Assembly: GCA_028692715.1 (NCBI GenBank)
Contig: JAQUWU010000007.1
Span: forward strand, 1 to 64,000
Origin: Paludibacter sp.
GTDB lineage: Bacteria; Bacteroidota; Bacteroidia; Bacteroidales; Paludibacteraceae
Direction: 5' to 3'
Length of the DNA: 64,000 nucleotides
Shown here: piece after piece, positions 1 through 64,000 of the stretch
Layout: every line of letters begins with the position of its first letter
Numbering within the stretch: the first letter of the stretch is position 1
The notes under the pieces: generated by a model
Seen by the model: the letters and a program-made list of their open reading frames with translations, nothing else
Told to the model about the DNA's origin: nothing
Database searches by the model: none
Position numbers and translations under genes: made by a program

Positions 1-113
1 TTTTGTAGCATTTTGAGAGATACCCCCCTTATACCCTATAAAGATAAACTATCTTTTTAAAATAAGCAACACATTAACTAATTAATTTACTGCTATTTAA
101 TTCAATCTCTTAA

Positions 114-317
114 CTTAACGACATTGAATTACGATGGACAATTATTCGTCCAGGTGGACTTACAGAAAGTACTCTTCTAACAGATGTAAATTTCGGTACA
201 GAAAAAATAATGTTGAAAGGGGGTCCGAAAATTTCAAGAACCAATGTAGCTGCATTTATTCTGAAACAACTGGAAGACGATACTTTTATAAATAAAAGTG
301 TATGGTTGTATGAATAA
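114..317 (+). pseudogene. 3' remnant of an atypical SDR / NAD(P)H-binding protein gene
   Basis: An open frame ending at the TAA at 315-317 encodes about 67 residues that resemble the C-terminal third of NmrA/YwnB-like atypical short-chain dehydrogenases: WTIIRPGGL, then an ISRTNVAAFIL stretch, then a KQLEDDTFINKSVWLYE end. A stop codon at 111-113 closes the frame immediately upstream and the only in-frame ATG is at 210, in mid-domain, so the Rossmann N-terminus is missing. I read it as a 5'-truncated decayed gene that converges on smpB. The family call rests on recognised motifs, not on a search. Confidence 0.6.
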
Positions 318-334
318 ATAAACTTTTAAACCTA

Positions 335-790
335 TTATTCTTTCATTGCCCTGTCCATACTACGCTTGTCCTCTTTTTGCTTCAAAGATTCACGTTTATC
401 GTAAGTCTTCTTTCCCTTTGCCAATCCAATCTCAAGTTTTGCCAACCCTTTATCGTTTATAAATAATTTGGTTGGTACAATTGTGTTACCTGTTTCTTTT
501 GTAGCACGCGATAATTTTGTCAGTTCTCTTTTTGTTAAAAGTAATTTTCTATCACGACGCACATCATGATTATTGTATGTCCCAAAGAAATAGGTTGCAA
601 TGTGCATATTTCTAACCCAAAGTTCATCTTTTATAAATGTACAATAAGTTTCGGTCAATCCGGCTTTACCATCTCTTATGGATTTAATCTCAGTCCCGTA
701 CAGTTGAATTCCTGCTAAGAAGCGATCTAATATCTCATAATCGAAAGTAGCACGCTTATTTTTTATAACTATGTTTGATTTTTTGAACAT
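335..790 (-). CDS. smpB: SsrA-binding protein SmpB
   Basis: Small RNA-binding protein that binds tmRNA and brings it to stalled ribosomes for trans-translation and tagging of incomplete peptides. The 151-residue length is normal for the family. The N-terminal [10 protein letters not shown] stretch, the [14 protein letters not shown] segment at about residues 32-44, the WVRNMHI motif and the lysine/arginine-rich C-terminal tail (from about residue 128, which becomes helical in the ribosomal mRNA channel) are all visible. The ATG at 788-790 is the only sensible start. A TACTTTTG -7-like motif lies on the minus strand at 856-863. The tmRNA gene is not in this window. The gene is transcribed alone and away from the 6S-like RNA. 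Confidence 0.96.
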
Positions 791-1008
791 TAAAAACTAA
801 TTTATTTTAATTTTGGAACAATTTTATTCTATAGTTGTTTTATTATCAGAACTGACAAAAGTACATATATTTTTAATTACAAACTAAAAATATAAAACTG
901 ATTAGCCAAAAACAATTATTTTCGTAAAAATACTCGTTAAATAGGTAAATACCGTTATATTTAACTATAATTTATATCACAAATTAGAAAATTACAAAAA
1001 TAAAACTT

Positions 1009-1016
1009 TATATTTG
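1009..1016 (+). promoter_or_regulatory. -7 promoter element for the 6S-like RNA
   Basis: TATATTTG matches the Bacteroidota -7 consensus TAnnTTTG. It sits about 16 bases before the 5' arm of the predicted RNA, so the transcript would begin near 1022-1024. I see no convincing -33 TTTG at the usual distance of about 20 bases. Confidence 0.5.
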
Positions 1017-1022
1017 CAATAA

Positions 1023-1209
1023 CGAAAAACGAACCACATTGTTCTGAGATTGGAAAACTCAACATTAAAAAATTACCGAGAATTGTCTGGTTTTTAATGG
1101 CGGGCTGCGCCTTCGGGTATGTCTTGTACACGGCAGATTACAAAGGAAACTAACACCTCAAATCCTATTCTTTAGGAGTTTTCTCAACTAATGGCAATGT
1201 GGTTTTTTA
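1023..1209 (+). ncRNA. ssrS: Probable 6S-like RNA (SsrS type)
   Basis: A non-coding stretch of about 185 bases has the architecture of 6S RNA. A closing stem pairs 1032-1041 perfectly with 1195-1204. A second helix pairs GAAAACTC at 1053-1060 with GAGTTTTC at 1176-1183. A large, mostly unpaired central bubble follows, then an apical stem closed by CTGC/GCAG around 1105-1135. A -7 element lies just upstream and a run of six T residues follows the closing stem, giving a free-standing transcript. 6S RNA mimics an open promoter and binds RNA polymerase holoenzyme. The call rests on shape, length, promoter and terminator; a covariance-model search would be decisive. It is not tmRNA, because there is no tag frame and no tRNA-like end. 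Confidence 0.6.
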
Positions 1210-1225
1210 TCAAAAAAAAGCATTA

Positions 1226-1262
1226 AAAAATCCCCAAATTTTTAAAATTTGGGGATTTTTTA
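1226..1262. terminator. Bidirectional intrinsic terminator between the 6S-like RNA and the DUF349 gene
   Basis: A long perfect inverted repeat (AATCCCCAAATTT and its complement) is flanked by an A-run and a T-run, so it can end transcription from either side. It mainly serves the minus-strand DUF349 gene that stops at 1273. Confidence 0.85.
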
Positions 1263-1272
1263 TTTTATAATC

Positions 1273-3156
1273 TTACATATTTTCGTCAATTAAATTGATT
1301 TTTTGTTCAATCAATTTGCTTTCTTCCTTCAACGATTCAATTTTACGCTCCATTTCTTTTATCAATCCCCCACCCTTTTTCGAAGAGGAAGTAAAGAAAC
1401 AAATATTATTTTCGTAAGTCGCAATTTCAGATTTCAAATGTTCGTAAGAGCGCATAAGTTTATCGCGTTCACGATACAGTTTATTTTCACCCTTTCCGGC
1501 AATATCTTTCAAATTCGTACGGAAATTATCCATTCGTCTGTTCGTAGAGTCAACATTGAGCATATCAAATTGCTTATCAACAGCATCGCGATATTCTTTA
1601 TATATTTTGTCCTTTTCTTTGAACGGAACATGACCAATAGTATTCCATTCCGCCATTAAGGAACGTAATGTATTAAGCGATTCGGTTGCATTATCAGATT
1701 TTTCAAATGCTGAAATTTTTGCAACAAGCTCTTTTTTCTTTGTCAGGTTTTCAGTTTCTAATGTACGCTGACCAGAAGTACTTTTATTTTTCTGTTCAAA
1801 AAAATAATCGCAAGCTGTAATAAATCGTTTCCATATTTCATCCGACATTTTCTTGTGAACAGGACCTACTTTCTTCCATTCTTTTTGTAATTGAATAAGT
1901 TTATCGGCAGTTTCTTTCCATTCGATACTATCTTTCAATTCTTCTGCTTTTTCGCAAAGTGCCTTTTTCAATTCAAGGTTTTGAAAAAGGATATTCTTTG
2001 ATTCTTTGTAAAATTCGCCCTTAGCAGCAAAAAATACGTCACAGGCTTTACGATAACGGTCAAAAATCTTTTGATTTACTTTGCGGGGGGCAAAACCAAT
2101 AGCTCTCCATTGATCCTGCCATGCAAGTACAGTTTTAGTTGCTTCGTCCCAAGCCTTGTAATTATTGATATCTTTGAAATCAAACGCTTCAATTTTTCCG
2201 CAAAGTTCTACTTTAGCAGCATAATTTTCATCTTCGAGCTTTCTGACATTGTCAAAATAAGATTGGTGTTTTTTATTTATGGCCGTTGACGCTTCTTTAA
2301 ATCTGTTCCAGATTTCTTCTCGTAATTCTCGTGCTACCGGTCCTAATTCGTGCCATTCTTCGTGTAATTTTTGTAGTTGCTGAAAAGCGGAAATAACATC
2401 CGTTTCTTCAGACAGTTTTTCTGCTGCTTCGCATAATAATACTTTAGATTCAAGATTTTTCTTAAAATCATATTCCCGAAGCTCGTTGTTAATTTTAATC
2501 AAATCCCAAAATGTTTCCTGAAATAAATTGTACTGCTTCCAAAGTTCTGTTGAAGCACTTTGTGGCACTTGACCGATCGATTTCCATTTTTGTTGAAGAG
2601 ATTTAAACTCATTGATATGTACCGACACATCATCGTTACTTTCCGACAACACTTTCATTTGTTCCAGAAGGTGCTGTTTTTGAATCAAGTTAGTTTCTTT
2701 TTCCTTTTCTACCTGAGCCAATAATGCCGCTTTTTTACTGCGATATTCATTCATTAATGCTTTAAATGCATCTTCAAATTCATTTTTTTCAGGAATAAAG
2801 TCTAATTCTGCTCCACCGGCTTCTACAAAAGTCTTACGTTGTTCTTCAATATCGGCTTTTATTTTTTTGTAAAATAATTGCTTTATCAATTCCACTTCTT
2901 CCTTTACAGTATCTACCTGATTTTCCAGAAGCAATTTCAACGCATCAACCAATTCGGGCTTTGTAAAAGCAAAATAATTAATTGATTTAGAGTTAGATGT
3001 TTCTGGTTGCTCTACAGCTTCTTTAACCTTTTCTTTCTCGGGAGTTTCTAATACTACAGGTTGTTCCTTTTCGTCAACAACTTCATTAATTTCTATTTTC
3101 TCGGGAGTTTGTTCCGGTACAATTTCAGGTTCCTTGTTTGATTCAAGTGGGTTCAT
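1273..3156 (-). CDS. DUF349 domain-containing protein (five repeats)
   Basis: Acidic, highly helical protein of 627 residues built from tandem DUF349 units. At least five carry the signature W-x-x-I/L/V-G-x-V/A-P followed by a helix with W/Y-x-x-F/Y: WKSIGQVP, WHELGPVA, WRAIGFAP, WKKVGPVH and WNTIGHVP. The first ~60 residues are a disordered Glu/Pro/Val-rich segment and the C-terminus is a coiled coil. The longer frame begins with TTG; the ATG at 3154-3156 (MNPLES) is the better start. The family is common in Bacteroidota and its role is not firmly established. The gene stands alone, ends at a strong terminator and has no obvious functional partner beside it. Confidence 0.85.
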   Translation of the reverse strand: MNPLESNKEPEIVPEQTPEKIEINEVVDEKEQPVVLETPEKEKVKEAVEQPETSNSKSINYFAFTKPELVDALKLLLENQVDTVKEEVELIKQLFYKKIKADIEEQRKTFVEAGGAELDFIPEKNEFEDAFKALMNEYRSKKAALLAQVEKEKETNLIQKQHLLEQMKVLSESNDDVSVHINEFKSLQQKWKSIGQVPQSASTELWKQYNLFQETFWDLIKINNELREYDFKKNLESKVLLCEAAEKLSEETDVISAFQQLQKLHEEWHELGPVARELREEIWNRFKEASTAINKKHQSYFDNVRKLEDENYAAKVELCGKIEAFDFKDINNYKAWDEATKTVLAWQDQWRAIGFAPRKVNQKIFDRYRKACDVFFAAKGEFYKESKNILFQNLELKKALCEKAEELKDSIEWKETADKLIQLQKEWKKVGPVHKKMSDEIWKRFITACDYFFEQKNKSTSGQRTLETENLTKKKELVAKISAFEKSDNATESLNTLRSLMAEWNTIGHVPFKEKDKIYKEYRDAVDKQFDMLNVDSTNRRMDNFRTNLKDIAGKGENKLYRERDKLMRSYEHLKSEIATYENNICFFTSSSKKGGGLIKEMERKIESLKEESKLIEQKINLIDENM

Positions 3157-3334
3157 TTTCAATGTTTTTTATTTGCGTAAAATTCGCAATATTACTTTTA
3201 TGAATATCTTTAAATGTATTCATTTTTATATGTTATTAGGACAAAAATAGGGTATTTTTTTTTAATAATGTAATTTTCAGGTAAAAAAGTAATATAATTT
3301 ATTAAAAAATAAAAAGTTAATTAAATATACATAT

Positions 3335-4090
3335 TTAGACTCTGTGTTGAACATAAGTATTTGCCTGCTGTGCCGGATTTAGCTGTATATCATTTATACT
3401 TACATGAGCTGGTCGTGTAACAATAAATTCAACAGTATCGGCAATATCTTCTGCATTTAAAGGTACAAGTCCTTTGTAAACCGCTTTTGCCTTTTCCTCA
3501 TCTCCATGATACCGGACAATAGCAAATTCCGTTTCGGCCATTCCAGGTGACACGGAACTAACTTTTATTCCATATTTCACCAAATCTAAACGTAATCCTT
3601 TAGTAATGGCATTAACGGCATGTTTCGAAGCACAATATACGCTTCCGCCTGGATACACTTCTATACCTGCAATGGAGGAAATATTGATAATATGGCCTGA
3701 TTTTCGGTCGATCATTTGAGGTACAAGAAGCTTTGTGACATAAAGCAATCCTTTAACGTTTGTATCAATCATTCTATCGAAGTCATCCACGTCTGTTTCC
3801 TGAAAAGGAGTTGCACCGGCAGCCAAACCTGCATTATTTACTAATAAATCGATGTTTTTAAATTCTTCCGGCAAGGAAAAAATGGCCGTTGTACAAGCCT
3901 CATTATCACGCACATCGAAACACAAAGGATATGCTTTTACTGGAAAATGGGTATTAACAAAACTACATAAATCATCCAAACGTTGTTTTCTGCGACCGGT
4001 TAATACAAGATTATATCCTAATCCTGCTAAACGAGTAGCAATGGCTTTTCCAAAACCGGAAGTTACTCCAGTAACAAATGCTGTTTTCAT
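3335..4090 (-). CDS. SDR family NAD(P)-dependent oxidoreductase (YdfG-like)
   Basis: Classical short-chain dehydrogenase of 251 residues. The nucleotide-binding loop TGVTSGFG is at residues 7-14, NNAG at 85-88, and the catalytic Ser-Tyr-Lys at about Ser139, Tyr152 and Lys156 (YCASK). The sequence is closest to the YdfG group, which reduces 3-hydroxy acids or malonic semialdehyde and oxidises serine or threonine with NADP, but the substrate cannot be read from sequence. The open frame runs 12 codons further upstream; I chose the ATG at 4088-4090 because MKTAFVTG puts the first beta strand at the normal distance. It lies downstream of ribBA on the same strand with about 60 bases between them. 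Confidence 0.88.
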   Translation of the reverse strand: MKTAFVTGVTSGFGKAIATRLAGLGYNLVLTGRRKQRLDDLCSFVNTHFPVKAYPLCFDVRDNEACTTAIFSLPEEFKNIDLLVNNAGLAAGATPFQETDVDDFDRMIDTNVKGLLYVTKLLVPQMIDRKSGHIINISSIAGIEVYPGGSVYCASKHAVNAITKGLRLDLVKYGIKVSSVSPGMAETEFAIVRYHGDEEKAKAVYKGLVPLNAEDIADTVEFIVTRPAHVSINDIQLNPAQQANTYVQHRV

Positions 4091-4149
4091 AAATATACGT
4101 TTTAAATTAAACTTTTCAAACGACAAATATTAAATTTCAAGTGTTTAAA

Positions 4150-5379
4150 CTATTTCAAGTCATCTTTTCCACCAACAAATTTCAAAGTATGTCCCATACG
4201 TTTTTTCTTTGTTTCCATATAAAATACATTGTATTTATTCGGTTCAATTTCCAAAGGGACATTCTCAACAATAGACAAACCGTAAGCTTCAAGTCCGATT
4301 CTTTTTACCGGATTGTTACTCATTAAACGAATTTTACTCACTCCTACCTGTCGCAAAATTTGAGCTCCCACACCATAATCTCTCTCATCGGCATCGAATC
4401 CCAAATGAATATTGGCATCAACCGTATCCATACCTTCTTCCTGTAATTTATATGCTTTTATCTTGTTCATTAATCCTATTCCACGACCTTCCTGATTCAT
4501 ATAAACAACAACTCCTTTGCCCTCCTTTTCAATTAATTGCATCGAAATATGAAGTTGATCACCACATTCGCAACGCATTGAGCCAAAAATATCTCCGGTC
4601 ATACAAGATGAATGAACTCTCACCAATACAGGTTCATCTATTTTCCATTCTCCTTTGATTAACGCAACATGCTCTAAACCATTTGAAAGTTGACGAAATG
4701 GTATGAGTTTAAAATTACCGTATTTGGTAGGCAAATTAACTTTCACACCTTTTTCAACCAATGATTCTGTTTTTAAACGATACGAAATTAAATCTTTTAT
4801 TGAGATAATTTTTAAATCAAATTTTTCTGCCAAAATAAACAAATCCGGCAAACGTGACATAGTACCATCGGTATTCATAATTTCAATCAATGCTCCTGCC
4901 GGATACAACCCTGCCAACCGAGCAAGATCTACAGCTGCTTCGGTATGTCCGGCTCTCCTTAGAACGCCTCTATTGCGTGCTTTAAGTGGGAAAACATGTC
5001 CAGGACGACCAAAAGATTCTGGTTTTGAATTTGGGTCAGCAAGTGCACGAAATGTTGCAGCTCTATCAGCGGCTGATACACCGGTTGTACACCCTTCCAA
5101 TAAATCAACGCTCACGGTGAAAGGTGTAGAATGTAACGAAGTATTTTTTTCAACCTGCATATCCAAATCAAGTTCAGAACATCTATCTTCGGTTATTGGT
5201 CCACAAACCAATCCACGTCCGTTAGTAATCATAAAGTTTATCATGTCTGCAGTCATTTTTTCTGCTGCACACACAAAGTCACCTTCATTTTCTCTATCCT
5301 CGTCATCTACCACGATTACGAATTTTCCATCTTTAATATCAAGAATGGCTTCTTCTATTGTATTTAATGTCGATTTCAT
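4150..5379 (-). CDS. ribBA: Bifunctional 3,4-dihydroxy-2-butanone-4-phosphate synthase / GTP cyclohydrolase II
   Basis: Fused enzyme of 409 residues catalysing both entry reactions of riboflavin synthesis. The N-terminal RibB domain (about 1-203) converts ribulose 5-phosphate to dihydroxybutanone phosphate and shows [11 protein letters not shown] at 25-35 and the RPGHVFPL stretch near 125. The C-terminal RibA domain (about 205-400) opens the GTP imidazole ring, with zinc-binding Cys259, Cys270 and Cys272 in [15 protein letters not shown] and the NQEGRGIGL loop. Length and domain order are normal. No FMN riboswitch is evident in the short gap before the gene. It follows the LptF/G-type gene by 56 bases on the same strand and may be co-transcribed with it. 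Confidence 0.97.
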
Positions 5380-5435
5380 ATATTTTTTGTTTTTGATTTT
5401 TAGTTTTATATTGATTCACTAAATTCAAACAAGAA

Positions 5436-6890
5436 TTATTTTAACTTAGTGAATTTATTTTTAATTTTATTCCAGAATTTCATGTATTGATCTATATTAA
5501 ACAAACTGGCATCCACTACCGCTTTGTAAGTAAGGAAAATTCCAATGGGCATCAATATAGCTGAACTCAGCCACATTCCTTCGACGGCTGTCCAAAGTCC
5601 TTCACGTGCCATTTTATAACCTGTATTGTCTATAATATAATAAATAATAAACATTATTACAGAAATAACCACCGGTAAACCTAATCCACCCTTTCTGATA
5701 ATAGCTCCCAATGGTGCTCCAATAAAAAAAAATATCAGACAAGCAATTGAAAGTGTGAATTTACGGTGCCATTCAATTTCGTGACGTCGGACATACATTA
5801 CCGGTTCGTTTAGCATCATTTTGTTATAACTGATGGTCTCTTTCATCGAGCGAGACTTTTCCAAAGAAGCATCTACGGCTCTGAGCATTTCTGCCTGCGT
5901 TAAGCTTGCAAACAAAGAGTCAACATCAAACTTCTTTTCATCAACATTTTTCATTGTGTCCAATTGAGTATTTACATAATTTTCTCTCCCCAAAAAATGA
6001 TGTTTAACTAAATCCTGAGCTTGTTCAGCGCTTCGGAAATCTGAAATTTTAGAAACAGAATCGATAGATTGTGTAAGCTGCTTAATATTTTTACTAACAT
6101 GTTGATCCTGAAGTAACGTTTCATCGTAACGATTAAATTCAGTATCAAAATCAATCAAAATCTCCTTCAATTGAAACGTTTCTCTTCTATAAGGGATGCT
6201 CGATGTAGAATTAGCAATACGTTGCTTCCGCTCCAGGTTCCCAAAACTTTCTCCATCGTATAAAGTCAGCAGAAGATATTTATTATCAGCAGTAAATTGC
6301 ACGCGACCCGAATCGGCAACCATAACAGATGCATTTTCAAATCCATCGGAATAATCGTAAATCATCAAATTCTTCAACAATCCTTTTTCTTTCTCACGTA
6401 CATAAAGATTGAAATTACTAATTCCACTGTAGAATTCGCCAACAGGAATATCAAATTCAGGGGATTTCTGACGCAATGAAAAAATTAATGTCCAGAGTTT
6501 GGTTTGAGAGATGGGCAAAACATAGTTTGAAAAATAAAATGCTCCAATACTAACCAATGAAATAAAAAGGATTAGTGGACGTATAATTCTAAAAAGTGAA
6601 ATACCCGCAGCTTTCATTGCAGTCAGCTCAAAATTTTCGCCTAAATTACCGAAAGTCATTAATGATGCCAGCAGAATTGCTAAGGGCAAGGATAATGGAA
6701 CCAACGAAGCGATTGCATATAAGAAAAATTCAGCCAATACTGACAAACCTATTCCTTTTCCAACCAATTCGGCAACATGTTTCCATAAAAATTGCATTAA
6801 TAGAATAAAAATACAAATAAGGAAGGTCATCAAAAACAACGTAAAAAAACGCTTAAAGATGTAAGTATCTATTTTTTTGAGTTTGAACAT
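5436..6890 (-). CDS. LptF/LptG family permease (YjgP/YjgQ)
   Basis: Inner-membrane protein of 484 residues of the family that forms the transmembrane half of the LptB2FG transporter, which extracts lipopolysaccharide from the inner membrane. The layout is typical: an N-terminal membrane block (helices at about 13-35, 48-75 and 98-120), a large periplasmic beta-jellyroll region (about 130-370), and a C-terminal block of about three helices (starting FTLSIACLIFFFIGAPLGAIIRKGG, residues ~375-470). The insert around 245-350 is rich in charged helices. Only one family member is present here, with no neighbouring second subunit. I cannot say whether it is the F or the G subunit. Confidence 0.88.
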   Translation of the reverse strand: MFKLKKIDTYIFKRFFTLFLMTFLICIFILLMQFLWKHVAELVGKGIGLSVLAEFFLYAIASLVPLSLPLAILLASLMTFGNLGENFELTAMKAAGISLFRIIRPLILFISLVSIGAFYFSNYVLPISQTKLWTLIFSLRQKSPEFDIPVGEFYSGISNFNLYVREKEKGLLKNLMIYDYSDGFENASVMVADSGRVQFTADNKYLLLTLYDGESFGNLERKQRIANSTSSIPYRRETFQLKEILIDFDTEFNRYDETLLQDQHVSKNIKQLTQSIDSVSKISDFRSAEQAQDLVKHHFLGRENYVNTQLDTMKNVDEKKFDVDSLFASLTQAEMLRAVDASLEKSRSMKETISYNKMMLNEPVMYVRRHEIEWHRKFTLSIACLIFFFIGAPLGAIIRKGGLGLPVVISVIMFIIYYIIDNTGYKMAREGLWTAVEGMWLSSAILMPIGIFLTYKAVVDASLFNIDQYMKFWNKIKNKFTKLK

Positions 6891-6996
6891 GCTGCTTTTT
6901 TAAGAGCAACAAAATTACTGCAAAAAGTTCAATAATCAATTTTTTGTTAAGCGAAAATAGTTAAATAGAATCATCCCATTTACTAAAAATAAAAAA

Positions 6997-7022
6997 ACCA
7001 CCTGACTTTATGCCAAATGGTT
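6997..7022 (-). terminator. Intrinsic terminator after the START-like gene
   Basis: Read on the minus strand, AACCATTTG pairs with CAGGTGGTT (nine pairs including two G-U) and is followed by seven U residues (plus-strand A-run at 6990-6997). It sits about 65 bases past the stop codon of the START-like gene. Confidence 0.75.
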
Positions 7023-7085
7023 CTTTCAGTTTATCATTAAATTTAACAAAACGTCTACTTCTTATTGTTGACTTTAGTCTGATAT

Positions 7086-7472
7086 TTAAATTCCGGTTTT
7101 CCTTCTCAACACTTCAATAGACTTATTCCATAATAAAATAAGATCTTCTTTGTCGTCGGGAGTTGTAAAGTCAGTAACAATCAAAGCCAGTTCGCCGGTA
7201 ACTTGTAATTTTTCAATTTTCATTTCAAAAAAATAATCCTTTCCTTCGTCTTCTTCCCATCTGAATCGAATAAAGTCATTTTGCTTCGATTCAACAAAAA
7301 ACGCCGTTTGATCATTATGATCCCACGTAAATGTATATTCATTATTGTCATTTACCGTAACTCCATCTGCAAACCATTCAGAAAGGCCCAAAGGAGTACT
7401 GATTGAATTCCACAAAATGTGAACAGAAGCAGTTTTAAGTTGATATTCGATTTTGAATTTTCTCTTTTTCAT
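7086..7472 (-). CDS. START-like domain protein (Bacteroidota family)
   Basis: Small cytosolic protein of 128 residues that looks like the compact START/AHSA1-like fold widespread in Bacteroidota. It opens with a basic beta strand (KKRKFKIEYQL), then a helix with the WFADGV turn, then alternating beta strands (YTFTWDHNDQTAFFVESKQ, IRFRWEEDEGKDYFFEMKI) and a C-terminal helix (LILLWNKSIEVLRRK). The fold suggests binding of a hydrophobic ligand, but no ligand or pathway is known from the sequence. It has its own terminator downstream and stands apart from its neighbours. Confidence 0.75.
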   Translation of the reverse strand: MKKRKFKIEYQLKTASVHILWNSISTPLGLSEWFADGVTVNDNNEYTFTWDHNDQTAFFVESKQNDFIRFRWEEDEGKDYFFEMKIEKLQVTGELALIVTDFTTPDDKEDLILLWNKSIEVLRRKTGI

Positions 7473-7599
7473 AACGTTAATTTATCACTTTGATGAAAAT
7501 GTGTGTATTTTTTCACATTTCATTTTTCGTCCGCAATGTAGTAAAAATTATCGTAAAAAACAATAAAAGGATTCAACTCAAAAGCAAAATATGTAAATA

Positions 7600-8082
7600 T
7601 TAACCCTGTAAACTGCTTTTCTCAAAGCACAATGGAAGTAATTCTTTCACATTTTCAATTAAATATGTATTTTTTGTTCCATAAAGCAAAATATTGATGT
7701 TTTGGTCAAATCGCATTTCTGTTTCGAGCAAAACCTGACGACATGAACCACATGGTGTTATGGGGTCTGGCAAAAAAATTCCCTTTGTAAATGCAACAAT
7801 TGCCATTGATTTTACCGCAACATTGGGAAATTGCGCATTAGCATAAAACATAGCTACTCGTTCAGCACAAAGTCCGGAGGGATAAGCCGAGTTTTCCTGA
7901 TTGCTGCCGGCAAATATTTCTCCATTCTCCAATTCAACTGCTGCACCAACAGAAAATCCAGAATAAGGTGCATATGCTTTTGAAACCTGCTCTTTTGCTT
8001 TGTTTATAAGCATTTGATAGGACTCACTTAACTCATCAAAATTATAAACAGTGTAATTTGTTTCAATTGTTTTTTTTTCCAT
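7600..8082 (-). CDS. cdd: Cytidine deaminase
   Basis: Deaminates cytidine and deoxycytidine to uridine and deoxyuridine in pyrimidine salvage. At 160 residues it is the homotetrameric type. The zinc and catalytic motifs are intact: CAE at residues 72-74 (Cys ligand and proton-shuttling Glu) and PCGSC at 110-114 (two Cys ligands), with the substrate-binding PYSGFSVGAA at 39-48. The N-terminal ~20 residues extend beyond the shortest family members. It is a single-gene unit on the minus strand. Confidence 0.95.
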   Translation of the reverse strand: MEKKTIETNYTVYNFDELSESYQMLINKAKEQVSKAYAPYSGFSVGAAVELENGEIFAGSNQENSAYPSGLCAERVAMFYANAQFPNVAVKSMAIVAFTKGIFLPDPITPCGSCRQVLLETEMRFDQNINILLYGTKNTYLIENVKELLPLCFEKSSLQG

Positions 8083-8232
8083 ATTGTATTTTAAATAATA
8101 AGTATATCTGATTCTTTATTGATTCTCTAACACTTAGCATTAAAATTTCAAGAATATTTTAAATGTAAAAATAAAGAATCGACAAAATTATAAATATTTC
8201 TATTCTTATCGGTCTTTTTCGCTAATAAGTTT

Positions 8233-8240
8233 TAATTTTG
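8233..8240 (+). promoter_or_regulatory. -7 promoter element upstream of the glucosaminidase gene
   Basis: TAATTTTG fits the Bacteroidota -7 consensus and would give a 5' untranslated region of about 85 bases. No clear -33 TTTG is visible. Confidence 0.4.
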
Positions 8241-8331
8241 TAGCATAATATCAAAAAGAATACTTGCGTAAAACCAATATCCTTTTTTTGTAAATATAAT
8301 TATTTTTAAACGAAACACAAATTATTCACTC

Positions 8332-9267
8332 ATGAGGTTATCTATCAGTATTTATCTTACCTTAATTATGTTGACTTTTAGTTTACTCTCTAATGGTCAA
8401 TCACAAAACCAGGCATACTTAACTTATATTGAAGAATATCATGAAATTGCTGAAAGACAACAAATTGAACATGGAATTCCTGCCAGTATAATTTTAGCTC
8501 AGGGCTTATTAGAATCCGGAGCAGGCAAGAGCGAACTGGCTAAAGCGTCCAATAATCATTTCGGAATAAAATGTGCGGAATGGGACGGACAGAAAGTATA
8601 TTATGATGATGATAAAAATGGAGAATGCTTTCGTAAATACAATAAAGTATTGGATTCGTACGAAGATCATGCATTATTTTTGAAAAACAGAAGCAGATAC
8701 GCATCATTGTTTAATTTAAAAACTACCGACTACGAAGGCTGGGCATTTGGATTAAAAAATGCAGGTTATGCTACCGACCCATCCTACGCATTTAAGCTAA
8801 TTTCAATTGTTGAGAATTATAACCTCCAACGATTTGACTCCGGAAAAAATTATGCTAAAAAAGAGAATGGTAATTCCAGTTCAACGAATAATTACTACGG
8901 ATCAATGGGTTCCATTTCGGCAATTCAGCCTCATGATATTTTAAAAATGAATGGAGTCCGCTTTGTGAAATCTTTACCCGGCGATAGTTATACAAGCATT
9001 GCCGACGAATTTAATATCAGTGAAAAAAGGATCCGTTCGTACAATGAAATCAGTTCAACTGAAACGCTGAGACCGGGGACTAAAGTTTATATTTCTATAA
9101 AGAAAAGAAAGGCGATGAAAGGTTTTGATAACTATATTGTAAAAGCTGGTGATTCAATGTATAGTATTGCACAAGATTTTGGAATCAGAACAAAATATCT
9201 TTATAAACTTAACAACATGGATTTCGCTGCTGGTGCAAAAATTGGTCTAGTGTTAAAGTTGAGATAG
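8332..9267 (+). CDS. Secreted glucosaminidase with two LysM domains
   Basis: Predicted peptidoglycan hydrolase of 311 residues. A signal peptide (about 1-22, ending near SNGQS) is followed by a GH73 / mannosyl-glycoprotein endo-beta-N-acetylglucosaminidase domain (about 28-165) with the family pattern GIPASIILAQGLLESGAGKSELAK and NNHFGIKC. A Ser/Asn linker leads to two C-terminal LysM modules (about 205-260 and 267-311; GDSYTSIADEF and AGDSMYSIAQDF), which bind glycan chains. It probably acts in the periplasm in wall turnover or cell separation. Its stop is 33 bases before the DUF721 gene, with a small tandem repeat between them. Confidence 0.9.
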   Translation: MRLSISIYLTLIMLTFSLLSNGQSQNQAYLTYIEEYHEIAERQQIEHGIPASIILAQGLLESGAGKSELAKASNNHFGIKCAEWDGQKVYYDDDKNGECFRKYNKVLDSYEDHALFLKNRSRYASLFNLKTTDYEGWAFGLKNAGYATDPSYAFKLISIVENYNLQRFDSGKNYAKKENGNSSSTNNYYGSMGSISAIQPHDILKMNGVRFVKSLPGDSYTSIADEFNISEKRIRSYNEISSTETLRPGTKVYISIKKRKAMKGFDNYIVKAGDSMYSIAQDFGIRTKYLYKLNNMDFAAGAKIGLVLKLR

Positions 9268-9269
9268 AA

Positions 9270-9290
9270 GATTAGTGATTAGTGATTAGT
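9270..9290 (+). repeat. Three tandem copies of the heptamer GATTAGT
   Basis: GATTAGT occurs three times head to tail between the stop of the glucosaminidase gene and the start of the DUF721 gene. It contains in-frame stops and is not coding for either gene. Confidence 0.8.
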
Positions 9291-9299
9291 GAGAGTTTT

Positions 9300-9590
9300 A
9301 TGAGGAAGAAAAATACAGAATTGTTGAGTGACGTTATTAAACAGGTGTTGAGGCAACAACATTTGGATAAACCACTATATGAAAAACGACTGATTGATGC
9401 CTGGCCTCAGGTTTTAGGGAATAATATTGTTCAATACACTTCGAATCTGAAGATTTCCAACAGAGTTTTATATGTTAGCCTGACATCTTCTGTGCTTCGC
9501 CACGATTTGTTTTTATCCCGCGAACAAATAAAAAACTCTTTAAACAAACAAGTTGGTGCAGAAGTTATAATCGATATTATTTTTAAATAA
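9300..9590 (+). CDS. DUF721 (DciA-like) protein
   Basis: Small basic protein of 96 residues in the DUF721 family. The family hallmarks are visible: LSDVIKQVLRQQHL near the start, a central IDAWPQVLGNNIVQYTSNLKI, then a KH-like strand-helix with LYVSLTSSVLRHDLFLSREQIKNSLN. DUF721 includes DciA, the helicase loader or operator used by bacteria without DnaC; whether Bacteroidota members do this job is inferred. The longer frame starts with GTG inside the heptamer repeat, so I chose the ATG at 9300. It is probably co-transcribed with the glucosaminidase gene. Confidence 0.8.
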   Translation: MRKKNTELLSDVIKQVLRQQHLDKPLYEKRLIDAWPQVLGNNIVQYTSNLKISNRVLYVSLTSSVLRHDLFLSREQIKNSLNKQVGAEVIIDIIFK

Positions 9591-9738
9591 TACCGATTGT
9601 ACAAACAATATAGCCCAATTTCGACCCTGCCTACAGACAAGTTCGTCAGATTATTCAGTTTGTTTGTAAACATCTGCATTAACAACTGTAGACAGTCAAA
9701 ATAATTGAGTCATATTAAATGAACAGTTATTCTGACTT

Positions 9739-10404
9739 TCAATTCGGTTCTTTCACCCAAATTTTATCTTTTAAATGATAAACGAAGATTTGGTCATTTA
9801 CGAAAGGGTCTAATTGTTTCTTGTCTTCTACACTTAAAAACTGCAAACTGTTATTTTTAGCGCTAATTGTATTCGTATCCACACCAAAACTAAGTGTAAT
9901 AAAACTTGTTTTCATTACGTTTTTAATCCATTGTTTGTCTTTAACTGTTTTAATAAGACTGTCATTATTTATCCAATCGGTTGCATCCGGCATTTTAAAT
10001 TTAAGCGGCACTACATTCCATGCTGTATCATAAAACTGTATAGCAGACTGACAAACCGGTGCACAAACAGTTGATATTATTCCTACAATCGGTACATTGC
10101 CGTTAATATTAAACAACTTTATTTCAAAAGTTGAAACAAGGGTGTTTTTTACTTTTATGACTTGATGTACTGAATCAAAAACAGTAATATAAGCCTGGTT
10201 ACCAAAACGATTTGTCACACTATCACTCTGCCCTACTTTAAAATACTCCAATAATTCGAGCCTATTTTGCTTACTAAGTGTAGGATTCAGTACATCGGGC
10301 ATATTTGTGTAAACACTCTCGATAGTTTGAGAAAATACTCCCTGAAAAACAAACAGCAAACTGCTAAGTATAATTATTTTATTTTTTAATTTCTGTAGTG
10401 TCAT
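9739..10404 (-). CDS. DUF3256 family secreted protein
   Basis: Exported protein of 221 residues matching the Bacteroidales DUF3256 family: a signal peptide (about 1-26, ending VFSQ), then TIESVYTNMPDVLNPTLSKQNRLELLEYF and a beta-rich remainder. No catalytic motif is recognisable and the function is unknown. Its start codon lies inside the end of the TamB gene (26-base overlap), which suggests translational coupling and a role connected with the envelope. Confidence 0.75.
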   Translation of the reverse strand: MTLQKLKNKIIILSSLLFVFQGVFSQTIESVYTNMPDVLNPTLSKQNRLELLEYFKVGQSDSVTNRFGNQAYITVFDSVHQVIKVKNTLVSTFEIKLFNINGNVPIVGIISTVCAPVCQSAIQFYDTAWNVVPLKFKMPDATDWINNDSLIKTVKDKQWIKNVMKTSFITLSFGVDTNTISAKNNSLQFLSVEDKKQLDPFVNDQIFVYHLKDKIWVKEPN

Positions 10405-13400
10405 TTTTTATTTCGTTTTTTTGTTTCCCTGTCAATAAACGCCAGTAATATTTAAATAAATCATCAACAGTAGCAAATTCCTCTTTGTAAATAATACCAA
10501 ATCCCTGAGAGCTTATTCCATTGTTAGTTAATCGATAACGATCAACCGTGTGGCTATAACCTTTTAACCTTAGTTTACCGGCCTCCGAGAGTAAGTATTC
10601 TATATCCACATCGCTAATAAAGCGATTTGTATTGGTACTGTAAATATCAGTTCTGTAACCGAAATTACCATTTAGCACCCATCTATTATTCGGTTGATAA
10701 TTAATCTGAGCCTGAACATCACTACTTTCCAAATCGGTTTTACTGTAATCAATACCAAATGAGAAATTATTGCTTTTAATCATTTGAGTGAGCCAACTGT
10801 TTAATTGAGCACTAGCGGTTGAAACCGCAAATGACAATGCTTCGTTTGCACCCAGATTATTGGTAGTTGTTGAACTGCTGGCATTATCAAGAAGATAGAA
10901 CTTATTGAACACCAGCAAATATAAAATCTGACGGTTCATCATTTCATCGGTGTTAATAATGTTATTTACCAATTGTTTTACCCTTTCCTCACTCGAAGGC
11001 AGATCAATCCCAAAATTAATGCTTGGTTTCATCAGATTATCGGTAAGTTTCAATTCACAGTTTACAGGCACAGTTGTTCGCGAAATGGAGAGCAAATCAC
11101 TTTCGTCCAATAAGTCACGCAACGAAGCGGTTAGCGAATAAAGAGCTCGAATATCTACCTGAGCGTTAAACGGATCTCCCGTCCATGCAAGAGTGCTGCC
11201 CTGATCAATTTTAAATTCCTTACGAATAAGATTCTGTAAAGTAAACAAGTAATAGCCATTACTAATCGTATACGTACCATAGAGTTTTAAATCAGAATAT
11301 GAATCAAATTCCACTCGTAGATTTCCGTTTCCTTTACCGGTGATAACATCTCCACCTTTCGGGTCTATGAGAAGCTCCATTTCGGCTGCCGGTGTGGCTT
11401 CCAACTGAAGATTTACTTTCACATTTATTCCTTTTTTTGTTGGAGACTTTGTCTCGACAACTTCTTTTTGAACTATATTTTTATTTACAAATCTAATAAA
11501 ACTATTATCCGAAGCACTGGAAGCACCACCCATATTGATAAAACATTTTGTATTCGGCTGAGACACAGCATCAACATCAATATTGGCTACTTTTTCGTCT
11601 CCATAAATATGTACTTTCCCGTTTGCATAAGCTTTACCAAAGAAATAATCGTTGTCCTCATTTTTTGTATTAAGCGCAAGTATATTTTTAGATTCCAGAT
11701 TTACATCGTAAACCATTTCTTTAAAGGTACCATTATGATTCAATCGTCCGGACATTACTCCCTGATTTCTTTCCTCATCGTAGACTTTTACATTTTCAAA
11801 TTCAATTGATTTGCGTTTCAAACGGACTGTGTCGTTAAAAAAGTAGGTTGTTTTCAACATTTTAACGGATGCCTGCGCTTTGTCGACATACACATTTCCA
11901 GAGAAACCAAGCGTTTTTGAAGGGCCATACATTCTCACATAGCCCGAACCATAACCTTTTACATTTTGTACTACACTTTCAAGATAAGGTGATAAAAATT
12001 CAATAGGCAAATTGTGAGCTTTAAAAAGAAAATCGAGCGAATCGCTATGCGGAATAAAAACGCCATGGGCCAAAGCGATTGTATCTTTTTTATCATTCCA
12101 AAAAATGCCACTTGCCACCATTTGATTATTTTCTCTGTCCCATGTCGAAATTAATTTTGCATCACCAATAGGTTTATCATTAAGAGCAACTTTTTTAACA
12201 TCTAATTTTGCTTCGAAAACCGGTTCATGAAGCACTTTGAATAGTGTGGCTTTCCCTGTCACAAAGCCTCCAATTGTAATTGTTTTCAGTTGTAGTAGTT
12301 TCAGAATAAATTCCAGGTTCAAATCATTCATTGTAACCATTAAACTATCTTTCTGGCTTTTGGAGGCTATTCCATCTATTTTAATAAATTGTTTTTTACT
12401 ATCAAAAAGAAAATCCTTAATATTGATTGTACTATCTGTATTAAGATTAATAGTACCTGCATGAAGATTCCAAATGGAATCAGCAATAATTATTTGAGTG
12501 GGCAATATATCTACTTTTGCCGCAATTTTTCCTGATTCATTTCGTAGTTTTGTTGTAGCCACAATTTCTCCCGCATTGGTAACTTCATTTGTATTTTGCC
12601 AACCCAATTTTGTGTTCAACGAATCCTTGTCGGCTGATGCAACCAAAAACATATTTAATTGTCCCAGTTTCTCTGTTACCTGAGCACGGGTAGTCAGATT
12701 CAGTTTATTATTTTGATTTTCGCAAAATAAACTCAGATTATTAACATGTAATTTATTCAGAGTTATAGTCGGGAACAATCCATTGAAATTAATTTTATTT
12801 GTTTTTTCATCAATCGATCCATTAACAGTAGAAATTCCCTCCAACTTATAAGGCAATTCCATTACATCCGAAATATCCTCTGTGTTCTCAATTTTCAAAT
12901 TTACATCAATATGATTAGGTTCACGATTTGCCGTAATTATACTATTTACAGCACTCAACGCAGGTAAATATTTCTGAACAATCTGATTTATTGTCTCACC
13001 AATAGTACTGTATTTAAAGTTTCCACTAAATGCGCCATTGATTACATCCGACTCAATACCAATAAAACTGGAACTATTCTCAATACGAGAGACTATTCTT
13101 ACATTATCAACATTAAGAGTTTTATTTACTCGTTTATTATTAAAAACGATACTATCAAAACGAAGAAATCCATTAATATTATCGAGTGAATTCCCCACCA
13201 TATTTGTTTTAGCGTTGAACGAAAGTGTAGCCCCCGGATAAGTTTTAATTAAATGCAAAGCATTCAGGTTGGTATCCATCAATTTTAACTCAAAATCAAA
13301 AATTGGTAATTTTTGTGTTAAATCAATGATACCATTAAAATTTGCATGAATATTTTCATCCTGTACTTCAACTTTTCCATCGAAACCATTCCCATCGTAT

Positions 13401-14860
13401 TTCCCTCCAAAGTGAATATCACGATAGGAATAACCATTGAATTCAATAAGTGGAACCGTAGCAACAATACTTCCCTTTATTGCACTGAATTCCAATTTAC
13501 TCCCTTTCGTATTAAAGTCAAAAGACACTTTTCCCAACTGTTTATTGTTCAATAACTTTCCAAGCATAAAGTTGTTTGTCTTCAACGTACCATTGTACTT
13601 TAAATCTCTAAACTTATTTTCAAGTTGTATCAGAATATCAGTGGAAACACTTCCAAGATTTGTGTTAAAATTTCCATAAGCCACAAGATTATTCAGGAAT
13701 CCTGTGATATTACCTTTGTATCGGATTAAACCTAACTGATTCAACTCTTTTGGCAACAGAAAAGGTTTCTGCGAAAATTGTGAAATAAAATCCTGTAAAT
13801 CTCCTGTTTGAGCATGTAATTCGTTAATCTGACAATAAATAAAAGCTTCGTCAAGATTTGGTAATCCACTAACATCCACATCGGCATTAAAAACGACTGA
13901 TTTACCGTAAGTCAGTTCAAGTTTCTGAATTTTTAAATTTGAAATTCTACCGGCAACTAATCCGTTTAAAGAAGCAATACCATGTACATTTTTTAAATCG
14001 GGAATAAATGACTTTAAATCTGAAAGTGAAATGTAAGAATCATGAATAGGAGCATATAATTTCACTTTTTGAATAAAATTTTTCAGATCGGCAAGGCTGT
14101 CGTATTTCAAACTAACATCTTCAAAAAGCAATCTGGAGGCAGGAAGTTGTATGTTCAACGAGGGAATTGAAACACCCTTGTTTGAAGCAAAAATCAGTGT
14201 GCTTATATCTTGAATAATTATGCCGGATTTTTCTTTGGCATTTAAATATTTTATTTCTGCACTCAGCGTATCCTTTTTAAGTTCATTCAGCGACAAATCG
14301 AGGTTCAATCCAAAAAATTTCATTCGATTGATATTGAATATATTAGATGGAAGATCCTTGTATAATTTATCATTCGTATAAGAGAACTTTGAGTTTTTAA
14401 GTTGAAACCGTTCAACTTTATATACTACATTTGACGAATCATTTTTAGCATTTTTCGAAAAAGCTTTTATAACAAAATCGAGATTGCTAACTCCCATTGT
14501 ATCAACTTTCAGATTAGCATACAATTCATTGAATTCAACCGATTTGAAAAATATTTTCCCATTAAAAAATCTCCAGAAACTAAAATGAGCAGTAGCTTCT
14601 TTTGTATATATGAGCGTGTCTTGTTTTAAATCTTCAACATATAAATCGTGAATATCAATTGCATTAAAGAGCTTATAATCGATTAGTCCGACAGTGACTT
14701 TAGTATGTAACAATCCGGTGAGTTCATAGACGACAGTATCAGAAATAAAGCGTTGTATCTTACTGCTTTGCAGTAAGATAGGAATCATTGCCAGTAATAT
14801 AATTATTACCGAAACGCTTATTCTTATTATATTAAGTGTTTTTTTTATACCTTTGAGCAT
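10379..14860 (-). CDS. tamB: TamB-like translocation/assembly module protein (AsmA/DUF490 family)
   Basis: Very long protein of 1493 residues with one N-terminal membrane anchor (about 13-32) and an extended, repetitive beta-strand body typical of the TamB/AsmA bridge proteins that span the periplasm and carry lipid or help assemble outer-membrane proteins. The C-terminal ~350 residues have the conserved TamB domain pattern: a GNLRVEFDSYSDLKLYGTYTISNGYY-like segment, PFNAQVDIRALYSL, the glycine/leucine strands, and a final beta-barrel-like end. The stop overlaps the DUF3256 gene. A TACTTTTG -7 motif ends seven bases before the ATG. A TamA partner is not in the window. Confidence 0.88.
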   Translation of the reverse strand: MLKGIKKTLNIIRISVSVIIILLAMIPILLQSSKIQRFISDTVVYELTGLLHTKVTVGLIDYKLFNAIDIHDLYVEDLKQDTLIYTKEATAHFSFWRFFNGKIFFKSVEFNELYANLKVDTMGVSNLDFVIKAFSKNAKNDSSNVVYKVERFQLKNSKFSYTNDKLYKDLPSNIFNINRMKFFGLNLDLSLNELKKDTLSAEIKYLNAKEKSGIIIQDISTLIFASNKGVSIPSLNIQLPASRLLFEDVSLKYDSLADLKNFIQKVKLYAPIHDSYISLSDLKSFIPDLKNVHGIASLNGLVAGRISNLKIQKLELTYGKSVVFNADVDVSGLPNLDEAFIYCQINELHAQTGDLQDFISQFSQKPFLLPKELNQLGLIRYKGNITGFLNNLVAYGNFNTNLGSVSTDILIQLENKFRDLKYNGTLKTNNFMLGKLLNNKQLGKVSFDFNTKGSKLEFSAIKGSIVATVPLIEFNGYSYRDIHFGGKYDGNGFDGKVEVQDENIHANFNGIIDLTQKLPIFDFELKLMDTNLNALHLIKTYPGATLSFNAKTNMVGNSLDNINGFLRFDSIVFNNKRVNKTLNVDNVRIVSRIENSSSFIGIESDVINGAFSGNFKYSTIGETINQIVQKYLPALSAVNSIITANREPNHIDVNLKIENTEDISDVMELPYKLEGISTVNGSIDEKTNKINFNGLFPTITLNKLHVNNLSLFCENQNNKLNLTTRAQVTEKLGQLNMFLVASADKDSLNTKLGWQNTNEVTNAGEIVATTKLRNESGKIAAKVDILPTQIIIADSIWNLHAGTINLNTDSTINIKDFLFDSKKQFIKIDGIASKSQKDSLMVTMNDLNLEFILKLLQLKTITIGGFVTGKATLFKVLHEPVFEAKLDVKKVALNDKPIGDAKLISTWDRENNQMVASGIFWNDKKDTIALAHGVFIPHSDSLDFLFKAHNLPIEFLSPYLESVVQNVKGYGSGYVRMYGPSKTLGFSGNVYVDKAQASVKMLKTTYFFNDTVRLKRKSIEFENVKVYDEERNQGVMSGRLNHNGTFKEMVYDVNLESKNILALNTKNEDNDYFFGKAYANGKVHIYGDEKVANIDVDAVSQPNTKCFINMGGASSASDNSFIRFVNKNIVQKEVVETKSPTKKGINVKVNLQLEATPAAEMELLIDPKGGDVITGKGNGNLRVEFDSYSDLKLYGTYTISNGYYLFTLQNLIRKEFKIDQGSTLAWTGDPFNAQVDIRALYSLTASLRDLLDESDLLSISRTTVPVNCELKLTDNLMKPSINFGIDLPSSEERVKQLVNNIINTDEMMNRQILYLLVFNKFYLLDNASSSTTTNNLGANEALSFAVSTASAQLNSWLTQMIKSNNFSFGIDYSKTDLESSDVQAQINYQPNNRWVLNGNFGYRTDIYSTNTNRFISDVDIEYLLSEAGKLRLKGYSHTVDRYRLTNNGISSQGFGIIYKEEFATVDDLFKYYWRLLTGKQKNEIKNDTTEIKK

Positions 14861-14867
14861 TATTTTG

Positions 14868-14875
14868 CAAAAGTA
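14868..14875 (-). promoter_or_regulatory. -7 promoter element immediately before tamB
   Basis: TACTTTTG on the minus strand is an exact match to TAnnTTTG and ends seven bases before the tamB ATG. If used, transcription would start at or within a few bases of the start codon. Confidence 0.5.
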
Positions 14876-15023
14876 AATAATAAATTTGTGATTTTATGCG
14901 GAAATAACAATTACAAATCAATATATACAAATAAACTGTTTAACAATTGTCGTGCCATAGCAGCTATATATCTTATATTTCACATAAAGATACGACATAT
15001 ATTTCTTTTTTTTGATTTAACGA

Positions 15024-16052
15024 ATGAGTTCAACTATTATATTAGGCATCGAATCATCCTGCGACGACACATCGGCTTCAGTTATTTGCGATGGTGTAAT
15101 GCTTTCAAATGTAATTGCAAATCAGGCGATTCACTCAAGTTATGGTGGTGTTGTTCCTGAACTTGCCTCGCGGGCACATCAGCTCAACATAATTCCCGTA
15201 GTACATGAAGCTTTGAAACGAGCCGGAATTGAAAAACATCAACTTAGTGCTATAGCTTTTACCCGCGGTCCCGGATTACTGGGTTCGTTATTGGTGGGTA
15301 CATCGTTTGCCAAAGGCCTTGCTCAATCTTTACAAATTCCACTAGTAGATGTAAATCATCTACAAGCACATGTGTTAGCACATTTTATAAGCGAAGGAAA
15401 AGCAGATGAACAACGACCCGAATTTCCGTTTTTATGCTTGCTCGTTTCCGGTGGGAATTCCCAAATTGTATTAGTAAAAAGCTACGACAACATGGAAGTA
15501 ATAGGGCAAACAATAGACGATGCAGCAGGTGAAGCTTTTGATAAATGCGCTAAAGTAATGGGGCTTCCCTACCCCGGCGGACCCCACATCGACCGCTTGG
15601 CAAAAGATGGAAATGCGAAAGCATTTGTATTCAACAAGCCTCATATTCCGGACTATAATTACAGTTTTAGTGGATTGAAAACGTCTTTTCTTTATCTCTT
15701 GCGTGACAAGACAAAGGAAAATCCGAATTTTGTTGAAGAAAACTTAAACGATATTTGTGCTTCGCTACAAGCTACTGTGATTGATATTTTAATGAATAAA
15801 CTCCGAAAAGCGGCTAAAGATCTCAACATAAAACAAGTGGCTGTTGCAGGTGGAGTTTCGGCAAATACAGCTTTACGCCAAGCCTTTCACGACCATGCAG
15901 CAAAATACAACTGGGAAGTATTTATTCCACCTTTTGCTTTTACAACCGATAATGCAGCAATGATTGCAATTACAGGTTATTTTAAATACCTGAAGAATGA
16001 CTTTTGTTCTATTGAAAAAGTTCCGTTTTCGAGGGTAACAAATAAATTTTAA
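15024..16052 (+). CDS. tsaD: tRNA N6-adenosine threonylcarbamoyltransferase TsaD
   Basis: Transfers the threonylcarbamoyl group to adenosine 37 of ANN-reading tRNAs, working with TsaB, TsaC and TsaE. The length of 342 residues is standard. It has the ASKHA-fold start ILGIESSCDDTSAS at 6-19, the metal-binding His112 and His116 in NHLQAHVLAH, the GGNSQIV strand, the DDAAGEAFDK motif, and the C-terminal GGVSANTALR and TTDNAAMIA blocks. It diverges from tamB with about 160 bases between the starts. Confidence 0.97.
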   Translation: MSSTIILGIESSCDDTSASVICDGVMLSNVIANQAIHSSYGGVVPELASRAHQLNIIPVVHEALKRAGIEKHQLSAIAFTRGPGLLGSLLVGTSFAKGLAQSLQIPLVDVNHLQAHVLAHFISEGKADEQRPEFPFLCLLVSGGNSQIVLVKSYDNMEVIGQTIDDAAGEAFDKCAKVMGLPYPGGPHIDRLAKDGNAKAFVFNKPHIPDYNYSFSGLKTSFLYLLRDKTKENPNFVEENLNDICASLQATVIDILMNKLRKAAKDLNIKQVAVAGGVSANTALRQAFHDHAAKYNWEVFIPPFAFTTDNAAMIAITGYFKYLKNDFCSIEKVPFSRVTNKF

Positions 16053-16126
16053 AATCTGCCCAATCCTGTCTAAGATCAGATAATCCAATAAAAATGGAAA
16101 ATAGCCATATGAATTTACTGGTTAAT

Positions 16127-16160
16127 TGAAAGTAAAATACTTGAATTTAATTTACTTTCA
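16127..16160. repeat. Inverted repeat upstream of the exosortase-like gene
   Basis: TGAAAGTAAA at 16127-16136 is exactly repeated in reverse complement at 16151-16160, 28 bases before the exosortase start codon. It could be a weak terminator for tsaD or an operator; the sequence does not decide. Confidence 0.55.
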
Positions 16161-16187
16161 GTCATAAAATGATTGTTTTTTTGAAAT

Positions 16188-16790
16188 ATGAAAATTAATG
16201 CATTAAAATTTCCAGAGAAGCTTGAACCTTTTAAAGGTGTCATTCTGTTTGCAGTAGTAATGATGGTTTCCAATTTTTTTTGGAAATACAATGTATTGGG
16301 AGACGATGTGAACCGATTGGATTCAGTCGTCACTTTTTGGGGCATTAATATTTCTGCACCTTTTATATGGATGGCAAAACATTCAGCAATGCTTTCTGTT
16401 GCTATATTAAATTTTCTGGGTTCTGATGTCATTCTTAAACCCGGAAATATTTTTGAACACACAACCGGTTATCGAATACAAATTGTATGGGCTTGTACCG
16501 GTTTAAAACAAGCTTATATATTTTTCTGTATTCTTGCTTTTTCACGTGGCTCCTGGCGCAAAAAATTGTGGTATATCCCCCTTGGACTTTTAATTGTTTT
16601 TGTATTTAATATTTTCAGGATTGTATTTATTATTGGCATCAGTGAATATCATCCTGAATGGTTCCATTTCCTTCATATTTATGCATTTAAATATTCATTT
16701 TACGGAATCATTTTTCTAATGTGGGTTCTCTGGGAAGAAAAAATTTCTAAAAAGAAACTAAAGAACACACATACAGAAATCACTCAATAA
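16188..16790 (+). CDS. Exosortase/archaeosortase family membrane protein
   Basis: Polytopic inner-membrane protein of 200 residues with the catalytic signature of the exosortase/archaeosortase transpeptidase superfamily: Cys103 in WACTGLKQ, Arg144 in NIFRI and His163 in LHIYAFKYS, each next to a membrane helix. Six or so helices are predicted (about 17-35, 47-75, 105-120, 127-147, 160-180). Family members cut C-terminal sorting signals (PEP-CTERM and relatives) and attach the protein to another molecule. No such signal is found on any protein in this window, so its target lies elsewhere or is of an unrecognised type. The next gene encodes a secreted CotH protein with a different (type IX) sorting domain. 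Confidence 0.8.
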   Translation: MKINALKFPEKLEPFKGVILFAVVMMVSNFFWKYNVLGDDVNRLDSVVTFWGINISAPFIWMAKHSAMLSVAILNFLGSDVILKPGNIFEHTTGYRIQIVWACTGLKQAYIFFCILAFSRGSWRKKLWYIPLGLLIVFVFNIFRIVFIIGISEYHPEWFHFLHIYAFKYSFYGIIFLMWVLWEEKISKKKLKNTHTEITQ

Positions 16791-16819
16791 TTAATTAAAA
16801 AACCGAACTCTAGATTTTT

Positions 16820-16849
16820 AAAGACTGACACAAGAACGTATCAGTCTTT
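16820..16849 (+). terminator. Hairpin terminator after the exosortase-like gene
   Basis: AAAGACTGA pairs with TCAGTCTTT (nine pairs), followed by a short T-rich run. It separates the exosortase gene from the CotH gene, so the two are probably not one transcript. Confidence 0.65.
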
Positions 16850-16879
16850 GTTTATTAAAAAAAAACTAAATAAAATTCA

Positions 16880-16887
16880 TATCTTTG
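16880..16887 (+). promoter_or_regulatory. -7 promoter element for the CotH gene
   Basis: TATCTTTG matches TAnnTTTG and would give an 80-base untranslated leader. It lies after the terminator hairpin, which supports independent expression of the CotH gene. Confidence 0.45.
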
Positions 16888-16972
16888 ATGCAGTTTTTAA
16901 AATACTTAGCGAGAAACAATACACTTGACGAATGCCCTGTTTTTCAAAAAAAAATCACATTAACAAATTTCA

Positions 16973-19900
16973 ATGAAAAAATCATGTATTTTTATCAATG
17001 TCGTTATACTGTTCATTTTTACAGTATTAATATCAAATATTTCGGCCCAAACAATTCGTATCAATGAATTTTTAGCCTTAAATTCGAGTTCTCTCAGGGA
17101 TGAAGATGGCGACTATTCTGATTGGATAGAAATTTATAATCCAACTTCGTCGACCATCAATTTACTCAATTGGTCATTAACAGATGACATAAATACTCCC
17201 GGAAAATGGAAGTTTCCGAATGTATCACTTACTGCAGGTAGATATCTTATGGTTTACGCATCGTCGAAAGACAGACGGATTCCGGAAAATAATCTGCACA
17301 CAAATTTTGAATTGAATGGCAGTGGTGAATATCTAGGACTATATAATCCATCGGGCACTGCAATCAGTGATTTTAATCCAGCATTCCCGGCACAGGAAAC
17401 AAATATTACCTATGGTTTTTTAAACAATAGTTACATTCAATTTCTTGATCCAACACCCGGTAGCGATAATAATTTATCAACCGGAAGAGTTATTCCGGGA
17501 CCTGTTTTCAGTCAAAAACACGGATTTTATGATAGTTCATTTAAATTAAGGATTTCCACAGCCCTGACTAATGCACAGATTTATTACACAACGAATGGAA
17601 ATACACCGACAGATATAAATGGAACTTTATATACTTCAGAGCTTACTATTTCAAAAACCACCATTGTCAGAGCTATAATTTATATAGCTGGTGAAGTGCC
17701 AAGTAAAATATCCACTCAGAGCTATTTTTTTATTAATGACATTATTCATCAGCCCAATAATCCGGAAGGTTATCCTGTAAATTGGGGCCCTTACACGGCA
17801 ATATCGGGAACTGCGATTGGCGATTACGAAATAGATCCGGAATTGACAAATAACGCATCTTTTGCTGCTGATTTAAAAATAGCACTTAAAGAACTTCCAA
17901 GTATATCAATAGTTACTGATATTTCGAATTTATTTTCAGATTCAAAAGATACAGACACCGGAGGTATTTATATTTATCCGGGTGCGCCAATTACCGACTT
18001 CACCTACGATACCGGCAGAGGTTGGGAACGTTCTGCATCAGTTGAATATTTTGATACAAACAATAATTCTTTCCAACTGGATTGTGGATTAAGAATGCAG
18101 GGTGGACATAGCCGCCGTCCCGAGAAAAATCCGAAACATTCGTTCCTACTCAATTTTGATAGCGAATTTGGTTCTACAAAATTAAATTATCCTTTGATGG
18201 GAGAAAAAAGCAGTTCGGAATTTGACAAGCTGATTCTTCGTGCTGGTTTCGGAAACTCGTGGGTTCATCACGATAATAATCAGCGAATAAAAGCAACCTA
18301 CATGGAAGACATCTGGACAAAAGACACGCAAAGAGCAATGGGTCAACCAGCCAGCAACTCTATTTATGCACATCTTTTTCTAAACGGTATTTATTGGGGA
18401 ATATATGCTCCTTCAGAAAGAATGGATAAGGATTTTGCACAAAGATATTTAGGAGGCAATGATGATGATTATGATGTAATAAAGGATTATGCTGAAGTTT
18501 CGGATGGTAATATTCTGGCTTGGGATAAAATGCAGGAAATGGCAAATGCGGGTTTAGAAAGCAATGATAATTATCAACTTATACAAGGAAAAAATTCTGA
18601 TGGAACTCCAAATTATCAATCAGAGAGCTTGGTAGATGTTATTAATATTGCTGATTATATGTTAATTAATTTCTACGGTGGAAATTCTGATTGGGATAGT
18701 CATAACTGGACGGCCATGCGAAACCGAGTAAATCCAGGAAAAGGATTTAAATTTCTTTGCTGGGATGGAGAAATGATGTTTAGCTCTGTAAACACGAATA
18801 TTTTAAAAGAAAATAATGCAAATTGCCCCAGTAGAGTTTACCAGCAATTGTTGAAAAACGACGATTTTAAACATCTTTTAGCTGACAGAATTCAACGTCA
18901 TTGTTTTAACAATGGAGTTTTAACTCCCGATTCAGCTGCAGCACGGTGGCTTAAAAGAAAAGTTCAGATTGAAAATTCAATTATTGCAGAATCAGCACGA
19001 TGGGGAGATTATCGTCGCGATGTTCATCCTTACCAAACACAAGGACCATTTTATTTGTATACAAAAGAAGATTTTTGGGTTCCGCAACAAAGCTACATGC
19101 TGAATACTTACTTCCCTCAACGTACAGCTAAGTTCATTACCCAGTTACGCGATGCCGGAATTTTTCCATCAACCGATGCACCTATATTCTACATTAACGG
19201 GAAAAATAATTTCAGTTCTACAATCTCAAGTGGTGATCAGCTATCCATGAATACAACCAAAGGAACTATATATTATACAACAGATGATACCGATCCTGCC
19301 GACTGGACAAATAACACAGCCAGTAAAACTGCATCAATTTATACAAAAGGAATTTCAATTATTTCATCCTCATACTTTAAAGCACGTACATTATATAATG
19401 GAGAGTGGAGTGCTATCTGTAGTAATTTTTTTAGTATTCCATCTGATTATCATGATATTAAAATTACAGAAGTTCAATATCATCCTTTAAACGGGATATT
19501 AGTTGATAATAGTGAATTTGAATTTATTGAACTAAAAAACACCGGAACATCAACTTTAAATTTAGGTGGATTGCATTTTTCTGAAGCAATTGAATATGAA
19601 TTCCCATCAGAAACTGTTTTAAGTCCCGGAAAATTCATTGTATTAGCTTCCAATAGTACTCAGTTTCTATCACGTTATAGTTTCAGACCTTTTGACGAGT
19701 ATGATGGGAAACTGGATAATGCAGGAGAGAAAATAGTATTGAAAACAGCTGCAAATGATACAATTTCAGCTTTTAGTTACAATTCATCCGCCGATTGGCC
19801 CATTAAGTGCAATGGCGAAGGATATTCTCTTGTTCCAAATAAATCAAATCCAACAACTAATCAAACCAGCCCATCAGATTGGCGGGTTTCTTATCAAATC

Positions 19901-20257
19901 GGGGGGTCTCCCGGAGAAGACGACTACTCACCAGCCTCAACGCCTGAATTACATGTAAAAAATCAATTTGGTGTAGAACTGGCACAGAATTTCCCAAATC
20001 CATTAAGTAACAATACAACCATTGGATATCGCATTTCTGAAGATGCAAGAGTACAGCTTTCTGTTTATAATTTATTAGGAAAACAGATACGTATTTTGGT
20101 GGCAGCCTCTCAAACTGCAGGAAATTATCAGGTTGAATGGAACGGTAAAGACAATAATAATACTGAAATCCCGAACGGAATTTATTTCTATCAACTGTCT
20201 GTTCAAAATGCAAATAATCGTTCTGTATTATCAGGGAAAATGGTGGTAAGAAAATAA
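16973..20257 (+). CDS. Secreted CotH-kinase-like protein with lamin-tail domains and a T9SS sorting domain
   Basis: Exported protein of 1094 residues. In order: signal peptide (1-25, ending ISAQ); lamin-tail domain (about 27-130, INEFLALNSS...DWIEIYNP); chitobiase C-terminal-like beta domain (about 175-250, IYYTTNGNTPTD); CotH spore-coat kinase-like domain (about 300-690) with NSDWDSHNW and WDGEMMF, the metal and catalytic region; a second chitobiase-like domain (about 750-815); a second lamin-tail domain (about 825-930); and a type A type IX secretion sorting domain (about 1005-1094, LAQNFPNPLSNNTTI to GKMVVRK). It is therefore predicted to reach the cell surface through T9SS. CotH proteins can phosphorylate secreted proteins, but the target here is unknown. 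Confidence 0.9.
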   Translation: MKKSCIFINVVILFIFTVLISNISAQTIRINEFLALNSSSLRDEDGDYSDWIEIYNPTSSTINLLNWSLTDDINTPGKWKFPNVSLTAGRYLMVYASSKDRRIPENNLHTNFELNGSGEYLGLYNPSGTAISDFNPAFPAQETNITYGFLNNSYIQFLDPTPGSDNNLSTGRVIPGPVFSQKHGFYDSSFKLRISTALTNAQIYYTTNGNTPTDINGTLYTSELTISKTTIVRAIIYIAGEVPSKISTQSYFFINDIIHQPNNPEGYPVNWGPYTAISGTAIGDYEIDPELTNNASFAADLKIALKELPSISIVTDISNLFSDSKDTDTGGIYIYPGAPITDFTYDTGRGWERSASVEYFDTNNNSFQLDCGLRMQGGHSRRPEKNPKHSFLLNFDSEFGSTKLNYPLMGEKSSSEFDKLILRAGFGNSWVHHDNNQRIKATYMEDIWTKDTQRAMGQPASNSIYAHLFLNGIYWGIYAPSERMDKDFAQRYLGGNDDDYDVIKDYAEVSDGNILAWDKMQEMANAGLESNDNYQLIQGKNSDGTPNYQSESLVDVINIADYMLINFYGGNSDWDSHNWTAMRNRVNPGKGFKFLCWDGEMMFSSVNTNILKENNANCPSRVYQQLLKNDDFKHLLADRIQRHCFNNGVLTPDSAAARWLKRKVQIENSIIAESARWGDYRRDVHPYQTQGPFYLYTKEDFWVPQQSYMLNTYFPQRTAKFITQLRDAGIFPSTDAPIFYINGKNNFSSTISSGDQLSMNTTKGTIYYTTDDTDPADWTNNTASKTASIYTKGISIISSSYFKARTLYNGEWSAICSNFFSIPSDYHDIKITEVQYHPLNGILVDNSEFEFIELKNTGTSTLNLGGLHFSEAIEYEFPSETVLSPGKFIVLASNSTQFLSRYSFRPFDEYDGKLDNAGEKIVLKTAANDTISAFSYNSSADWPIKCNGEGYSLVPNKSNPTTNQTSPSDWRVSYQIGGSPGEDDYSPASTPELHVKNQFGVELAQNFPNPLSNNTTIGYRISEDARVQLSVYNLLGKQIRILVAASQTAGNYQVEWNGKDNNNTEIPNGIYFYQLSVQNANNRSVLSGKMVVRK

Positions 20258-20460
20258 TAATTTGTCATTAATTTGGTCGTTAAAAATTTTAATTTACACC
20301 AAAACATACAGAATGTTTGTAATGAAAAAGGAATAGTGATTCTTACGTTACAATATCGTGATGAAAGTGATTGGGACAGGTCAACCATACCTGCTGATTA
20401 TCTATCAAAAAAATTATAAAGCTCCTTGATTTACACAAATATCGGTAAAAAATAAACAAA

Positions 20461-20500
20461 ACACAGAATAACTCTATATAAAATCAGGGTTACTCTGTGT
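20461..20500. terminator. Terminator after butyrate kinase
   Basis: ACACAGA pairs with TCTGTGT and the stem continues with TAAC/GTTA; an A-run lies on the plus-strand left side and a T-run on the right, so it can act in both directions. It lies just past the buk stop at 20508. Confidence 0.7.
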
Positions 20501-20507
20501 TATTTTT

Positions 20508-21572
20508 TCAATACTCTTTACATTTTCCACCCAGCAATATGCGCAGACCACTAACTGCTAGCGCCTCCATTTCATCTTCACCGGGATAAATCACGACTTT
20601 GCAGAATGAGGAAATCATACGTTTAATATAATCTACCACAAACTGACTATGAGCAACACCGCCTGTCAATATTACCGCATCCAAATCGCCTTTCAACACA
20701 GCAAACATAGCTCCGATTTCTTTTGAAATTGTATAAGACATAGCTTCTAAAATTAATTTTGCTTTTTCATCTCCTTCATCGGCCGCAAGAGCAATTTTTT
20801 GAACTTCGTTTGTTCCTAAATGAGCCATTAATCCACCATTACCCACCAACATTTTCTTGACTTCAGCTTCAGAATATTTTCCACTGAAACAAATTTTCAC
20901 TAATTGTCCGGCATCCAACGTTCCTGACCGTTCCGGCGAAAAAGGTCCGTAACCATCCAAACCCTGATTAACATCAACCACTTTCCCCTGTCGATGTGCT
21001 GCCACCGAAATTCCACCGCCTAAATGTGCTACCACTAAATTCAACCTTTCGTATTCTGTTCCATGAGCAATAGCATATTTTCGCGCTACAGCTTTATGAT
21101 TCAAGGCGTGAAACTGCGAACGTCGTGGAATTAACGGAGAACCACTAATGCGGGCTACATCCTGCATTTCATCTACTACCACAGGGTCCGCAATAAAAGC
21201 TCTGCAACCGTTTATTTCTGCAGCAATTTCATGTGCAATAATTCCACCCAAATTGCTGGCATGATCAGCTACAGTATTGTATTTCAAATCGTACAACAAA
21301 AGATCGTTCACTTCGTAAACACCCGATTCGAGAGGACGCACCAAACCGCCACGACCAACTACAGCCGAAAGTTCGTTGAATAAAATTCCATCTTCATTCA
21401 ACTGTTTTAAAATTACCTCTTTACGAAATTCGCATTGCTCAATTATAGTCTTGTACGTAGTCAATTCTTCCGAAGTATGCCTCACAGTATGCAAAGAAAT
21501 AAGTCTTTCTCCCTCATAAACTGCAAATTTAGTAGAAGTAGAACCTGGATTTATGGATAGGATTTTGAACAT
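20508..21572 (-). CDS. buk: Butyrate kinase
   Basis: Converts butyryl phosphate and ADP to butyrate and ATP (or the reverse) in acyl-phosphate fermentation; related enzymes also use branched-chain acids. The protein has 354 residues, the family norm, and ASKHA motifs: SINPGSTSTKFAVYE at 5-19, VGRGGLVRPLESGVY near 87-101, PRRSQFHALNHKAVA and VAHLGGGISVA. No phosphate butyryltransferase gene (ptb), its usual operon partner, lies beside it; the gene has its own terminator and a TATCTTTG -7 motif on the minus strand at 21603-21610. Confidence 0.94.
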   Translation of the reverse strand: MFKILSINPGSTSTKFAVYEGERLISLHTVRHTSEELTTYKTIIEQCEFRKEVILKQLNEDGILFNELSAVVGRGGLVRPLESGVYEVNDLLLYDLKYNTVADHASNLGGIIAHEIAAEINGCRAFIADPVVVDEMQDVARISGSPLIPRRSQFHALNHKAVARKYAIAHGTEYERLNLVVAHLGGGISVAAHRQGKVVDVNQGLDGYGPFSPERSGTLDAGQLVKICFSGKYSEAEVKKMLVGNGGLMAHLGTNEVQKIALAADEGDEKAKLILEAMSYTISKEIGAMFAVLKGDLDAVILTGGVAHSQFVVDYIKRMISSFCKVVIYPGEDEMEALAVSGLRILLGGKCKEY

Positions 21573-21867
21573 TCCTTAGATCTTTTAAATTAAATATATT
21601 CACAAAGATAATCGTTAATACTTGAAAATTGTTCATTACATTTCAATAATTATTAAGTTGGAACACTGTTTCCGATGTATGTTTTCAAACATATGTAATT
21701 CTTGGGATATTTAACATTTAATCGAAATAAAGCATTTATGATAACTATTTGAATATATTCCGTTTATCTTTAGGTCTATAATATTATTTAAAAATTATAC
21801 AATTTCAAATAAATAAAAGAATAATTGTCTTTGAAAAAACAGCCTACATATTATTTTCCTTTAAATC
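21573..21867. other. AT-rich intergenic region between divergent buk and rimP
   Basis: No open frame or RNA gene is recognisable. It holds the buk -7 motif (minus strand, 21603-21610) near one end and the rimP promoter just beyond the other. The middle is plain AT-rich sequence. Confidence 0.6.
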
Positions 21868-21899
21868 TTTGTATTATAAAGAATTATTTTGTACTTTTG
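21868..21899 (+). promoter_or_regulatory. Promoter of the rimP-nusA-infB operon
   Basis: TTTG at 21868-21871 and TACTTTTG at 21892-21899 are separated by 20 bases, an almost ideal Bacteroidota housekeeping promoter (TTTG, ~19-20, TAnnTTTG). Transcription should start near 21905. Confidence 0.8.
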
Positions 21900-21920
21900 C
21901 AGGCGAAATAGGATATGGAG

Positions 21921-21940
21921 GAGGGGACAACAGTCCCCTC
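21921..21940 (+). promoter_or_regulatory. Leader hairpin upstream of rimP
   Basis: GAGGGGAC (21921-21928) and GTCCCCTC (21933-21940) form a perfect eight-pair GC-rich stem closed by AACA. It lies about 15 bases into the predicted transcript and 23 bases before the rimP start, with no T-run, so it is not a normal terminator. A regulatory or mRNA-protecting role is likely but unproved. Confidence 0.7.
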
Positions 21941-21962
21941 GTTTGTTAGAATAATGCTTAGT

Positions 21963-22430
21963 ATGATCGCAAAAGAAACAGTAAATCAGATAGTTGAAGA
22001 TTTTTTATCGGGAACAATTTATTATCCTGTGGATGTAAAAATCACTCCCGACAACCGAATTTCAGTAGAAATTGACTCGTTCGAAGGTGTTTCCATTGAG
22101 TTCTGTGCTGAACTAAACCGCCATATTCAATCCTTATTGGATCGTGAAGTGGAAGATTATGAACTGGAAGTAAGTTCAGCCGGATTAGCTGAGCCTTTTA
22201 AAGTTAAAAAACAATACAAAAAAAATATTGGCAACGAAGTGGAAACACTTACAAAAGAAGGAAAGAAAATTACAGGTATTTTGACGGAAGTAAACGATGA
22301 AACCTTCGTTCTTGAAACCGAAAAAATGGAAAAACCTGAAGGTTCGAAACGTAAAGTTCTTATAACAGAATATCTTTCTTTCAAATACGAAGAAATAAAA
22401 CATACTAAATATATTATTAGATTCAAATAA
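21963..22430 (+). CDS. rimP: Ribosome maturation factor RimP
   Basis: Assists assembly of the 30S ribosomal subunit. With the ATG at 21963 the protein is 155 residues and begins MIAKETVNQIVEDFL, the usual family start. The longer frame from 21915 would translate the leader hairpin and is rejected. The two-domain layout is seen: an N-terminal alpha-beta domain with VEIDSFEGVSIEFCAELNRHI and the YELEVSSAGLAEPFK motif, then a C-terminal SH3-like barrel. It is the first gene of the conserved rimP-nusA-infB operon; nusA begins three bases after its stop. Confidence 0.94.
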   Translation: MIAKETVNQIVEDFLSGTIYYPVDVKITPDNRISVEIDSFEGVSIEFCAELNRHIQSLLDREVEDYELEVSSAGLAEPFKVKKQYKKNIGNEVETLTKEGKKITGILTEVNDETFVLETEKMEKPEGSKRKVLITEYLSFKYEEIKHTKYIIRFK

Positions 22431-22433
22431 GCC

Positions 22434-23753
22434 ATGAGCAAAAAAGAAACTATTAGCTTAATTGATACTTTTTCGGAGTTTAAAGAGCTAAAAAGCATCG
22501 ACAGAAGTACACTTATCAGTGTAATGGAAGAGTCGTTCCGTAATGTGATTTCAAAAATGTTCGGAACAGATGAAAATTATGATGTGATTATTAACCCTGA
22601 CAAAGGTGACTTCGAAATTTATCGTAACCGCATTGTGGTAGCTGATGAGAATATTGAAAATCCGAACATGGAGATTTCATTAACCGAAGCAAAAAAAATT
22701 GATGAAGATTATGAAATTGGAGAAGATGTAACCGATACAGTTGATTTCTTAGGATTTGGTCGTCGTGCAATTCTAACTTTGCGCCAGACTTTATCATCAA
22801 AAATTCTTGAACTTCAAAAAGACAATGTTTTCAGTAAATATAGCGAGAAAATTGGTCAGATTGTAAGTGCCGAATTATATCAGATTTGGAAAAAAGAAAT
22901 GTTGCTTATCGACGATGAAGGAAATGAATTATATTTACCTAAATCGGAACAGATTCCATCAGACTTTTACCGCAAAGGCGATACTGTAAGAGCAGTTGTT
23001 GCCATGGTTGAAAATAAAAATAATAACCCAAAAATCATTCTTTCACGAATTTCTCCTGTTTTCCTTGAACGTTTGTTCGAATTGGAAGTTCCTGAAATTA
23101 ACGAAGGTCTTATTATTATTAAAAAAATTGCCCGTATGCCGGGTGAACGTGCAAAAGTTGCCGTTGAATCTTACGATGATCGCATTGATCCGGTAGGCGC
23201 TTGTGTAGGTGTAAAAGGTTCACGTATTCATGGTATCGTTCGCGAATTACGTAACGAAAATATCGACGTAATTAATTACACCAATAATTTGAATTTGTTT
23301 ATTTCCAGAGCATTAAGCCCTGCTAAAATTTCGTCTATTCGTCTGAACGAAGCTGAAAAAAAAGCTGAAATTTTCCTGAAACCGGAAGAAGTATCACAAG
23401 CAATTGGTAAAGGTGGTTTAAATATCAAACTAGCCGGGATGTTAACAGGATACACATTAGATGTATTCCGGGAATTGGATGAAGCTGAAACTGAAGATAT
23501 TTACTTAGATGAATTCAGCGACGAAATCGATCAATGGGTAATTGATGCTCTTAAAGCAATCGGTTGCGATACAGCAAAAAGTGTATTGGCTATTTCCCGT
23601 CAGGATTTAACTCGTAGAACAGATCTTGAAGAGGAGACTATTGAAGATGTACTAACTGTACTAAAAGCTGAATTTGAAGAAGAGGAAGAAAAAGAAGAAA
23701 AAGAAGAAAAAGGGAAAGAAGAAGAAGAAGAAAAAGAAGATTCACAAGAATAA
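22434..23753 (+). CDS. nusA: Transcription termination/antitermination factor NusA
   Basis: RNA polymerase-binding factor that modulates pausing, termination and antitermination. The protein has 439 residues: the N-terminal polymerase-binding domain (about 1-130), S1 domain (about 135-200), KH1 and KH2 (about 230-345; GACVGVKGSRI and QAIGKGGLNIKLA), and one helix-hairpin-helix region (about 360-412). The C-terminal ~27 residues are almost only Glu and Lys, coded by a purine-only tract near 23675-23745. This looks like a slippage-prone low-complexity tail. Second gene of the rimP operon; infB starts 85 bases later. Confidence 0.97.
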   Translation: MSKKETISLIDTFSEFKELKSIDRSTLISVMEESFRNVISKMFGTDENYDVIINPDKGDFEIYRNRIVVADENIENPNMEISLTEAKKIDEDYEIGEDVTDTVDFLGFGRRAILTLRQTLSSKILELQKDNVFSKYSEKIGQIVSAELYQIWKKEMLLIDDEGNELYLPKSEQIPSDFYRKGDTVRAVVAMVENKNNNPKIILSRISPVFLERLFELEVPEINEGLIIIKKIARMPGERAKVAVESYDDRIDPVGACVGVKGSRIHGIVRELRNENIDVINYTNNLNLFISRALSPAKISSIRLNEAEKKAEIFLKPEEVSQAIGKGGLNIKLAGMLTGYTLDVFRELDEAETEDIYLDEFSDEIDQWVIDALKAIGCDTAKSVLAISRQDLTRRTDLEEETIEDVLTVLKAEFEEEEEKEEKEEKGKEEEEEKEDSQE

Positions 23754-23838
23754 TTTTCTCAACAATCGTGTCACCGAGTTCGCGATGAAAATTTTCAGAA
23801 CAAACCGGATAAAAAATAGAAAACTGTAATTATAGAAT

Positions 23839-26800
23839 ATGTCCATAAGATTAAGTAAAGCCTGTAAAGATTTGAATGTGGGAATGACCACCGCAGTAGA
23901 GTTTTTGGCGAAAAAAGGTCATAAAATTGTTGTCGACCCGAATTTGAAGTTGTCCGACGATTTGCACCTTTTACTTGCAAAAGAATTTAACAAAGATATG
24001 GCTCTGAAAATTGAATCGGAGCGATTGAGTTTTGAGCGCCATCAAAAAGAGAAAGCGGAAACCGTTGCTTTAGAAGGTTATGCCAAACGAAAACAGGAGG
24101 ATACACCTCCCGACACTATTCACGTGTCAATACCAGAAGATCACTTACCTCATTTTAAATCCGTTGGACATATTGATTTAGATAAAAAGGTAAAAGTTCC
24201 TGAAATAATAGTTGAGACTAAAACTCCTGAAAAAGAAGTAGAAGTTGTAACTGTAGAACCGGAAGTACAAAAACAGGAAAAAGAACAGGTCATTGTTCCC
24301 GAAGAAACGAAAGTAATTGTAGAAACTCCTGTAATTGAAATAATTAAAGAAGAAGTAAAATTGGAGGTAGAGAAACCTGCAATTGTAGTAGAAGAAATTA
24401 AAGCAGAACCGGTAATAGAAAGTCCAAAAGCAGAAGCAGAAACTGTACCTGTTCCTGTTCCTGAATCTGTTCCTGTTCCTGAACCTGAAGTTGAGAAAAT
24501 AATTGTTAAGGAAGAATCAAAACCGGAAGTTGAAAAGCATCCCAAAAAGATAAAACTTAAAACTCCGGTTGAAGTCCATGTAGAGGAACCTGAGAAAAAC
24601 GCTGAGACAAAGGATAATGATCATGAAGAAGATGAAATTTTCTCTCTTTCACGTCCAAATCTTGACATATCGCCGGTTGTAGTTGGTACTATTGATTTAA
24701 ATTTATTAAATCAGAGTACACGTCCAAAACCAAAAACGAAGGAACAAAAACGGAAGGAACGCGAAGAAAAAAATAAAGTTGTCAGCGATAAAAAATTAGG
24801 AGATGGCGAGAGAAAAGTATTTCGTTCAGCTGCTGACATTGCAGCAGGAGGCGCAAATCCTCACAAAAAGAAACGTGAACGTTTCACCAATCAGAAAGTT
24901 GATATAAATAAAGTCCCTCAACAAAACGGACCGACTCAGGGATTTGCAAGTCCTAAAAAAGTTACACCCGGAACAACTGGCAATGCAAGATCGAATAACA
25001 ACAACCGTGTTAAAAGGCCAATCAGAACAGCTGTTAACGAGGAAGATGTACAAAAACAAATAAAAGAAACACTTGCCAGACTCTCAGGAGCAAATAAAAA
25101 AGGTAAAGGTTCAAAATATCGTCGTGATAAACGTGATAATGTAAGTGCGCGTCAACATGAACTTGCTGAACGTGAGCGTGAAGAAGAAAGCGTAATTAAA
25201 CTGACTGAATTCGTTACTGCAAACGAATTAGCTGTAATGATGGACGTTTCAGTAAATCAGATTATTGCTACATGCATGAGCATTGGGCTTATGGTTTCAA
25301 TTAACCAACGTTTGGATGCTGAAACAATTAATATTGTAGCTGAAGAATTTGGTTTCAGAACCGAATATGTTAGTTCCGACGTAATTGAAGCAATTGGTGA
25401 AGAAGAAATTGATCGTGAAGAAGATTTATTACCACGTGCACCGATTGTCACCGTAATGGGACACGTTGACCACGGTAAAACATCACTGCTTGACTATATT
25501 CGTAAAGCCAATGTAATTGCCGGGGAAGCTGGTGGTATTACTCAGCACATTGGAGCTTACAATGTAAAACTTGAAAGCGGACAGCGGATCACTTTCCTTG
25601 ATACTCCCGGTCACGAAGCATTTACTGCTATGCGTGCTCGTGGTGCAAAAGTTACTGATATTGTCATTATAATTGTAGCTGCCGACGATAACGTAATGCC
25701 TCAAACCATTGAAGCAATTAATCACGCAGCAGCAGCAAATGTTCCTATTATATTCGCTATTAATAAAGTTGATAAACCGGGTGCAAATCCTGAAAAGATT
25801 AAGGAAACATTGGCTCAAATGAATTATTTAGTGGAAGACTGGGGAGGAAAATACCAATCACAGGATATTTCGGCTAAAAAGGGAACCGGTGTTGCTGAAT
25901 TGCTTGAAAAAGTATTGCTTGAAGCAGAAATTCTTGAATTAAAAGCCAATCCAAATAAACGTGCTATCGGTTCGGTAATTGAATCGACACTTGATAAAGG
26001 TCGCGGATTTGTATCAACCATTTTAATCCACAACGGTACACTTCGTCAGGGCGATGTAGTGTTGGCCGGGACTCATTTTGGCAAGGTAAAAGCTATGTTT
26101 AACGAAAGAAATCAACGTATTCAGGAGGTAAAACCTGCTGAACCTGTCTTGATTCTGGGATTGAATGGTGCTCCACAAGCAGGTGATAATATCAACGTAA
26201 TGGCTTCGGAACAGGAAGCCCGTGACATTGCAAACAAACGAGAACAACTGCAACGTGAACAAAGTATCCGTACCAAGAAACACTTCACCTTGGATGAATT
26301 GGGACGGAGAATTGCATTGGGCGATTTCAAAGAATTGAATATCATTGTAAAAGGTGATGTGGATGGTTCGGTGGAAGCTCTTTCCGATTCATTATTGAAT
26401 CTTTCAACCGAGAATATTCAGGTAAATGTAATTCATAAAGCAGTTGGTGCAATTTCCGATTCGGATATTTTACTTGCAGCGGCCTCTAATGCAATCATCT
26501 GTGGTTTCCAGGTTCGTCCAACTTCTACAGCTCGTAAAATAGCTGAAAAAGAAGAAATTGACATTCGTTTATATTCAATCATTTACGATGCTATTGAAGA
26601 AATTAAATCGGCAATGGAAGGAATGCTTTCTCCTGAAATAAAAGAAGAAATTACTGCTACCGTTGAAATTCAAGAAGTATTCAAAATCACCAAAGTAGGT
26701 ACAATTGCTGGTTGTTTGGTGCGCGAAGGAAAAATTAAACGTACCAATAAAGTTCGTATCATTCGCGATGGTATAGTTGTTTATACCGGCGAACTTGAAT

Positions 26801-26940
26801 CGTTGAAACGTTTTAAAGACGATGTAAAAGAAGTGGGAACCAACTACGAATGCGGTTTAAATATCAAGGGATATAACGATATACAAGTGGGTGATATGGT
26901 GGAAAGTTTCGAAGAAACTGAAGTTAGAAAAACCTTATAA
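23839..26940 (+). CDS. infB: Translation initiation factor IF-2
   Basis: GTPase that places initiator tRNA on the 30S subunit and promotes subunit joining. At 1033 residues it is long because of an N-terminal low-complexity region (about 55-420) rich in Glu, Val, Pro and Lys, including a [15 protein letters not shown] stretch. An IF2_N-like segment (about 1-50) precedes it and another lies at about 455-515. The G domain (about 535-700) has [17 protein letters not shown] and NKVDKPGA; domains II-IV follow with the C-terminal fMet-tRNA-binding barrel. It is the last gene of the operon and ends at a strong terminator shared with trpA. Confidence 0.97.
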
Positions 26941-26974
26941 GAATTGATAATTTAATTGATAATTTACTATTTAT

Positions 26975-27011
26975 AAAAAATGCCGGATTCAGATTGAGTC
27001 CGGCATTTTTT
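26975..27011. terminator. Bidirectional terminator between infB and trpA
   Basis: A perfect stem of 13 pairs (TGCCGGA core with A/T flanks) and an 11-base loop lies between the convergent ends of infB and trpA. A-run and T-run flanks make it active from both sides, so it ends both operons. Confidence 0.92.
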
Positions 27012-27027
27012 ATATAAGTATAAATTT

Positions 27028-27840
27028 TTATTCCTTTAATTTTGTCATTAACAAATTAACACCTTTCTCTACATTCTGCGATTCATCCAATGCTTTGATA
27101 AACGCACTTCCAATAATAGCTCCTGAAGAATAACGATTTACCATGTCGATGGTAGATTTATTGGAAATACCAAAACCAATCAATCTAGGGTTTTTCAGAT
27201 TCATTGCATTTATTCTATTAAAGTAATCCACTTTGTTATCGAATGAATTTTGGGTGCCGGTTACAGCTGCTGACGAAACCATGTAAATAAATGCATCAGT
27301 ATGACTGTCAATTTCGCGGATACGATCTTCTGATGTCTCTGGCGTTATTAAAAATATAAATTTAAGACTATATTTTTCGGCAACGTCTTTGTATTCTTCC
27401 AGAAAATCGGACATAGGTAAATCTGGAATTATCATTCCGTCCACTCCTACTCTATTACATTCACTACAAAACTCTTCAAAGCCAAATTGCATAACCGGAT
27501 TTAAATAACCCATCATGACCAATGGAATATGAATATGTTCGCGGACTTCGGTCAATTGACTGAAAAGTTTTCGAATGCTCATTCCATTCTTTAATGCCCG
27601 TTGACTGCTATTCTGAATCACAACACCATCAGCCATAGGGTCGGAAAACGGCACGCCGATTTCTACTAAATCCACTCCATTTGCCTGAAGACTTTTTAAT
27701 GTTGGTATCGTATCATCCAGTTTTGGAAATCCTGCTGTAAAATATACCGACAGAATATTTTCCTTTTTACGTTCAAATAATAGATTAATTCTGTTACCCC
27801 CAACCCCTAAAGGGGAGCTGAAGTTAGTTTTTATTCCCAT
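27028..27840 (-). CDS. trpA: Tryptophan synthase alpha chain
   Basis: Splits indole-3-glycerol phosphate to indole and glyceraldehyde 3-phosphate, passing indole to TrpB. The protein has 270 residues; the normal enzyme start (NRINLLFERKK) appears at residue 16. The catalytic Glu and Asp are in DLVEIGVPFSDPMADG, and the phosphate-binding GFGISN is near 220. Residues 1-15 (TNFSSPLGVGG) are encoded by the palindromic repeat inserted behind the start codon. It is the last gene of the trp operon and is followed by the shared terminator. Confidence 0.96.
   Translation of the reverse strand: MGIKTNFSSPLGVGGNRINLLFERKKENILSVYFTAGFPKLDDTIPTLKSLQANGVDLVEIGVPFSDPMADGVVIQNSSQRALKNGMSIRKLFSQLTEVREHIHIPLVMMGYLNPVMQFGFEEFCSECNRVGVDGMIIPDLPMSDFLEEYKDVAEKYSLKFIFLITPETSEDRIREIDSHTDAFIYMVSSAAVTGTQNSFDNKVDYFNRINAMNLKNPRLIGFGISNKSTIDMVNRYSSGAIIGSAFIKALDESQNVEKGVNLLMTKLKE
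27797..27829 (-). repeat. trp repeat, 5' copy, translated in trpA
   Basis: Palindromic core TCCCCTTTAGGGG followed by TTGGGGG, preceded by AAAACTAACTTCA, on the coding strand. Translated in frame as T-N-F-S-S-P-L-G-V-G-G directly after the start of TrpA. Faces the copy at the end of trpF. Confidence 0.85.
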
Positions 27841-27877
27841 ATTATATATTTTTTATAAAAAGTTAAAGTAAAATGAA

Positions 27878-28612
27878 CTAATTAAATTTCCCTTTAGGGG
27901 TTAGTGGTTGTTTTATTTCTTTTATAAATTCTCCCAGCAATTCAACATTTTTTTCTCCCGGTTTTAATTCAAATTTACTGTTTAAATCAATTCCTACGAA
28001 TTTTGGATGTTCAATTTTTAAAATGGCTTCACCGTCATCGGGTGCAATTCCTCCACTCAACAAGAATGGTGTTTCACCTTTATATTCATTCAATATCGAC
28101 CAATCAAATTTAACGCCTGATCCTCCAAAAGCTTCGGTTTTAGTATCAAAAAGGAAATAATCACATGCACCTTCGTAGGTTTTAGTAACTATAAAATTAT
28201 AAGCCTCTGCTATTGGGAACGCTTTGATAACAATCAAACCGGTATCACGCAATTCTTTACACATTTCAACCAATTCGACTCCATGCAACTGAACTCCATC
28301 CAGTTCATATTTATAAACAGTTGTAAGAATATTTTCCTCCGTTTCGTTCACAAAAACTCCAATTTTTTTTATTGATTTTGGAATTGATTTCAATGAATCA
28401 ACATTCAATGGTTCGGCATAACGTGGTGATTTGGGATAAAATATAAATCCCATAAAATTAGGCTGTAAACCTGCAACTAACTTGATATTTTCGGGATACT
28501 TCATTCCGCAGATTTTGATGCGAAACCCCCTAGCCCCTAAAGGGGAATTGATTCCTAACCCATTAGGGGGAAATGAATTAGCTTCGTCTTGTATGTTCAT
28601 CTCGTTGTTCAT
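27878..28612 (-). CDS. trpF: Phosphoribosylanthranilate isomerase
   Basis: Amadori rearrangement of phosphoribosylanthranilate to CdRP, fourth step of tryptophan synthesis. The (beta-alpha)8 core begins at FRIKICGMKYPENIKLV (residue 30; catalytic Cys in KICGM) and includes GVQLHG, FLFDTK with the catalytic Asp, and LLSGGIAPDD. The protein has 244 residues, about 35 more than usual: residues 1-29 (ANSFPPNGLGINSPLGARG) come from a double 5' repeat, and the last residues (QPLTPKGKFN) come from the 3' repeat copy. Confidence 0.95.
   Translation of the reverse strand: MNNEMNIQDEANSFPPNGLGINSPLGARGFRIKICGMKYPENIKLVAGLQPNFMGFIFYPKSPRYAEPLNVDSLKSIPKSIKKIGVFVNETEENILTTVYKYELDGVQLHGVELVEMCKELRDTGLIVIKAFPIAEAYNFIVTKTYEGACDYFLFDTKTEAFGGSGVKFDWSILNEYKGETPFLLSGGIAPDDGEAILKIEHPKFVGIDLNSKFELKPGEKNVELLGEFIKEIKQPLTPKGKFN
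27888..27911 (-). repeat. trp repeat, 3' copy, translated in trpF
   Basis: CACTAACCCCTAAAGGGAAA on the coding strand, opposite in orientation to the 5' copies. It encodes P-L-T-P-K-G-K at the C-terminus of TrpF before the TAG stop. Confidence 0.8.
28525..28585 (-). repeat. trp repeat, double 5' copy, translated in trpF
   Basis: Two palindromic cores in tandem (CCCCCTAATGGGTTAGG and TCCCCTTTAGGGGCTAGGGGG on the coding strand), preceded by AAGCTAATTCA. Translated as A-N-S-F-P-P-N-G-L-G-I-N-S-P-L-G-A-R-G. Confidence 0.85.
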
Positions 28613-28643
28613 ATATCTTTTAAAATAAATAGTTGTAATCTAG

Positions 28644-28690
28644 CTCCCCTTTAGGATTTCCTCCTGACAAATGAGGGAGGGGTTAGAGGT
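28644..28690 (-). repeat. trp repeat, 3' copy, supplies the trpC stop codon
   Basis: On the coding strand CTCTAACCCCTCCCTCA and, after a short insertion, CCTAAAGGGGAGC. The TAA stop of trpC is part of the CTAACCCC motif. The copy looks interrupted compared with the others. Confidence 0.75.
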
Positions 28691-29555
28691 TCTTTATTTT
28701 ACCAATAAACTTCCCTAATGCTTCCGCCGGATTCTCCTCTTTCATAAAGTTTTCTCCCATCAGAAAACCCTTATACCCTACTTTACGAAGTTCATTTACT
28801 GTTTCAATTTTTGAAATTCCACTTTCGCTCACTTTTACAAATTTATCGGGTATCAGCTCGGCCAAATCATACGAAGTCTGAATGCTTTGCTCAAAAGTTT
28901 TAAGGTTACGATTGTTTACACCCAACATATCCACAAAATCGTTGGCATGACTAATTTCTTCTGCATTGTGTACTTCCAATAACACTTCCAATCCTAACTC
29001 ATGCGCTTTTTGTGCAAGATACAATGTCTTTTCAACGGTCAACGCTGCGGCAATCAACAAAATTACATCAGCTCCAATGGCTTTTGCTTCGTACAATTGA
29101 TATTCATCAATAATAAAATCTTTGCGCAAAACGGGACAAGCAATAAATGGACGGGCTGCGATCAAATCCATAGGAGTCCCTCCAAAATACTCCAAATCAG
29201 TAAGAATTGAAATCCCGGAAGCACCAGCAGCACTATAACCCGAAGTAATATCTACTACATCAGCATCTTCATGAATCCAACCTAACGAAGGTGATTTGCG
29301 TTTAAATTCAGAGATAATTCCAGAATTAGAATTTAGTAAGCTTTCCTTCATAGACAAACACTTCCGCGAAAATGCCGGGGCTTTTTCCAATGAAGAAATT
29401 GGGAATTGTTGCTTACGTAATTCTACTTCAATGGCTTTGGAAGCTATTATTTTATCTAAAATATTACCCCTAGCCCCTGAAGGGGAACTGACCCCTAACC
29501 CTTGAAGGGGAACTGAGTTAGTTTTGTCTTGCATCTCTTTCTTCTTTTCAATCAT
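28683..29555 (-). CDS. trpC: Indole-3-glycerol phosphate synthase
   Basis: Ring closure and decarboxylation of CdRP to indole-3-glycerol phosphate. The enzyme core begins at NILDKIIASKAIEVELRKQQ (residue 32) with SIEQ-like substrate motifs: EFKRKSPSLGWIHEDADV, VLRKDFIIDEYQLYEAKAIGAD, LEVHNAEE and VSESGIS. It has 290 residues against about 260 for the family; the excess is residues 1-31, which include DKTNSVPLQGLGVSSPSGARG from a double repeat. The stop codon also falls in a repeat copy. Confidence 0.96.
   Translation of the reverse strand: MIEKKKEMQDKTNSVPLQGLGVSSPSGARGNILDKIIASKAIEVELRKQQFPISSLEKAPAFSRKCLSMKESLLNSNSGIISEFKRKSPSLGWIHEDADVVDITSGYSAAGASGISILTDLEYFGGTPMDLIAARPFIACPVLRKDFIIDEYQLYEAKAIGADVILLIAAALTVEKTLYLAQKAHELGLEVLLEVHNAEEISHANDFVDMLGVNNRNLKTFEQSIQTSYDLAELIPDKFVKVSESGISKIETVNELRKVGYKGFLMGENFMKEENPAEALGKFIGKIKNL
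29467..29525 (-). repeat. trp repeat, double 5' copy, translated in trpC
   Basis: Coding strand: AAAACTAACTCAG, then TCCCCTTCAAGGGTTAGGGG, then a second TCCCCTTCAGGGGCTAGGGG. This is the clearest consensus copy and is translated as K-T-N-S-V-P-L-Q-G-L-G-V-S-S-P-S-G-A-R-G. Confidence 0.88.
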
Positions 29556-29583
29556 TTTGTCAATTAAAAGTAATATTTTTTAC

Positions 29584-29610
29584 TCCCATTTAGGGGCTAG
29601 GGGTTGTTTT
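29584..29610 (-). repeat. trp repeat, 3' copy after trpD
   Basis: Coding strand ACAACCCCTAGCCCCTAAATGGGA begins at the last bases of the trpD stop codon. Opposite in orientation to the trpC 5' copy, which it faces across the junction. Confidence 0.8.
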
Positions 29611-30604
29611 ATTTATATATCTCCACAAACTTCTCAAACGTTTTTTTCGCATTCCCTCCTGCCAACGAATCAGAAGCTTCTACGATACATTGTTCTATTG
29701 TTTTGTAAGGCATGCGGGTTAATATGGCAAAAGCAGAATTTATAATCACAGCATCACGTTGAGCATTTGTAGCTTTATTGTCAAGCACATTCATAAAAAT
29801 TTCTGCAGCATCTTTTACCGAATTTCCACCCCAAAGTTCTTCTTGTTTCAGGGTTTTAAATCCTAATTGTTCTGGCGTATATACAAATTCTCCCATGCTA
29901 CTCACCACTTTACAAGTATCCGTAAGTGATATTTCATCGAAACCATCCAGGGAATGAACAATGCTGTATTGTACGCCTAAATTTTGATAAATATAATTGT
30001 ACAAACGCATCATTTTCAAACTATATACACCTAAACATTGATAATGAGGGCGAACCGGACTAATCAATGGACCAAGTACATTAAAAAAAGTGCGAACACC
30101 CAAATTTTTACGAACCGGAGCCACATTTTTCATGGCCGGATTGCAAATAGGTGCGTGCAAATATGCAAATCCTGATTTTTCCAACGATTGCTTTATTACA
30201 TTGATATCTGTTGTGAATTTTGCGCCGTAATATTCCAATACATTGGAAGAACCACTAACAGAAGTGGCACCATAATTTCCATGTTTTGCCACTTTATAAC
30301 CAGCACCGGCGACAGCAAAACAACTACATGTAGATATATTAAACGTATTTTTTCCATCACCACCGGTTCCAACAATATCCAGAGCGTCAAATTCTGACAA
30401 ATCCATTGGGATTGCGAGCTCCAACAATGCATTTCGGAATCCAATCACTTCTTCAAGTTCAATACTACGCATCAAATAAACTGAAATAAACGCAGCAATT
30501 TCTGCATCATTGTATTTTCCCGCAGCTATATTAGTCATCACCTCAGCGGCTTCTGTTCTCGAAAGAGACTGGTGATTAAAAAGTTGATTAAGTATTTGTT
30601 TCAT
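29609..30604 (-). CDS. trpD: Anthranilate phosphoribosyltransferase
   Basis: Attaches phosphoribose from PRPP to anthranilate. The length of 331 residues is standard, and the protein starts with the ordinary family N-terminus MKQILNQLFNHQSLSRTEA, so this is the only trp enzyme here without a repeat-derived extension. PRPP-binding GTGGDGKNTFNIS (about 78-90), KHGNYGATSVSGSSN, the anthranilate-binding VRKNLGVRTFFNVLGPL and the DGFDEIS motif are present. A variant repeat sits just upstream of its ATG instead of behind it. Confidence 0.97.
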   Translation of the reverse strand: MKQILNQLFNHQSLSRTEAAEVMTNIAAGKYNDAEIAAFISVYLMRSIELEEVIGFRNALLELAIPMDLSEFDALDIVGTGGDGKNTFNISTCSCFAVAGAGYKVAKHGNYGATSVSGSSNVLEYYGAKFTTDINVIKQSLEKSGFAYLHAPICNPAMKNVAPVRKNLGVRTFFNVLGPLISPVRPHYQCLGVYSLKMMRLYNYIYQNLGVQYSIVHSLDGFDEISLTDTCKVVSSMGEFVYTPEQLGFKTLKQEELWGGNSVKDAAEIFMNVLDNKATNAQRDAVIINSAFAILTRMPYKTIEQCIVEASDSLAGGNAKKTFEKFVEIYK

Positions 30605-30607
30605 AAG

Positions 30608-30640
30608 ACCTCCTCCCGGCCTCCCCCAAAGGGGGAAGAT
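30608..30640 (-). repeat. trp repeat, variant 5' copy just before trpD
   Basis: Coding strand TTCCCCCTTTGGGGGAGGCCGGGAGGAGG ends four bases before the trpD ATG and is not translated. The core is CCCCC-TTT-GGGGG, a longer-arm variant. It also places a purine-rich GGAGGAGG just ahead of the start codon. Confidence 0.75.
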
Positions 30641-30708
30641 ATACGGGTATAATGCGATTTGTTTACTAAGAAATATGTTTCAAGTTTATATAATTTTCGG
30701 AATTCGCT

Positions 30709-31380
30709 CTATTCCCCTCCTTTGGAGGGGCTCGGGGAGGTGAGCCAATTTTTCAACATTCTCTCTCCATCAGGAGTCAAAACCGATTCTGGATGAAACT
30801 GAACACCGCGAACATCATAGCTTTTATGTGCTAAAGCCATAATCATACCTTCTTCATCTACGGCAGTAATAGTTAAACAATCAGGCAAAGTTGTTTTTTC
30901 AACAGCCCATGAATGATAACGTCCTACTTCAATTTTTTTATCCAATCCGTTGAAAAGAACATCATCTTCCAACACATCTACTATTGAACTAACACCGTGA
31001 TGAACGTCAGTAAGGTTAATCAGAGTGCCACCAAATGCTTCTGCTATTGCTTGTTCGCCTAAACAAACTCCCAATATCGGTTTTGTGGGTGCATAAGTAC
31101 GAATTACATCCAGCAAAATTCCTGATTCTGATGGAACTCCGGGACCCGGCGAAAGAATAATTTTATCAAAACGTGCAATTTCTTCCAACGTAATTTGGTC
31201 ATTGCGATGCACTTCCACATCCGTGTATCCCAATTTTTTAATTGCATGTACCAAATTATAGGTAAATGAGTCGTAATTATCGAAAACTAAAATTGATATG
31301 CCCCCTTGCCCATTTGAAGCAGATGCCCCCCTACCCCCTAAAGGGGGAGTTGAATTAGTATCTTCCTTTATATTTTTCAT
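30709..31380 (-). CDS. trpG: Anthranilate synthase component II (glutamine amidotransferase)
   Basis: Supplies ammonia from glutamine to TrpE. Class I amidotransferase core from ISILVFDNYDSFTYNL (residue 28): oxyanion-region LSPGPGVPSESG, nucleophile Cys in LGVCLGEQ, and catalytic His and Glu in VQFHPES. The position after the nucleophile motif is Glu (GEQ) where many homologues have His or Met. The protein has 223 residues; residues 1-27 (DTNSTPPLGGRGASASNGQGG) and the C-terminal SPSPSKGGE are repeat-encoded. It lies between trpE and trpD. Confidence 0.95.
   Translation of the reverse strand: MKNIKEDTNSTPPLGGRGASASNGQGGISILVFDNYDSFTYNLVHAIKKLGYTDVEVHRNDQITLEEIARFDKIILSPGPGVPSESGILLDVIRTYAPTKPILGVCLGEQAIAEAFGGTLINLTDVHHGVSSIVDVLEDDVLFNGLDKKIEVGRYHSWAVEKTTLPDCLTITAVDEEGMIMALAHKSYDVRGVQFHPESVLTPDGERMLKNWLTSPSPSKGGE
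30712..30743 (-). repeat. trp repeat, 3' copy, translated in trpG
   Basis: Coding strand CACCTCCCCGAGCCCCTCC-AAA-GGAGGGGA. It encodes T-S-P-S-P-S-K-G-G-E, the C-terminus of TrpG, before the TAG stop. This is the longer-arm (CCCCTCC) subtype. Confidence 0.82.
31301..31359 (-). repeat. trp repeat, 5' copy, translated in trpG
   Basis: Coding strand TACTAATTCAAC, then TCCCCCTTTAGGGGGTAGGGGGG, then a degenerate second unit. Translated as T-N-S-T-P-P-L-G-G-R-G-A. Confidence 0.83.
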
Positions 31381-31436
31381 GATTTTTTTGATTTTTTGCT
31401 CTGATTATATACATTCTCTTCTTATCCCCCATCTTA

Positions 31437-31463
31437 TTCCCCCTTTAGGGGGTTAGGGGGCCG
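31437..31463 (-). repeat. trp repeat, 3' copy after trpE
   Basis: Coding strand CCGGCCCCCTAACCCCCTAAAGGGGGAA directly follows the trpE stop codon. Inverted relative to the trpG 5' copy. Confidence 0.83.
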
Positions 31464-31464
31464 G

Positions 31465-32925
31465 TTATTTTGCTGTTGCTGCCATTATCGCTTTTTTCAG
31501 TGCAGCCAACTTATTATTCACTTCCTGTAATTCACTTTCTTCGTCCGATTTGGCGACAATTCCCGCTCCGGCCTGATAATAAAGCGTATTATTTTTACTC
31601 ACAAAAGAGCGAATGGTAATGGCTTGATTCATGCTACCATCAAATCCGATATAACCCAAACAACCGCCATAAGGGCCACGATCGTGTGGTTCAATACTAT
31701 CAATCAGCTGCATAGCTTTAATTTTAGGAGCTCCGGAAAGCGTTCCTGCCGGAAATGTGTCGGCAAATAGTTTGATTACTTTTGTATCCGGTTTCATTTT
31801 TCCACTAACGCTCGAAACCAAATGTAATACATGCGAATAATACTGCACTTCGCGGAAAACATCCACTTCCACATGATCAGTATTCCTACTCAAATCGTTA
31901 CGTGCTAAATCAACCAACATAACATGCTCTGCATTTTCCTTTTTATCAGTGCTGAGCTTTTCAGCCAATTCCATGTCTTTTTCATCATTACCTGTACGGC
32001 GGAATGTTCCTGCAATAGGTTTGATGTAAGCTTTTTGTTTTTTTGCATCAACTATAAGGTGCGCTTCAGGTGAAGAACCAAAAATGCGGAAATCTCCAAA
32101 ATTAAAATAAAATAAGTAGGGTGAAGGATTTACAGAGCGCAAAGTTCGGTACAACATAAAATCGTCGCCTTTAAAGTCCTGATAAAAACGGCGGGAGAGC
32201 ACAATTTGAAAAACGTTTCCTTTAAAACATTCTTCCTTCCCACGGGTCACCATTTTTTTATAATCCTCATTAGAAATATCACATTTTTCTTCGCCAACGG
32301 CAGAAAATTCGTAAGTTGCAATATTGTTGTTCAATAAAATTTCCTCAATTTCGTAAATTTTCGACGTCTCACCTTCGAGTAAATTTTCAATTATTGTCAG
32401 TTCATTATTAAAATGATTGACCGCTATAATATATTTAAACAACACATAATGAAGTCCCGGCATACTTCCGGGTACGGTTTCGCGGGCTGAAAGTTTCACA
32501 TCTTCGAAATATTGAACCGATTCGTAAGATGAGTAACCGAATAAACCGTTAATTCCAAGCGGATTATCATTTTTTAATAACTCTACAGATTTTAAAAACA
32601 CGTCAAATCGGTCTGCAACAGTCAGTTTCTCAGTCACGGGTGTTTCTATTATTGTTCCATCAGGATACTCCTCTTTAATTACAAAGTGGTTTACAGAAAT
32701 TCCTCCTATAGCACAAAATCCAATGTAAGAGTAACTATTTTCCAAACCATGATAATCAGAACTTTCAAGCAGTACTGAATTGGTATATAAATCGCGTATT
32801 TTAAGATAAATTCCTACCGGTGTTTGCAAATCGGCCAGCATTTTTTTTGAATTAACAAAAAGCCTGCCCCCAACCCCTGAAGGGGAGTTTGAGTTAGTTT
32901 TGTCTTCAATTTTTATATTTTCCAT
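31465..32925 (-). CDS. trpE: Anthranilate synthase component I
   Basis: Converts chorismate to anthranilate using ammonia from TrpG; first committed and feedback-controlled step. The enzyme proper begins at RLFVNSKKMLADLQTPVGIYLKIRD (about residue 21). The tryptophan-binding LLESS motif is intact (VLLESSDYHG), so feedback inhibition is expected. Catalytic blocks GSSPEAHL, KPIAGTFRRTG, LSGAPKIKAMQLID and GPYGGCLGYIGFDG are present. It has 486 residues, about 20 above the family norm because residues 1-20 (DKTNSNSPSGVGG) are repeat-derived. Confidence 0.97.
   Translation of the reverse strand: MENIKIEDKTNSNSPSGVGGRLFVNSKKMLADLQTPVGIYLKIRDLYTNSVLLESSDYHGLENSYSYIGFCAIGGISVNHFVIKEEYPDGTIIETPVTEKLTVADRFDVFLKSVELLKNDNPLGINGLFGYSSYESVQYFEDVKLSARETVPGSMPGLHYVLFKYIIAVNHFNNELTIIENLLEGETSKIYEIEEILLNNNIATYEFSAVGEEKCDISNEDYKKMVTRGKEECFKGNVFQIVLSRRFYQDFKGDDFMLYRTLRSVNPSPYLFYFNFGDFRIFGSSPEAHLIVDAKKQKAYIKPIAGTFRRTGNDEKDMELAEKLSTDKKENAEHVMLVDLARNDLSRNTDHVEVDVFREVQYYSHVLHLVSSVSGKMKPDTKVIKLFADTFPAGTLSGAPKIKAMQLIDSIEPHDRGPYGGCLGYIGFDGSMNQAITIRSFVSKNNTLYYQAGAGIVAKSDEESELQEVNNKLAALKKAIMAATAK
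32866..32899 (-). repeat. trp repeat, 5' copy, translated in trpE
   Basis: Coding strand AAAACTAACTCAAAC, then TCCCCTTCAGGGGTTGGGGGC. Translated as K-T-N-S-N-S-P-S-G-V-G-G. Confidence 0.87.
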
Positions 32926-32960
32926 AAGAATAAATTAAATAATCAGTACTAATATTTTTT

Positions 32961-33018
32961 CCTCCCCTTTAGGGGCTGGGGGTAATCTTTTCTTATTCCC
33001 CCTTTAGGGGGTTAGGGA
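32961..33018 (-). repeat. trp repeat, two 3' copies at the end of trpB
   Basis: The first (33018 to 32996) reads CCCTAACCCCCTAAAGGGGGAA on the coding strand and encodes P-N-P-L-K-G-E at the TrpB C-terminus. The second (32983 to 32961) reads CCCCCAGCCCCTAAAGGGGAGG in the spacer after the stop codon. Confidence 0.83.
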
Positions 33019-34273
33019 CAGTGTTAAAATACTTTACATAAGTATCCATATCCTTATCACCTCTGCCCGAAACTGTTAAAACAACAATGTCATCGGGTTT
33101 AAAATTATCTTTTTCTTTTTTTAGTAATGCCAATGCATGAGCCGATTCAATGGCCGGAATAATTCCCTCTAAACGTGTAAGTTCAAATGCTGCATCCATA
33201 GCTTCATTGTCGTTAATGGCATAAACTTTCGTTCGTCCTACTCTGGCAAAATGAGCATGTGCCGGTCCAATGCCGGGATAATCTAATCCTGCTGAAATTG
33301 AATAAGGCTCCGTTATTTGACCATCTTCATCTTGCATAAGCAACGTTTTGAAACCATGTATAATCCCAACAGTACCAATACTTATTGTTGCCGCAGTTTC
33401 TCCCGTTTCGATTCCTAATCCACCTGCTTCAGCCGAAATTAATTGAACACGTTCATCATTCAAGTAATGATAATACGTTCCCATAGCATTACTTCCACCA
33501 CCTACACATGCCATCAGACAATCAGGATAATCACGTCCTATTTTTTCTTGCAATTGCCATTTTATCTCTTCACTGATAACCGATTGAAAAAATCCAACCA
33601 TATCGGGATATGGATGTGGACCAACTGTTGAACCAATAATATAAAACGAATCTGGATTGGAACACCAGTATCGAATTGCTTCGTTGGTTGCATCTTTCAA
33701 TGTCCAGTTTCCACTTGTCACAGGTTCAACAGTTGCACCAAGCATGCGCATTTTTTGAACATTCAAATATTGACGTTCTACATCCGTTTTTCCCATAAAA
33801 ACAATACATTCCATTCCCATCAAAGCACAAGCAGTAGCCGTAGCAACGCCATGTTGTCCGGCGCCTGTTTCAGCTATAATTCTGGTTTTACCCATTCGTT
33901 TTGCCAATAAAATTTGACCTAATGCATTATTAATTTTATGTGCCCCGGTATGGTTCAAATCTTCACGTTTCAGGTAAATATTAGTTCCGTATTCAGTTGA
34001 AAGTCTTTTGGCAAAATACAAAGGCGATGGACGTCCCACATAATTTTTCAATAAATCGTAATACTCAGCTTTAAATGATGCATCATCTTTTATTGCAAAA
34101 TACGCTTTTTTCAATCGTTCAACAGTGCCATGTAATATCTCCGGAATATAGGCTCCACCGAATTCACCGTAGAAACCGTTCTCATCAATACCTCCAGCTC
34201 CAAAAGAGCCCCTGGTCCCTACAGGGGAACTGAGGTTAGCTTTGTTCTGCATATTTTCTTTTATATTTTTCAT
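32993..34273 (-). CDS. trpB: Tryptophan synthase beta chain
   Basis: PLP enzyme joining indole and serine to make tryptophan. With the ATG at 34271-34273 it has 426 residues; the longer frame starts with TTG and is less likely. The conserved enzyme begins at ENGFYGEFGGAYIPEIL (about residue 32); PLP-binding Lys is in HTGAHKINNALGQ, with the GAGQHGVATA and CVGGGSNAMG loops. Residues 1-31 contain KNIKEN, QNKANL and SSPVGTRGSFGAGG from the repeat region; the C-terminal NPLKGE is also repeat-encoded. It is first in the operon, directly after the attenuator. Confidence 0.96.
   Translation of the reverse strand: MKNIKENMQNKANLSSPVGTRGSFGAGGIDENGFYGEFGGAYIPEILHGTVERLKKAYFAIKDDASFKAEYYDLLKNYVGRPSPLYFAKRLSTEYGTNIYLKREDLNHTGAHKINNALGQILLAKRMGKTRIIAETGAGQHGVATATACALMGMECIVFMGKTDVERQYLNVQKMRMLGATVEPVTSGNWTLKDATNEAIRYWCSNPDSFYIIGSTVGPHPYPDMVGFFQSVISEEIKWQLQEKIGRDYPDCLMACVGGGSNAMGTYYHYLNDERVQLISAEAGGLGIETGETAATISIGTVGIIHGFKTLLMQDEDGQITEPYSISAGLDYPGIGPAHAHFARVGRTKVYAINDNEAMDAAFELTRLEGIIPAIESAHALALLKKEKDNFKPDDIVVLTVSGRGDKDMDTYVKYFNTVPNPLKGE
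34208..34241 (-). repeat. trp repeat, 5' copy, translated in trpB
   Basis: Coding strand AAAGCTAACCTCAG, then TCCCCTGTAGGGACCAGGGGCTC, a more degenerate core than the others. Translated as K-A-N-L-S-S-P-V-G-T-R-G. Confidence 0.78.
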
Positions 34274-34310
34274 TTCAAATATATTTAACAATCAATAGTA
34301 GTGTTTCTTT

Positions 34311-34332
34311 CTCCCCTTTTGAGGTAGGGGTA
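34311..34332 (-). repeat. trp repeat, copy between attenuator and trpB
   Basis: Coding strand TACCCCTACCTCAAAAGGGGAG, in the 3'-type orientation, lies just beyond the attenuator terminator and faces the trpB 5' copy. With it, the leader-trpB gap has the same inverted pair as the gene-gene junctions. Confidence 0.75.
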
Positions 34333-34340
34333 ATTATAAC

Positions 34341-34379
34341 AAAAAAGGCTTATCGTGAGTTCCGACAAGCCTTTTTTGT
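34341..34379 (-). terminator. trp attenuator terminator
   Basis: On the minus strand AAAAAAGGCTTGTCG pairs with CGATAAGCCTTTTTT (one G-U) around a seven-base loop, followed by the U-run. Bases 34352-34359 (loop plus 3' arm) are exactly complementary to 34418-34425 in the leader, giving a competing antiterminator. Confidence 0.92.
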
Positions 34380-34418
34380 AATATCTAATTATTTTAACAA
34401 TATACACAGGTGTTCTTC

Positions 34419-34481
34419 TCACGATTTGCTAATCTGTAAGTGCCACCACCAAAATTTGTTTACTGTCAAAATTGTGTTCAT
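34419..34481 (-). CDS. trpL: Tryptophan operon leader peptide
   Basis: A 20-residue frame (ATG at 34479-34481, TGA at 34419-34421) contains three consecutive TGG codons (34443-34451) in the context NKFWWWHLQ, upstream of a terminator hairpin and the trp genes. This is the hallmark of ribosome-mediated attenuation. The stop codon lies within the 8-base segment that can pair with the terminator. A ribosome that finishes the peptide would cover that segment and allow termination; one stalled on Trp codons leaves it free, so the operon is read. Confidence 0.92.
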   Translation of the reverse strand: MNTILTVNKFWWWHLQISKS

Positions 34482-34505
34482 TTCTTTTTGATTGAATTAT
34501 GGGTG

Positions 34506-34537
34506 CAAAGATGATAAATTATTTTTATTTGAACAAG
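34506..34537 (-). promoter_or_regulatory. Promoter of the trp operon
   Basis: On the minus strand, a CTTG -33-like element (TTG at 34536-34534) and CATCTTTG (34513-34506) are separated by 20 bases. The -7 differs from TAnnTTTG only in its first base. Transcription would start near 34500, about 20 bases before the leader peptide ATG. Confidence 0.65.
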
Positions 34538-34650
34538 AAAAATATCATTTTTTTTATTGAATCTTTTTTTGCTGAAATCTGATTAAATATTTTTATCATT
34601 TGAGCATGGGTATGCGAATGATAAATAACTAATTATTCATCATTTTTTTG

Positions 34651-34658
34651 TACTTTTG
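34651..34658 (+). promoter_or_regulatory. -7 promoter element for lysS-gpsA
   Basis: TACTTTTG matches the -7 consensus and lies 25 bases before the lysS ATG. No clear -33 TTTG is seen. Confidence 0.6.
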
Positions 34659-34682
34659 CAGCAATTTGTATAAATATAGATT

Positions 34683-36410
34683 ATGAGCTTAGAACTTAGC
34701 GAACAAGAACAATTCAGACGTCAGAGTCTGGTAGAATTACGAAATCTCGGCATTGACCCCTACCCTGCCGCTTTGTACCCAACCGATGCATTTTCCACGA
34801 ATATAAAAGATGAATTTAAGGCTGATGAAAGTGCTAAACAAGTTTGTATAGCCGGTCGTATTATGAGTCGTCGCATCATGGGGAAAGCCTCCTTTATGGA
34901 ACTTCAGGACTCGAAAGGTCGTATTCAGGTATATGTAAGTCGCGATGACATAAATACAGAAGCACAACCTGAAATGTATAATGCCGTATTTAAAAAATTA
35001 TTGGATATTGGTGATTTTATCGGCATCAAAGGTTTTGTTTTTCGTACACAAATGGGCGAAATAAGTGTTCATGCACAGGAACTTACCGTTTTGTCAAAAG
35101 CATTACGCCCGCTCCCAATTGTAAAATATAAAGACGGTGTAGCATTCGATGCATTTGAAGATCCGGAACAACGTTATCGTCAACGATATGTAGATTTGGT
35201 GGTGAATGAAGGTGTAAAAGATATTTTTCTGAAACGTACCAAAGTATATCAATCAATGCGCGATTATTTCAATGCCGAAGGATATATCGAAGTAGAAACC
35301 CCCATTTTGCAATCAATTCCCGGTGGAGCATCGGCTCGTCCGTTTAATACACACCACAATGCACTGGATATGCCATTATATCTACGTGTAGCAGACGAAT
35401 TGTATCTGAAACGTTTAATAGTTGGTGGTTTCGAAGGAGTATACGAATTTTCCAAAAACTTCCGTAACGAAGGAATGGATCGCACGCACAATCCTGAATT
35501 TACTGCGATGGAAATTTATGTAGCTTACAAAGACTACAACTGGATGATGGATTTCACTGAAAAAATGATTGAAAAAATTTGCCTTGACGTGAATGGGAAC
35601 AACGAGATTAAAGTGGGAGAGAATGTTATCAGCTTTAAAACTCCGTTCAAACGAATCAGCATGATTGATTCTATCAAAGAATTTACCGGCATCGATATCA
35701 ACGGCATGGACGACGTTCAGCTACGTGAAGTTTGCAAGCAACTACATATTGAAGCAGATGAAACCATGGGTAAAGGTAAACTCATTGACGAAATTTTTGG
35801 TGAGAAATGTGAAGGAAACTATATTCAACCGACATTTATTACCGATTATCCAAGGGAAATGTCACCTCTATGCAAACGCCATCGCGATAATCCTGAGCTG
35901 ACTGAACGATTTGAATTAATGGTAAATGGCAAAGAATTAGCGAATGCTTATTCGGAACTCAATGACCCGATTGACCAGCTAGGACGCTTCCAAGAACAAC
36001 TGAAACTCAGCGAAAAGGGAGACGACGAAGCCATGTTTATCGATATGGATTTTGTACGCTCACTGGAATACGGTATGCCTCCAACATCAGGTATGGGAAT
36101 AGGAATGGATCGCCTTGTAATGTTGATGACCGGTCAAGTTGCCATACAGGAAGTGCTTTTCTTTCCTCAAATGAAACCTGAAAAAGTGGCAAAAAAAGAT
36201 GGACCGGATAAATTTATAGAATTAGGAATTCCTGTAGAATGGGTGACTGTTGTTCAAAAAGCAGGAATAGTAATGGTGACTGATTTAAAAGGGTTAAATC
36301 CGAATAAATTTCATCAGGATATTTGCGGATTAAATAAAAAGTTCAAAATGGAACTCACCAATCCATCGAAAGAGGAAGTAGCCATCTGGATTGAAAAAAG
36401 CGAAAAATGA
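34683..36410 (+). CDS. lysS: Lysine--tRNA ligase (class II)
   Basis: Charges tRNA-Lys. The N-terminal OB-fold anticodon-binding domain (about 50-150) is followed by the class II catalytic domain (about 165-495) with motif 2 (FRNEGMDRTHNPEFTAMEIY) and motif 3 (GMGIGMDRLVML). The protein has 575 residues, longer than the ~500 of E. coli LysS because of a ~75-residue C-terminal extension (about 500-575) often seen in Bacteroidota. The gpsA start overlaps its stop by four bases, which implies translational coupling. Confidence 0.97.
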   Translation: MSLELSEQEQFRRQSLVELRNLGIDPYPAALYPTDAFSTNIKDEFKADESAKQVCIAGRIMSRRIMGKASFMELQDSKGRIQVYVSRDDINTEAQPEMYNAVFKKLLDIGDFIGIKGFVFRTQMGEISVHAQELTVLSKALRPLPIVKYKDGVAFDAFEDPEQRYRQRYVDLVVNEGVKDIFLKRTKVYQSMRDYFNAEGYIEVETPILQSIPGGASARPFNTHHNALDMPLYLRVADELYLKRLIVGGFEGVYEFSKNFRNEGMDRTHNPEFTAMEIYVAYKDYNWMMDFTEKMIEKICLDVNGNNEIKVGENVISFKTPFKRISMIDSIKEFTGIDINGMDDVQLREVCKQLHIEADETMGKGKLIDEIFGEKCEGNYIQPTFITDYPREMSPLCKRHRDNPELTERFELMVNGKELANAYSELNDPIDQLGRFQEQLKLSEKGDDEAMFIDMDFVRSLEYGMPPTSGMGIGMDRLVMLMTGQVAIQEVLFFPQMKPEKVAKKDGPDKFIELGIPVEWVTVVQKAGIVMVTDLKGLNPNKFHQDICGLNKKFKMELTNPSKEEVAIWIEKSEK

Positions 36411-37402
36411 ACGAAAAAAGTAAAATAGGAATTATTGGGGGAGGTAGCTGGGCGACAGCCATTTCAAAAATAGCCCTTTCAAATTCTGATGAAATAAATT
36501 GGTATATGCGTCGTCAGGAACAAATTGATGAATTTATTCGTTTATCAAAAAATCCATCATATCTTACTGGTGTCAAATTTGATACTGATCGTATTCGCTT
36601 CACAAACGACATTAATAAGTTGGTTCGCACTTCGGATATTCTGATTTTTGCAACGCCATCACCTTTCTTGAAACAACATTTAAAAAAGCTAAGACGAAAG
36701 CTTGACAATAAAATTATTGTTTCAGCCATAAAAGGGATCGTCCCTGACGAGAATCTTATAGTTTCCGATTATTTTGAAGAATATTATAAAGTTCCAAAAG
36801 ATAATATTGCCGTAATTGCCGGCCCTTGCCATGCAGAAGAAGTAGCACTGGAACGTTTATCTTACCTGACTTTCGGTTGTAGCTCACGCGAAAAGGCACG
36901 TATATTGGCAGAAAGGTTTGCAACCAGTTATATCAGAACTTCCATCAGCGATGATATTTTAGGAATCGAATATTCATCCGTAATGAAGAATATTTATTCA
37001 ATTGCTGCCGGAATATGTCATGGGTTAAAATACGGCGACAATTTTCAAGCCGTACTTATTTCCAATGCCATTCAGGAAATGAACCGTTTTTGTAATGCCA
37101 CAAATCCTCTGCACAGAGACATAAACGAATCTGCCTATTTAGGCGATTTGTTGGTAACAGCCTATTCAAAATTCAGTCGTAACCGACTTTTTGGTACCAT
37201 GATTGGAAAAGGTTATTCCGTAAAAACAGCTCAAATTGAAATGGAAATGATTGCTGAAGGATATTATGCTACTAAATGTATTCATGAAATAAATGAAAAA
37301 TTTCAGCTCAGTATGCCCATCGTGGATGCAGTATACGAAATCCTTTACAATAGGTGTTCACCCATTATGGAAATTCGCAAGCTGACTGAAAAACTTAAAT
37401 AA
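36407..37402 (+). CDS. gpsA: Glycerol-3-phosphate dehydrogenase [NAD(P)+]
   Basis: Reduces dihydroxyacetone phosphate to sn-glycerol 3-phosphate for phospholipid synthesis. It has 331 residues with the Rossmann motif IGIIGGGSWATAIS at 7-20, the catalytic-domain stretch SSVMKNIYSIAAGICHGLKYGDN (catalytic Lys in MKN), and GDLLVTAYSKFSRNRLFG. Its ATGA overlap with lysS and the shared strand make a lysS-gpsA unit, a pairing with no obvious metabolic logic. Confidence 0.96.
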   Translation: MNEKSKIGIIGGGSWATAISKIALSNSDEINWYMRRQEQIDEFIRLSKNPSYLTGVKFDTDRIRFTNDINKLVRTSDILIFATPSPFLKQHLKKLRRKLDNKIIVSAIKGIVPDENLIVSDYFEEYYKVPKDNIAVIAGPCHAEEVALERLSYLTFGCSSREKARILAERFATSYIRTSISDDILGIEYSSVMKNIYSIAAGICHGLKYGDNFQAVLISNAIQEMNRFCNATNPLHRDINESAYLGDLLVTAYSKFSRNRLFGTMIGKGYSVKTAQIEMEMIAEGYYATKCIHEINEKFQLSMPIVDAVYEILYNRCSPIMEIRKLTEKLK

Positions 37403-37435
37403 ATCAATTAGTTATTCAGTTAATTAGTTAATCTA
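37403..37435 (+). repeat. Degenerate GTTAATTA-type tract
   Basis: A run of variants of GTTAATTA/GTTATTCA lies in the gpsA-pgi gap. Similar tracts recur at 39266-39303, 49455-49486 and 49776-49804, always between genes. Confidence 0.5.
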
Positions 37436-37488
37436 TTTAGCAAAACGACATAATAATTTGTATGTAAAATTATCAAACTATTTATTAT

Positions 37489-38832
37489 ATGGAAAATATT
37501 AAATTAACTATCGACAAAACTTTTGGTTTTGTTTCGAAACAAAAAGTAGCCGGATACAAATCTGAAGTAGCTGCTGCAAATGCAGCACTGCATAATGGTA
37601 CCGGAAAAGGGAGTGATTTTTTAGGTTGGTTAAATTTACCTTCTTCTATTGACGAAGCACATTTAAGCGATTTGGAAAATACGGCTAAAATACTTCGTGA
37701 GAATTGCGAAGTAGTAGTTGTAATTGGTATCGGAGGAAGTTATTTAGGGGCAAAAGCTGTAATTGATGCTTTATCAAACAGTTTCGATTGGTTAATCACT
37801 GACCGTAAATCACCTGTAGTAGTGTATGCCGGACAAAATATCGGTGAAGATTACCTTTATGAATTGCAGGAAATGCTGAAAAATAAAAAATTCGGTATTA
37901 TTTCCATTTCAAAATCGGGAACTACTACAGAACCTGCTTTGGCTTTCCGTCTATTGAGAACTCAACTGGAAGAACAACAAGGAAAAGCTGAAGCTAAAAA
38001 ACTAATTGTTGCTATAACTGACAAATCACGAGGTGCTTTGCATACTCTGGCTTCTCAGGAAGGATTTAAACAGTACGTTATCGATGATAATATTGGAGGT
38101 CGCTATTCAGTTCTGTCGCCAGTTGGACTGTTGCCCATTGCTGTAGCAGGATTTGACATCCGTCAGTTTGTGGCCGGTGCTGTCACCATGGAAACAAAAT
38201 GCGGTTTAGAAACTTCTTTCGAAGAAAATCCCGCAGCACAATATGCCGCTGTACGTAATGAATTATACAAAACCGGAAAGAAAATTGAGATATTAGTTAA
38301 TTTCCATCCAAAATTGCACTTCATTGGTGAATGGTGGAAACAACTTTATGGCGAAAGTGAAGGTAAAGATAATTTGGGTATTTTCCCAGCATCTGTTGAT
38401 TTAACAACCGATTTACACTCAATGGGTCAGTGGATTCAGGAAGGTGAACGTACCATTTTTGAAACGGTAATTTCAATAAAAGAGAGCAATTATACAAAAA
38501 TTTTCCCTACATCAGAAGATAATTTGGACGGATTGAATTTCCTTGCCGGAAAACGTGTTGATGAAGTAAATAAAATGGCAGAATTAGGCACCATGATAGC
38601 TCATATCGATGGTAATGTCCCTAATTTAAAAATTGAACTTCCAAAGCTCAATGAATACTATTTGGGTGAATTATTGTATTTCTTTGAAAAAGCTTGCGGT
38701 ATCAGTGGTTATTTGCTAGGCGTTAATCCATTTGATCAACCAGGAGTAGAAGCATATAAGAAAAATATGTTTGCTTTGTTGGAAAAACCCGGATACGAAG
38801 CGGAAACAAAAGCTATTAAAGCCAGAATTTAG
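37489..38832 (+). CDS. pgi: Glucose-6-phosphate isomerase
   Basis: Interconverts glucose 6-phosphate and fructose 6-phosphate. With 447 residues it is the shorter bacterial type. The first SIS domain has [20 protein letters not shown]; the signature region reads [19 protein letters not shown]; and the second SIS domain holds GESEGKD, the catalytic Glu area, with the C-terminal [16 protein letters not shown] carrying the active-site Lys. It stands alone and ends at a strong terminator. Confidence 0.97.
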
Positions 38833-38870
38833 TTCGTAGAAGATTGAACATGATTCGTATATATTTTGAT

Positions 38871-38900
38871 CGAGCCGATTGCTTAATCGCAATCGGCTCG
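38871..38900 (+). terminator. Terminator after pgi
   Basis: CGAGCCGATTGC pairs perfectly with GCAATCGGCTCG (12 pairs, loop TTAATC) and is followed by TTTATTTTAT. It lies 38 bases past the pgi stop. Confidence 0.9.
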
Positions 38901-39318
38901 TTTATTTTATCCGATCTTTAATTTCGTATCAATTTCAATCCTTCGACACAAAAGCATTTATATTACTACATATCAATATAATAGACAAAAATGCCAATAT
39001 ATAGGCTTTCTTACATTTTTTTTGGACTCACGCAAGAACAAAATAATTTCTATATTTTTGTATTACAAAATCATATCTTAAGACGCTAAAAAAGAAAAGC
39101 TTTCAATCTTTCTTTGCGATTCTGCCACTTTGCGAGAGAATAATATTTTAAAACGAACCATTAAATTTGGATAACTCTTTTAATGGCGCAATCTCTTAAA
39201 AATTCTTTCAATACAGCACTTTCTCTTTCCAGTTATTTTTTGTAATTTTGCAGCCCTGAAATAGTTATTCGTTAATTGGTTAATTAATTCATTTAGTTAA
39301 TCTTTTTTTATATTCCCA
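38901..39318. other. Intergenic region before ileS with a degenerate repeat and a promoter
   Basis: About 420 bases without a gene. Around 39080-39150 a stretch containing GACGCTAAAAAAGAAAAG and CTTTGCGATTCTGCCACTTTGCGAGAG looks like a decayed inverted repeat of the AAGACGC...GCGAGA kind found between Bacteroidota genes. CCATTAAA and TTTTAATGG form a small hairpin near 39160-39185. A TAATTTTG -7 element is at 39243-39250, and a GTTAATT-type tract lies at 39266-39303 just before ileS. Confidence 0.5.
39243..39250 (+). promoter_or_regulatory. -7 promoter element for ileS
   Basis: TAATTTTG matches TAnnTTTG about 70 bases before the ileS ATG; the leader would include the GTTAATT-type tract. Confidence 0.55.
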
Positions 39319-42300
39319 ATGAAGAAATTTAAAGAGTATTCCGGTCTGAATCTTTCCGACGTTAACAAAGAACAGTTGAAACGTTGGAACGACAAGGATG
39401 TTTTTCATAAAAGTATTGAAACCCGTGAGGGAAAACCTTCATTTGTATTTTACGAAGGACCACCTTCTGCAAATGGCTTACCAGGAATTCATCATGTGAT
39501 GGGACGAACCATTAAAGATGTTTTTTGTCGTTACAAAACCATGCAGGGCTTTCAAGTAAAACGAAAAGCGGGTTGGGATACCCATGGACTTCCCGTGGAA
39601 TTGGGCGTTGAAAAAGCACTGGGAATCACCAAGGAAGATATTGGAAAAAAAATAAGTGTTGACGATTACAATGCGGCTTGCCGTCGTGATGTTTTAAAAT
39701 ATACCAAAGAATGGGAAGATCTTACCACTAAAATGGGATATTGGGTAGATATGAATGACCCATACATTACGTACGACAATCGTTATATTGAAACACTTTG
39801 GTGGTTATTGAAACAGTTGTATAACAAAAATTTATTATACAAAGGTTATACTATTCAGCCCTATTCTCCTGCTGCCGGCACAGGACTTTCAACTCACGAG
39901 CTTAACCAACCCGGATGCTATCGTGATGTAAAGGATACTACTTGTGTGGCACAGTTTCACCTCCCTTTAATCCCCTCCAAAAGAGGGGAAACATCGGGAG
40001 AAAAAAATTTCGAACAATTACAAAAAGTATTTAAAACTCTCTCAGTCAATTTTGTAGAAAACTTGGGAGAAGTATATTTCTTAGCTTGGACTACAACTCC
40101 TTGGACTTTGCCTTCAAACACAGCTTTGTGTGTTGGTCCAAACATCGATTATGTGTTAGTTCAATCATCAAACCCATACACAAAACAAGACTGTAAACTA
40201 ATTCTTGCCGAAAGTCTATTGACTTCTGTCATGGGTAAAAATGAATACGAAGTTCTTGCAAAAATGAAAGGTTCAGAACTGGCAGGACTTGAATACGAGC
40301 AATTAATTCCCTGGATAAGTCCTTATCTAAATAGCGGAGACATTACTTCTCCAAGCTCTCCCTCTCCTTTGGAGAGGGCTGGGGAAAGGTCTGCATTCAA
40401 AGTTATTACCGGCGACTTTGTCACCACCGAAGACGGTACCGGAATAGTTCACATCGCACCTACTTTTGGAGCTGATGATGATCGTGTAGCAAAACAAAAC
40501 GGCATTCCACCTATGTTACTACTTGACAAAGATGGCAACCGCCAACCAATGGTGGACAAAACCGGTAAATTCTTCAAAATTGACGATTTAAGTGCTGATT
40601 TTGTGGCTTCCAATGTAAATACTGAATTATATGCGGAATATGCAGGAAGGTTTGTAAAAAATGCATACGATACAACATTAACCGAAGAGGATGCTACACT
40701 TGATGTAGATCTTTGCGTAATGTTGAAACAACAAGGTCTTACATTTAAAATTGAGAAACATACGCACAATTATCCTCATTGTTGGAGGACAGACAAACCA
40801 GTATTATATTATCCTTTAGATAGTTGGTTTATAAAAACTACAGCATGTCGTGAGGAAATGATGTCATTAAATGAAACCATAAACTGGAAACCGGTTTCAA
40901 CAGGGACAGGTCGTTTCGGCAAGTGGCTGGAAAATTTGCAGGACTGGAACTTGAGTCGTAGTCGTTATTGGGGAACACCACTTCCAATCTGGAGAAGCGA
41001 AGATAGTACGGAAGAAATTTGTATCGGTTCTGTAGAAGAATTGATGTCTGAAATCGACAAATCAATTTCTGCCGGATTTATGACAGAAAATCCTTATAAA
41101 AACTTTAAAGTAGGAGAATATACTGCTGATAATTATGCAGCAAAAAATATAGATTTACATCGTCCTTACGTTGATGGTATCGTGCTTGTTTCAGCAAGTG
41201 GAGTACCCATGAAACGTGAACTGGATTTAATAGACGTTTGGTTTGATTCTGGGGCTATGCCTTATGCACAATTGCACTATCCTTTCGAAAATAAGGACTT
41301 GGTTGAAACCGGCTCGTTCTTTCCCGCCGATTTCATTTCCGAAGGAGTGGATCAAACACGTGGCTGGTTCTTTACTTTACACGCTATAAGCACAATGGTT
41401 CGTGGTTCGGTAGCTTTTAAAAATGTAATTTCAAACGGTCTTGTTCTGGATAAAAATGGTAACAAAATGTCAAAACGTCTCGGGAACGGTGTTGACCCAT
41501 TTTCTGCTATTGAAAAATATGGTTCGGATCCGTTGCGTTGGTACATGATGACAAATGCTTCGCCATGGGATAATTTAAAATTCGATATCGAAGGCGTGGA
41601 AGAAGTTCGCCGTAAATTTTTCGGAACTTTATATAATACCTACTCTTTCTTCTCACTTTATGCCAACGTAGACAAATTTACTTTTGCAGAAGCCGATGTT
41701 CCAATGGAAAACCGTCCGGAAATCGACCGTTGGATTATTTCCTTATTGAATACCTTAGTAAAAGACATTACTGAATATTACGAAACATACGAACCAACTC
41801 GAGCCGGTAGGGCTATTTCCGATTTTGTAGGAGAAAATTTGAGCAACTGGTATGTTCGGTTGAACCGTAAACGCTATTGGGGAGGAGAATATGATGAGGA
41901 CAAAATATCAGCTTATCAGACTCTGTACACTTGTTTAGAGACCGTTGCACGACTTATGGCACCAATTGCACCCTTCTTTGCCGATCAATTGTTTCTAGAT
42001 TTGAATGCAGTTACCGAAAAAGACAAAACGGAATCGGTTCATTTGGCAGACTTCCCAAAATATGACGAAAAATTAATTGATAAAAATCTGGAAGAATGTA
42101 TGCAATTGGCACAGCAAACTTCCTCTATGATTTTGGCATTGCGCCGTAAAGCAGACAAAAAAGTTCGTCAGCCACTTACAAAAGCAGTAATTCCGGCTCC
42201 CGATGAAAAAATGTTTAATCAATTAAAATACATCGCCGATTTGGTGAAAGCCGAAGTAAATATAAAAGAAATTGAAGTGCTTTCGTCCGATAATGATCTG

Positions 42301-42831
42301 GAGAATTTGGTTAAGAAAATTAAACCAAACTTCAAAACATTAGGGAAAAAATACGGGAAGCAAATGAAAGAAATTGCTCAGGCAATGAATTCGTTTGGCA
42401 AGAATGAAATTGCCGAAATTGAGCGGAATGGATTGTTCGTATTAGCATTACCTTCGGGAAATGTAGAACTAACACCCGAAGATGTTGATATAATAACCGA
42501 AGATATGCCGGGTTGGCTGGTAACTAACGAAGGAAAACTTACTGTTGCCCTAGACATTACAGTTACCGATGCGTTGGTTCGCGAGGGCATTGCGCGTGAA
42601 TTGGTTAACCGCATTCAAAACATACGAAAATCGAATGGTTATGAAATAGTTGACAAAATAATCGTTGAGATTGAATCAAGAGAAGAAATCGCCGATGCTG
42701 TTAATGAGTTCGCAGAGTATATCGCTTCGCAAACATTAGCAAACGCGGTATCATTATCTACTAATTTAACAGATTTTACTGAACTTGAATTTGATGATTA
42801 TACAGTAAAAGTTTCGGTAAAAAAAGTTTAA
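39319..42831 (+). CDS. ileS: Isoleucine--tRNA ligase
   Basis: Charges tRNA-Ile and edits mischarged valine. It has 1170 residues. The class I HIGH motif appears as GIHH at residues 56-59 and KMSKR at about 716-720; the editing (CP1) domain spans about 190-650, with WTTTPWTLPSNTALCVG and the GTGIVHIAPTFGADD loop. The C-terminal part has the anticodon-binding domain and the extended C-terminal segment of the IleS2 (eukaryote-like) type. Two in-frame palindromic repeats add SKRGETSGEKN-like residues near 217 and SPSSPSPLERAGER near 345, both in surface regions of the editing domain. Confidence 0.96.
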   Translation: MKKFKEYSGLNLSDVNKEQLKRWNDKDVFHKSIETREGKPSFVFYEGPPSANGLPGIHHVMGRTIKDVFCRYKTMQGFQVKRKAGWDTHGLPVELGVEKALGITKEDIGKKISVDDYNAACRRDVLKYTKEWEDLTTKMGYWVDMNDPYITYDNRYIETLWWLLKQLYNKNLLYKGYTIQPYSPAAGTGLSTHELNQPGCYRDVKDTTCVAQFHLPLIPSKRGETSGEKNFEQLQKVFKTLSVNFVENLGEVYFLAWTTTPWTLPSNTALCVGPNIDYVLVQSSNPYTKQDCKLILAESLLTSVMGKNEYEVLAKMKGSELAGLEYEQLIPWISPYLNSGDITSPSSPSPLERAGERSAFKVITGDFVTTEDGTGIVHIAPTFGADDDRVAKQNGIPPMLLLDKDGNRQPMVDKTGKFFKIDDLSADFVASNVNTELYAEYAGRFVKNAYDTTLTEEDATLDVDLCVMLKQQGLTFKIEKHTHNYPHCWRTDKPVLYYPLDSWFIKTTACREEMMSLNETINWKPVSTGTGRFGKWLENLQDWNLSRSRYWGTPLPIWRSEDSTEEICIGSVEELMSEIDKSISAGFMTENPYKNFKVGEYTADNYAAKNIDLHRPYVDGIVLVSASGVPMKRELDLIDVWFDSGAMPYAQLHYPFENKDLVETGSFFPADFISEGVDQTRGWFFTLHAISTMVRGSVAFKNVISNGLVLDKNGNKMSKRLGNGVDPFSAIEKYGSDPLRWYMMTNASPWDNLKFDIEGVEEVRRKFFGTLYNTYSFFSLYANVDKFTFAEADVPMENRPEIDRWIISLLNTLVKDITEYYETYEPTRAGRAISDFVGENLSNWYVRLNRKRYWGGEYDEDKISAYQTLYTCLETVARLMAPIAPFFADQLFLDLNAVTEKDKTESVHLADFPKYDEKLIDKNLEECMQLAQQTSSMILALRRKADKKVRQPLTKAVIPAPDEKMFNQLKYIADLVKAEVNIKEIEVLSSDNDLENLVKKIKPNFKTLGKKYGKQMKEIAQAMNSFGKNEIAEIERNGLFVLALPSGNVELTPEDVDIITEDMPGWLVTNEGKLTVALDITVTDALVREGIARELVNRIQNIRKSNGYEIVDKIIVEIESREEIADAVNEFAEYIASQTLANAVSLSTNLTDFTELEFDDYTVKVSVKKV
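39960..40000 (+). repeat. Palindromic repeat translated in ileS, first copy
   Basis: TCCCCTCC-AAA-AGAGGGGA core, preceded by CCTCCCTTTAA, in the orientation of the trp 3' copies. Encodes P-L-I-P-S-K-R-G-E-T-S-G-E in the editing domain just before the WTTTPWTLP block. Confidence 0.75.
40349..40393 (+). repeat. Palindromic repeat translated in ileS, second copy
   Basis: CTCCCTCTCC-TTT-GGAGAGGG core followed by CTGGGGAAAGG, in the orientation of the trp 5' copies and therefore inverted relative to the first ileS copy. Encodes S-P-S-S-P-S-P-L-E-R-A-G-E-R. Confidence 0.82.
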
Positions 42832-43056
42832 TGAGCTGAGAATTAATTGCGGTATTTTATTATTATTATCACAACAAAATTATTTTTTTATACAGAAACA
42901 AATCCCATGATAATACTTTAAATTGCCCTTAAATATAATTGCCAAAATAATTGTTTAACTGAAACAAATTTCTTATTTTCGCATGCATTATAAAAACCGA
43001 TATAAATCAGTGGAATCACAGAAAATTAAAAATAAAACCGTTTAATAATTAGCGCT

Positions 43057-43434
43057 ATGACAGAAAAGACCAGATACTCGGATGCTGAGTTAGCTGAATT
43101 CAGAAAACTTATCACCGAAAAGCTTGAAACAGCACAGATAGAATACGAAGACTTGCGCAATGGCATAACCAATTTGGACGGAAACGATGTAATGGATACA
43201 TCACCTACTTTCAAAGTATTGGAAGAAGGTGCTGCTACACTTTCAAAAGAAGAAGCAGGCCGTTTGGCACAACGTCAAATGAAGTTTATACAACATTTAC
43301 AATCAGCATTAGTCCGTATCGAAAACAAAACATATGGCATTTGCCGAGAAACAGGTAAATTAATTCCTGCAGAACGTTTACGCGCTGTCCCTCATGCCAC
43401 TTTGAGTATTGAGGCTAAAAATGAAAAAAAATAA
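43057..43434 (+). CDS. TraR/DksA family protein lacking the zinc cysteines
   Basis: Protein of 125 residues resembling the DksA/TraR proteins that bind the secondary channel of RNA polymerase. A long N-terminal coiled coil (about 8-95, with the DVMDTSPTF stretch near the tip) precedes the C-terminal zinc-finger region, which reads YGICRETGKLIPAERLRAVPHA. Only one of the four expected Cys remains, so it should not bind zinc in the usual way. Such Cys-poor forms are common in Bacteroidota. It lies between ileS and lspA on the same strand. Confidence 0.85.
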   Translation: MTEKTRYSDAELAEFRKLITEKLETAQIEYEDLRNGITNLDGNDVMDTSPTFKVLEEGAATLSKEEAGRLAQRQMKFIQHLQSALVRIENKTYGICRETGKLIPAERLRAVPHATLSIEAKNEKK

Positions 43435-43530
43435 CGAAACGAATCATCAGCAATTCGGCAATAGGATTAATGCCTCTTGCCGAATTTGTTTTTCATAGAA
43501 TTCCCCATTTTGAATTGTAAATTCTATTTC

Positions 43531-44142
43531 ATGTCAATAACTAAAAAATCCGTTCTTCTTATATTTCTTGTCTTGTTTGTTGATCAGGCATCTAAAATTT
43601 ATGTAAAATTAAATTTTGAATTAGGTGAGCATGTTGATGTTTTCAGCTGGTTTAAAATTTATTTTATTGAAAACAACGGAATGGCTTTCGGAATGGAATT
43701 AATCGGGAAATTATTTCTTACACTCTTCAGAATAATTGCTGTTACTGCTTTAGCCTATTACATACATATTTTGATAAAAAAAGAAGTTAAGAATGGCTAT
43801 ATTCTTACAATTTCATTAGTACTGGCGGGAGCAGCAGGGAATATTATCGATTCACTTTTTTATGGAATAATTTTCAGTACAAGTGACTATATGGGACATG
43901 TTGCGAGTATTTTTCCTCCGGGAGGTGGATATTCATCTTTGTTTTATGGGAAAGTGGTGGATATGCTTTACTTCCCAATTATAAAAAATGGTGTAGGTGA
44001 AACATTATTCTTCAGTCCCATTTTCAATGTAGCCGATGCTGCCATAAGTGTTGCGGTTGGATTAATTCTAATCTTTTACCGCAAAGAACTGAATGAAAGT
44101 CTAGAGTCAAAAAAGGAAATAAAAGATGAATCAGCTGAATAA
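43531..44142 (+). CDS. lspA: Lipoprotein signal peptidase (signal peptidase II)
   Basis: Cleaves signal peptides from diacylglyceryl-prolipoproteins in the inner membrane. With the ATG at 43531 it has 203 residues; the longer frame would add 18 residues with no counterpart in the family. Four membrane helices are seen, and the catalytic Asp pair is Asp144 (KVVDMLYFP) and Asp169 (FNVADAAIS); FVDQASKIYVK, ENNGMAFGM and AGAAGNIIDS are also conserved. Its last 17 bases overlap the next gene, which encodes a lipoprotein. Confidence 0.96.
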   Translation: MSITKKSVLLIFLVLFVDQASKIYVKLNFELGEHVDVFSWFKIYFIENNGMAFGMELIGKLFLTLFRIIAVTALAYYIHILIKKEVKNGYILTISLVLAGAAGNIIDSLFYGIIFSTSDYMGHVASIFPPGGGYSSLFYGKVVDMLYFPIIKNGVGETLFFSPIFNVADAAISVAVGLILIFYRKELNESLESKKEIKDESAE

Positions 44143-45037
44143 AAAAATTCTTTTAATCGGAATCGTTGCCTCACTTATATTTTGGTCATGCAACGGTAAA
44201 CCTAATGGCGTTCTAAATAAGAATGACATGACCAATATTCTGTTCGAAATGCATAAATTGGATGGATCGCTGGATGTAAAAGGTCTTTCTTATGGTTCGA
44301 ATAGAGAAAAAGTTAATTATTATAAATCAATTCTGGAAAAATACAATATTACACAAGCCGAATTCGATTCCTCTCTCATTTGGTACACTAAAAACCCAAA
44401 ACAATTTGAAAGAATTTACGAAGGTGTAAACGTTCAGTTGACTAAATTACAGGAAGATGTAAAAAAGGGAAAATTCCATCCGGTTGACTCTATGGAATTA
44501 TTAAAGCTGAAAATTGAACTTTGGAATAAATCACAAAAATATGTATTCACAAAAGATTCGTCACGAACAAAACTAAACTTTGAAATAAAAAATAGTAGTT
44601 TGCAATTTGGCGATATATATATTCTAACATTTTTACAGCAAATTGCCCCTCAAGATTCTTGTGAAAATCAGCACATCTTGTTTACGATAAATTATTACAA
44701 TGGTAAACTTGATAGTGTTTATCAAAAGGCCTACAGTGACAGCTTATTACGCCGATACAGCATTCGTTTCCCTGCCAAGCGAAAACTGAAAATTAAATCA
44801 CTTTCGGGAGAATTGTTAGGAAGTACAAAATATAAAGGGACATTCCACTCATTCACTGACAGCATTTCGTTGATGCGAGAATACCGATCTGATTTACAAG
44901 ATAGTATACGAAAAGATGTTCAAAAAGCTGATCCGGCTAATTATAACGACAAAGCGAATATTCCGGCAGATTCATTGAAAAAAAAGAAAATTATAGCACC
45001 AAAACCTTCTTTGAAAATGAACAAGAAAGTGGAATAA
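44126..45037 (+). CDS. DUF4296 family lipoprotein
   Basis: Lipoprotein of 303 residues (signal sequence with lipobox FWSC, Cys22). The N-terminal ~130 residues match the Bacteroidota DUF4296 pattern: MTNILFEMHKLDGSLD and the TQAEFDSSLIWYTKNPKQFERIYEGVNVQL helix-turn. The rest is charged and contains a Lys/Pro-rich end. Function unknown. Overlap with lspA upstream and a one-base overlap with the next gene show a tight three-gene operon. Confidence 0.82.
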   Translation: MNQLNKKILLIGIVASLIFWSCNGKPNGVLNKNDMTNILFEMHKLDGSLDVKGLSYGSNREKVNYYKSILEKYNITQAEFDSSLIWYTKNPKQFERIYEGVNVQLTKLQEDVKKGKFHPVDSMELLKLKIELWNKSQKYVFTKDSSRTKLNFEIKNSSLQFGDIYILTFLQQIAPQDSCENQHILFTINYYNGKLDSVYQKAYSDSLLRRYSIRFPAKRKLKIKSLSGELLGSTKYKGTFHSFTDSISLMREYRSDLQDSIRKDVQKADPANYNDKANIPADSLKKKKIIAPKPSLKMNKKVE

Positions 45038-45570
45038 TGAAAAGATTTTCGAGTCAATTGATTTTTTGTTCTCCTGAGAAAATACTTCGACGAACTGTAA
45101 TTGAACAGGACGATCAAAATAAAATCAGCCATTTCATTAGTCTGGATCAAAGTGTTTACGAACCGGCTCAAACTCAGTTTTTTGATGGTATCATATCATC
45201 TGAAATAGTTTCTTTAAAGGAAAATATCAGTATTGAAAAATTAGATAAAACGAAAAACGAATATCATTATTTTGATCTTTCAACCGAATTAATATCAAGT
45301 GAAATAATTTCTGATGGCAAACCTCTGTTGTTTGACTTCGGAAAAAATAATACTGAGATAATCAACTCAAAATTCAAACTAGTCTCAACATTTTTAAACA
45401 GATTCACAATTTTTGAAATTATTGCTGCTTGCACCAGCTTACCTGCTCAAATTGCAGCAAAAAATTCAATATTAAAAGTAAACAATATTAGTTCTTTGAT
45501 ACTTTGGTCGAATGTAGATTTTTCAACTATGAAGTTAACTGAAAAAACATTTATTCGTTTTTTATCATAA
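45037..45570 (+). CDS. Small protein resembling a shortened amidohydrolase
   Basis: A 177-residue protein without a clear domain. The start (FSSQLIFCSPEKILRRTVIEQDDQNKISHFISLDQ...FFDGIIS) resembles the N-terminal beta strands of chlorohydrolase/aminohydrolase-type enzymes, and the end (TSLPAQIAAKNSILKVNNISSLILWSNVDFSTMKLTEKTFIRFL) resembles their C-terminal strands. In related genomes a full-length amidohydrolase can follow lspA and DUF4296 genes. The central metal-binding barrel, including the HxH motif, is absent. I infer an internal deletion that left a small intact frame; it may still fold as the beta-sandwich alone. Family assignment is tentative. Confidence 0.5.
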   Translation: MKRFSSQLIFCSPEKILRRTVIEQDDQNKISHFISLDQSVYEPAQTQFFDGIISSEIVSLKENISIEKLDKTKNEYHYFDLSTELISSEIISDGKPLLFDFGKNNTEIINSKFKLVSTFLNRFTIFEIIAACTSLPAQIAAKNSILKVNNISSLILWSNVDFSTMKLTEKTFIRFLS

Positions 45571-45679
45571 AAGAGGAACTCATTAAAAACTATATAAGGT
45601 TAACATTGTTTTTAATTTCGAATTACTAATCGGTTTAATCTGTTTTTTACATTTTTATACTAACAAAACTACAGCAATC

Positions 45680-46315
45680 ATGTGGCAACTATTTATAGGA
45701 AGTTTACTTTTAAGTTTAATCCATGCATTAATTCCCCATCATTGGCTCCCACTGATTGCCATTTCTAAAACGGAAAAATGGACAACAAAGGAGACACTTT
45801 TCGCTACATTTATTACAGGCTTGTCGCATATGGTAAGCACAATAATAATAGGAATTATTGTAGGATTTGTAGGCATTAAACTTTCTGAAAGTTATAGTGA
45901 AATAACATCACTGGCTGCTCCCACCATCTTGTTGGTAATGGGAATTATTTTTTTATTACTTGATTTTCGATCATCAAATCATCAGCACAGTCATTTCGAT
46001 ATTAACGACGAGAAAATTAAAAACAAAAAAACAAAAAAGGCCATTATTACATCCTTAAGTTTAGCCATGTTTTTAACACCATGTTTAGAGATCGAAGCAT
46101 TCTATTTTCAGGCTGCAAATTTTGGTTGGACAGGAATCTTTGTTGTTTCCGCAGTTTATTTAGTAATGACACTCCTGTTTTTATTTGCATTAGTGTATTT
46201 AGGTTTAAAAGGCATGAACCGTTTCAACTTCAGCTTTTTTGAAAAACATGCTAAAAGTTTTACCGGTGTTATTTTGATTATCTTAGGGCTTATCGCCTAT
46301 TTTGTTGAATTCTAA
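45680..46315 (+). CDS. NicO/UreH-like polytopic membrane protein
   Basis: Membrane protein of 211 residues with about six helices. The first contains HALIPHHWLP (His15, His20, His21), the type of histidine motif found in nickel/cobalt exporters and related transporters; a loop with SSNHQHSHFD (about 98-107) follows helix three, as in RcnA-like proteins. TPCLEIEAF in the fourth helix is a further conserved-looking motif. A divalent metal or small-ion transporter is likely, but the substrate cannot be named. Confidence 0.6.
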   Translation: MWQLFIGSLLLSLIHALIPHHWLPLIAISKTEKWTTKETLFATFITGLSHMVSTIIIGIIVGFVGIKLSESYSEITSLAAPTILLVMGIIFLLLDFRSSNHQHSHFDINDEKIKNKKTKKAIITSLSLAMFLTPCLEIEAFYFQAANFGWTGIFVVSAVYLVMTLLFLFALVYLGLKGMNRFNFSFFEKHAKSFTGVILIILGLIAYFVEF

Positions 46316-46432
46316 CCCATTTATTATCAGACAATACTTTGTCACTCCAATTCACATCTTTTCCAATCATCCATTTAAACAATACACCTCATTTTTACGT
46401 TAAGATGACAATTTAATATCATTAAAAAGAAA

Positions 46433-47356
46433 ATGAATACAAATAATTGGAATCTGAATTATATCCCTGATCTATCGGGCAAATTTATTATTGTTACTGG
46501 TGGAAACAGTGGTTTAGGATTTGAAGCTGTAAAAGCATTGTCCAACAAAAATGCTCATATAATTTTGGCGTGCCGAAATCTCTCCAAGGGCGAAAAAGCG
46601 AAATCAGATATTTTAAAGCAATCACCAAAAGCTAATATCAATGTAATGGAACTTGATTTAGCAAGTCTGGAATCTGTACGAAATTTCGCATCAAATTACA
46701 AGAAAAATCATACTACACTAGACGTCTTAATTAACAATGCAGGGATTATGATGGTTCCTTACGGTTTAACAACCGATGGCTTTGAAAAACAATTAGGGAC
46801 CAACCATTTAGGTCACTTCGCTCTTACCGGCTTATTGCTTGATGTTTTAAAAAAATCACCTGCATCCAGAGTGGTGAATGTTAGTAGTATTGCCCATCGT
46901 AGCGGTGAAATGATTTTTGACAATTTGCTTTTCGAAAATGGAAAAGATTACACACCAATGAAATCATATGGTCGATCAAAATTGGCTAATTTACTGTTTA
47001 CATTTGAACTGCAACGTTTTTTTGAAGCCAATAAAATTGATTGCAGTGCTATAGCGGTTCATCCCGGTGTTTCTGACACTGACCTTTTCGATCATGTAGC
47101 TCCCAAATGGGTTCTGAAAGCACTACATCCTCTTTTCAGTTTAATGATTCAACCGGCAAGCATGGGGGCATTACCTGAATTACGTGCTGCTACCGATCCT
47201 AATGCAAAAGGTGGTGAGTATTACGGTCCGGATGGGAAACGTGAAATGAAAGGGTATCCTGTTTTAGTTAATCCAACAAATGCAGCAAAAAGTAAAGAAG
47301 ATGCTAAAAAATTATGGGAAATTTCCGAAAAACTTACATCGATAATTTACAAATAG
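46433..47356 (+). CDS. SDR family oxidoreductase (retinol dehydrogenase-like)
   Basis: Short-chain dehydrogenase of 307 residues: TGGNSGLGFEAVKAL near 21-35, LDLASLESVRNFA, NNAGIMM, and catalytic NVSSIAHRSG and YGRSKLANLL (Tyr-x-x-x-Lys). The C-terminal GGEYYGPDGKREMKGYP is typical of the WWOX/retinol dehydrogenase-like branch widespread in bacteria. It has no operon partners; substrate unknown. Confidence 0.9.
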   Translation: MNTNNWNLNYIPDLSGKFIIVTGGNSGLGFEAVKALSNKNAHIILACRNLSKGEKAKSDILKQSPKANINVMELDLASLESVRNFASNYKKNHTTLDVLINNAGIMMVPYGLTTDGFEKQLGTNHLGHFALTGLLLDVLKKSPASRVVNVSSIAHRSGEMIFDNLLFENGKDYTPMKSYGRSKLANLLFTFELQRFFEANKIDCSAIAVHPGVSDTDLFDHVAPKWVLKALHPLFSLMIQPASMGALPELRAATDPNAKGGEYYGPDGKREMKGYPVLVNPTNAAKSKEDAKKLWEISEKLTSIIYK

Positions 47357-47477
47357 CACTTTAATTTTTCTAAACTGAATATTAAAACTACAAGCAAATT
47401 GCTATTAAATGCTTGTAATTTTAAATATAGCATGTTAACAGATGGATTATTTTGTCTTAGCATTTAAAAATAATTCG

Positions 47478-47485
47478 TACTTTTG
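47478..47485 (+). promoter_or_regulatory. -7 promoter element for metF
   Basis: TACTTTTG with a TTTG at 47451-47454 (23-base spacing, slightly long). The metF ATG is 37 bases downstream. No SAM-type riboswitch fits in the short leader. Confidence 0.6.
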
Positions 47486-47522
47486 TAGTCAATATATGTA
47501 TTAAACTAACTGTCTGTTATAA

Positions 47523-48470
47523 ATGAGCGTTGTAGAAAAAATTAAGAGTGCCAAATCCACAGCCTTTTCCTTTGAGTTATTACCTCCTTTAAAAGGAAAT
47601 GGTATTGAAACTGTTTACCGAACTATTGATACTTTACGTGAATTTGATCCAAAATACATTAACATCACCACTCATCGGAGCGAATTAGCTTTTAAACAAA
47701 ATGCTCAGGGACTTTTCGAGCAGGTTGCTGAACGACATCGCCCGGGAACAGTTGCTATTGCTGCAGCCATACAGAACAAATATAAAATTTCAGTTGTCCC
47801 TCATGTTATTTGCAGTGGTTTTACCCGCGAAGAAACTGAATATGCATTGATTGACTTACAGTTTCTTGGAATAACAGATTTACTGCTTTTACGTGGCGAT
47901 AAAGCTAAACACGAACGTGAATTTTCTCCTACAGGACACAAAAACGCTACTGACCTACAGGTTCAAATTAATAATTTTAATAATGGGCAATTTTTGGATG
48001 GTTCTAAAATGAAATCACTAATAACTCCATTTTCGTATGGTATGGCCTGTTATCCTGAAAAACACGAGGAAGCACCTAATCTGAATGCTGATTTGTATTA
48101 TGCAAAACAAAAAGTAGATGCCGGAGCTGAATACCTGGTTACTCAAATGTTTTTCGATAATCAAAAATATTATGATTTTGTAGAAAAATGCAGAGATAAC
48201 GGTATAAACATCCCAATAATTCCGGGAATTAAGCCTATCACACTTAAAAATCAGTTGACTGTTTTACCAAAAATTTTTCATACCGATATTCCTGAAGAAT
48301 TTGCTTCAGAATTACGTAAATGCAAAACAGATGAGGAGTCGGTGGAAGTGGGAATAGAATGGTGTACAAAGCAAGCTAACGATTTAAAAGTACATGGAGT
48401 ACCAAGTATCCATTTCTACAGTATGATGGCTACACAAAGCGTAAAACGCGTAGCAAAAGCAGTATTTTAA
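47523..48470 (+). CDS. metF: Methylenetetrahydrofolate reductase
   Basis: Reduces 5,10-methylene-THF to 5-methyl-THF for methionine synthesis. The TIM-barrel protein has 315 residues with AFSFELLPP near the start, the FAD/NADH-contacting LLLRGD, MACYPEKHEEAPN and GAEYLVTQMFFDNQKYYDFV, and PIIPGIKPIT. Length and motifs are normal. The DUF4834 gene follows 12 bases after. Confidence 0.96.
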   Translation: MSVVEKIKSAKSTAFSFELLPPLKGNGIETVYRTIDTLREFDPKYINITTHRSELAFKQNAQGLFEQVAERHRPGTVAIAAAIQNKYKISVVPHVICSGFTREETEYALIDLQFLGITDLLLLRGDKAKHEREFSPTGHKNATDLQVQINNFNNGQFLDGSKMKSLITPFSYGMACYPEKHEEAPNLNADLYYAKQKVDAGAEYLVTQMFFDNQKYYDFVEKCRDNGINIPIIPGIKPITLKNQLTVLPKIFHTDIPEEFASELRKCKTDEESVEVGIEWCTKQANDLKVHGVPSIHFYSMMATQSVKRVAKAVF

Positions 48471-48482
48471 AATCAAACAAAA

Positions 48483-48701
48483 ATGAGCTTTATTTTTTTC
48501 TTTATAATATTTATTCTCTTCATCGGATTGTTCGTAATTCTTTCCGTATTAGGATTTATACGATCTATTTTCGGTTTTGGAAAACACTCAAATCCAACTC
48601 AACAGCAACATTCCGATACGTTTGAACAGCCGAATTCAAAATCAAAAATTTTTGACAAGAAAGAAGGTGAGTATGTTGATTATGAGGAGATAAAAGATTA
48701 G
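48483..48701 (+). CDS. DUF4834 family small membrane protein
   Basis: Protein of 72 residues: one N-terminal membrane helix (about 4-26), an FGFGK turn, then a polar Gln/Ser-rich stretch and an acidic end with EGEYVDYEEIKD, the pattern of the Bacteroidota DUF4834 family. Function unknown. It follows metF by 12 bases and converges with birA seven bases later. Confidence 0.75.
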   Translation: MSFIFFFIIFILFIGLFVILSVLGFIRSIFGFGKHSNPTQQQHSDTFEQPNSKSKIFDKKEGEYVDYEEIKD

Positions 48702-48708
48702 TTGGAGT

Positions 48709-49452
48709 TTATTTTCCTTTATCAGTTGAATGTGTCAAGAATTGTACTTCTTTAAAATAAAACCCTCTACATTCACCAGATTCTGTTTGAAGTTCCAACT
48801 GTCCATCGGGATGAACTGATTTTATTTTAGCCCGAAACATTTCATCCTCAGCTTTATAAGTATGATATCCATCCTTGCGGTACAGTGAGCTAAAATATTC
48901 CAACCGTATCTTTTCAAAATCAAGTTGATTGTACATTTCAAGAATATTCTGCTGAATTTCTATCAATATTTTTTTCCGTCTCACTGTTTTACCTAAAATC
49001 TGAAAGATTGATACAGGATTTGGCGCATCACTTTCAAAATTTTTCTGGTTGACATTCAGTCCAATACCTACAACTGTTGCTTTAATTTTTTTCCCCTGAA
49101 GCGAGTTTTCAATCAAAATACCACCCAGTTTTTTATCGTTCCAATATATGTCGTTTGGCCATTTCACACAAACATCATCAATATAATTATCAAGTATCTT
49201 TTTTATTGCCAAACTCACAAATTGTGAAATAACGAACTGTTCATCAATGGGAATGTGCTTCGGATACATCACCATGCTAAACAACAAATTCTTACGTGCT
49301 TTCGATTCCCATGTATTTCCAATTTGTCCTTTACCAGCCTTTTGAAAATCAGTATACAAAATAAATCCTTCAGGGACTGATTTTTCGCGGATCATTTTCC
49401 AAAGCATCTCGTTAGTAGAAGTAATCTGTTTTATATACAGAAAATTTTTCAT
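48709..49452 (-). CDS. birA: Biotin--[acetyl-CoA-carboxylase] ligase
   Basis: Activates biotin as biotinyl-AMP and attaches it to the biotin carboxyl carrier protein. It has 247 residues with the catalytic core only and no N-terminal DNA-binding domain, so it is not a repressor. Motifs: STNEMLW at the start, KAGKGQIGNTWES (the biotinyl-AMP loop, here with KGQIG for the usual RGRxG), VKWPNDIYWNDKKLGGILIE, and GIGLNVNQ. Confidence 0.94.
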   Translation of the reverse strand: MKNFLYIKQITSTNEMLWKMIREKSVPEGFILYTDFQKAGKGQIGNTWESKARKNLLFSMVMYPKHIPIDEQFVISQFVSLAIKKILDNYIDDVCVKWPNDIYWNDKKLGGILIENSLQGKKIKATVVGIGLNVNQKNFESDAPNPVSIFQILGKTVRRKKILIEIQQNILEMYNQLDFEKIRLEYFSSLYRKDGYHTYKAEDEMFRAKIKSVHPDGQLELQTESGECRGFYFKEVQFLTHSTDKGK

Positions 49453-49805
49453 ATTGATTCGTTAATTGGGTAAATAAGTAATATGATTATTCGCAATGTA
49501 TACAGTTGTACTGAATTTTCAGTTGATGGGATTGACCTCGTTCAGTGAGCCAAAAAACAAGTGAGAAAGGCGCAAAAATACTCCTGTTTGACGACCGAAG
49601 GGAGGAGTTTGGAGGATTTTAGCCTTTCGAGCGATAGTTTTTTGAGCGAAGCGAACGCAGTCTTGATTTTTTTTGCTTACTTTTTTGCATCAAGGCAAAA
49701 AAGTAAGTAGGGTTATAGGGGCAAAGCCCCTGTTAAAGATCTTCTGTACATTATGCGGATAATCATTATAAGTATAATTAGTTGATTGGTTAAATTGTTG
49801 ATCAG
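49453..49805. other. Gene-free spacer between birA and dacB
   Basis: About 350 bases without a coding gene. It holds GTTAATT-like tracts at both ends (near 49455-49486 and 49776-49804) and the complex repeat element at about 49540-49735. Confidence 0.7.
49540..49735. repeat. Candidate dispersed intergenic repeat with strong hairpins
   Basis: Contains a perfect 13-base inverted repeat (49676-49688 with 49695-49707, loop ATCAAG), a GGGGC/GCCCC hairpin (49718-49730), a CTCCT/AGGAG pair near 49580-49607, and a GCGAAGCG stretch. GC content and hairpin density differ from the surroundings. I have a general impression that similar sequences occur between Bacteroidota genes. No second copy exists in this window, so its repeat status is inferred. 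Confidence 0.5.
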
Positions 49806-51206
49806 TTATTCTATTAATAATAAAAACTTTTCCATTTTTTTTGTCACAGCATACGAACTTCCGTTTGCATTATTAACCAATAAGGCAAAGGCATATTTTT
49901 TACCGTTATTATCAATATATCCTGCATAACTTTTCACACGGGTTATAGTACCACTTTTTGCATGTACTTTCCCTTGAAGTGCGGAATTCTTAAGAAATGA
50001 AGCCAAAGTTCCACTTTCTCCTGAAACAGGTAGTGAGTTGTAAAATGCATCCTTATTTTTACTATTATTCATATAGGATAGTAGTTGTACAAAAAAATTA
50101 GCCGAAACAAGATCTGCGGGAGACAGACCACATCCGTCATATTGTACCAATTGATTTACAGGCAATCCTTTTGATTTCCAATAATCCCGAACTACTTGTA
50201 TTGATAAATTTGTGCCAGCAGAAGTTGAATATTTAGTTCCTAAATATCTAAAAATGGCTTCAGCATAAAAATTATTACTTTTGAAATTTGTTTCGGTAAT
50301 AATTTCTTTCAATGTAGGCGATAATTGCTTATAAATTAATTTCCGTTTTATTTTTGGATCAAATTCATCTGTGGGTGATGTTGAAAATTTAAAACCATTT
50401 TCTAGCAATTTCTGTTGTAAATGAAGTGCCAGCAACAAACCCGGATTTGGCATATCCGATTTTACAACAAATGAGTTTCTGTTGGCAGGAATTTCTCCAT
50501 ATACAACACGTTTATACGAATGTGGTGCTCCATAAAAATAGGCACTATCAAAACCGATATTTGTACTTTTTAAATTATTATCAACAGTAAATCCGGGAAT
50601 TTCAGGAGTTATTTTATTAATCTGAGGAGTAGTTCCAACTTTACCGGATTTAAAATCTACTTTACAAGTGTTATCAAGATATGAAACACCGTAAATTCCC
50701 GGAGAATAATAATTTCCAATATCTTCCCATGTCCAGAGTGGATTTACCCCTTCATTGTCATAAATTCCACCATCAACAATTATTTGACCACTAATTTGTT
50801 TAATTCCAGCCCTTTTAATTTCAGCAACCCATTTATTCAAAAAATGTTTATCTCCCAACTTTTCGGAGCCAAGAGTAGGATCACCCCCACCCCGTATATA
50901 TAAATTACCATTTAAAATACCATCTGTGCCTAATTTTCCATCCATTTCCAAACAAGTTTCAAATCGAAATTCAGCTCCTAAAATTTCTAGTGCTGTAGCA
51001 GTTGTTACAATTTTCATGGTGGAAGCCGGAACCGCACTATTGTTCGAGCGAAATTCATACAAATTTTTTCCACTGTTTAAATCTTTAACCAACAAACTGA
51101 CATTTGCATATTGTAGCAAATTATTGTTTAAAAACTCATCTACAGGACTTGCTCCGAAAAGTGTAATAGAAAAGATTAAAAGGTAAATCAAAATAAATTT
51201 TCTCAT
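49806..51206 (-). CDS. dacB: D-alanyl-D-alanine carboxypeptidase/endopeptidase (PBP4 type)
   Basis: Periplasmic class C-type penicillin-binding protein (peptidase family S13) that trims or cleaves peptidoglycan peptides. With the ATG at 51204-51206 it has 466 residues and a signal peptide (about 1-19, ending LFGAS); the longer frame adds 25 residues upstream and is less likely. The nucleophile motif STMK is at 62-65, a Ser-Asn motif appears in KSNNFYAE, and the KTG-equivalent is KSG in HAKSGTITRVKSYAGYI. A TACTTTTG -7 motif lies at 51234-51241 on the minus strand. Confidence 0.93.
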   Translation of the reverse strand: MRKFILIYLLIFSITLFGASPVDEFLNNNLLQYANVSLLVKDLNSGKNLYEFRSNNSAVPASTMKIVTTATALEILGAEFRFETCLEMDGKLGTDGILNGNLYIRGGGDPTLGSEKLGDKHFLNKWVAEIKRAGIKQISGQIIVDGGIYDNEGVNPLWTWEDIGNYYSPGIYGVSYLDNTCKVDFKSGKVGTTPQINKITPEIPGFTVDNNLKSTNIGFDSAYFYGAPHSYKRVVYGEIPANRNSFVVKSDMPNPGLLLALHLQQKLLENGFKFSTSPTDEFDPKIKRKLIYKQLSPTLKEIITETNFKSNNFYAEAIFRYLGTKYSTSAGTNLSIQVVRDYWKSKGLPVNQLVQYDGCGLSPADLVSANFFVQLLSYMNNSKNKDAFYNSLPVSGESGTLASFLKNSALQGKVHAKSGTITRVKSYAGYIDNNGKKYAFALLVNNANGSSYAVTKKMEKFLLLIE

Positions 51207-51325
51207 GGTAATTGTGCTAAATTTGTTGTATTGCAAAAGTAAAAATAAAAACTGTATTGATGAGTATAATAACTGTGCCAATAAAAATTAATAACTATTT
51301 CACCCTGTTTTTTAATTAGATTTAT

Positions 51326-51333
51326 TATTTTTG
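51326..51333 (+). promoter_or_regulatory. -7 promoter element for the lipoprotein gene
   Basis: TATTTTTG fits TAnnTTTG 30 bases before the ATG at 51364; a divergent TACTTTTG for dacB is at 51234-51241. Confidence 0.5.
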
Positions 51334-51363
51334 TCGTGACCTTATTCACTAAAACTATCCAAC

Positions 51364-51870
51364 ATGAAAACAAATTTATCTTTCTTCATTAGTTTCGTAT
51401 TCTCATTTATTCTTTTCAATTCTTGTGATTTTATTTCTGATTTGCAAGAAAATTCATCCAGAATTTCTTTTAAAGCTAAAGCAATTTCAGATAAATCAGG
51501 GAATACCGACACAATTGTTTTTACAAGCAAAGAAATTAAATGCTACAATGATTCAACGCATGAAATTATTTTCAACGATTCTGTTCCGCTGAAAACTATT
51601 TCAAAATATGGTCGTATCACCTGCTATCTTGATGCAGATTCACTTTTCACCGCAACACAAACATCTGATATTATGTCCTTCATCGTGAACGATTTAGTCC
51701 TGAACCACAATTTGTACGATGGTAAATACTATTTTGACGATGGTTATCCGGGCTGGATTGACAATGTGGGTGCAACAACACTTCGAGCACAAAACAAAGC
51801 CAAACGCGCTGACGCCTGGGCTAAATTTATAGCTCAACTAAAATTGGAAGGAAAATATAAAAGCAATTGA
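51364..51870 (+). CDS. Putative lipoprotein of unknown function
   Basis: A 168-residue protein with a signal sequence and lipobox (LFNSC, Cys21). The mature part is mixed, with a predicted beta-rich middle (TDTIVFTSKEIKCYN, TISKYGRITCYLDAD) and a helical end. Two further Cys could pair in the periplasm. I recognise no family. It has its own promoter motif and terminator, so it is an independent unit between dacB and pnp. Confidence 0.7.
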   Translation: MKTNLSFFISFVFSFILFNSCDFISDLQENSSRISFKAKAISDKSGNTDTIVFTSKEIKCYNDSTHEIIFNDSVPLKTISKYGRITCYLDADSLFTATQTSDIMSFIVNDLVLNHNLYDGKYYFDDGYPGWIDNVGATTLRAQNKAKRADAWAKFIAQLKLEGKYKSN

Positions 51871-51898
51871 TATAACAACTTGAGTGATATTTTAATAA

Positions 51899-51932
51899 AA
51901 AAAACTGCAACCTCTAAAGATTGCAGTTTTTT
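51899..51932. terminator. Bidirectional terminator after the lipoprotein gene
   Basis: AAAAAACTGCAA pairs perfectly with TTGCAGTTTTTT (12 pairs, ten-base loop), followed by T residues on the plus strand and preceded by A residues. It also serves the minus-strand pnp gene. Confidence 0.88.
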
Positions 51933-51948
51933 TTTATTATTTAATTTT

Positions 51949-51980
51949 CCCCCTCTCCTTTGGAGAGGGCTAGGGAGAGG
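51949..51980 (-). repeat. Palindromic repeat after pnp
   Basis: On the pnp strand ACCTCTCCCTAGCCCTCTCC-AAA-GGAGAGGGGG, directly after the stop codon. It is the CTCTCC subtype seen in ileS and in the orientation of the trp 3' copies. Confidence 0.8.
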
Positions 51981-51982
51981 TA

Positions 51983-54124
51983 TTATTCAGCTTTTGGTTT
52001 ATCTTCTCTTGGAGGACGTGGTAATAATGCTTTACGTGAAAGTTTGAATTTACCTGTTTTTTGATCAACATCCAACAGTTTTACATCTATCATATCACCT
52101 TCCTTGATTCCGGATTGATCCATAGTTTCAATGCGAACCCAATCGATTTCGGAAATATGTAACAAACCTTCCTTGCCCGGCATAAACTCAACAAATGCAC
52201 CATAAGGCATTACTGATTTTACTTTCGAAGGATAAGTTTCACCTATTTCAGGAATAGCAACAATGCCTTTGATTTTGTATAATGCAGCATCAATGGCAGC
52301 TTTATTATTAGCAGCAATTTCCACGCGTCCCTGATCACCGATTTCTTCTACTGTGATATTAGCACCCGTTTCAGCTTGCATGTTTTGAATAATTTTTCCA
52401 CCAGGTCCGATAATTGCACCAATCGATTCTTTCGGAATAAACATAACCACAATACGTGGAGCATTTGGTTTCATATCAGGACGAGGAGCTTCCAACGTTT
52501 CCTGTATTTTACCCAAGATATGCATACGACCGGCTTTAGCCTGTTTCAAAGCTGTTTCCAAAATTTCGAATGAAAGTCCGTCAACCTTGATATCCATTTG
52601 CGTAGCAGTAATACCGTCTTTTGTTCCGGTTACTTTAAAGTCCATATCGCCTAAATGATCTTCATCACCTAAGATATCAGAAAGTACGGCAAAGTTTTTA
52701 CCTTTATTTTCAGAAATCAATCCCATGGCAATACCCGAAACCGGTTTCTTGATTTGAACTCCTGCATCCATCAACGCTAATGTTCCGGCACAAACCGTAG
52801 CCATAGACGACGAACCGTTCGATTCCAAAATATCGGAAACCACACGAATAACGTAAGGATAATTGTCAGGAATCATATTTTTCAATGCACGTAAAGCCAA
52901 GTTACCATGACCCACTTCGCGACGACCAACACCGCGTGATGCGCGAGCTTCACCTGTTGAGAATGGAGGAAAGTTGTAGTGCAACAAGAAACGTTCTTTT
53001 CCACGAATCAAAGCTTCGTCTACTAATTTTTCATCCATTTTTGTACCCAAAGTAACTGTTGTCAACGATTGAGTTTCACCACGAGTAAATACCGCTGAAC
53101 CATGTGTTCCAGGTAAATAATCCACTTCTGACCAAATATGACGGATTTCTGTTGTTTTACGACCATCCAGACGCTTGCCTTCGTCCAAAATGGAACGGCG
53201 CATAGCTTCTTTTTCTACTTCGTGATAATATTTACTGATCAATCCTTTTTTAGCATCAACTGTTTCAGGATCAAAACCGGCAATGTATTCAGCTTTTACA
53301 GCTTCAAAGTTTTCACTGCGCGAGTGTTTATCAGGATTACAAGCAGTTGCTAATTTATAAGCTTTATCATACGTTTTTGCCCAAACATCTTTTTTCAGAT
53401 CTTCATCTTTATCTTCGTGGCAATAAGTACGTTTTACCGTTTTTCCAACTGCTTCCATTAATTCTATCTGAGCCTGACATTGAACTTTAATAGCTTCGTG
53501 AGCCACCTTCATAGCGTTCAACAAATCATCTTCGCTCACTTCTTTCATTTCACCCTCTACCATCATAATATTGTCCAATGTGGCAGCAACCATGATTTCC
53601 ATATCGGCAGTTGCCAATTGTTCAAAAGTAGGGTTCACAACAAATTCGCCATTAACACGAGCTACTCGAACTTCAGAGATAGGTCCGTTAAAAGGTACAT
53701 CTGAAACTGCCAAAGCAGCCGAAGCAGCCAAACCGGCCAACGCATCGGGTATATCCACACCGTCAGCTGAAAACATGGTAACGGTAACAAAAGTTTCTGC
53801 GTGGAAATCGTCCGGAAATAGAGGACGCAATGCACGGTCAACCAAGCGTGAAACCAAAATTTCATAATCCGAAGCACGACCTTCACGACGAAGGAAACCA
53901 CCAGGGAAGCGACCTGAAGAGGCAAATTTTTCTTTATAATCAACCGATAGCGGCATAAAATCCGTTCCCGGTGCAGCGTCTTGGGCCGAACAAACGGTTG
54001 CCAATAACATGGTGTCGCCCATGCGAACCATAACAGAACCATCAGCTTGTTTTGCTAATTTACCTGTTTCAATAGTAATGGTACGTCCATCACCCAATGT
54101 GATGGTTTTTGTAACTACATTCAT
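51983..54124 (-). CDS. pnp: Polyribonucleotide nucleotidyltransferase (PNPase)
   Basis: Phosphorolytic 3'-5' exoribonuclease that degrades mRNA and can add tails. With the ATG at 54122-54124 it has 713 residues; the longer frame would add 15 residues not in the family. Two RNase PH domains (about 10-225 and 315-535), a linker helix domain, then KH (about 555-615; [15 protein letters not shown]) and S1 (about 620-695; [20 protein letters not shown]) are all present. A TATCTTTG -7 motif is on the minus strand at 54167-54174. A palindromic repeat follows the stop codon. Confidence 0.97.
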
Positions 54125-54166
54125 AAAATTACATTTTTTCTTTTTTAAACATCTAATTTTCGGGCA

Positions 54167-54174
54167 CAAAGATA
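54167..54174 (-). promoter_or_regulatory. -7 promoter element for pnp
   Basis: TATCTTTG on the minus strand matches the -7 consensus about 43 bases before the pnp ATG. No clear -33 element is visible. Confidence 0.5.
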
Positions 54175-54241
54175 CGACAATAATTAGAATTTTAATGCAG
54201 ACTCAGAGCAAAATAGTGATTTTTTGGCTTTTGATATGGAC

Positions 54242-54281
54242 AAAAAAAAATGATTCGAAATATTTTCAAATCATTTTTTTA
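54242..54281 (-). terminator. Terminator after the DUF2490 gene
   Basis: AAAAAATGATT pairs with AATCATTTTTT, with further GAAA/TTTC pairing after one mismatch. It lies 10 bases past the DUF2490 stop and closes the VTC-DUF4956 operon. Confidence 0.75.
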
Positions 54282-54290
54282 AGGTTAAAC

Positions 54291-54971
54291 TTATAATTTA
54301 TAATTCCAACCTACTACCCCATAAATTATTCCGTTGGGATTAGATTGTTGAACTTCCTGATCGTAAAGTAAGCTGAATTCTACAGAATTATGTTTTGATA
54401 ATTTATATTTCAGCCCTAGGGTTGTTCGGCAGCCATCCAGATAAAATCCTTTTGAACCATTTAGCGGACAAAATATTTCGCCCGAAACAAATGGCTTTAT
54501 TGGAGCACCAAAAATATCATAGTCCAATTCCAACTTATTCCGCCAAACATATTTTGGATTATAACTATAGTCTCCTCTTAATTCATCACGCCAGGTAGAT
54601 TGTATCTTTGTTCTAAACCCTAAATCAAATCGACGAATTCCAGTTTCGGTTGATAAACCAAACGAAGCACGATGCCTGCATTCGTAAATATTATCACTTT
54701 TCAAATAGAGGAAATTATAATCAAGTTCAGCAACTAATAATTTTCTGAAAAGGGAATAATTAAGCCCTAGTGTAGTCTTTGCTCTGTTGAAGCTATTAAT
54801 ATTTTGATCGAAACGCAATTCCTCTTCCAATTTTAGACTTGAATTTCGTCCAAAATTTTCAGAGACAGCGAAAGAAGATATCGCGCCAAAATCGTTAATT
54901 TGAGCTACAACAATTGTAGAGCTGAAACAACCTATAAATACAGGAAAAAAAAGTTTAAAAGCTTTATTCAT
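54291..54971 (-). CDS. DUF2490-type outer-membrane beta-barrel protein
   Basis: Exported protein of 226 residues: signal peptide (about 1-23, ending VVAQ), then alternating amphipathic strands (LKLEEELRFDQ, KTTLGLNYSL, LVAELDYNFLYLK, HRASFGLSTE, DLGFRTKIQSTW, NKLELDYDIF) and a C-terminal aromatic strand ending NYKL. This is the DUF2490 pattern of a small outer-membrane barrel. The codon one earlier is TTG; the ATG at 54969-54971 is chosen. It is last in the operon with DUF4956 and the VTC protein. Confidence 0.75.
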   Translation of the reverse strand: MNKAFKLFFPVFIGCFSSTIVVAQINDFGAISSFAVSENFGRNSSLKLEEELRFDQNINSFNRAKTTLGLNYSLFRKLLVAELDYNFLYLKSDNIYECRHRASFGLSTETGIRRFDLGFRTKIQSTWRDELRGDYSYNPKYVWRNKLELDYDIFGAPIKPFVSGEIFCPLNGSKGFYLDGCRTTLGLKYKLSKHNSVEFSLLYDQEVQQSNPNGIIYGVVGWNYKL

Positions 54972-54974
54972 CAA

Positions 54975-55691
54975 TTAAAATTGGCTGAGTTTTGTCAAGG
55001 CGTCTATTGAATTTGGTTCATTATCCTCTAACAAATAAGTAATTTTCACAAAAGCGGTATCACGAAGAAAATCAATATGACCAATTTCTACTCTAGTTAT
55101 TTTCAAACCAGTTCTATTTTCCAAATCAATTTTAAGGTCTTCCTGTCTTTCCGGTTTTATCAAATCAATATTTTCGTATAAAATAACTTTCGAAGATGTT
55201 TGTTTAACAAATATCCGACTTTCTAAAAATGTTACAAACAGAAATATTAAATTTGTAACTAACAGCACTGAATAACTGAGTGTCATGGCTAGTCCGTTTA
55301 TTACCGAAATACCGATAATGGTAAACAAATAAGTCATTTCACGAATGGAAACCTGCTCTGTCCTATAACGAAGAATGCCAAAAATGGCGAACAATCCTAA
55401 CCCCATACCAATTTGAAGCTTAACATCATTAAGCAAAAATATTAGCATAAAAATAGTTACAGAGAAAAGAGTAAAAGTATTTACAAAGTCTCTTCTTTCA
55501 CTTTTTCTATAGTAGAAATAACGAACTATTATCCATACAATAAGGATATTAAAACCAAAACGAAGAAAAAGTTGAATCAGTGCATCGTTATCAAACAATG
55601 GAATACCTAAAAAAGTAGTTCCTGGAGCCATTCCATCACCATATTGCTGTGCAATTGTTGGATCAAATTCAGGGAAATCAGTTTGTATCAT
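54975..55691 (-). CDS. DUF4956 membrane protein
   Basis: Membrane protein of 238 residues with four or five helices between about 38 and 160, then a soluble C-terminal domain (about 165-238) with an alpha-beta ferredoxin-like look. FGILRYRTEQVSIREMTYLFTIIGISVINGL is the family core. DUF4956 genes are usually found beside VTC-type polyphosphate polymerase genes, as here (14-base overlap), so the two probably act together at the inner membrane. Its molecular role is unknown. Confidence 0.85.
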   Translation of the reverse strand: MIQTDFPEFDPTIAQQYGDGMAPGTTFLGIPLFDNDALIQLFLRFGFNILIVWIIVRYFYYRKSERRDFVNTFTLFSVTIFMLIFLLNDVKLQIGMGLGLFAIFGILRYRTEQVSIREMTYLFTIIGISVINGLAMTLSYSVLLVTNLIFLFVTFLESRIFVKQTSSKVILYENIDLIKPERQEDLKIDLENRTGLKITRVEIGHIDFLRDTAFVKITYLLEDNEPNSIDALTKLSQF

Positions 55692-56526
55692 GTTTCTTTT
55701 CTGTAAGTTTATTTATTTTACGTATCTTAGTATTAAATTTGTTTTTCTTCAAGTCAGTATATAAGAGTACCATCCCAAGACAATACTTACTCATACTACT
55801 CGGTAAAATTCTAAGTTCATTCAGATAACATCTGAAATGTGATTTAGAAGCACCATCTTGTTTCATTTCAACTATTACCAAATCGTCAACGGCTTTTATT
55901 GCATCAGTTTCGGGATTTTTGTATATTAAGCCCATATCTATGGTTACCCGTTCCGTTTCATTTTTATCAACCAACGTAATCCGTTCAAAAAAATTTTGAA
56001 TTTTTGGTTGCAGTTGCGTTGAAGTATAGGGCGTTCTCGACTTTAGAAAATCATTTTCTGCTTCATCAAACTGAATCGATTGAAAACTTTCTTCTTGAAT
56101 CTTTATTCTATTTTTTGAAGTTCTGCCTTTGTTACTTTTATTTTTCACTTCTAAAAAAGAGAGTCCTGAATCAACATACGAACGCATTCTTATTTTGTAA
56201 CGGTTCAATTTACCATTATGATGCATTCTGTACATTTCGGCATGTTCCGTATCAAAATAAATGCTGGAATAATGTGGAACACGTTCTCCATTAATTTCAA
56301 CAATTTTGTAATGCTCGATAGCTTTATCAAGTAAAACATGCAATTGATTGATATTAATAAGGAATTTAGTATCTACCCTGTTCATTAGTTTAACAGCATC
56401 CATTTCTCCCAGCGAAATAGGCTCGAATTGTTCAATTGTAGAAATAAACGAATTCTTAAGATCCTCGTTTATTTTTTCAAATTCAATTGGTATACTGGTA
56501 GACTTTTGTAGAATATAATCGTCCAT
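55678..56526 (-). CDS. VTC-domain polyphosphate polymerase-like protein
   Basis: Cytosolic protein of 282 residues of the VTC/CYTH-like triphosphate tunnel fold. In eukaryotes the VTC4 relative makes polyphosphate from ATP. Tunnel residues are visible: MNRVDTKFLI (about 45-54), HYSSIYFDTEHAEMYRMH, KLNRYKIRMRSYVDSG, FLEVKNKSNKGRTSKNRI and MSKYCLGMVL. The alternating basic residues and Glu on opposite strands fit the metal-triphosphate site. It overlaps the gene on each side (44 bases upstream, 14 downstream), so the cluster is tightly coupled. Activity as a polymerase is inferred from the family. Confidence 0.85.
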   Translation of the reverse strand: MDDYILQKSTSIPIEFEKINEDLKNSFISTIEQFEPISLGEMDAVKLMNRVDTKFLININQLHVLLDKAIEHYKIVEINGERVPHYSSIYFDTEHAEMYRMHHNGKLNRYKIRMRSYVDSGLSFLEVKNKSNKGRTSKNRIKIQEESFQSIQFDEAENDFLKSRTPYTSTQLQPKIQNFFERITLVDKNETERVTIDMGLIYKNPETDAIKAVDDLVIVEMKQDGASKSHFRCYLNELRILPSSMSKYCLGMVLLYTDLKKNKFNTKIRKINKLTEKKHDTN

Positions 56527-56911
56527 TTGGCAAGTAATTATACTGAGTTTTCTTTGTTCCGTCAGGGTTATAATCGTATTTTCTGATACGACTCACTTTA
56601 TTTCTATCATCATAAACTACCTCTTTTATGCAAACAAATTTTGCATCATAAAAGAATGTTACTCTTTCACGCATTCCGTAGGTAGCATATTCAATTTCTT
56701 CTATTTTATAACCTTCTTCGTTATAAACAGTAACATGATCCAACCAACGACTTTTTCCATTTGCATCAGTATTATATTCACGTATTGTGAGATCTTTCTT
56801 CTTGTCACGCTTTTCATTTAACGATTCAGGAGAACCTTTTGCAGCTATTATTGATATTGCTCCAAACAATACAAATAATAATAAATTTGTTTTTAAAAAT
56901 CTAATTTTCAT
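56483..56911 (-). CDS. Secreted protein of unknown function
   Basis: A 142-residue exported protein (signal peptide about 1-25, ending IIAAKG). The mature part has repeating YNxxG turns (REYNTDANGKSRWLDHVTVYNEEGY, KYDYNPDGTKKTQYNYLPNGRLYSTKVYQY) like the beta-hairpin repeats of YwqK- or RHS-like proteins. The ATG at 56909-56911 is chosen over the longer frame because it begins the signal peptide. It overlaps the start of the VTC gene by 44 bases and belongs to that operon. Confidence 0.65.
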   Translation of the reverse strand: MKIRFLKTNLLLFVLFGAISIIAAKGSPESLNEKRDKKKDLTIREYNTDANGKSRWLDHVTVYNEEGYKIEEIEYATYGMRERVTFFYDAKFVCIKEVVYDDRNKVSRIRKYDYNPDGTKKTQYNYLPNGRLYSTKVYQYTN

Positions 56912-57014
56912 ATGCTTATTTTTTTTATTTGTTAAATACCTTTTGCATAGAACTCGCAATGAACATAGTCTGTTTAAGCTTCTATTTTAATGCTCGTTTC
57001 ATGTGTAAATATTA

Positions 57015-57746
57015 TTAAGTATTAATTTTAATTTGAAAAATTGAATCAAAAGTATAAATTGAACCTTTTTCGGTAACTGAAATGGTTTTTGTAACAGGTG
57101 TCAATATCTCTGTGATTGGATCTGTTGAAAAAACAAATACTTCATAATCGCCCGGTTCGAGATTTTGGAACATAAACACCCCATCTAATCCTGTCCTCAC
57201 TTCATCAAATTGATATAGCCCCCCTACACGTTGAATATAAACACGCTCACCATAGGCATAAGCCGGACTGGCTACATCAGCGGTAGGAGTACCTTTATTA
57301 TTATTGTAATAAGTAGCATAAACCTGTCCTTTTATATAAGAAGTTTCAAGTGATTTTCCTTCGTGGACATAAATATTATTGACATTTACTGTTTTTCCGT
57401 AAGCCACCGAAACAGAATCGATAACGGCTACTTTCTGGTCAGTTGTCAATGTTGAGTATGCATAAACCTTATAATTCCCTTTTGACAAATAACGGAAACG
57501 ATAAAAACCATCGTATCCAGTTTCCATTTTATCACCATAAATGGGCTCATCTCCATAAACAATATATACATCTGTTTTTGCAGCTGGAAATGTATCGGCT
57601 ACAAAATCGTACACATCATCATCGTGTAGTACAGTATAAACATATCCCTGAACAACAGATATTCCACCTTCACCTTCTTCGGATACACACGAAAATAAAG
57701 ATAAAGTGGAAATAAAAATTACTAAAAACAATTTAAGGTACTTCAT
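57015..57746 (-). CDS. Lipoprotein with two carboxypeptidase-regulatory-like domains
   Basis: Lipoprotein of 243 residues (lipobox LFSC, Cys20). The mature part has two prealbumin-like beta domains (about 30-130 and 137-243), each with the turn seen in carboxypeptidase-regulatory repeats: TGYDGFYRFRYLSKGNYKVYAYS and TGLDGVFMFQNLEPGDYEVFVFS. This fold is used for surface protein interactions. It is first in the operon leading to the VTC and DUF4956 genes, with a minus-strand TACATTTG -7 motif at 57861-57868. Confidence 0.78.
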   Translation of the reverse strand: MKYLKLFLVIFISTLSLFSCVSEEGEGGISVVQGYVYTVLHDDDVYDFVADTFPAAKTDVYIVYGDEPIYGDKMETGYDGFYRFRYLSKGNYKVYAYSTLTTDQKVAVIDSVSVAYGKTVNVNNIYVHEGKSLETSYIKGQVYATYYNNNKGTPTADVASPAYAYGERVYIQRVGGLYQFDEVRTGLDGVFMFQNLEPGDYEVFVFSTDPITEILTPVTKTISVTEKGSIYTFDSIFQIKINT

Positions 57747-58145
57747 TTTAGATTTAATAAAAATTAATACTTGATTATTCCATTGTTTAAAATAGGTCTT
57801 TAACTAATTTGCAATACATAGGTCTTACATTGTTGTTACATTCCTATTAAAAACAGTGCAAATGTAAGTAAAATAATAAAAAAAAATCGTTTTTTCAATA
57901 GAAAGGACTATTTCATCAATGAAATGAGATATTATTGAATTAATTTTATTCTAAATCCATATTTTACTTCAATGAATCAAAAAAAACTAATTTTAGCTCA
58001 ACAAAATTAACCGACAAGATTTACATATTAATTCTTTTTCAAATTATGATTTCTGTCATTCTGTCACCATATCTCAATTGGCATCTTTTTTGAATATGAG
58101 TGTAACCATAAAAAATAAATTTAACCATTTAAGATAGAACTAAAA
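57747..58145. other. Divergent promoter region between the VTC operon and htpG
   Basis: About 400 bases without a gene. A TACATTTG -7 element for the leftward operon is at 57861-57868. The rest is AT-rich; no heat-shock operator or recognisable promoter for htpG could be identified. Confidence 0.55.
57861..57868 (-). promoter_or_regulatory. -7 promoter element for the VTC operon
   Basis: TACATTTG on the minus strand matches TAnnTTTG and would give a leader of about 110 bases before the lipoprotein start at 57746. Confidence 0.45.
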
Positions 58146-60200
58146 ATGTCAAAAGGAAACATTGGGGTAACGAGTGCAAATATTTTCCCCGTTATTAAAA
58201 AATTTTTATACAGTGATCACGAAATTTTCTTACGTGAATTAGTGTCTAATGCAGTTGATGCAACTCAAAAATTGAAAACACTGGCAGCCGTTGGTGAATT
58301 TAATGGTGAGCTAGGCGATTTGAAAGTGCAAGTTATTATCGACAAAAAGAAAGGCACTTTGACCATTTCCGATAAAGGAATTGGGATGACAGCTGAGGAA
58401 ATTGACAAATACATTAACCAGATTGCATTTTCGGGCGCAGAAGAGTTTCTTGAAAAATACAAAAATGATGCTCAGGCAATCATAGGTCACTTTGGTCTTG
58501 GTTTCTATTCATCATTTATGGTGTCGAAGAAAGTAGAAATTTTTACTCAATCGCACAAAGAAGGAAGCGTAGCTCAACACTGGTCGTGCAAAGGTGATCC
58601 TGAATATATATTGGAAGATACTATCAAATCGGAACGGGGAACCGATATTGTTTTACACATTGATGATGAGAACAAAGATTTTCTTGAAGATTCGAAAATT
58701 CAGGAGTTGTTGACCAAGTATTGTAAATTCCTACCTATTGAAATTGCTTTTGGCAAGAAAAAAGAATGGAAAGATGGAAAAAATATTGAAACAGAAGAAG
58801 ACAATATTATAAACAACACTAATCCGGCATGGACACGTAAACCCGCCGATTTGAAAGACGAAGATTATGCAGAATTCTATCGCGAGTTAAATCCAATGAG
58901 CGAGGATCCTTTGTTCCATATACACTTAAATGTTGATTATCCTTTCAACCTGACAGGTATTTTATATTTCCCAAAAATCAAAAACAATATTGATATGCAA
59001 CGCAACAAAATTCAGTTGTATTGCAATCAGGTTTATGTAACCGATCACGTTGAAAATATTGTTCCTGAATATCTTACATTATTACACGGTGTTATAGATT
59101 CTCCGGATATTCCTTTAAATGTATCCCGAAGTTATTTGCAAAGCGACGGAAATGTAAAAAAGATATCCAGCCATATCACTAAAAAAGTAGCCGATCGTTT
59201 GGCTGAAATTTTCAAAGCTGATCGCCCACAATTTGAAGAAAAGTGGGATAACTTGAAAGTATTTATTCAATATGGAATGTTAAGCGACGAAAAATTCTAC
59301 GAGCGGGGAGAAAAATTTGCGTTGCTTAAAAATGTGGACGGAAAGTATTTCACTTTCGATGAATATAAGACACTGGTAGGTGAAAACCAAAAAGATAAGA
59401 ACGGCGATGTAATTTATTTATATGCCAACAACTCCGACGAACAATACAGCTATATTCAACATGCCAAAGACAAAGGTTACGATGTTCTGATTATGGACGG
59501 TCAATTGGATGTTCATGTGGTAAGTCAGCTAGAACAGAAATTTGAAAAAACTCGTTTTGTACGTGTGGATAGTGATGTCATTGATAAAATTATTGAAAAG
59601 GAAGATACTGCTAAAGTTGCCCTTACCGACGATCAACGTAATGCGATGGTTTCGGTTTTCGAATCGCAACTTCCAAAAACGGATAAAACAAACTTTATTG
59701 TCACTTTCGAACAACTTTCAGCAACCTCAAATCCTGTTTTCATTACCCAGAATGAGTTTATGCGTCGTATGAAAGACATGTCGGCAATGCAAGGTGGCAT
59801 GATGAGTTTTTACGGTGAAATGCCTGATAGTTTCAATTTGGTTGTAAACACTGCACATCCGGTAATTGAAAAATTATTAAAGGATGAAGAAGCAGCTTGT
59901 GGAACAGAAGTTGCACCATTTGTAACGGAACTTTCTGAAGTAAAAGCTAAGCATGACAAATTGAAAGATAGTCAGAAAGGCAAAAAAGAAGAAGAAATTC
60001 CAACCGCCGAAAAAGATGAATTAAGCCAATTGGCAAAACAAATGGACGAAATTGGCAACAAAAAGAAATCTGTTTACAAGGGATTTGCTACGGAGAACAA
60101 ACAAGTTCGTCAATTAATTGACCTTGCTCTTTTAGCAAATAACATGTTGAAAGGCGAAGCGTTAGCTAACTTTGTAAAACGAAGTGTGGAATTAATGTAA
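58146..60200 (+). CDS. htpG: Molecular chaperone HtpG (Hsp90)
   Basis: ATP-dependent chaperone of 684 residues. The N-terminal GHKL ATPase domain (about 1-230) has FLRELVSNAVDA, the DKGIGMTAEE lid motif, and GHFGLGFYSSFMV; a middle domain (about 260-520) and C-terminal dimerisation domain follow. The Lys/Glu-rich SQKGKKEEEIPTAEKDE segment around 610-630 is a flexible linker common in Bacteroidota. A strong terminator follows; the gene is alone. Confidence 0.97.
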   Translation: MSKGNIGVTSANIFPVIKKFLYSDHEIFLRELVSNAVDATQKLKTLAAVGEFNGELGDLKVQVIIDKKKGTLTISDKGIGMTAEEIDKYINQIAFSGAEEFLEKYKNDAQAIIGHFGLGFYSSFMVSKKVEIFTQSHKEGSVAQHWSCKGDPEYILEDTIKSERGTDIVLHIDDENKDFLEDSKIQELLTKYCKFLPIEIAFGKKKEWKDGKNIETEEDNIINNTNPAWTRKPADLKDEDYAEFYRELNPMSEDPLFHIHLNVDYPFNLTGILYFPKIKNNIDMQRNKIQLYCNQVYVTDHVENIVPEYLTLLHGVIDSPDIPLNVSRSYLQSDGNVKKISSHITKKVADRLAEIFKADRPQFEEKWDNLKVFIQYGMLSDEKFYERGEKFALLKNVDGKYFTFDEYKTLVGENQKDKNGDVIYLYANNSDEQYSYIQHAKDKGYDVLIMDGQLDVHVVSQLEQKFEKTRFVRVDSDVIDKIIEKEDTAKVALTDDQRNAMVSVFESQLPKTDKTNFIVTFEQLSATSNPVFITQNEFMRRMKDMSAMQGGMMSFYGEMPDSFNLVVNTAHPVIEKLLKDEEAACGTEVAPFVTELSEVKAKHDKLKDSQKGKKEEEIPTAEKDELSQLAKQMDEIGNKKKSVYKGFATENKQVRQLIDLALLANNMLKGEALANFVKRSVELM

Positions 60201-60223
60201 TTAACTTTTTACTATATAAAGGC

Positions 60224-60246
60224 GGGGTGATTTTAAGTCACCCCGT
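60224..60246 (+). terminator. Terminator after htpG
   Basis: CGGGGTGA pairs perfectly with TCACCCCG (eight pairs, loop TTTTAAG), followed by ten T residues. Confidence 0.92.
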
Positions 60247-60324
60247 TTTTTTTTATTGAATTTGTGATTTCCAACGAATCAATGAATCTTCGCAATCGAA
60301 AACCTTAAGTTGAGAAATATTATT

Positions 60325-61719
60325 TCAATCGACCTTGTTTACATGAATCTGTCCGGCTTCATATCTGATAACCATTACTTTCATTCCCTTTTCAATAAAA
60401 CCTTCTTCGGAAATCGCATCATACACCACTCCATCAACACTTACTTTTCCGGATGGTCTGAGTACGGTTGATGCAAATCCTATTTTACCAACCAGTTTAA
60501 GTTCGTCCATCGAAACTCCAATATAACCGGAAGTATTATCCATGGAAGTTTTTAAGGCAAATTTACTAAACATCCCTTTCGTACCTATTTTGCTACTTAA
60601 ATAAATAATAAGGGCAAACGACAACGCAATACCACCGATAACCGTTAACAAAGCTTTTCCTAACGAACCCGTTTCAACAGGTCGAAAATCAAAATCAACA
60701 TTGTTTAACATGCTGAGTGTAAGTCCGGCAACAATCAGCGATATTCCTGATACACCTGCAATTCCGAATCCAGGAATTACAAAAATTTCAAGCCCAAGCA
60801 GAACAAGTCCGATGATAAAAATTAAGATTTCCCAGTTTGAGGCTAACCCATCTATATAAAGTGGTGCAAAATATAAAATTGCTGCAGTAATGGCTACTCC
60901 CAACGGGAAACCAATTCCCGGTGTTTGCAATTCAAAATAGATGCCTCCAATAATCAACATTATCAGCAAACTCTGAATAATAGAACTCATCAGAAAACCC
61001 TTTATATTATCCCAAGCAGAAGGTTCAAAAGAAACAAGTTCGTAATTGTCAAGCTGTAAGTGTTTTGTTAGAACATCATCCACACTTTCTGCAATTCCTT
61101 CGCAATATCCATATTTCACGGCTTCGAGTGCCGTAAAGGTGAGTGTTTTTCCTGAGTCAATAATATTAGGAATAACTGTTCGGTCATCAACCATAGCTTC
61201 TGCAATCAATGGGTCTCTTTTCCATTTATAAGTGGTATCATTTCCGTTTATTATCGTATCTTTTCCGTGCGATTCAGCGGTTGAACGCATGGTTGCCCGC
61301 ATATACGATTGATATTTATCAGGCATTTGTGCTCCCGTTTCGTTCACAACCGTTGCTGCTCCTATGCTTCCACCCTTTCGCATAAAAATTTTATCGCAGG
61401 CAATGGCAATTAATGCTCCCGCCGAGGCTGCATTATTATCGACAAAAACATAAACCGGTATTTTGCTATTAATTATCTTTGTACGGATGGAATCAGCATA
61501 CAAAACTTCACCACCGTATGTATTCATATGAATCAATACAGCATCAGCTTTCTTTTCATTTGCTTCGGTAAAACCTTTTTGAATGTATAACCAGGTAGTA
61601 CTACCAATTTCTTTTTTTAAATCTATCGAAAATACTATCTTTTTAACATTTTCAGCTCCAAAAACAGACGAGAAACAATTTGTAATGATTACAAATATTA
61701 AAATATTATAAATTTTCAT
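60325..61719 (-). CDS. NfeD family membrane-bound ClpP-class protease
   Basis: Full-length NfeD1b-type protein. With the ATG at 61717-61719 it has 464 residues: signal peptide (about 1-21), a periplasmic ClpP-like serine protease domain (about 26-230; NTYGGEV at 66-72 and nucleophile Ser99 in AASAGA), a block of four or five membrane helices (about 245-390), and a C-terminal OB-fold NfeD domain (about 395-464; GYIGVSMDELKLVGKIGFASTVLRPSGKV). Homologues cut stomatin-like proteins, which often lie next door, but no stomatin gene is next to it here. A minus-strand TATATTTG -7 motif is at 61741-61748. Confidence 0.9.
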   Translation of the reverse strand: MKIYNILIFVIITNCFSSVFGAENVKKIVFSIDLKKEIGSTTWLYIQKGFTEANEKKADAVLIHMNTYGGEVLYADSIRTKIINSKIPVYVFVDNNAASAGALIAIACDKIFMRKGGSIGAATVVNETGAQMPDKYQSYMRATMRSTAESHGKDTIINGNDTTYKWKRDPLIAEAMVDDRTVIPNIIDSGKTLTFTALEAVKYGYCEGIAESVDDVLTKHLQLDNYELVSFEPSAWDNIKGFLMSSIIQSLLIMLIIGGIYFELQTPGIGFPLGVAITAAILYFAPLYIDGLASNWEILIFIIGLVLLGLEIFVIPGFGIAGVSGISLIVAGLTLSMLNNVDFDFRPVETGSLGKALLTVIGGIALSFALIIYLSSKIGTKGMFSKFALKTSMDNTSGYIGVSMDELKLVGKIGFASTVLRPSGKVSVDGVVYDAISEEGFIEKGMKVMVIRYEAGQIHVNKVD

Positions 61720-61770
61720 TATTGGGTTATTTTTTTTGTTCAAATATACAAAAGATTAAAAAATATTTGT

Positions 61771-61778
61771 TATATTTG
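61771..61778 (+). promoter_or_regulatory. -7-like element upstream of the sigma factor gene
   Basis: TATATTTG on the plus strand, about 200 bases before the sigma gene; a matching minus-strand element for the NfeD gene lies 23 bases away at 61741-61748. Confidence 0.35.
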
Positions 61779-61857
61779 TAACGAAAATCTAGAACAAATA
61801 TTTTCGAAAGAGTTCTTTTTATTACATCCTTCAGTATAGACAACTGACAATCAAACA

Positions 61858-61878
61858 GTTATTCCCAAAGGGAATAAC
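61858..61878 (+). promoter_or_regulatory. Perfect inverted repeat upstream of the sigma factor gene
   Basis: GTTATTCCC at 61858-61866 and GGGAATAAC at 61870-61878 form a nine-pair stem or a dyad operator with an AAA centre, about 97 bases before the ATG. No T-run follows, so it is not a typical terminator. Confidence 0.6.
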
Positions 61879-61974
61879 TTTCAAAAAAAACGCTTCGTTT
61901 TAGATGAGAAACTATAAATATAGTGAAATAGTACGCTATATTTAATTTATTCACACACACAAAACATAAAAGGT

Positions 61975-62481
61975 ATGAAAAACGTTCAATTTGAAAATGA
62001 TTTAGTTGCACTGCAAAGTAACATGAGAAATTTCGCATTTTCTTTAACATTAAACAGAGATGATGCTGAAGATTTATTACAAGACACTACTCTTAAAGTA
62101 TTGGATAATCAGGAAAAATTTACAAACAATGTAAATTTTAAAGGTTGGGTACTTACGATAATGAAGAATATCTTCATAAACAATTATAGAAAAATTGTTC
62201 GTAACCAAACCATTGTTGATAAAACCGAAGACTTATATCACTTAAATTTACCTCAAAATTCCGGTTTCGATAGTCCCGAAGGGTCATATGCCATTGGTGA
62301 AATCTCAAACAGCATAGCTTCGTTTGCCGACGAATATCGTATTCCTTTCTCAATGCATATTCAAGGTTTCAAATACGAAGAAATTGCTCAAACAATGAAT
62401 CTACCGATTGGAACTGTAAAAAGTCGTATTTTCTTAGCGAGAAAAAGACTTCAGGAACAATTAAAGGATTATCGTTTATAA
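61975..62481 (+). CDS. ECF-type RNA polymerase sigma factor
   Basis: Sigma-70 family protein of 168 residues with region 2 (about 10-80; DDAEDLLQDTTLKVL and FKGWVLTIMKNIFINNYRK) and region 4 (about 108-165; FSMHIQGFKYEEIAQTMNLPIGTVKSRIFLARKRLQEQL). It has no region 1 or 3. No anti-sigma factor gene is adjacent, unlike the sigma/FecR pairs of polysaccharide loci, so it is of the stand-alone stress type. A perfect inverted repeat precedes it and a terminator follows. Confidence 0.93.
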   Translation: MKNVQFENDLVALQSNMRNFAFSLTLNRDDAEDLLQDTTLKVLDNQEKFTNNVNFKGWVLTIMKNIFINNYRKIVRNQTIVDKTEDLYHLNLPQNSGFDSPEGSYAIGEISNSIASFADEYRIPFSMHIQGFKYEEIAQTMNLPIGTVKSRIFLARKRLQEQLKDYRL

Positions 62482-62510
62482 TACTAATTGATTTTCCCAT
62501 ATAATTATTA

Positions 62511-62535
62511 AGCCGGAGTTAATTAGACTCCGGCT
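62511..62535 (+). terminator. Terminator after the sigma factor gene
   Basis: AGCCGGAGT pairs with ACTCCGGCT (nine pairs) and is followed by TTTTTA. Confidence 0.9.
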
Positions 62536-62656
62536 TTTTATTATTTACAGCAAAGTTATTCAATCAAATAATGATAGTTTATGCAGGAAAACCTATTCCG
62601 TTTATTAGATAACATTAAAATTTACAACAAAACACTATTTCTCAAATAAAAACACT

Positions 62657-63025
62657 ATGAATACCGCCATTGTAATGTTGGGCAGCAATTTAGATCCGGA
62701 ATTTAATTTAAATCTGGCGAAAGAAAAAATAACAGATTCTTTTGAAATTATCAAATTCAGCAACAAGTTAGTGAGTAAACCGATTGGGGAAAAATACCGC
62801 AATGACTTTCACAACGAATCAATTATGCTCCTATCGGTTGAAACTATTCAGGAAACAATACTCATTTTCAAAGATATAGAAAAACAATTGGGTAGGACTG
62901 CTGACAGTAAAGAAAAAGGCGAAATTCCAATTGACATCGATTTGATTTTTTGGAACGATGTATTAGTTCACGATGATTATAATCGGTTTGATTTTGTAAA
63001 ACGTTGTGTTGATGAAATAAAATAA
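62657..63025 (+). CDS. Short FolK-like protein (hydroxymethyldihydropterin pyrophosphokinase family)
   Basis: A 122-residue protein matching the first three quarters of FolK, which transfers pyrophosphate from ATP to 6-hydroxymethyl-dihydropterin. IVMLGSNLDPEFNLNLAKEKI, the KPIG and FHNESIMLLS segments, IEKQLGRTADSKEKGEIPIDIDLIFWND (with the metal-binding DIDLIF) are visible. The normal PHPRLHERAFVLxPL end is replaced by VHDDYNRFDFVKRC, and the protein is about 35 residues short. Either a specialised Bacteroidota variant or an inactive relative; another folK may exist elsewhere. Confidence 0.75.
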   Translation: MNTAIVMLGSNLDPEFNLNLAKEKITDSFEIIKFSNKLVSKPIGEKYRNDFHNESIMLLSVETIQETILIFKDIEKQLGRTADSKEKGEIPIDIDLIFWNDVLVHDDYNRFDFVKRCVDEIK

Positions 63026-63177
63026 CAATTACCAACCACCCTCCTCTCCTACTTTAACCAACACGTGTTTTTTTCTTATTTATGGGTTTTAAAATGTAAA
63101 TTTTGAATATAAAATGAGTATATTTGTAGTTCGAATGATTCAAAATTGAACTAAAAAAACGACTCAACATATAAGTT

Positions 63178-64000
63178 ATGAAACATTTCCCACCATCCGA
63201 ATTAATTATTAACAGCGATGGAAGTATTTTCCATCTGCACTTAAAACCCGAACAATTAGCCGACAATGTGATTTTAGTTGGCGATCCCGGACGTGTTGCC
63301 CTTATTGCCAATTATTTTGATTCTCAAGAATGTTCAGTTTCTAGTAGAGAATTCAATACAATTACCGGAACTTATAAAGGAAAGCGCATTTCAGTTATTT
63401 CAACCGGCATTGGTACCGACAACATAGATATTGTTATGAACGAACTGGATGCTTTATCAAATATCGATTTTGAAACCCGCACAGAGAAAAAAGATTTCCG
63501 TCAATTGACTATAATTCGCATTGGCACTTCTGGTGGAATGCAGCCCGAAATACCATTGGGCAGCTTTCTAATTTCCAAAAAATCAATCGGATTTGATGGT
63601 ATGCTTAATTTTTATGCCGGTCGCGATTCGATAAGTGATTTAGAATTTGAAGAATCTATGAAAAAGCAACTGGATTGGAATCCACAATTAGCTGCTCCTT
63701 ACGTCGTTAGTGCCGATGAAGAACTAGTTAACCGTATTGGAAAAGACGACATGTTGCGTGGCGTAACGATATCGGCCAATGGTTTTTACGGTCCCCAAGG
63801 CAGAGTACTTCGCATTGATTTAGCCGATATGCAACTAAACGATAAAATTGAAAGGTTCCGCTATAAAACCTATAAAATTACCAATTACGAAATGGAAGGT
63901 TCGGCTATTGCCGGCTTATCAAAACTAATGGGGCACAAAGCAATGACAGTATGTTGTATTATTGCAAACCGCCGTGCAGAAGCTGCAAATACCGATTATA
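63178..64000 (+). CDS. Nucleoside phosphorylase (uridine phosphorylase-like), 3' end outside the window
   Basis: An open frame from the ATG at 63178 runs past the window end (274 complete codons, no stop). It belongs to the PNP/UDP hexameric phosphorylase family: VILVGDPGRVALIANYFD near 30-47 (phosphate-binding GDPGR), STGIGTDNIDIVMNEL, IRIGTSGGMQPEIPLGSF, and NYEMEGSAIAGLSKLMGH with the ribose-contacting Glu. The enzyme splits a nucleoside to base and ribose 1-phosphate in salvage; sequence suggests a uridine-type substrate but does not prove it. A TATATTTG -7 motif is at 63119-63126. Confidence 0.9.
   Translation, partial: MKHFPPSELIINSDGSIFHLHLKPEQLADNVILVGDPGRVALIANYFDSQECSVSSREFNTITGTYKGKRISVISTGIGTDNIDIVMNELDALSNIDFETRTEKKDFRQLTIIRIGTSGGMQPEIPLGSFLISKKSIGFDGMLNFYAGRDSISDLEFEESMKKQLDWNPQLAAPYVVSADEELVNRIGKDDMLRGVTISANGFYGPQGRVLRIDLADMQLNDKIERFRYKTYKITNYEMEGSAIAGLSKLMGHKAMTVCCIIANRRAEAANTDY

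Follow-up and report, generated by a model that had tools for sequence, protein, structure and literature searches.

REPINs and BIMEs associated with RAYT are short palindromes in inverted, tails-out pairs, present in hundreds of copies and mostly at gene borders. The foot of the REP hairpin is given as a GT[AG]G (or CGTC) tetranucleotide in the available parts of two papers (PMC6006769, PMC3733652). In Bacteroidetes, TnpAY1 of subclass 2.6 is described as having atypical palindromes as flanks, and the REPs of this subclass reportedly miss the GT[AG]G foot as well. Prokaryotic MITEs are short and non-autonomous, with inverted ends, dispersed copies that vary among relatives and an internal ORF that fuses to host genes. 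Rickettsia palindromic elements (RPEs), in the accessible text of PMC10969869, are palindromic repeats in frame within unrelated protein genes. Finally, EDxHD homing endonucleases, free-standing or intron-borne, such as I-Bth0305I, insert repeatedly into one particular site of a given host gene, alongside empty alleles.

The palindromic arms found in the trp operon of a Paludibacter sp. genome resemble each of these systems in part. They have the form, the copy number and mostly the gene-border position described for REPINs/BIMEs, and differ from REPIN/RAYT in that no cognate RAYT was found, a DUF559 gene accompanies the arms, and the asymmetric interior has an ATG and a leader. The GT[AG]G/CGTC foot is absent from the consensus of 122 arms, which has TTAGGGG tails instead; since subclass 2.6 REPs are without it too, the missing foot alone does not exclude REPIN/RAYT. 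The arms share the listed traits of MITEs, except that a homing-type nuclease would take the place of a transposase as the autonomous partner. The likeness to RPEs is one of form only, with sequences uncompared, and concerns the in-frame palindromic inserts, here in trp leaders and PurL; one difference is that the modules described here apparently also provide genes at operon junctions with start codons. RPEs are not known to have an associated nuclease gene.

As for the homing endonucleases, the DUF559 profile matches PDB 3hrl (E 7e-32) and 3r3p (“Mobile intron protein”, E 4e-6), the latter of which we take to be I-Bth0305I, and same-site insertion recurs here. The differences are the continuous frame, with no intron, the palindromic arms, the many nuclease-free solo copies and the result of Pfam scans (E up to 1e-5), which give DUF559 and host domains, with no intein domain, in 19 long ORFs.

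The window, meaning the whole stretch of 64,000 nucleotides analysed, was scanned with the pattern CCCCTTYAGGGGNTNGGGG at up to 4 mismatches. All 20 raw matches, which include some shifted copies of one arm, fall within 27797-34331, while each of 20 shuffles used as control gives 0 or 1. Opposed, tails-out palindromic arms are present at all seven trp junctions, as the preliminary description held (Table 1). Both arms have at most 2 mismatches at four of them (F-A, D-C, E-G and B-E). Of the other three pairs, the one before trpB is decayed, the G-D arms are of a related, different subtype, and at C-F a perfect downstream arm is opposed to an interrupted upstream arm, missed by the scan and seen by eye only. 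Extra tandem arms occur in trpC, at the 3' end of trpB and, decayed and seen by eye, in trpF.

At six of the seven junctions the arms enclose the start codon, with trpD as the exception, and the scan gives no match after trpA; both points agree with what had been described. The arms had also been said to be able to pair with each other, and RNA folding of the four of seven junctions with good arms predicts arm-to-arm stems at all four, of -32.7 to -53.5 kcal/mol (z -3.7 to -6.4).

Table 1. Genes of the trp operon and palindromic arms at their junctions (window coordinates).
Feature	Coordinates	Strand	Remarks
Decayed pair before trpB	34209..34331	-	Downstream arm 34209-34227 in trpB leader, upstream arm 34313-34331; 3 and 4 mismatches
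trpB	32993..34291	-	ORF listed from TTG; likely start is the ATG at 34273; homology begins at residue 35 in most relatives
B-E junction	32867..33017	-	Downstream arm 32867-32885 inside trpE leader; upstream arm 32964-32982; tandem arm 32999-33017 at trpB end; 0, 0 and 1 mismatches
trpE	31465..32925	-	Module-encoded leader MENIKIEDKTNSNSPSGVGG; homology mostly from residue 20-27
E-G junction pair	31328..31458	-	Arms 31328-31346 and 31440-31458; 0 and 1 mismatches
trpG	30709..31380	-	Leader MKNIKEDTNSTPPLGGRG
G-D junction pair, related subtype	30616..30740	-	Arms 30616-30634 and 30714-30740 (by eye; 30719-30737 in scan); trpD start (30604) outside pair; 4 mismatches each
trpD	29609..30604	-	Sole operon gene without module-coded leader
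D-C junction	29467..29603	-	Arm 29467-29485 and tandem arm 29492-29510 in trpC leader; upstream arm 29585-29603; 0, 1 and 1 mismatches
trpC	28683..29555	-	Leader MIEKKKEMQDKTNSVPLQGLGVSSPSGARG
C-F junction	28527..28689	-	Downstream arm 28527-28545 (0 mismatches) and decayed tandem arm about 28554-28570 (by eye) in trpF leader; interrupted upstream arm about 28646-28689 (by eye)
trpF	27878..28612	-	Leader MNNEMNIQDEANSFPPNGLGINSPLGARG
F-A junction pair	27797..27907	-	Arm 27797-27815 in trpA leader, arm 27889-27907 at trpF end; 0 and 2 mismatches
trpA	27028..27840	-	Leader MGIKTNFSSPLGVGG; no arm after gene

The arm family extends over the whole genome (G000), with 308 matches against 2 in a reversed control. 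In a sample of 822,691 bases, partly chosen for arms, neighbours at most 300 nt apart comprise 34 tails-out, 8 tandem and 0 tails-in arrangements. A fixed-length REPIN is ruled out, because the arm spacing spans 32 to 154 nt.

Almost all pairs (32 of 34) lie between co-directional genes, as do 366 of 404 background gaps shorter than 200 nt, and therefore we make no claim of co-directional enrichment. The sense orientation of modules outside trp is modest (19/28, p 0.036). Within pairs of this genome, the two arms match no better than swapped arms, either over the 34 pairs including trp (p 0.05) or over 30 pairs outside the window (p 0.19). Over 69 pairs from the genus as a whole the coupling is strong, an effect that we ascribe to species subtypes.

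At the same trp junctions, sister species hold other repeats or near-empty gaps; in one locus (L161) the conserved gene ends are separated by as little as 28 nt (B-E) and 57 nt (E-G). Since occupancy differs in this way, the arm copies behave as mobile, and the earlier reading of the pairs as mobile survives the comparison. A B-E pair resembling that of the window was seen by eye in one sister genome (G034), and D-C pairs are also present in G001 and G094. The trp operon is an arm hotspot in six of 10 sister genomes (44 arms against 2.4 expected, window included), and has no arm in the other four. Comparison by eye of trp and PurL sites reveals no target duplication, and short host stretches seem to have been replaced at the insertion sites.

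In terms of accompanying genes, family arms (at most 4 mismatches) stand on both sides of 13 of 18 stand-alone DUF559 genes of the genus, against 8 of 581 background genes and 0 of 30 RAYT loci (Fisher, 9e-18 and 4e-8 respectively). Counting arms on any side, the figures are 14/18, 114/581 and 3/30. At 2 mismatches or fewer, 10 of the 18 genes still have both-side arms, compared with 3 of 581 in the background. Four of the 18, all of one clade, are without family arms.

Furthermore, a DUF559 gene sits between trpB and trpE in three genomes (G155, G105 and G159) and a decayed one follows trpE in a fourth (G079), so that DUF559 is found in trp in 4 of 40 genomes. The interiors of arm pairs beside stand-alone DUF559 genes resemble the trp interiors of the window in sense in 9 of 16 cases (z >3; best 9.4) and in antisense in 2 of 16; 7 of 16 are unlike them. 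This full set is weaker than six hand-picked modules, which scored 10.6, 13.0, 11.2, 6.8, 3.2 and -0.04.

Across the 40 genomes, arm number tracks the number of stand-alone DUF559 genes (Spearman 0.72; 0.62 after genome size; phylogeny ignored). These gene tallies were made by hand, for open frames shorter than 260 aa and excluding weak or broken matches (G150 has 4). Three arm-rich genomes with fragmented assemblies, G156, G158 and G169 (187, 160 and 126 arms), have no listed intact stand-alone DUF559 gene. Phylum-wide, significant inverted flanking arms, of other sequence, are found at 16 of 29 DUF559 loci, and the remaining 13 have no significant ones. In open-licence papers, judged by titles and abstract openings, we found no description of a link between DUF559 and palindromes.

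DUF559 is also found in frame inside PurL, IleS, ValS, LeuS, MetH and UvrA, with insertion sites that often coincide; Pfam detects it within class I tRNA synthetases, UvrA, MetH, PurL and others. A single common insertion site accounts for 5 of 6 inserts in LeuS (two families), 3 of 5 in MetH and 3 of 3 in ValS, although within the genus such same-site inserts may reflect simple inheritance. Residues E15, D43, E54 and D56, a conserved acidic core, are invariant among 24 DUF559 sequences.

The clearest case is PurL, where one site is filled by DUF559 in 5 of 30 loci, empty and arm-free in 24 and masked in 1; PurL of G174, outside these 30, was judged filled by position only. In two PurL loci (L225 and L228) DUF559 is enclosed by one pair of family arms. 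Among DUF559 domains in long ORFs, family arms with no more than 2 mismatches stand on any side of 3 of 15 and on both sides of 2 of 15, counts that rise at 4 mismatches to 11/15 and 4/15 (background 114 and 8 of 581). Since so few have family arms, most housekeeping inserts carry other arm subtypes.

Taken with the stand-alone genes, these observations make it somewhat more probable than its contrary that the pairs in trp represent solo modules of a homing-like mobile element of Bacteroidota that is borne by DUF559 and armed with palindromes. The GC-rich palindromic arms would be the ends of this element and its own gene would encode the DUF559 protein, a putative homing nuclease of Vsr-like/EDxHD type; the trp-junction pairs would be its short, non-autonomous copies, probably derived from full ones. 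Its gene-bearing form occurs in two settings. One is the stand-alone DUF559 gene in an operon, in several cases with a module before it and another before the next gene, each laid out as arm, A+T-rich stretch, ATG, a leader such as ..IQDKTNS, and arm. The other is DUF559 inserted into the reading frame of housekeeping genes, where palindromes encode the linkers and where the arms in PurL belong to this very family.

Solo modules would insert into short gaps of co-directional genes and displace the native start region, providing a new start codon together with a leader that the arm encodes in its only open frame (SPLGVxG) and that is presumably translated. The likely driver of spread would be the DUF559 nuclease, cutting arm or target DNA.

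More tentatively, and with slightly less than even confidence, we propose a class of mobile element that the papers searched do not describe: a DUF559 homing-type nuclease with lineage-specific palindromic arms, lying unspliced inside essential proteins and between operon genes, shedding solo “start modules” that rewrite start codons and N termini, Bacteroidota-wide and with trp as a favoured nest in the genus. If true, the GC-rich palindromes of Bacteroidota gain a candidate autonomous partner, and the “unknown” domain DUF559 becomes a testable homing-type mobile element. Repeated DNA could then provide the genes of an operon with start codons and new N termini. Leaders, tails and linkers that palindromes encode in predicted proteins (SPLGVGG, LTPKGE, PSPTGRGAGGEG) would also be accounted for.

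An unlikely alternative is that DUF559 is a mobile element in its own right, separate from the palindromic arms, and homes into arms already present, which are its target and not its ends. Most arms do stand without DUF559 (the 308 matches of G000 compare with three intact stand-alone genes), and beside stand-alone DUF559 a complete pair often adjoins the gene rather than enclosing it. The PurL loci argue otherwise: all 24 empty sites are without arms, and therefore arms and gene arrive together, with one family pair around DUF559 in the two loci named above. DUF559 is moreover paired with different arms in different lineages. In IleS of L232, an arms-only insert of another arm type was seen by eye at the DUF559 site of L208/L210; it fits homing into arms and arms as ends alike.

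We think it quite unlikely that the pairs are selected RNA devices of trp, in which a long stem at each junction, with the start codon in its loop, controls stability, processing or translation. This possibility, raised in the preliminary description, draws on the strong predicted stems and on the trp hotspot in the window and six sister genomes. Against it, the arms show no clear coupling within the genome, the family is genome-wide and occurs also inside PurL, and at orthologous junctions relatives have near-empty gaps or unrelated repeats, with four of 10 sister genomes free of trp arms. The DUF559 copies resident in trp offer an alternative reason for the hotspot.

Least probable is that the pairs are ordinary REPINs moved by RAYT (TnpA-REP), with an incidental DUF559 link: despite their REPIN form and REP-like size, the genome's seven Y1_Tnp genes (three of them similar by motif to TnpAY1 subclass 2.6), one family arm about 190 nt upstream of L007, one of these three RAYT-like genes, and a correlation of arm number with this RAYT type (0.44, p 0.005), three RAYT-like genes read by eye adjoin other palindromes, none of the 30 RAYT loci of the genus is flanked on both sides, and the complete genome G001 has 153 arms, yet no L007-like RAYT at 1e-10. 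RAYT is thus unsupported as the main partner. The preliminary proposal of a coding-tolerant REPIN/MITE-like family that filled the operon holds for the form, genome-wide inverted pairs that differ at sister junctions, and fails for the RAYT.

Lastly, arms of the G223/G269 type were counted by hand at 15 and 11 sites, 5 and 4 of them around a DUF559 gene, and at 22 sites in G000; their pattern is nearly palindromic, so that most sites are doubled in raw totals.

The trp genes of the window lie on the minus strand in the order trpB-E-G-D-C-F-A (named by eye, with support from relatives), and this operon holds all matches of the window to a GC-rich palindromic arm (Table). Shuffled versions of the window had 0 or 1 match each (20 shuffles, ≤4 mismatches). 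The preliminary description placed two opposed arms at every junction, usually with the start codon between them. We recovered a pair at 7/7 junctions, decayed or of a related subtype in 3 (before trpB, G-D and C-F), and an ATG between the arms at 6/7. Along the coding strand, a pair runs from arm CCCCTAACCCCTAAAGGGG through an A+T-rich interior to arm CCCCTTTAGGGGTTAGGGG. At 6 junctions the second arm lies within the next trp gene, in its only open frame, and in most of 80 relatives' loci protein homology begins past the arm-coded leader (residue 35 in TrpB, ~20-27 in TrpE, ~28 in TrpG, ~31 in TrpC, mostly 29-32 in TrpF, 16 in TrpA). TrpD has no leader and matches relatives from residue 1.

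Coordinates of features in the window and in two other contigs of its genome
Feature	Sequence	Positions	Content
trp arms	window	27797-34331	all 20 raw matches to CCCCTTYAGGGGNTNGGGG (≤4 mismatches)
Terminator-like hairpin	window	34341-34378	AAAAAAGGCTT..AAGCCTTTTTT, directly upstream of trpB; possible trp attenuator
Co-directional run	C51	19204-24535	pst/phoU-like by eye; pairs in 3/6 gaps, second to trp in pair loading within the sample
DUF559 and RAYT-like genes	C102	15103-21296	~6 kb holding two broken RAYT-like genes and two DUF559 matches, one of them containing a stop

The genome (4.85 Mb, 122 contigs), which among named relatives is closest to Paludibacter/Paludibacteraceae and further metagenome assemblies of Bacteroidales, contains 308 family arms, against 2 in the control (≤2 mismatches). 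A sample of 822,691 bases, selected in part for arms, holds 123. Among its neighbouring arms ≤300 nt apart, 34 are tails-out (spacing 32 to 154 nt), none tails-in and 8 tandem. Co-directional ORFs flank 32/34 pairs vs 366/404 in the background, an excess that is not clear. In contigs C34 and C43 (whole or nearly whole), 3/151 co-directional gaps carry a pair; in the trp operon, the same scan gives 5/6.

As for the interiors, which frequently contain an ATG plus a leader that ends in ..ACAAGACAAAACTAACTCAGTT, 27/528 coding-strand comparisons (trp pairs included) exceed the 99.9% shuffle score, vs 3/528 with one partner reversed. Against six trp interiors, 28 non-trp interiors have a mean z of 3.0 in sense and 1.2 in antisense, with sense higher for 19/28 (p 0.036). 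Since interiors are alike on the coding strand and sense scores exceed antisense, the unit looks asymmetric.

In relatives, a small gene for DUF559 (PF04480), a Vsr-like/EDxHD-type nuclease domain, sits at a trp junction, beside or between arms. Tblastn searches using TrpB and TrpE of the window confirmed its place between trpB and trpE in G155 (L042/L223), G105 (L163/L234) and G159 (L226); G079 has a broken copy 3' of trpE. Of the 82 PF04480 matches listed for the genus, we examined the 33 that had a locus, after setting aside five weak ones. At ≤4 mismatches, 14/18 stand-alone genes have an arm nearby and 13/18 on both sides, vs 114/581 and 8/581 background ORFs; at ≤2 mismatches, the values are 13/18 and 10/18 vs 98/581 and 3/581. 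For both-side arms at DUF559, Fisher's test gives 9e-18 against background ORFs and 4e-8 against RAYT loci.

Compared with the window's four clean trp interiors, 9/16 interiors beside stand-alone genes are trp-like in sense at z > 3 (L216 9.0, 8.3; L241 9.4; L226 6.8, 4.6; L215 4.3, 3.9, 4.4; L230 3.2) and 7/16 are not. Antisense z passes 3 in 2/16, the same L216 pairs (3.6 and 3.4). Six hand-picked modules scored 10.6, 13.0, 11.2, 6.8, 3.2 and -0.04. Furthermore, arm number tracks stand-alone gene number over 40 genomes (Spearman 0.72; 0.62 after genome size; phylogeny uncorrected), with median arms of 136 in the 21 genomes with such genes vs 15 in the 19 without; G156, G158 and G169 are exceptions. 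One clade, FRRKLR..AAEVALW (L221, L227, L239, L242), has no family arms and carries other GC-rich repeats upstream (GAGCGAAGCGGAGGGG and similar). A third (L214, L217, L219), with CCCCCAAATGGGGG-type arms, lies between NuoF-like and NuoG-like genes (by eye).

The mobilising partner first suggested, a RAYT, was not supported: family arms flank it on both sides at 0/30 genus loci, with any arm near 3/30. The window's genome has seven Y1_Tnp genes; the RAYT-like genes at L004, L005 and L007 adjoin palindromes other than family arms (by eye), with one family arm upstream at L007. Other palindromes likewise stand beside the gene in Bacteroidetes subclass 2.6, according to sections of PMC6006769.

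The remaining 15/33 matches lie in long open frames that continue into host protein on both sides. A family arm is near 11/15 (upstream 8, both sides 4) at ≤4 mismatches and 3/15 at ≤2: PurL at L225 and L228, on both sides, and ValS at L212. The remaining inserts have palindrome-coded linkers of other subtypes (by eye). Across 19 long ORFs, drawn from both genus and phylum, the Pfam hosts are class I tRNA synthetases (assigned partly by eye to IleS, ValS and LeuS), UvrA, MetH, PurL, a TPR protein, an M23 peptidase, HsdR, HsdM and restriction-modification methylases. Of 30 genus PurL loci, 5 are filled at a single site, 24 empty and arm-free, and 1 masked; in filled alleles, ~7 to 11 residues are missing from a variable stretch. 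Inserts share a site in LeuS (5/6; two families with different linkers), ValS (3/3), IleS (2/3) and MetH (3/5 at one site, 2/5 at another). Two HsdR inserts are unlike each other. Same-site inserts within the genus may reflect inheritance.

In a 24-sequence alignment, E15, D43, E54 and D56 are invariant. The profile hits PDB 3hrl at E 7e-32 and also, at E 4e-6, the 'Mobile intron protein' 3r3p, which we take to be the catalytic domain of I-Bth0305I. EDxHD homing endonucleases are treated in parts of PMC3943268. PF04480 occurs in 61/118 Bacteroidota genomes; inverted flanking arms exceed all 100 shuffles at 16/29 phylum loci (5/12 with long ORFs), differing in sequence by lineage, and do not at 13/29.

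We propose an element that has the arms as its ends and, in its full form, carries DUF559; cleavage of arm or target DNA by the nuclease would be followed by repair that copies the element in a homing-like manner. The trp pairs would be modules without the gene, and the operon may be loaded because DUF559 copies reside in relatives' trp junctions. The long predicted stems may act on mRNA. REPINs/RAYT, MITEs, Rickettsia palindromic elements (from portions of PMC10969869) and homing endonucleases each have some of the anatomy of the present element; to our knowledge, none has the whole. The GTAG/CGTC REPs in extracts of PMC3733652, which also note REPs within genes, have a foot sequence unlike the family arms. 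In the open-licence literature, we found no description of DUF559 with palindromic arms.

Family arms occur in 38/40 genomes of the genus (0 to 526 per genome). In trp, the window and 10 of 11 sister genomes with the operon read (G061, with no genome count, left out) give 44 matches vs 2.4 expected, or 33 without the window; arms are present in the window and 6/10 sisters, and absent in 4/10. Junction content varies by species, with family pairs, a GTTATTTGC..GCGTTATTA family, GTAGAGACGCAAGGCCTTGCGTCTCTAC palindromes or other repeats, and some junctions are near-empty, with conserved ends merely 28 and 57 nt apart. By eye, certain pairs seem to descend from a common ancestor (at B-E, with G034; at D-C, with G001 and G094). 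Since no native start codon was seen at the filled junctions compared, pair arrival looks like replacement of a short gap. At trpG-trpD, L158 (G034) has nearly 400 nt containing imperfect tandem repeats, gacagatgtcattgtgaaggtt-like, with a diverged counterpart in L161 (G144), and L038 and L162 have a ~1.3 kb insertion with an ATPase-like reading frame (by eye). Lastly, trpF-trpA of L161 holds two GTAG-tagged palindromes of type GTAGGGACAGGTCG..CGACCTGTCC, resembling double-foot REPs, where other species hold other repeats.
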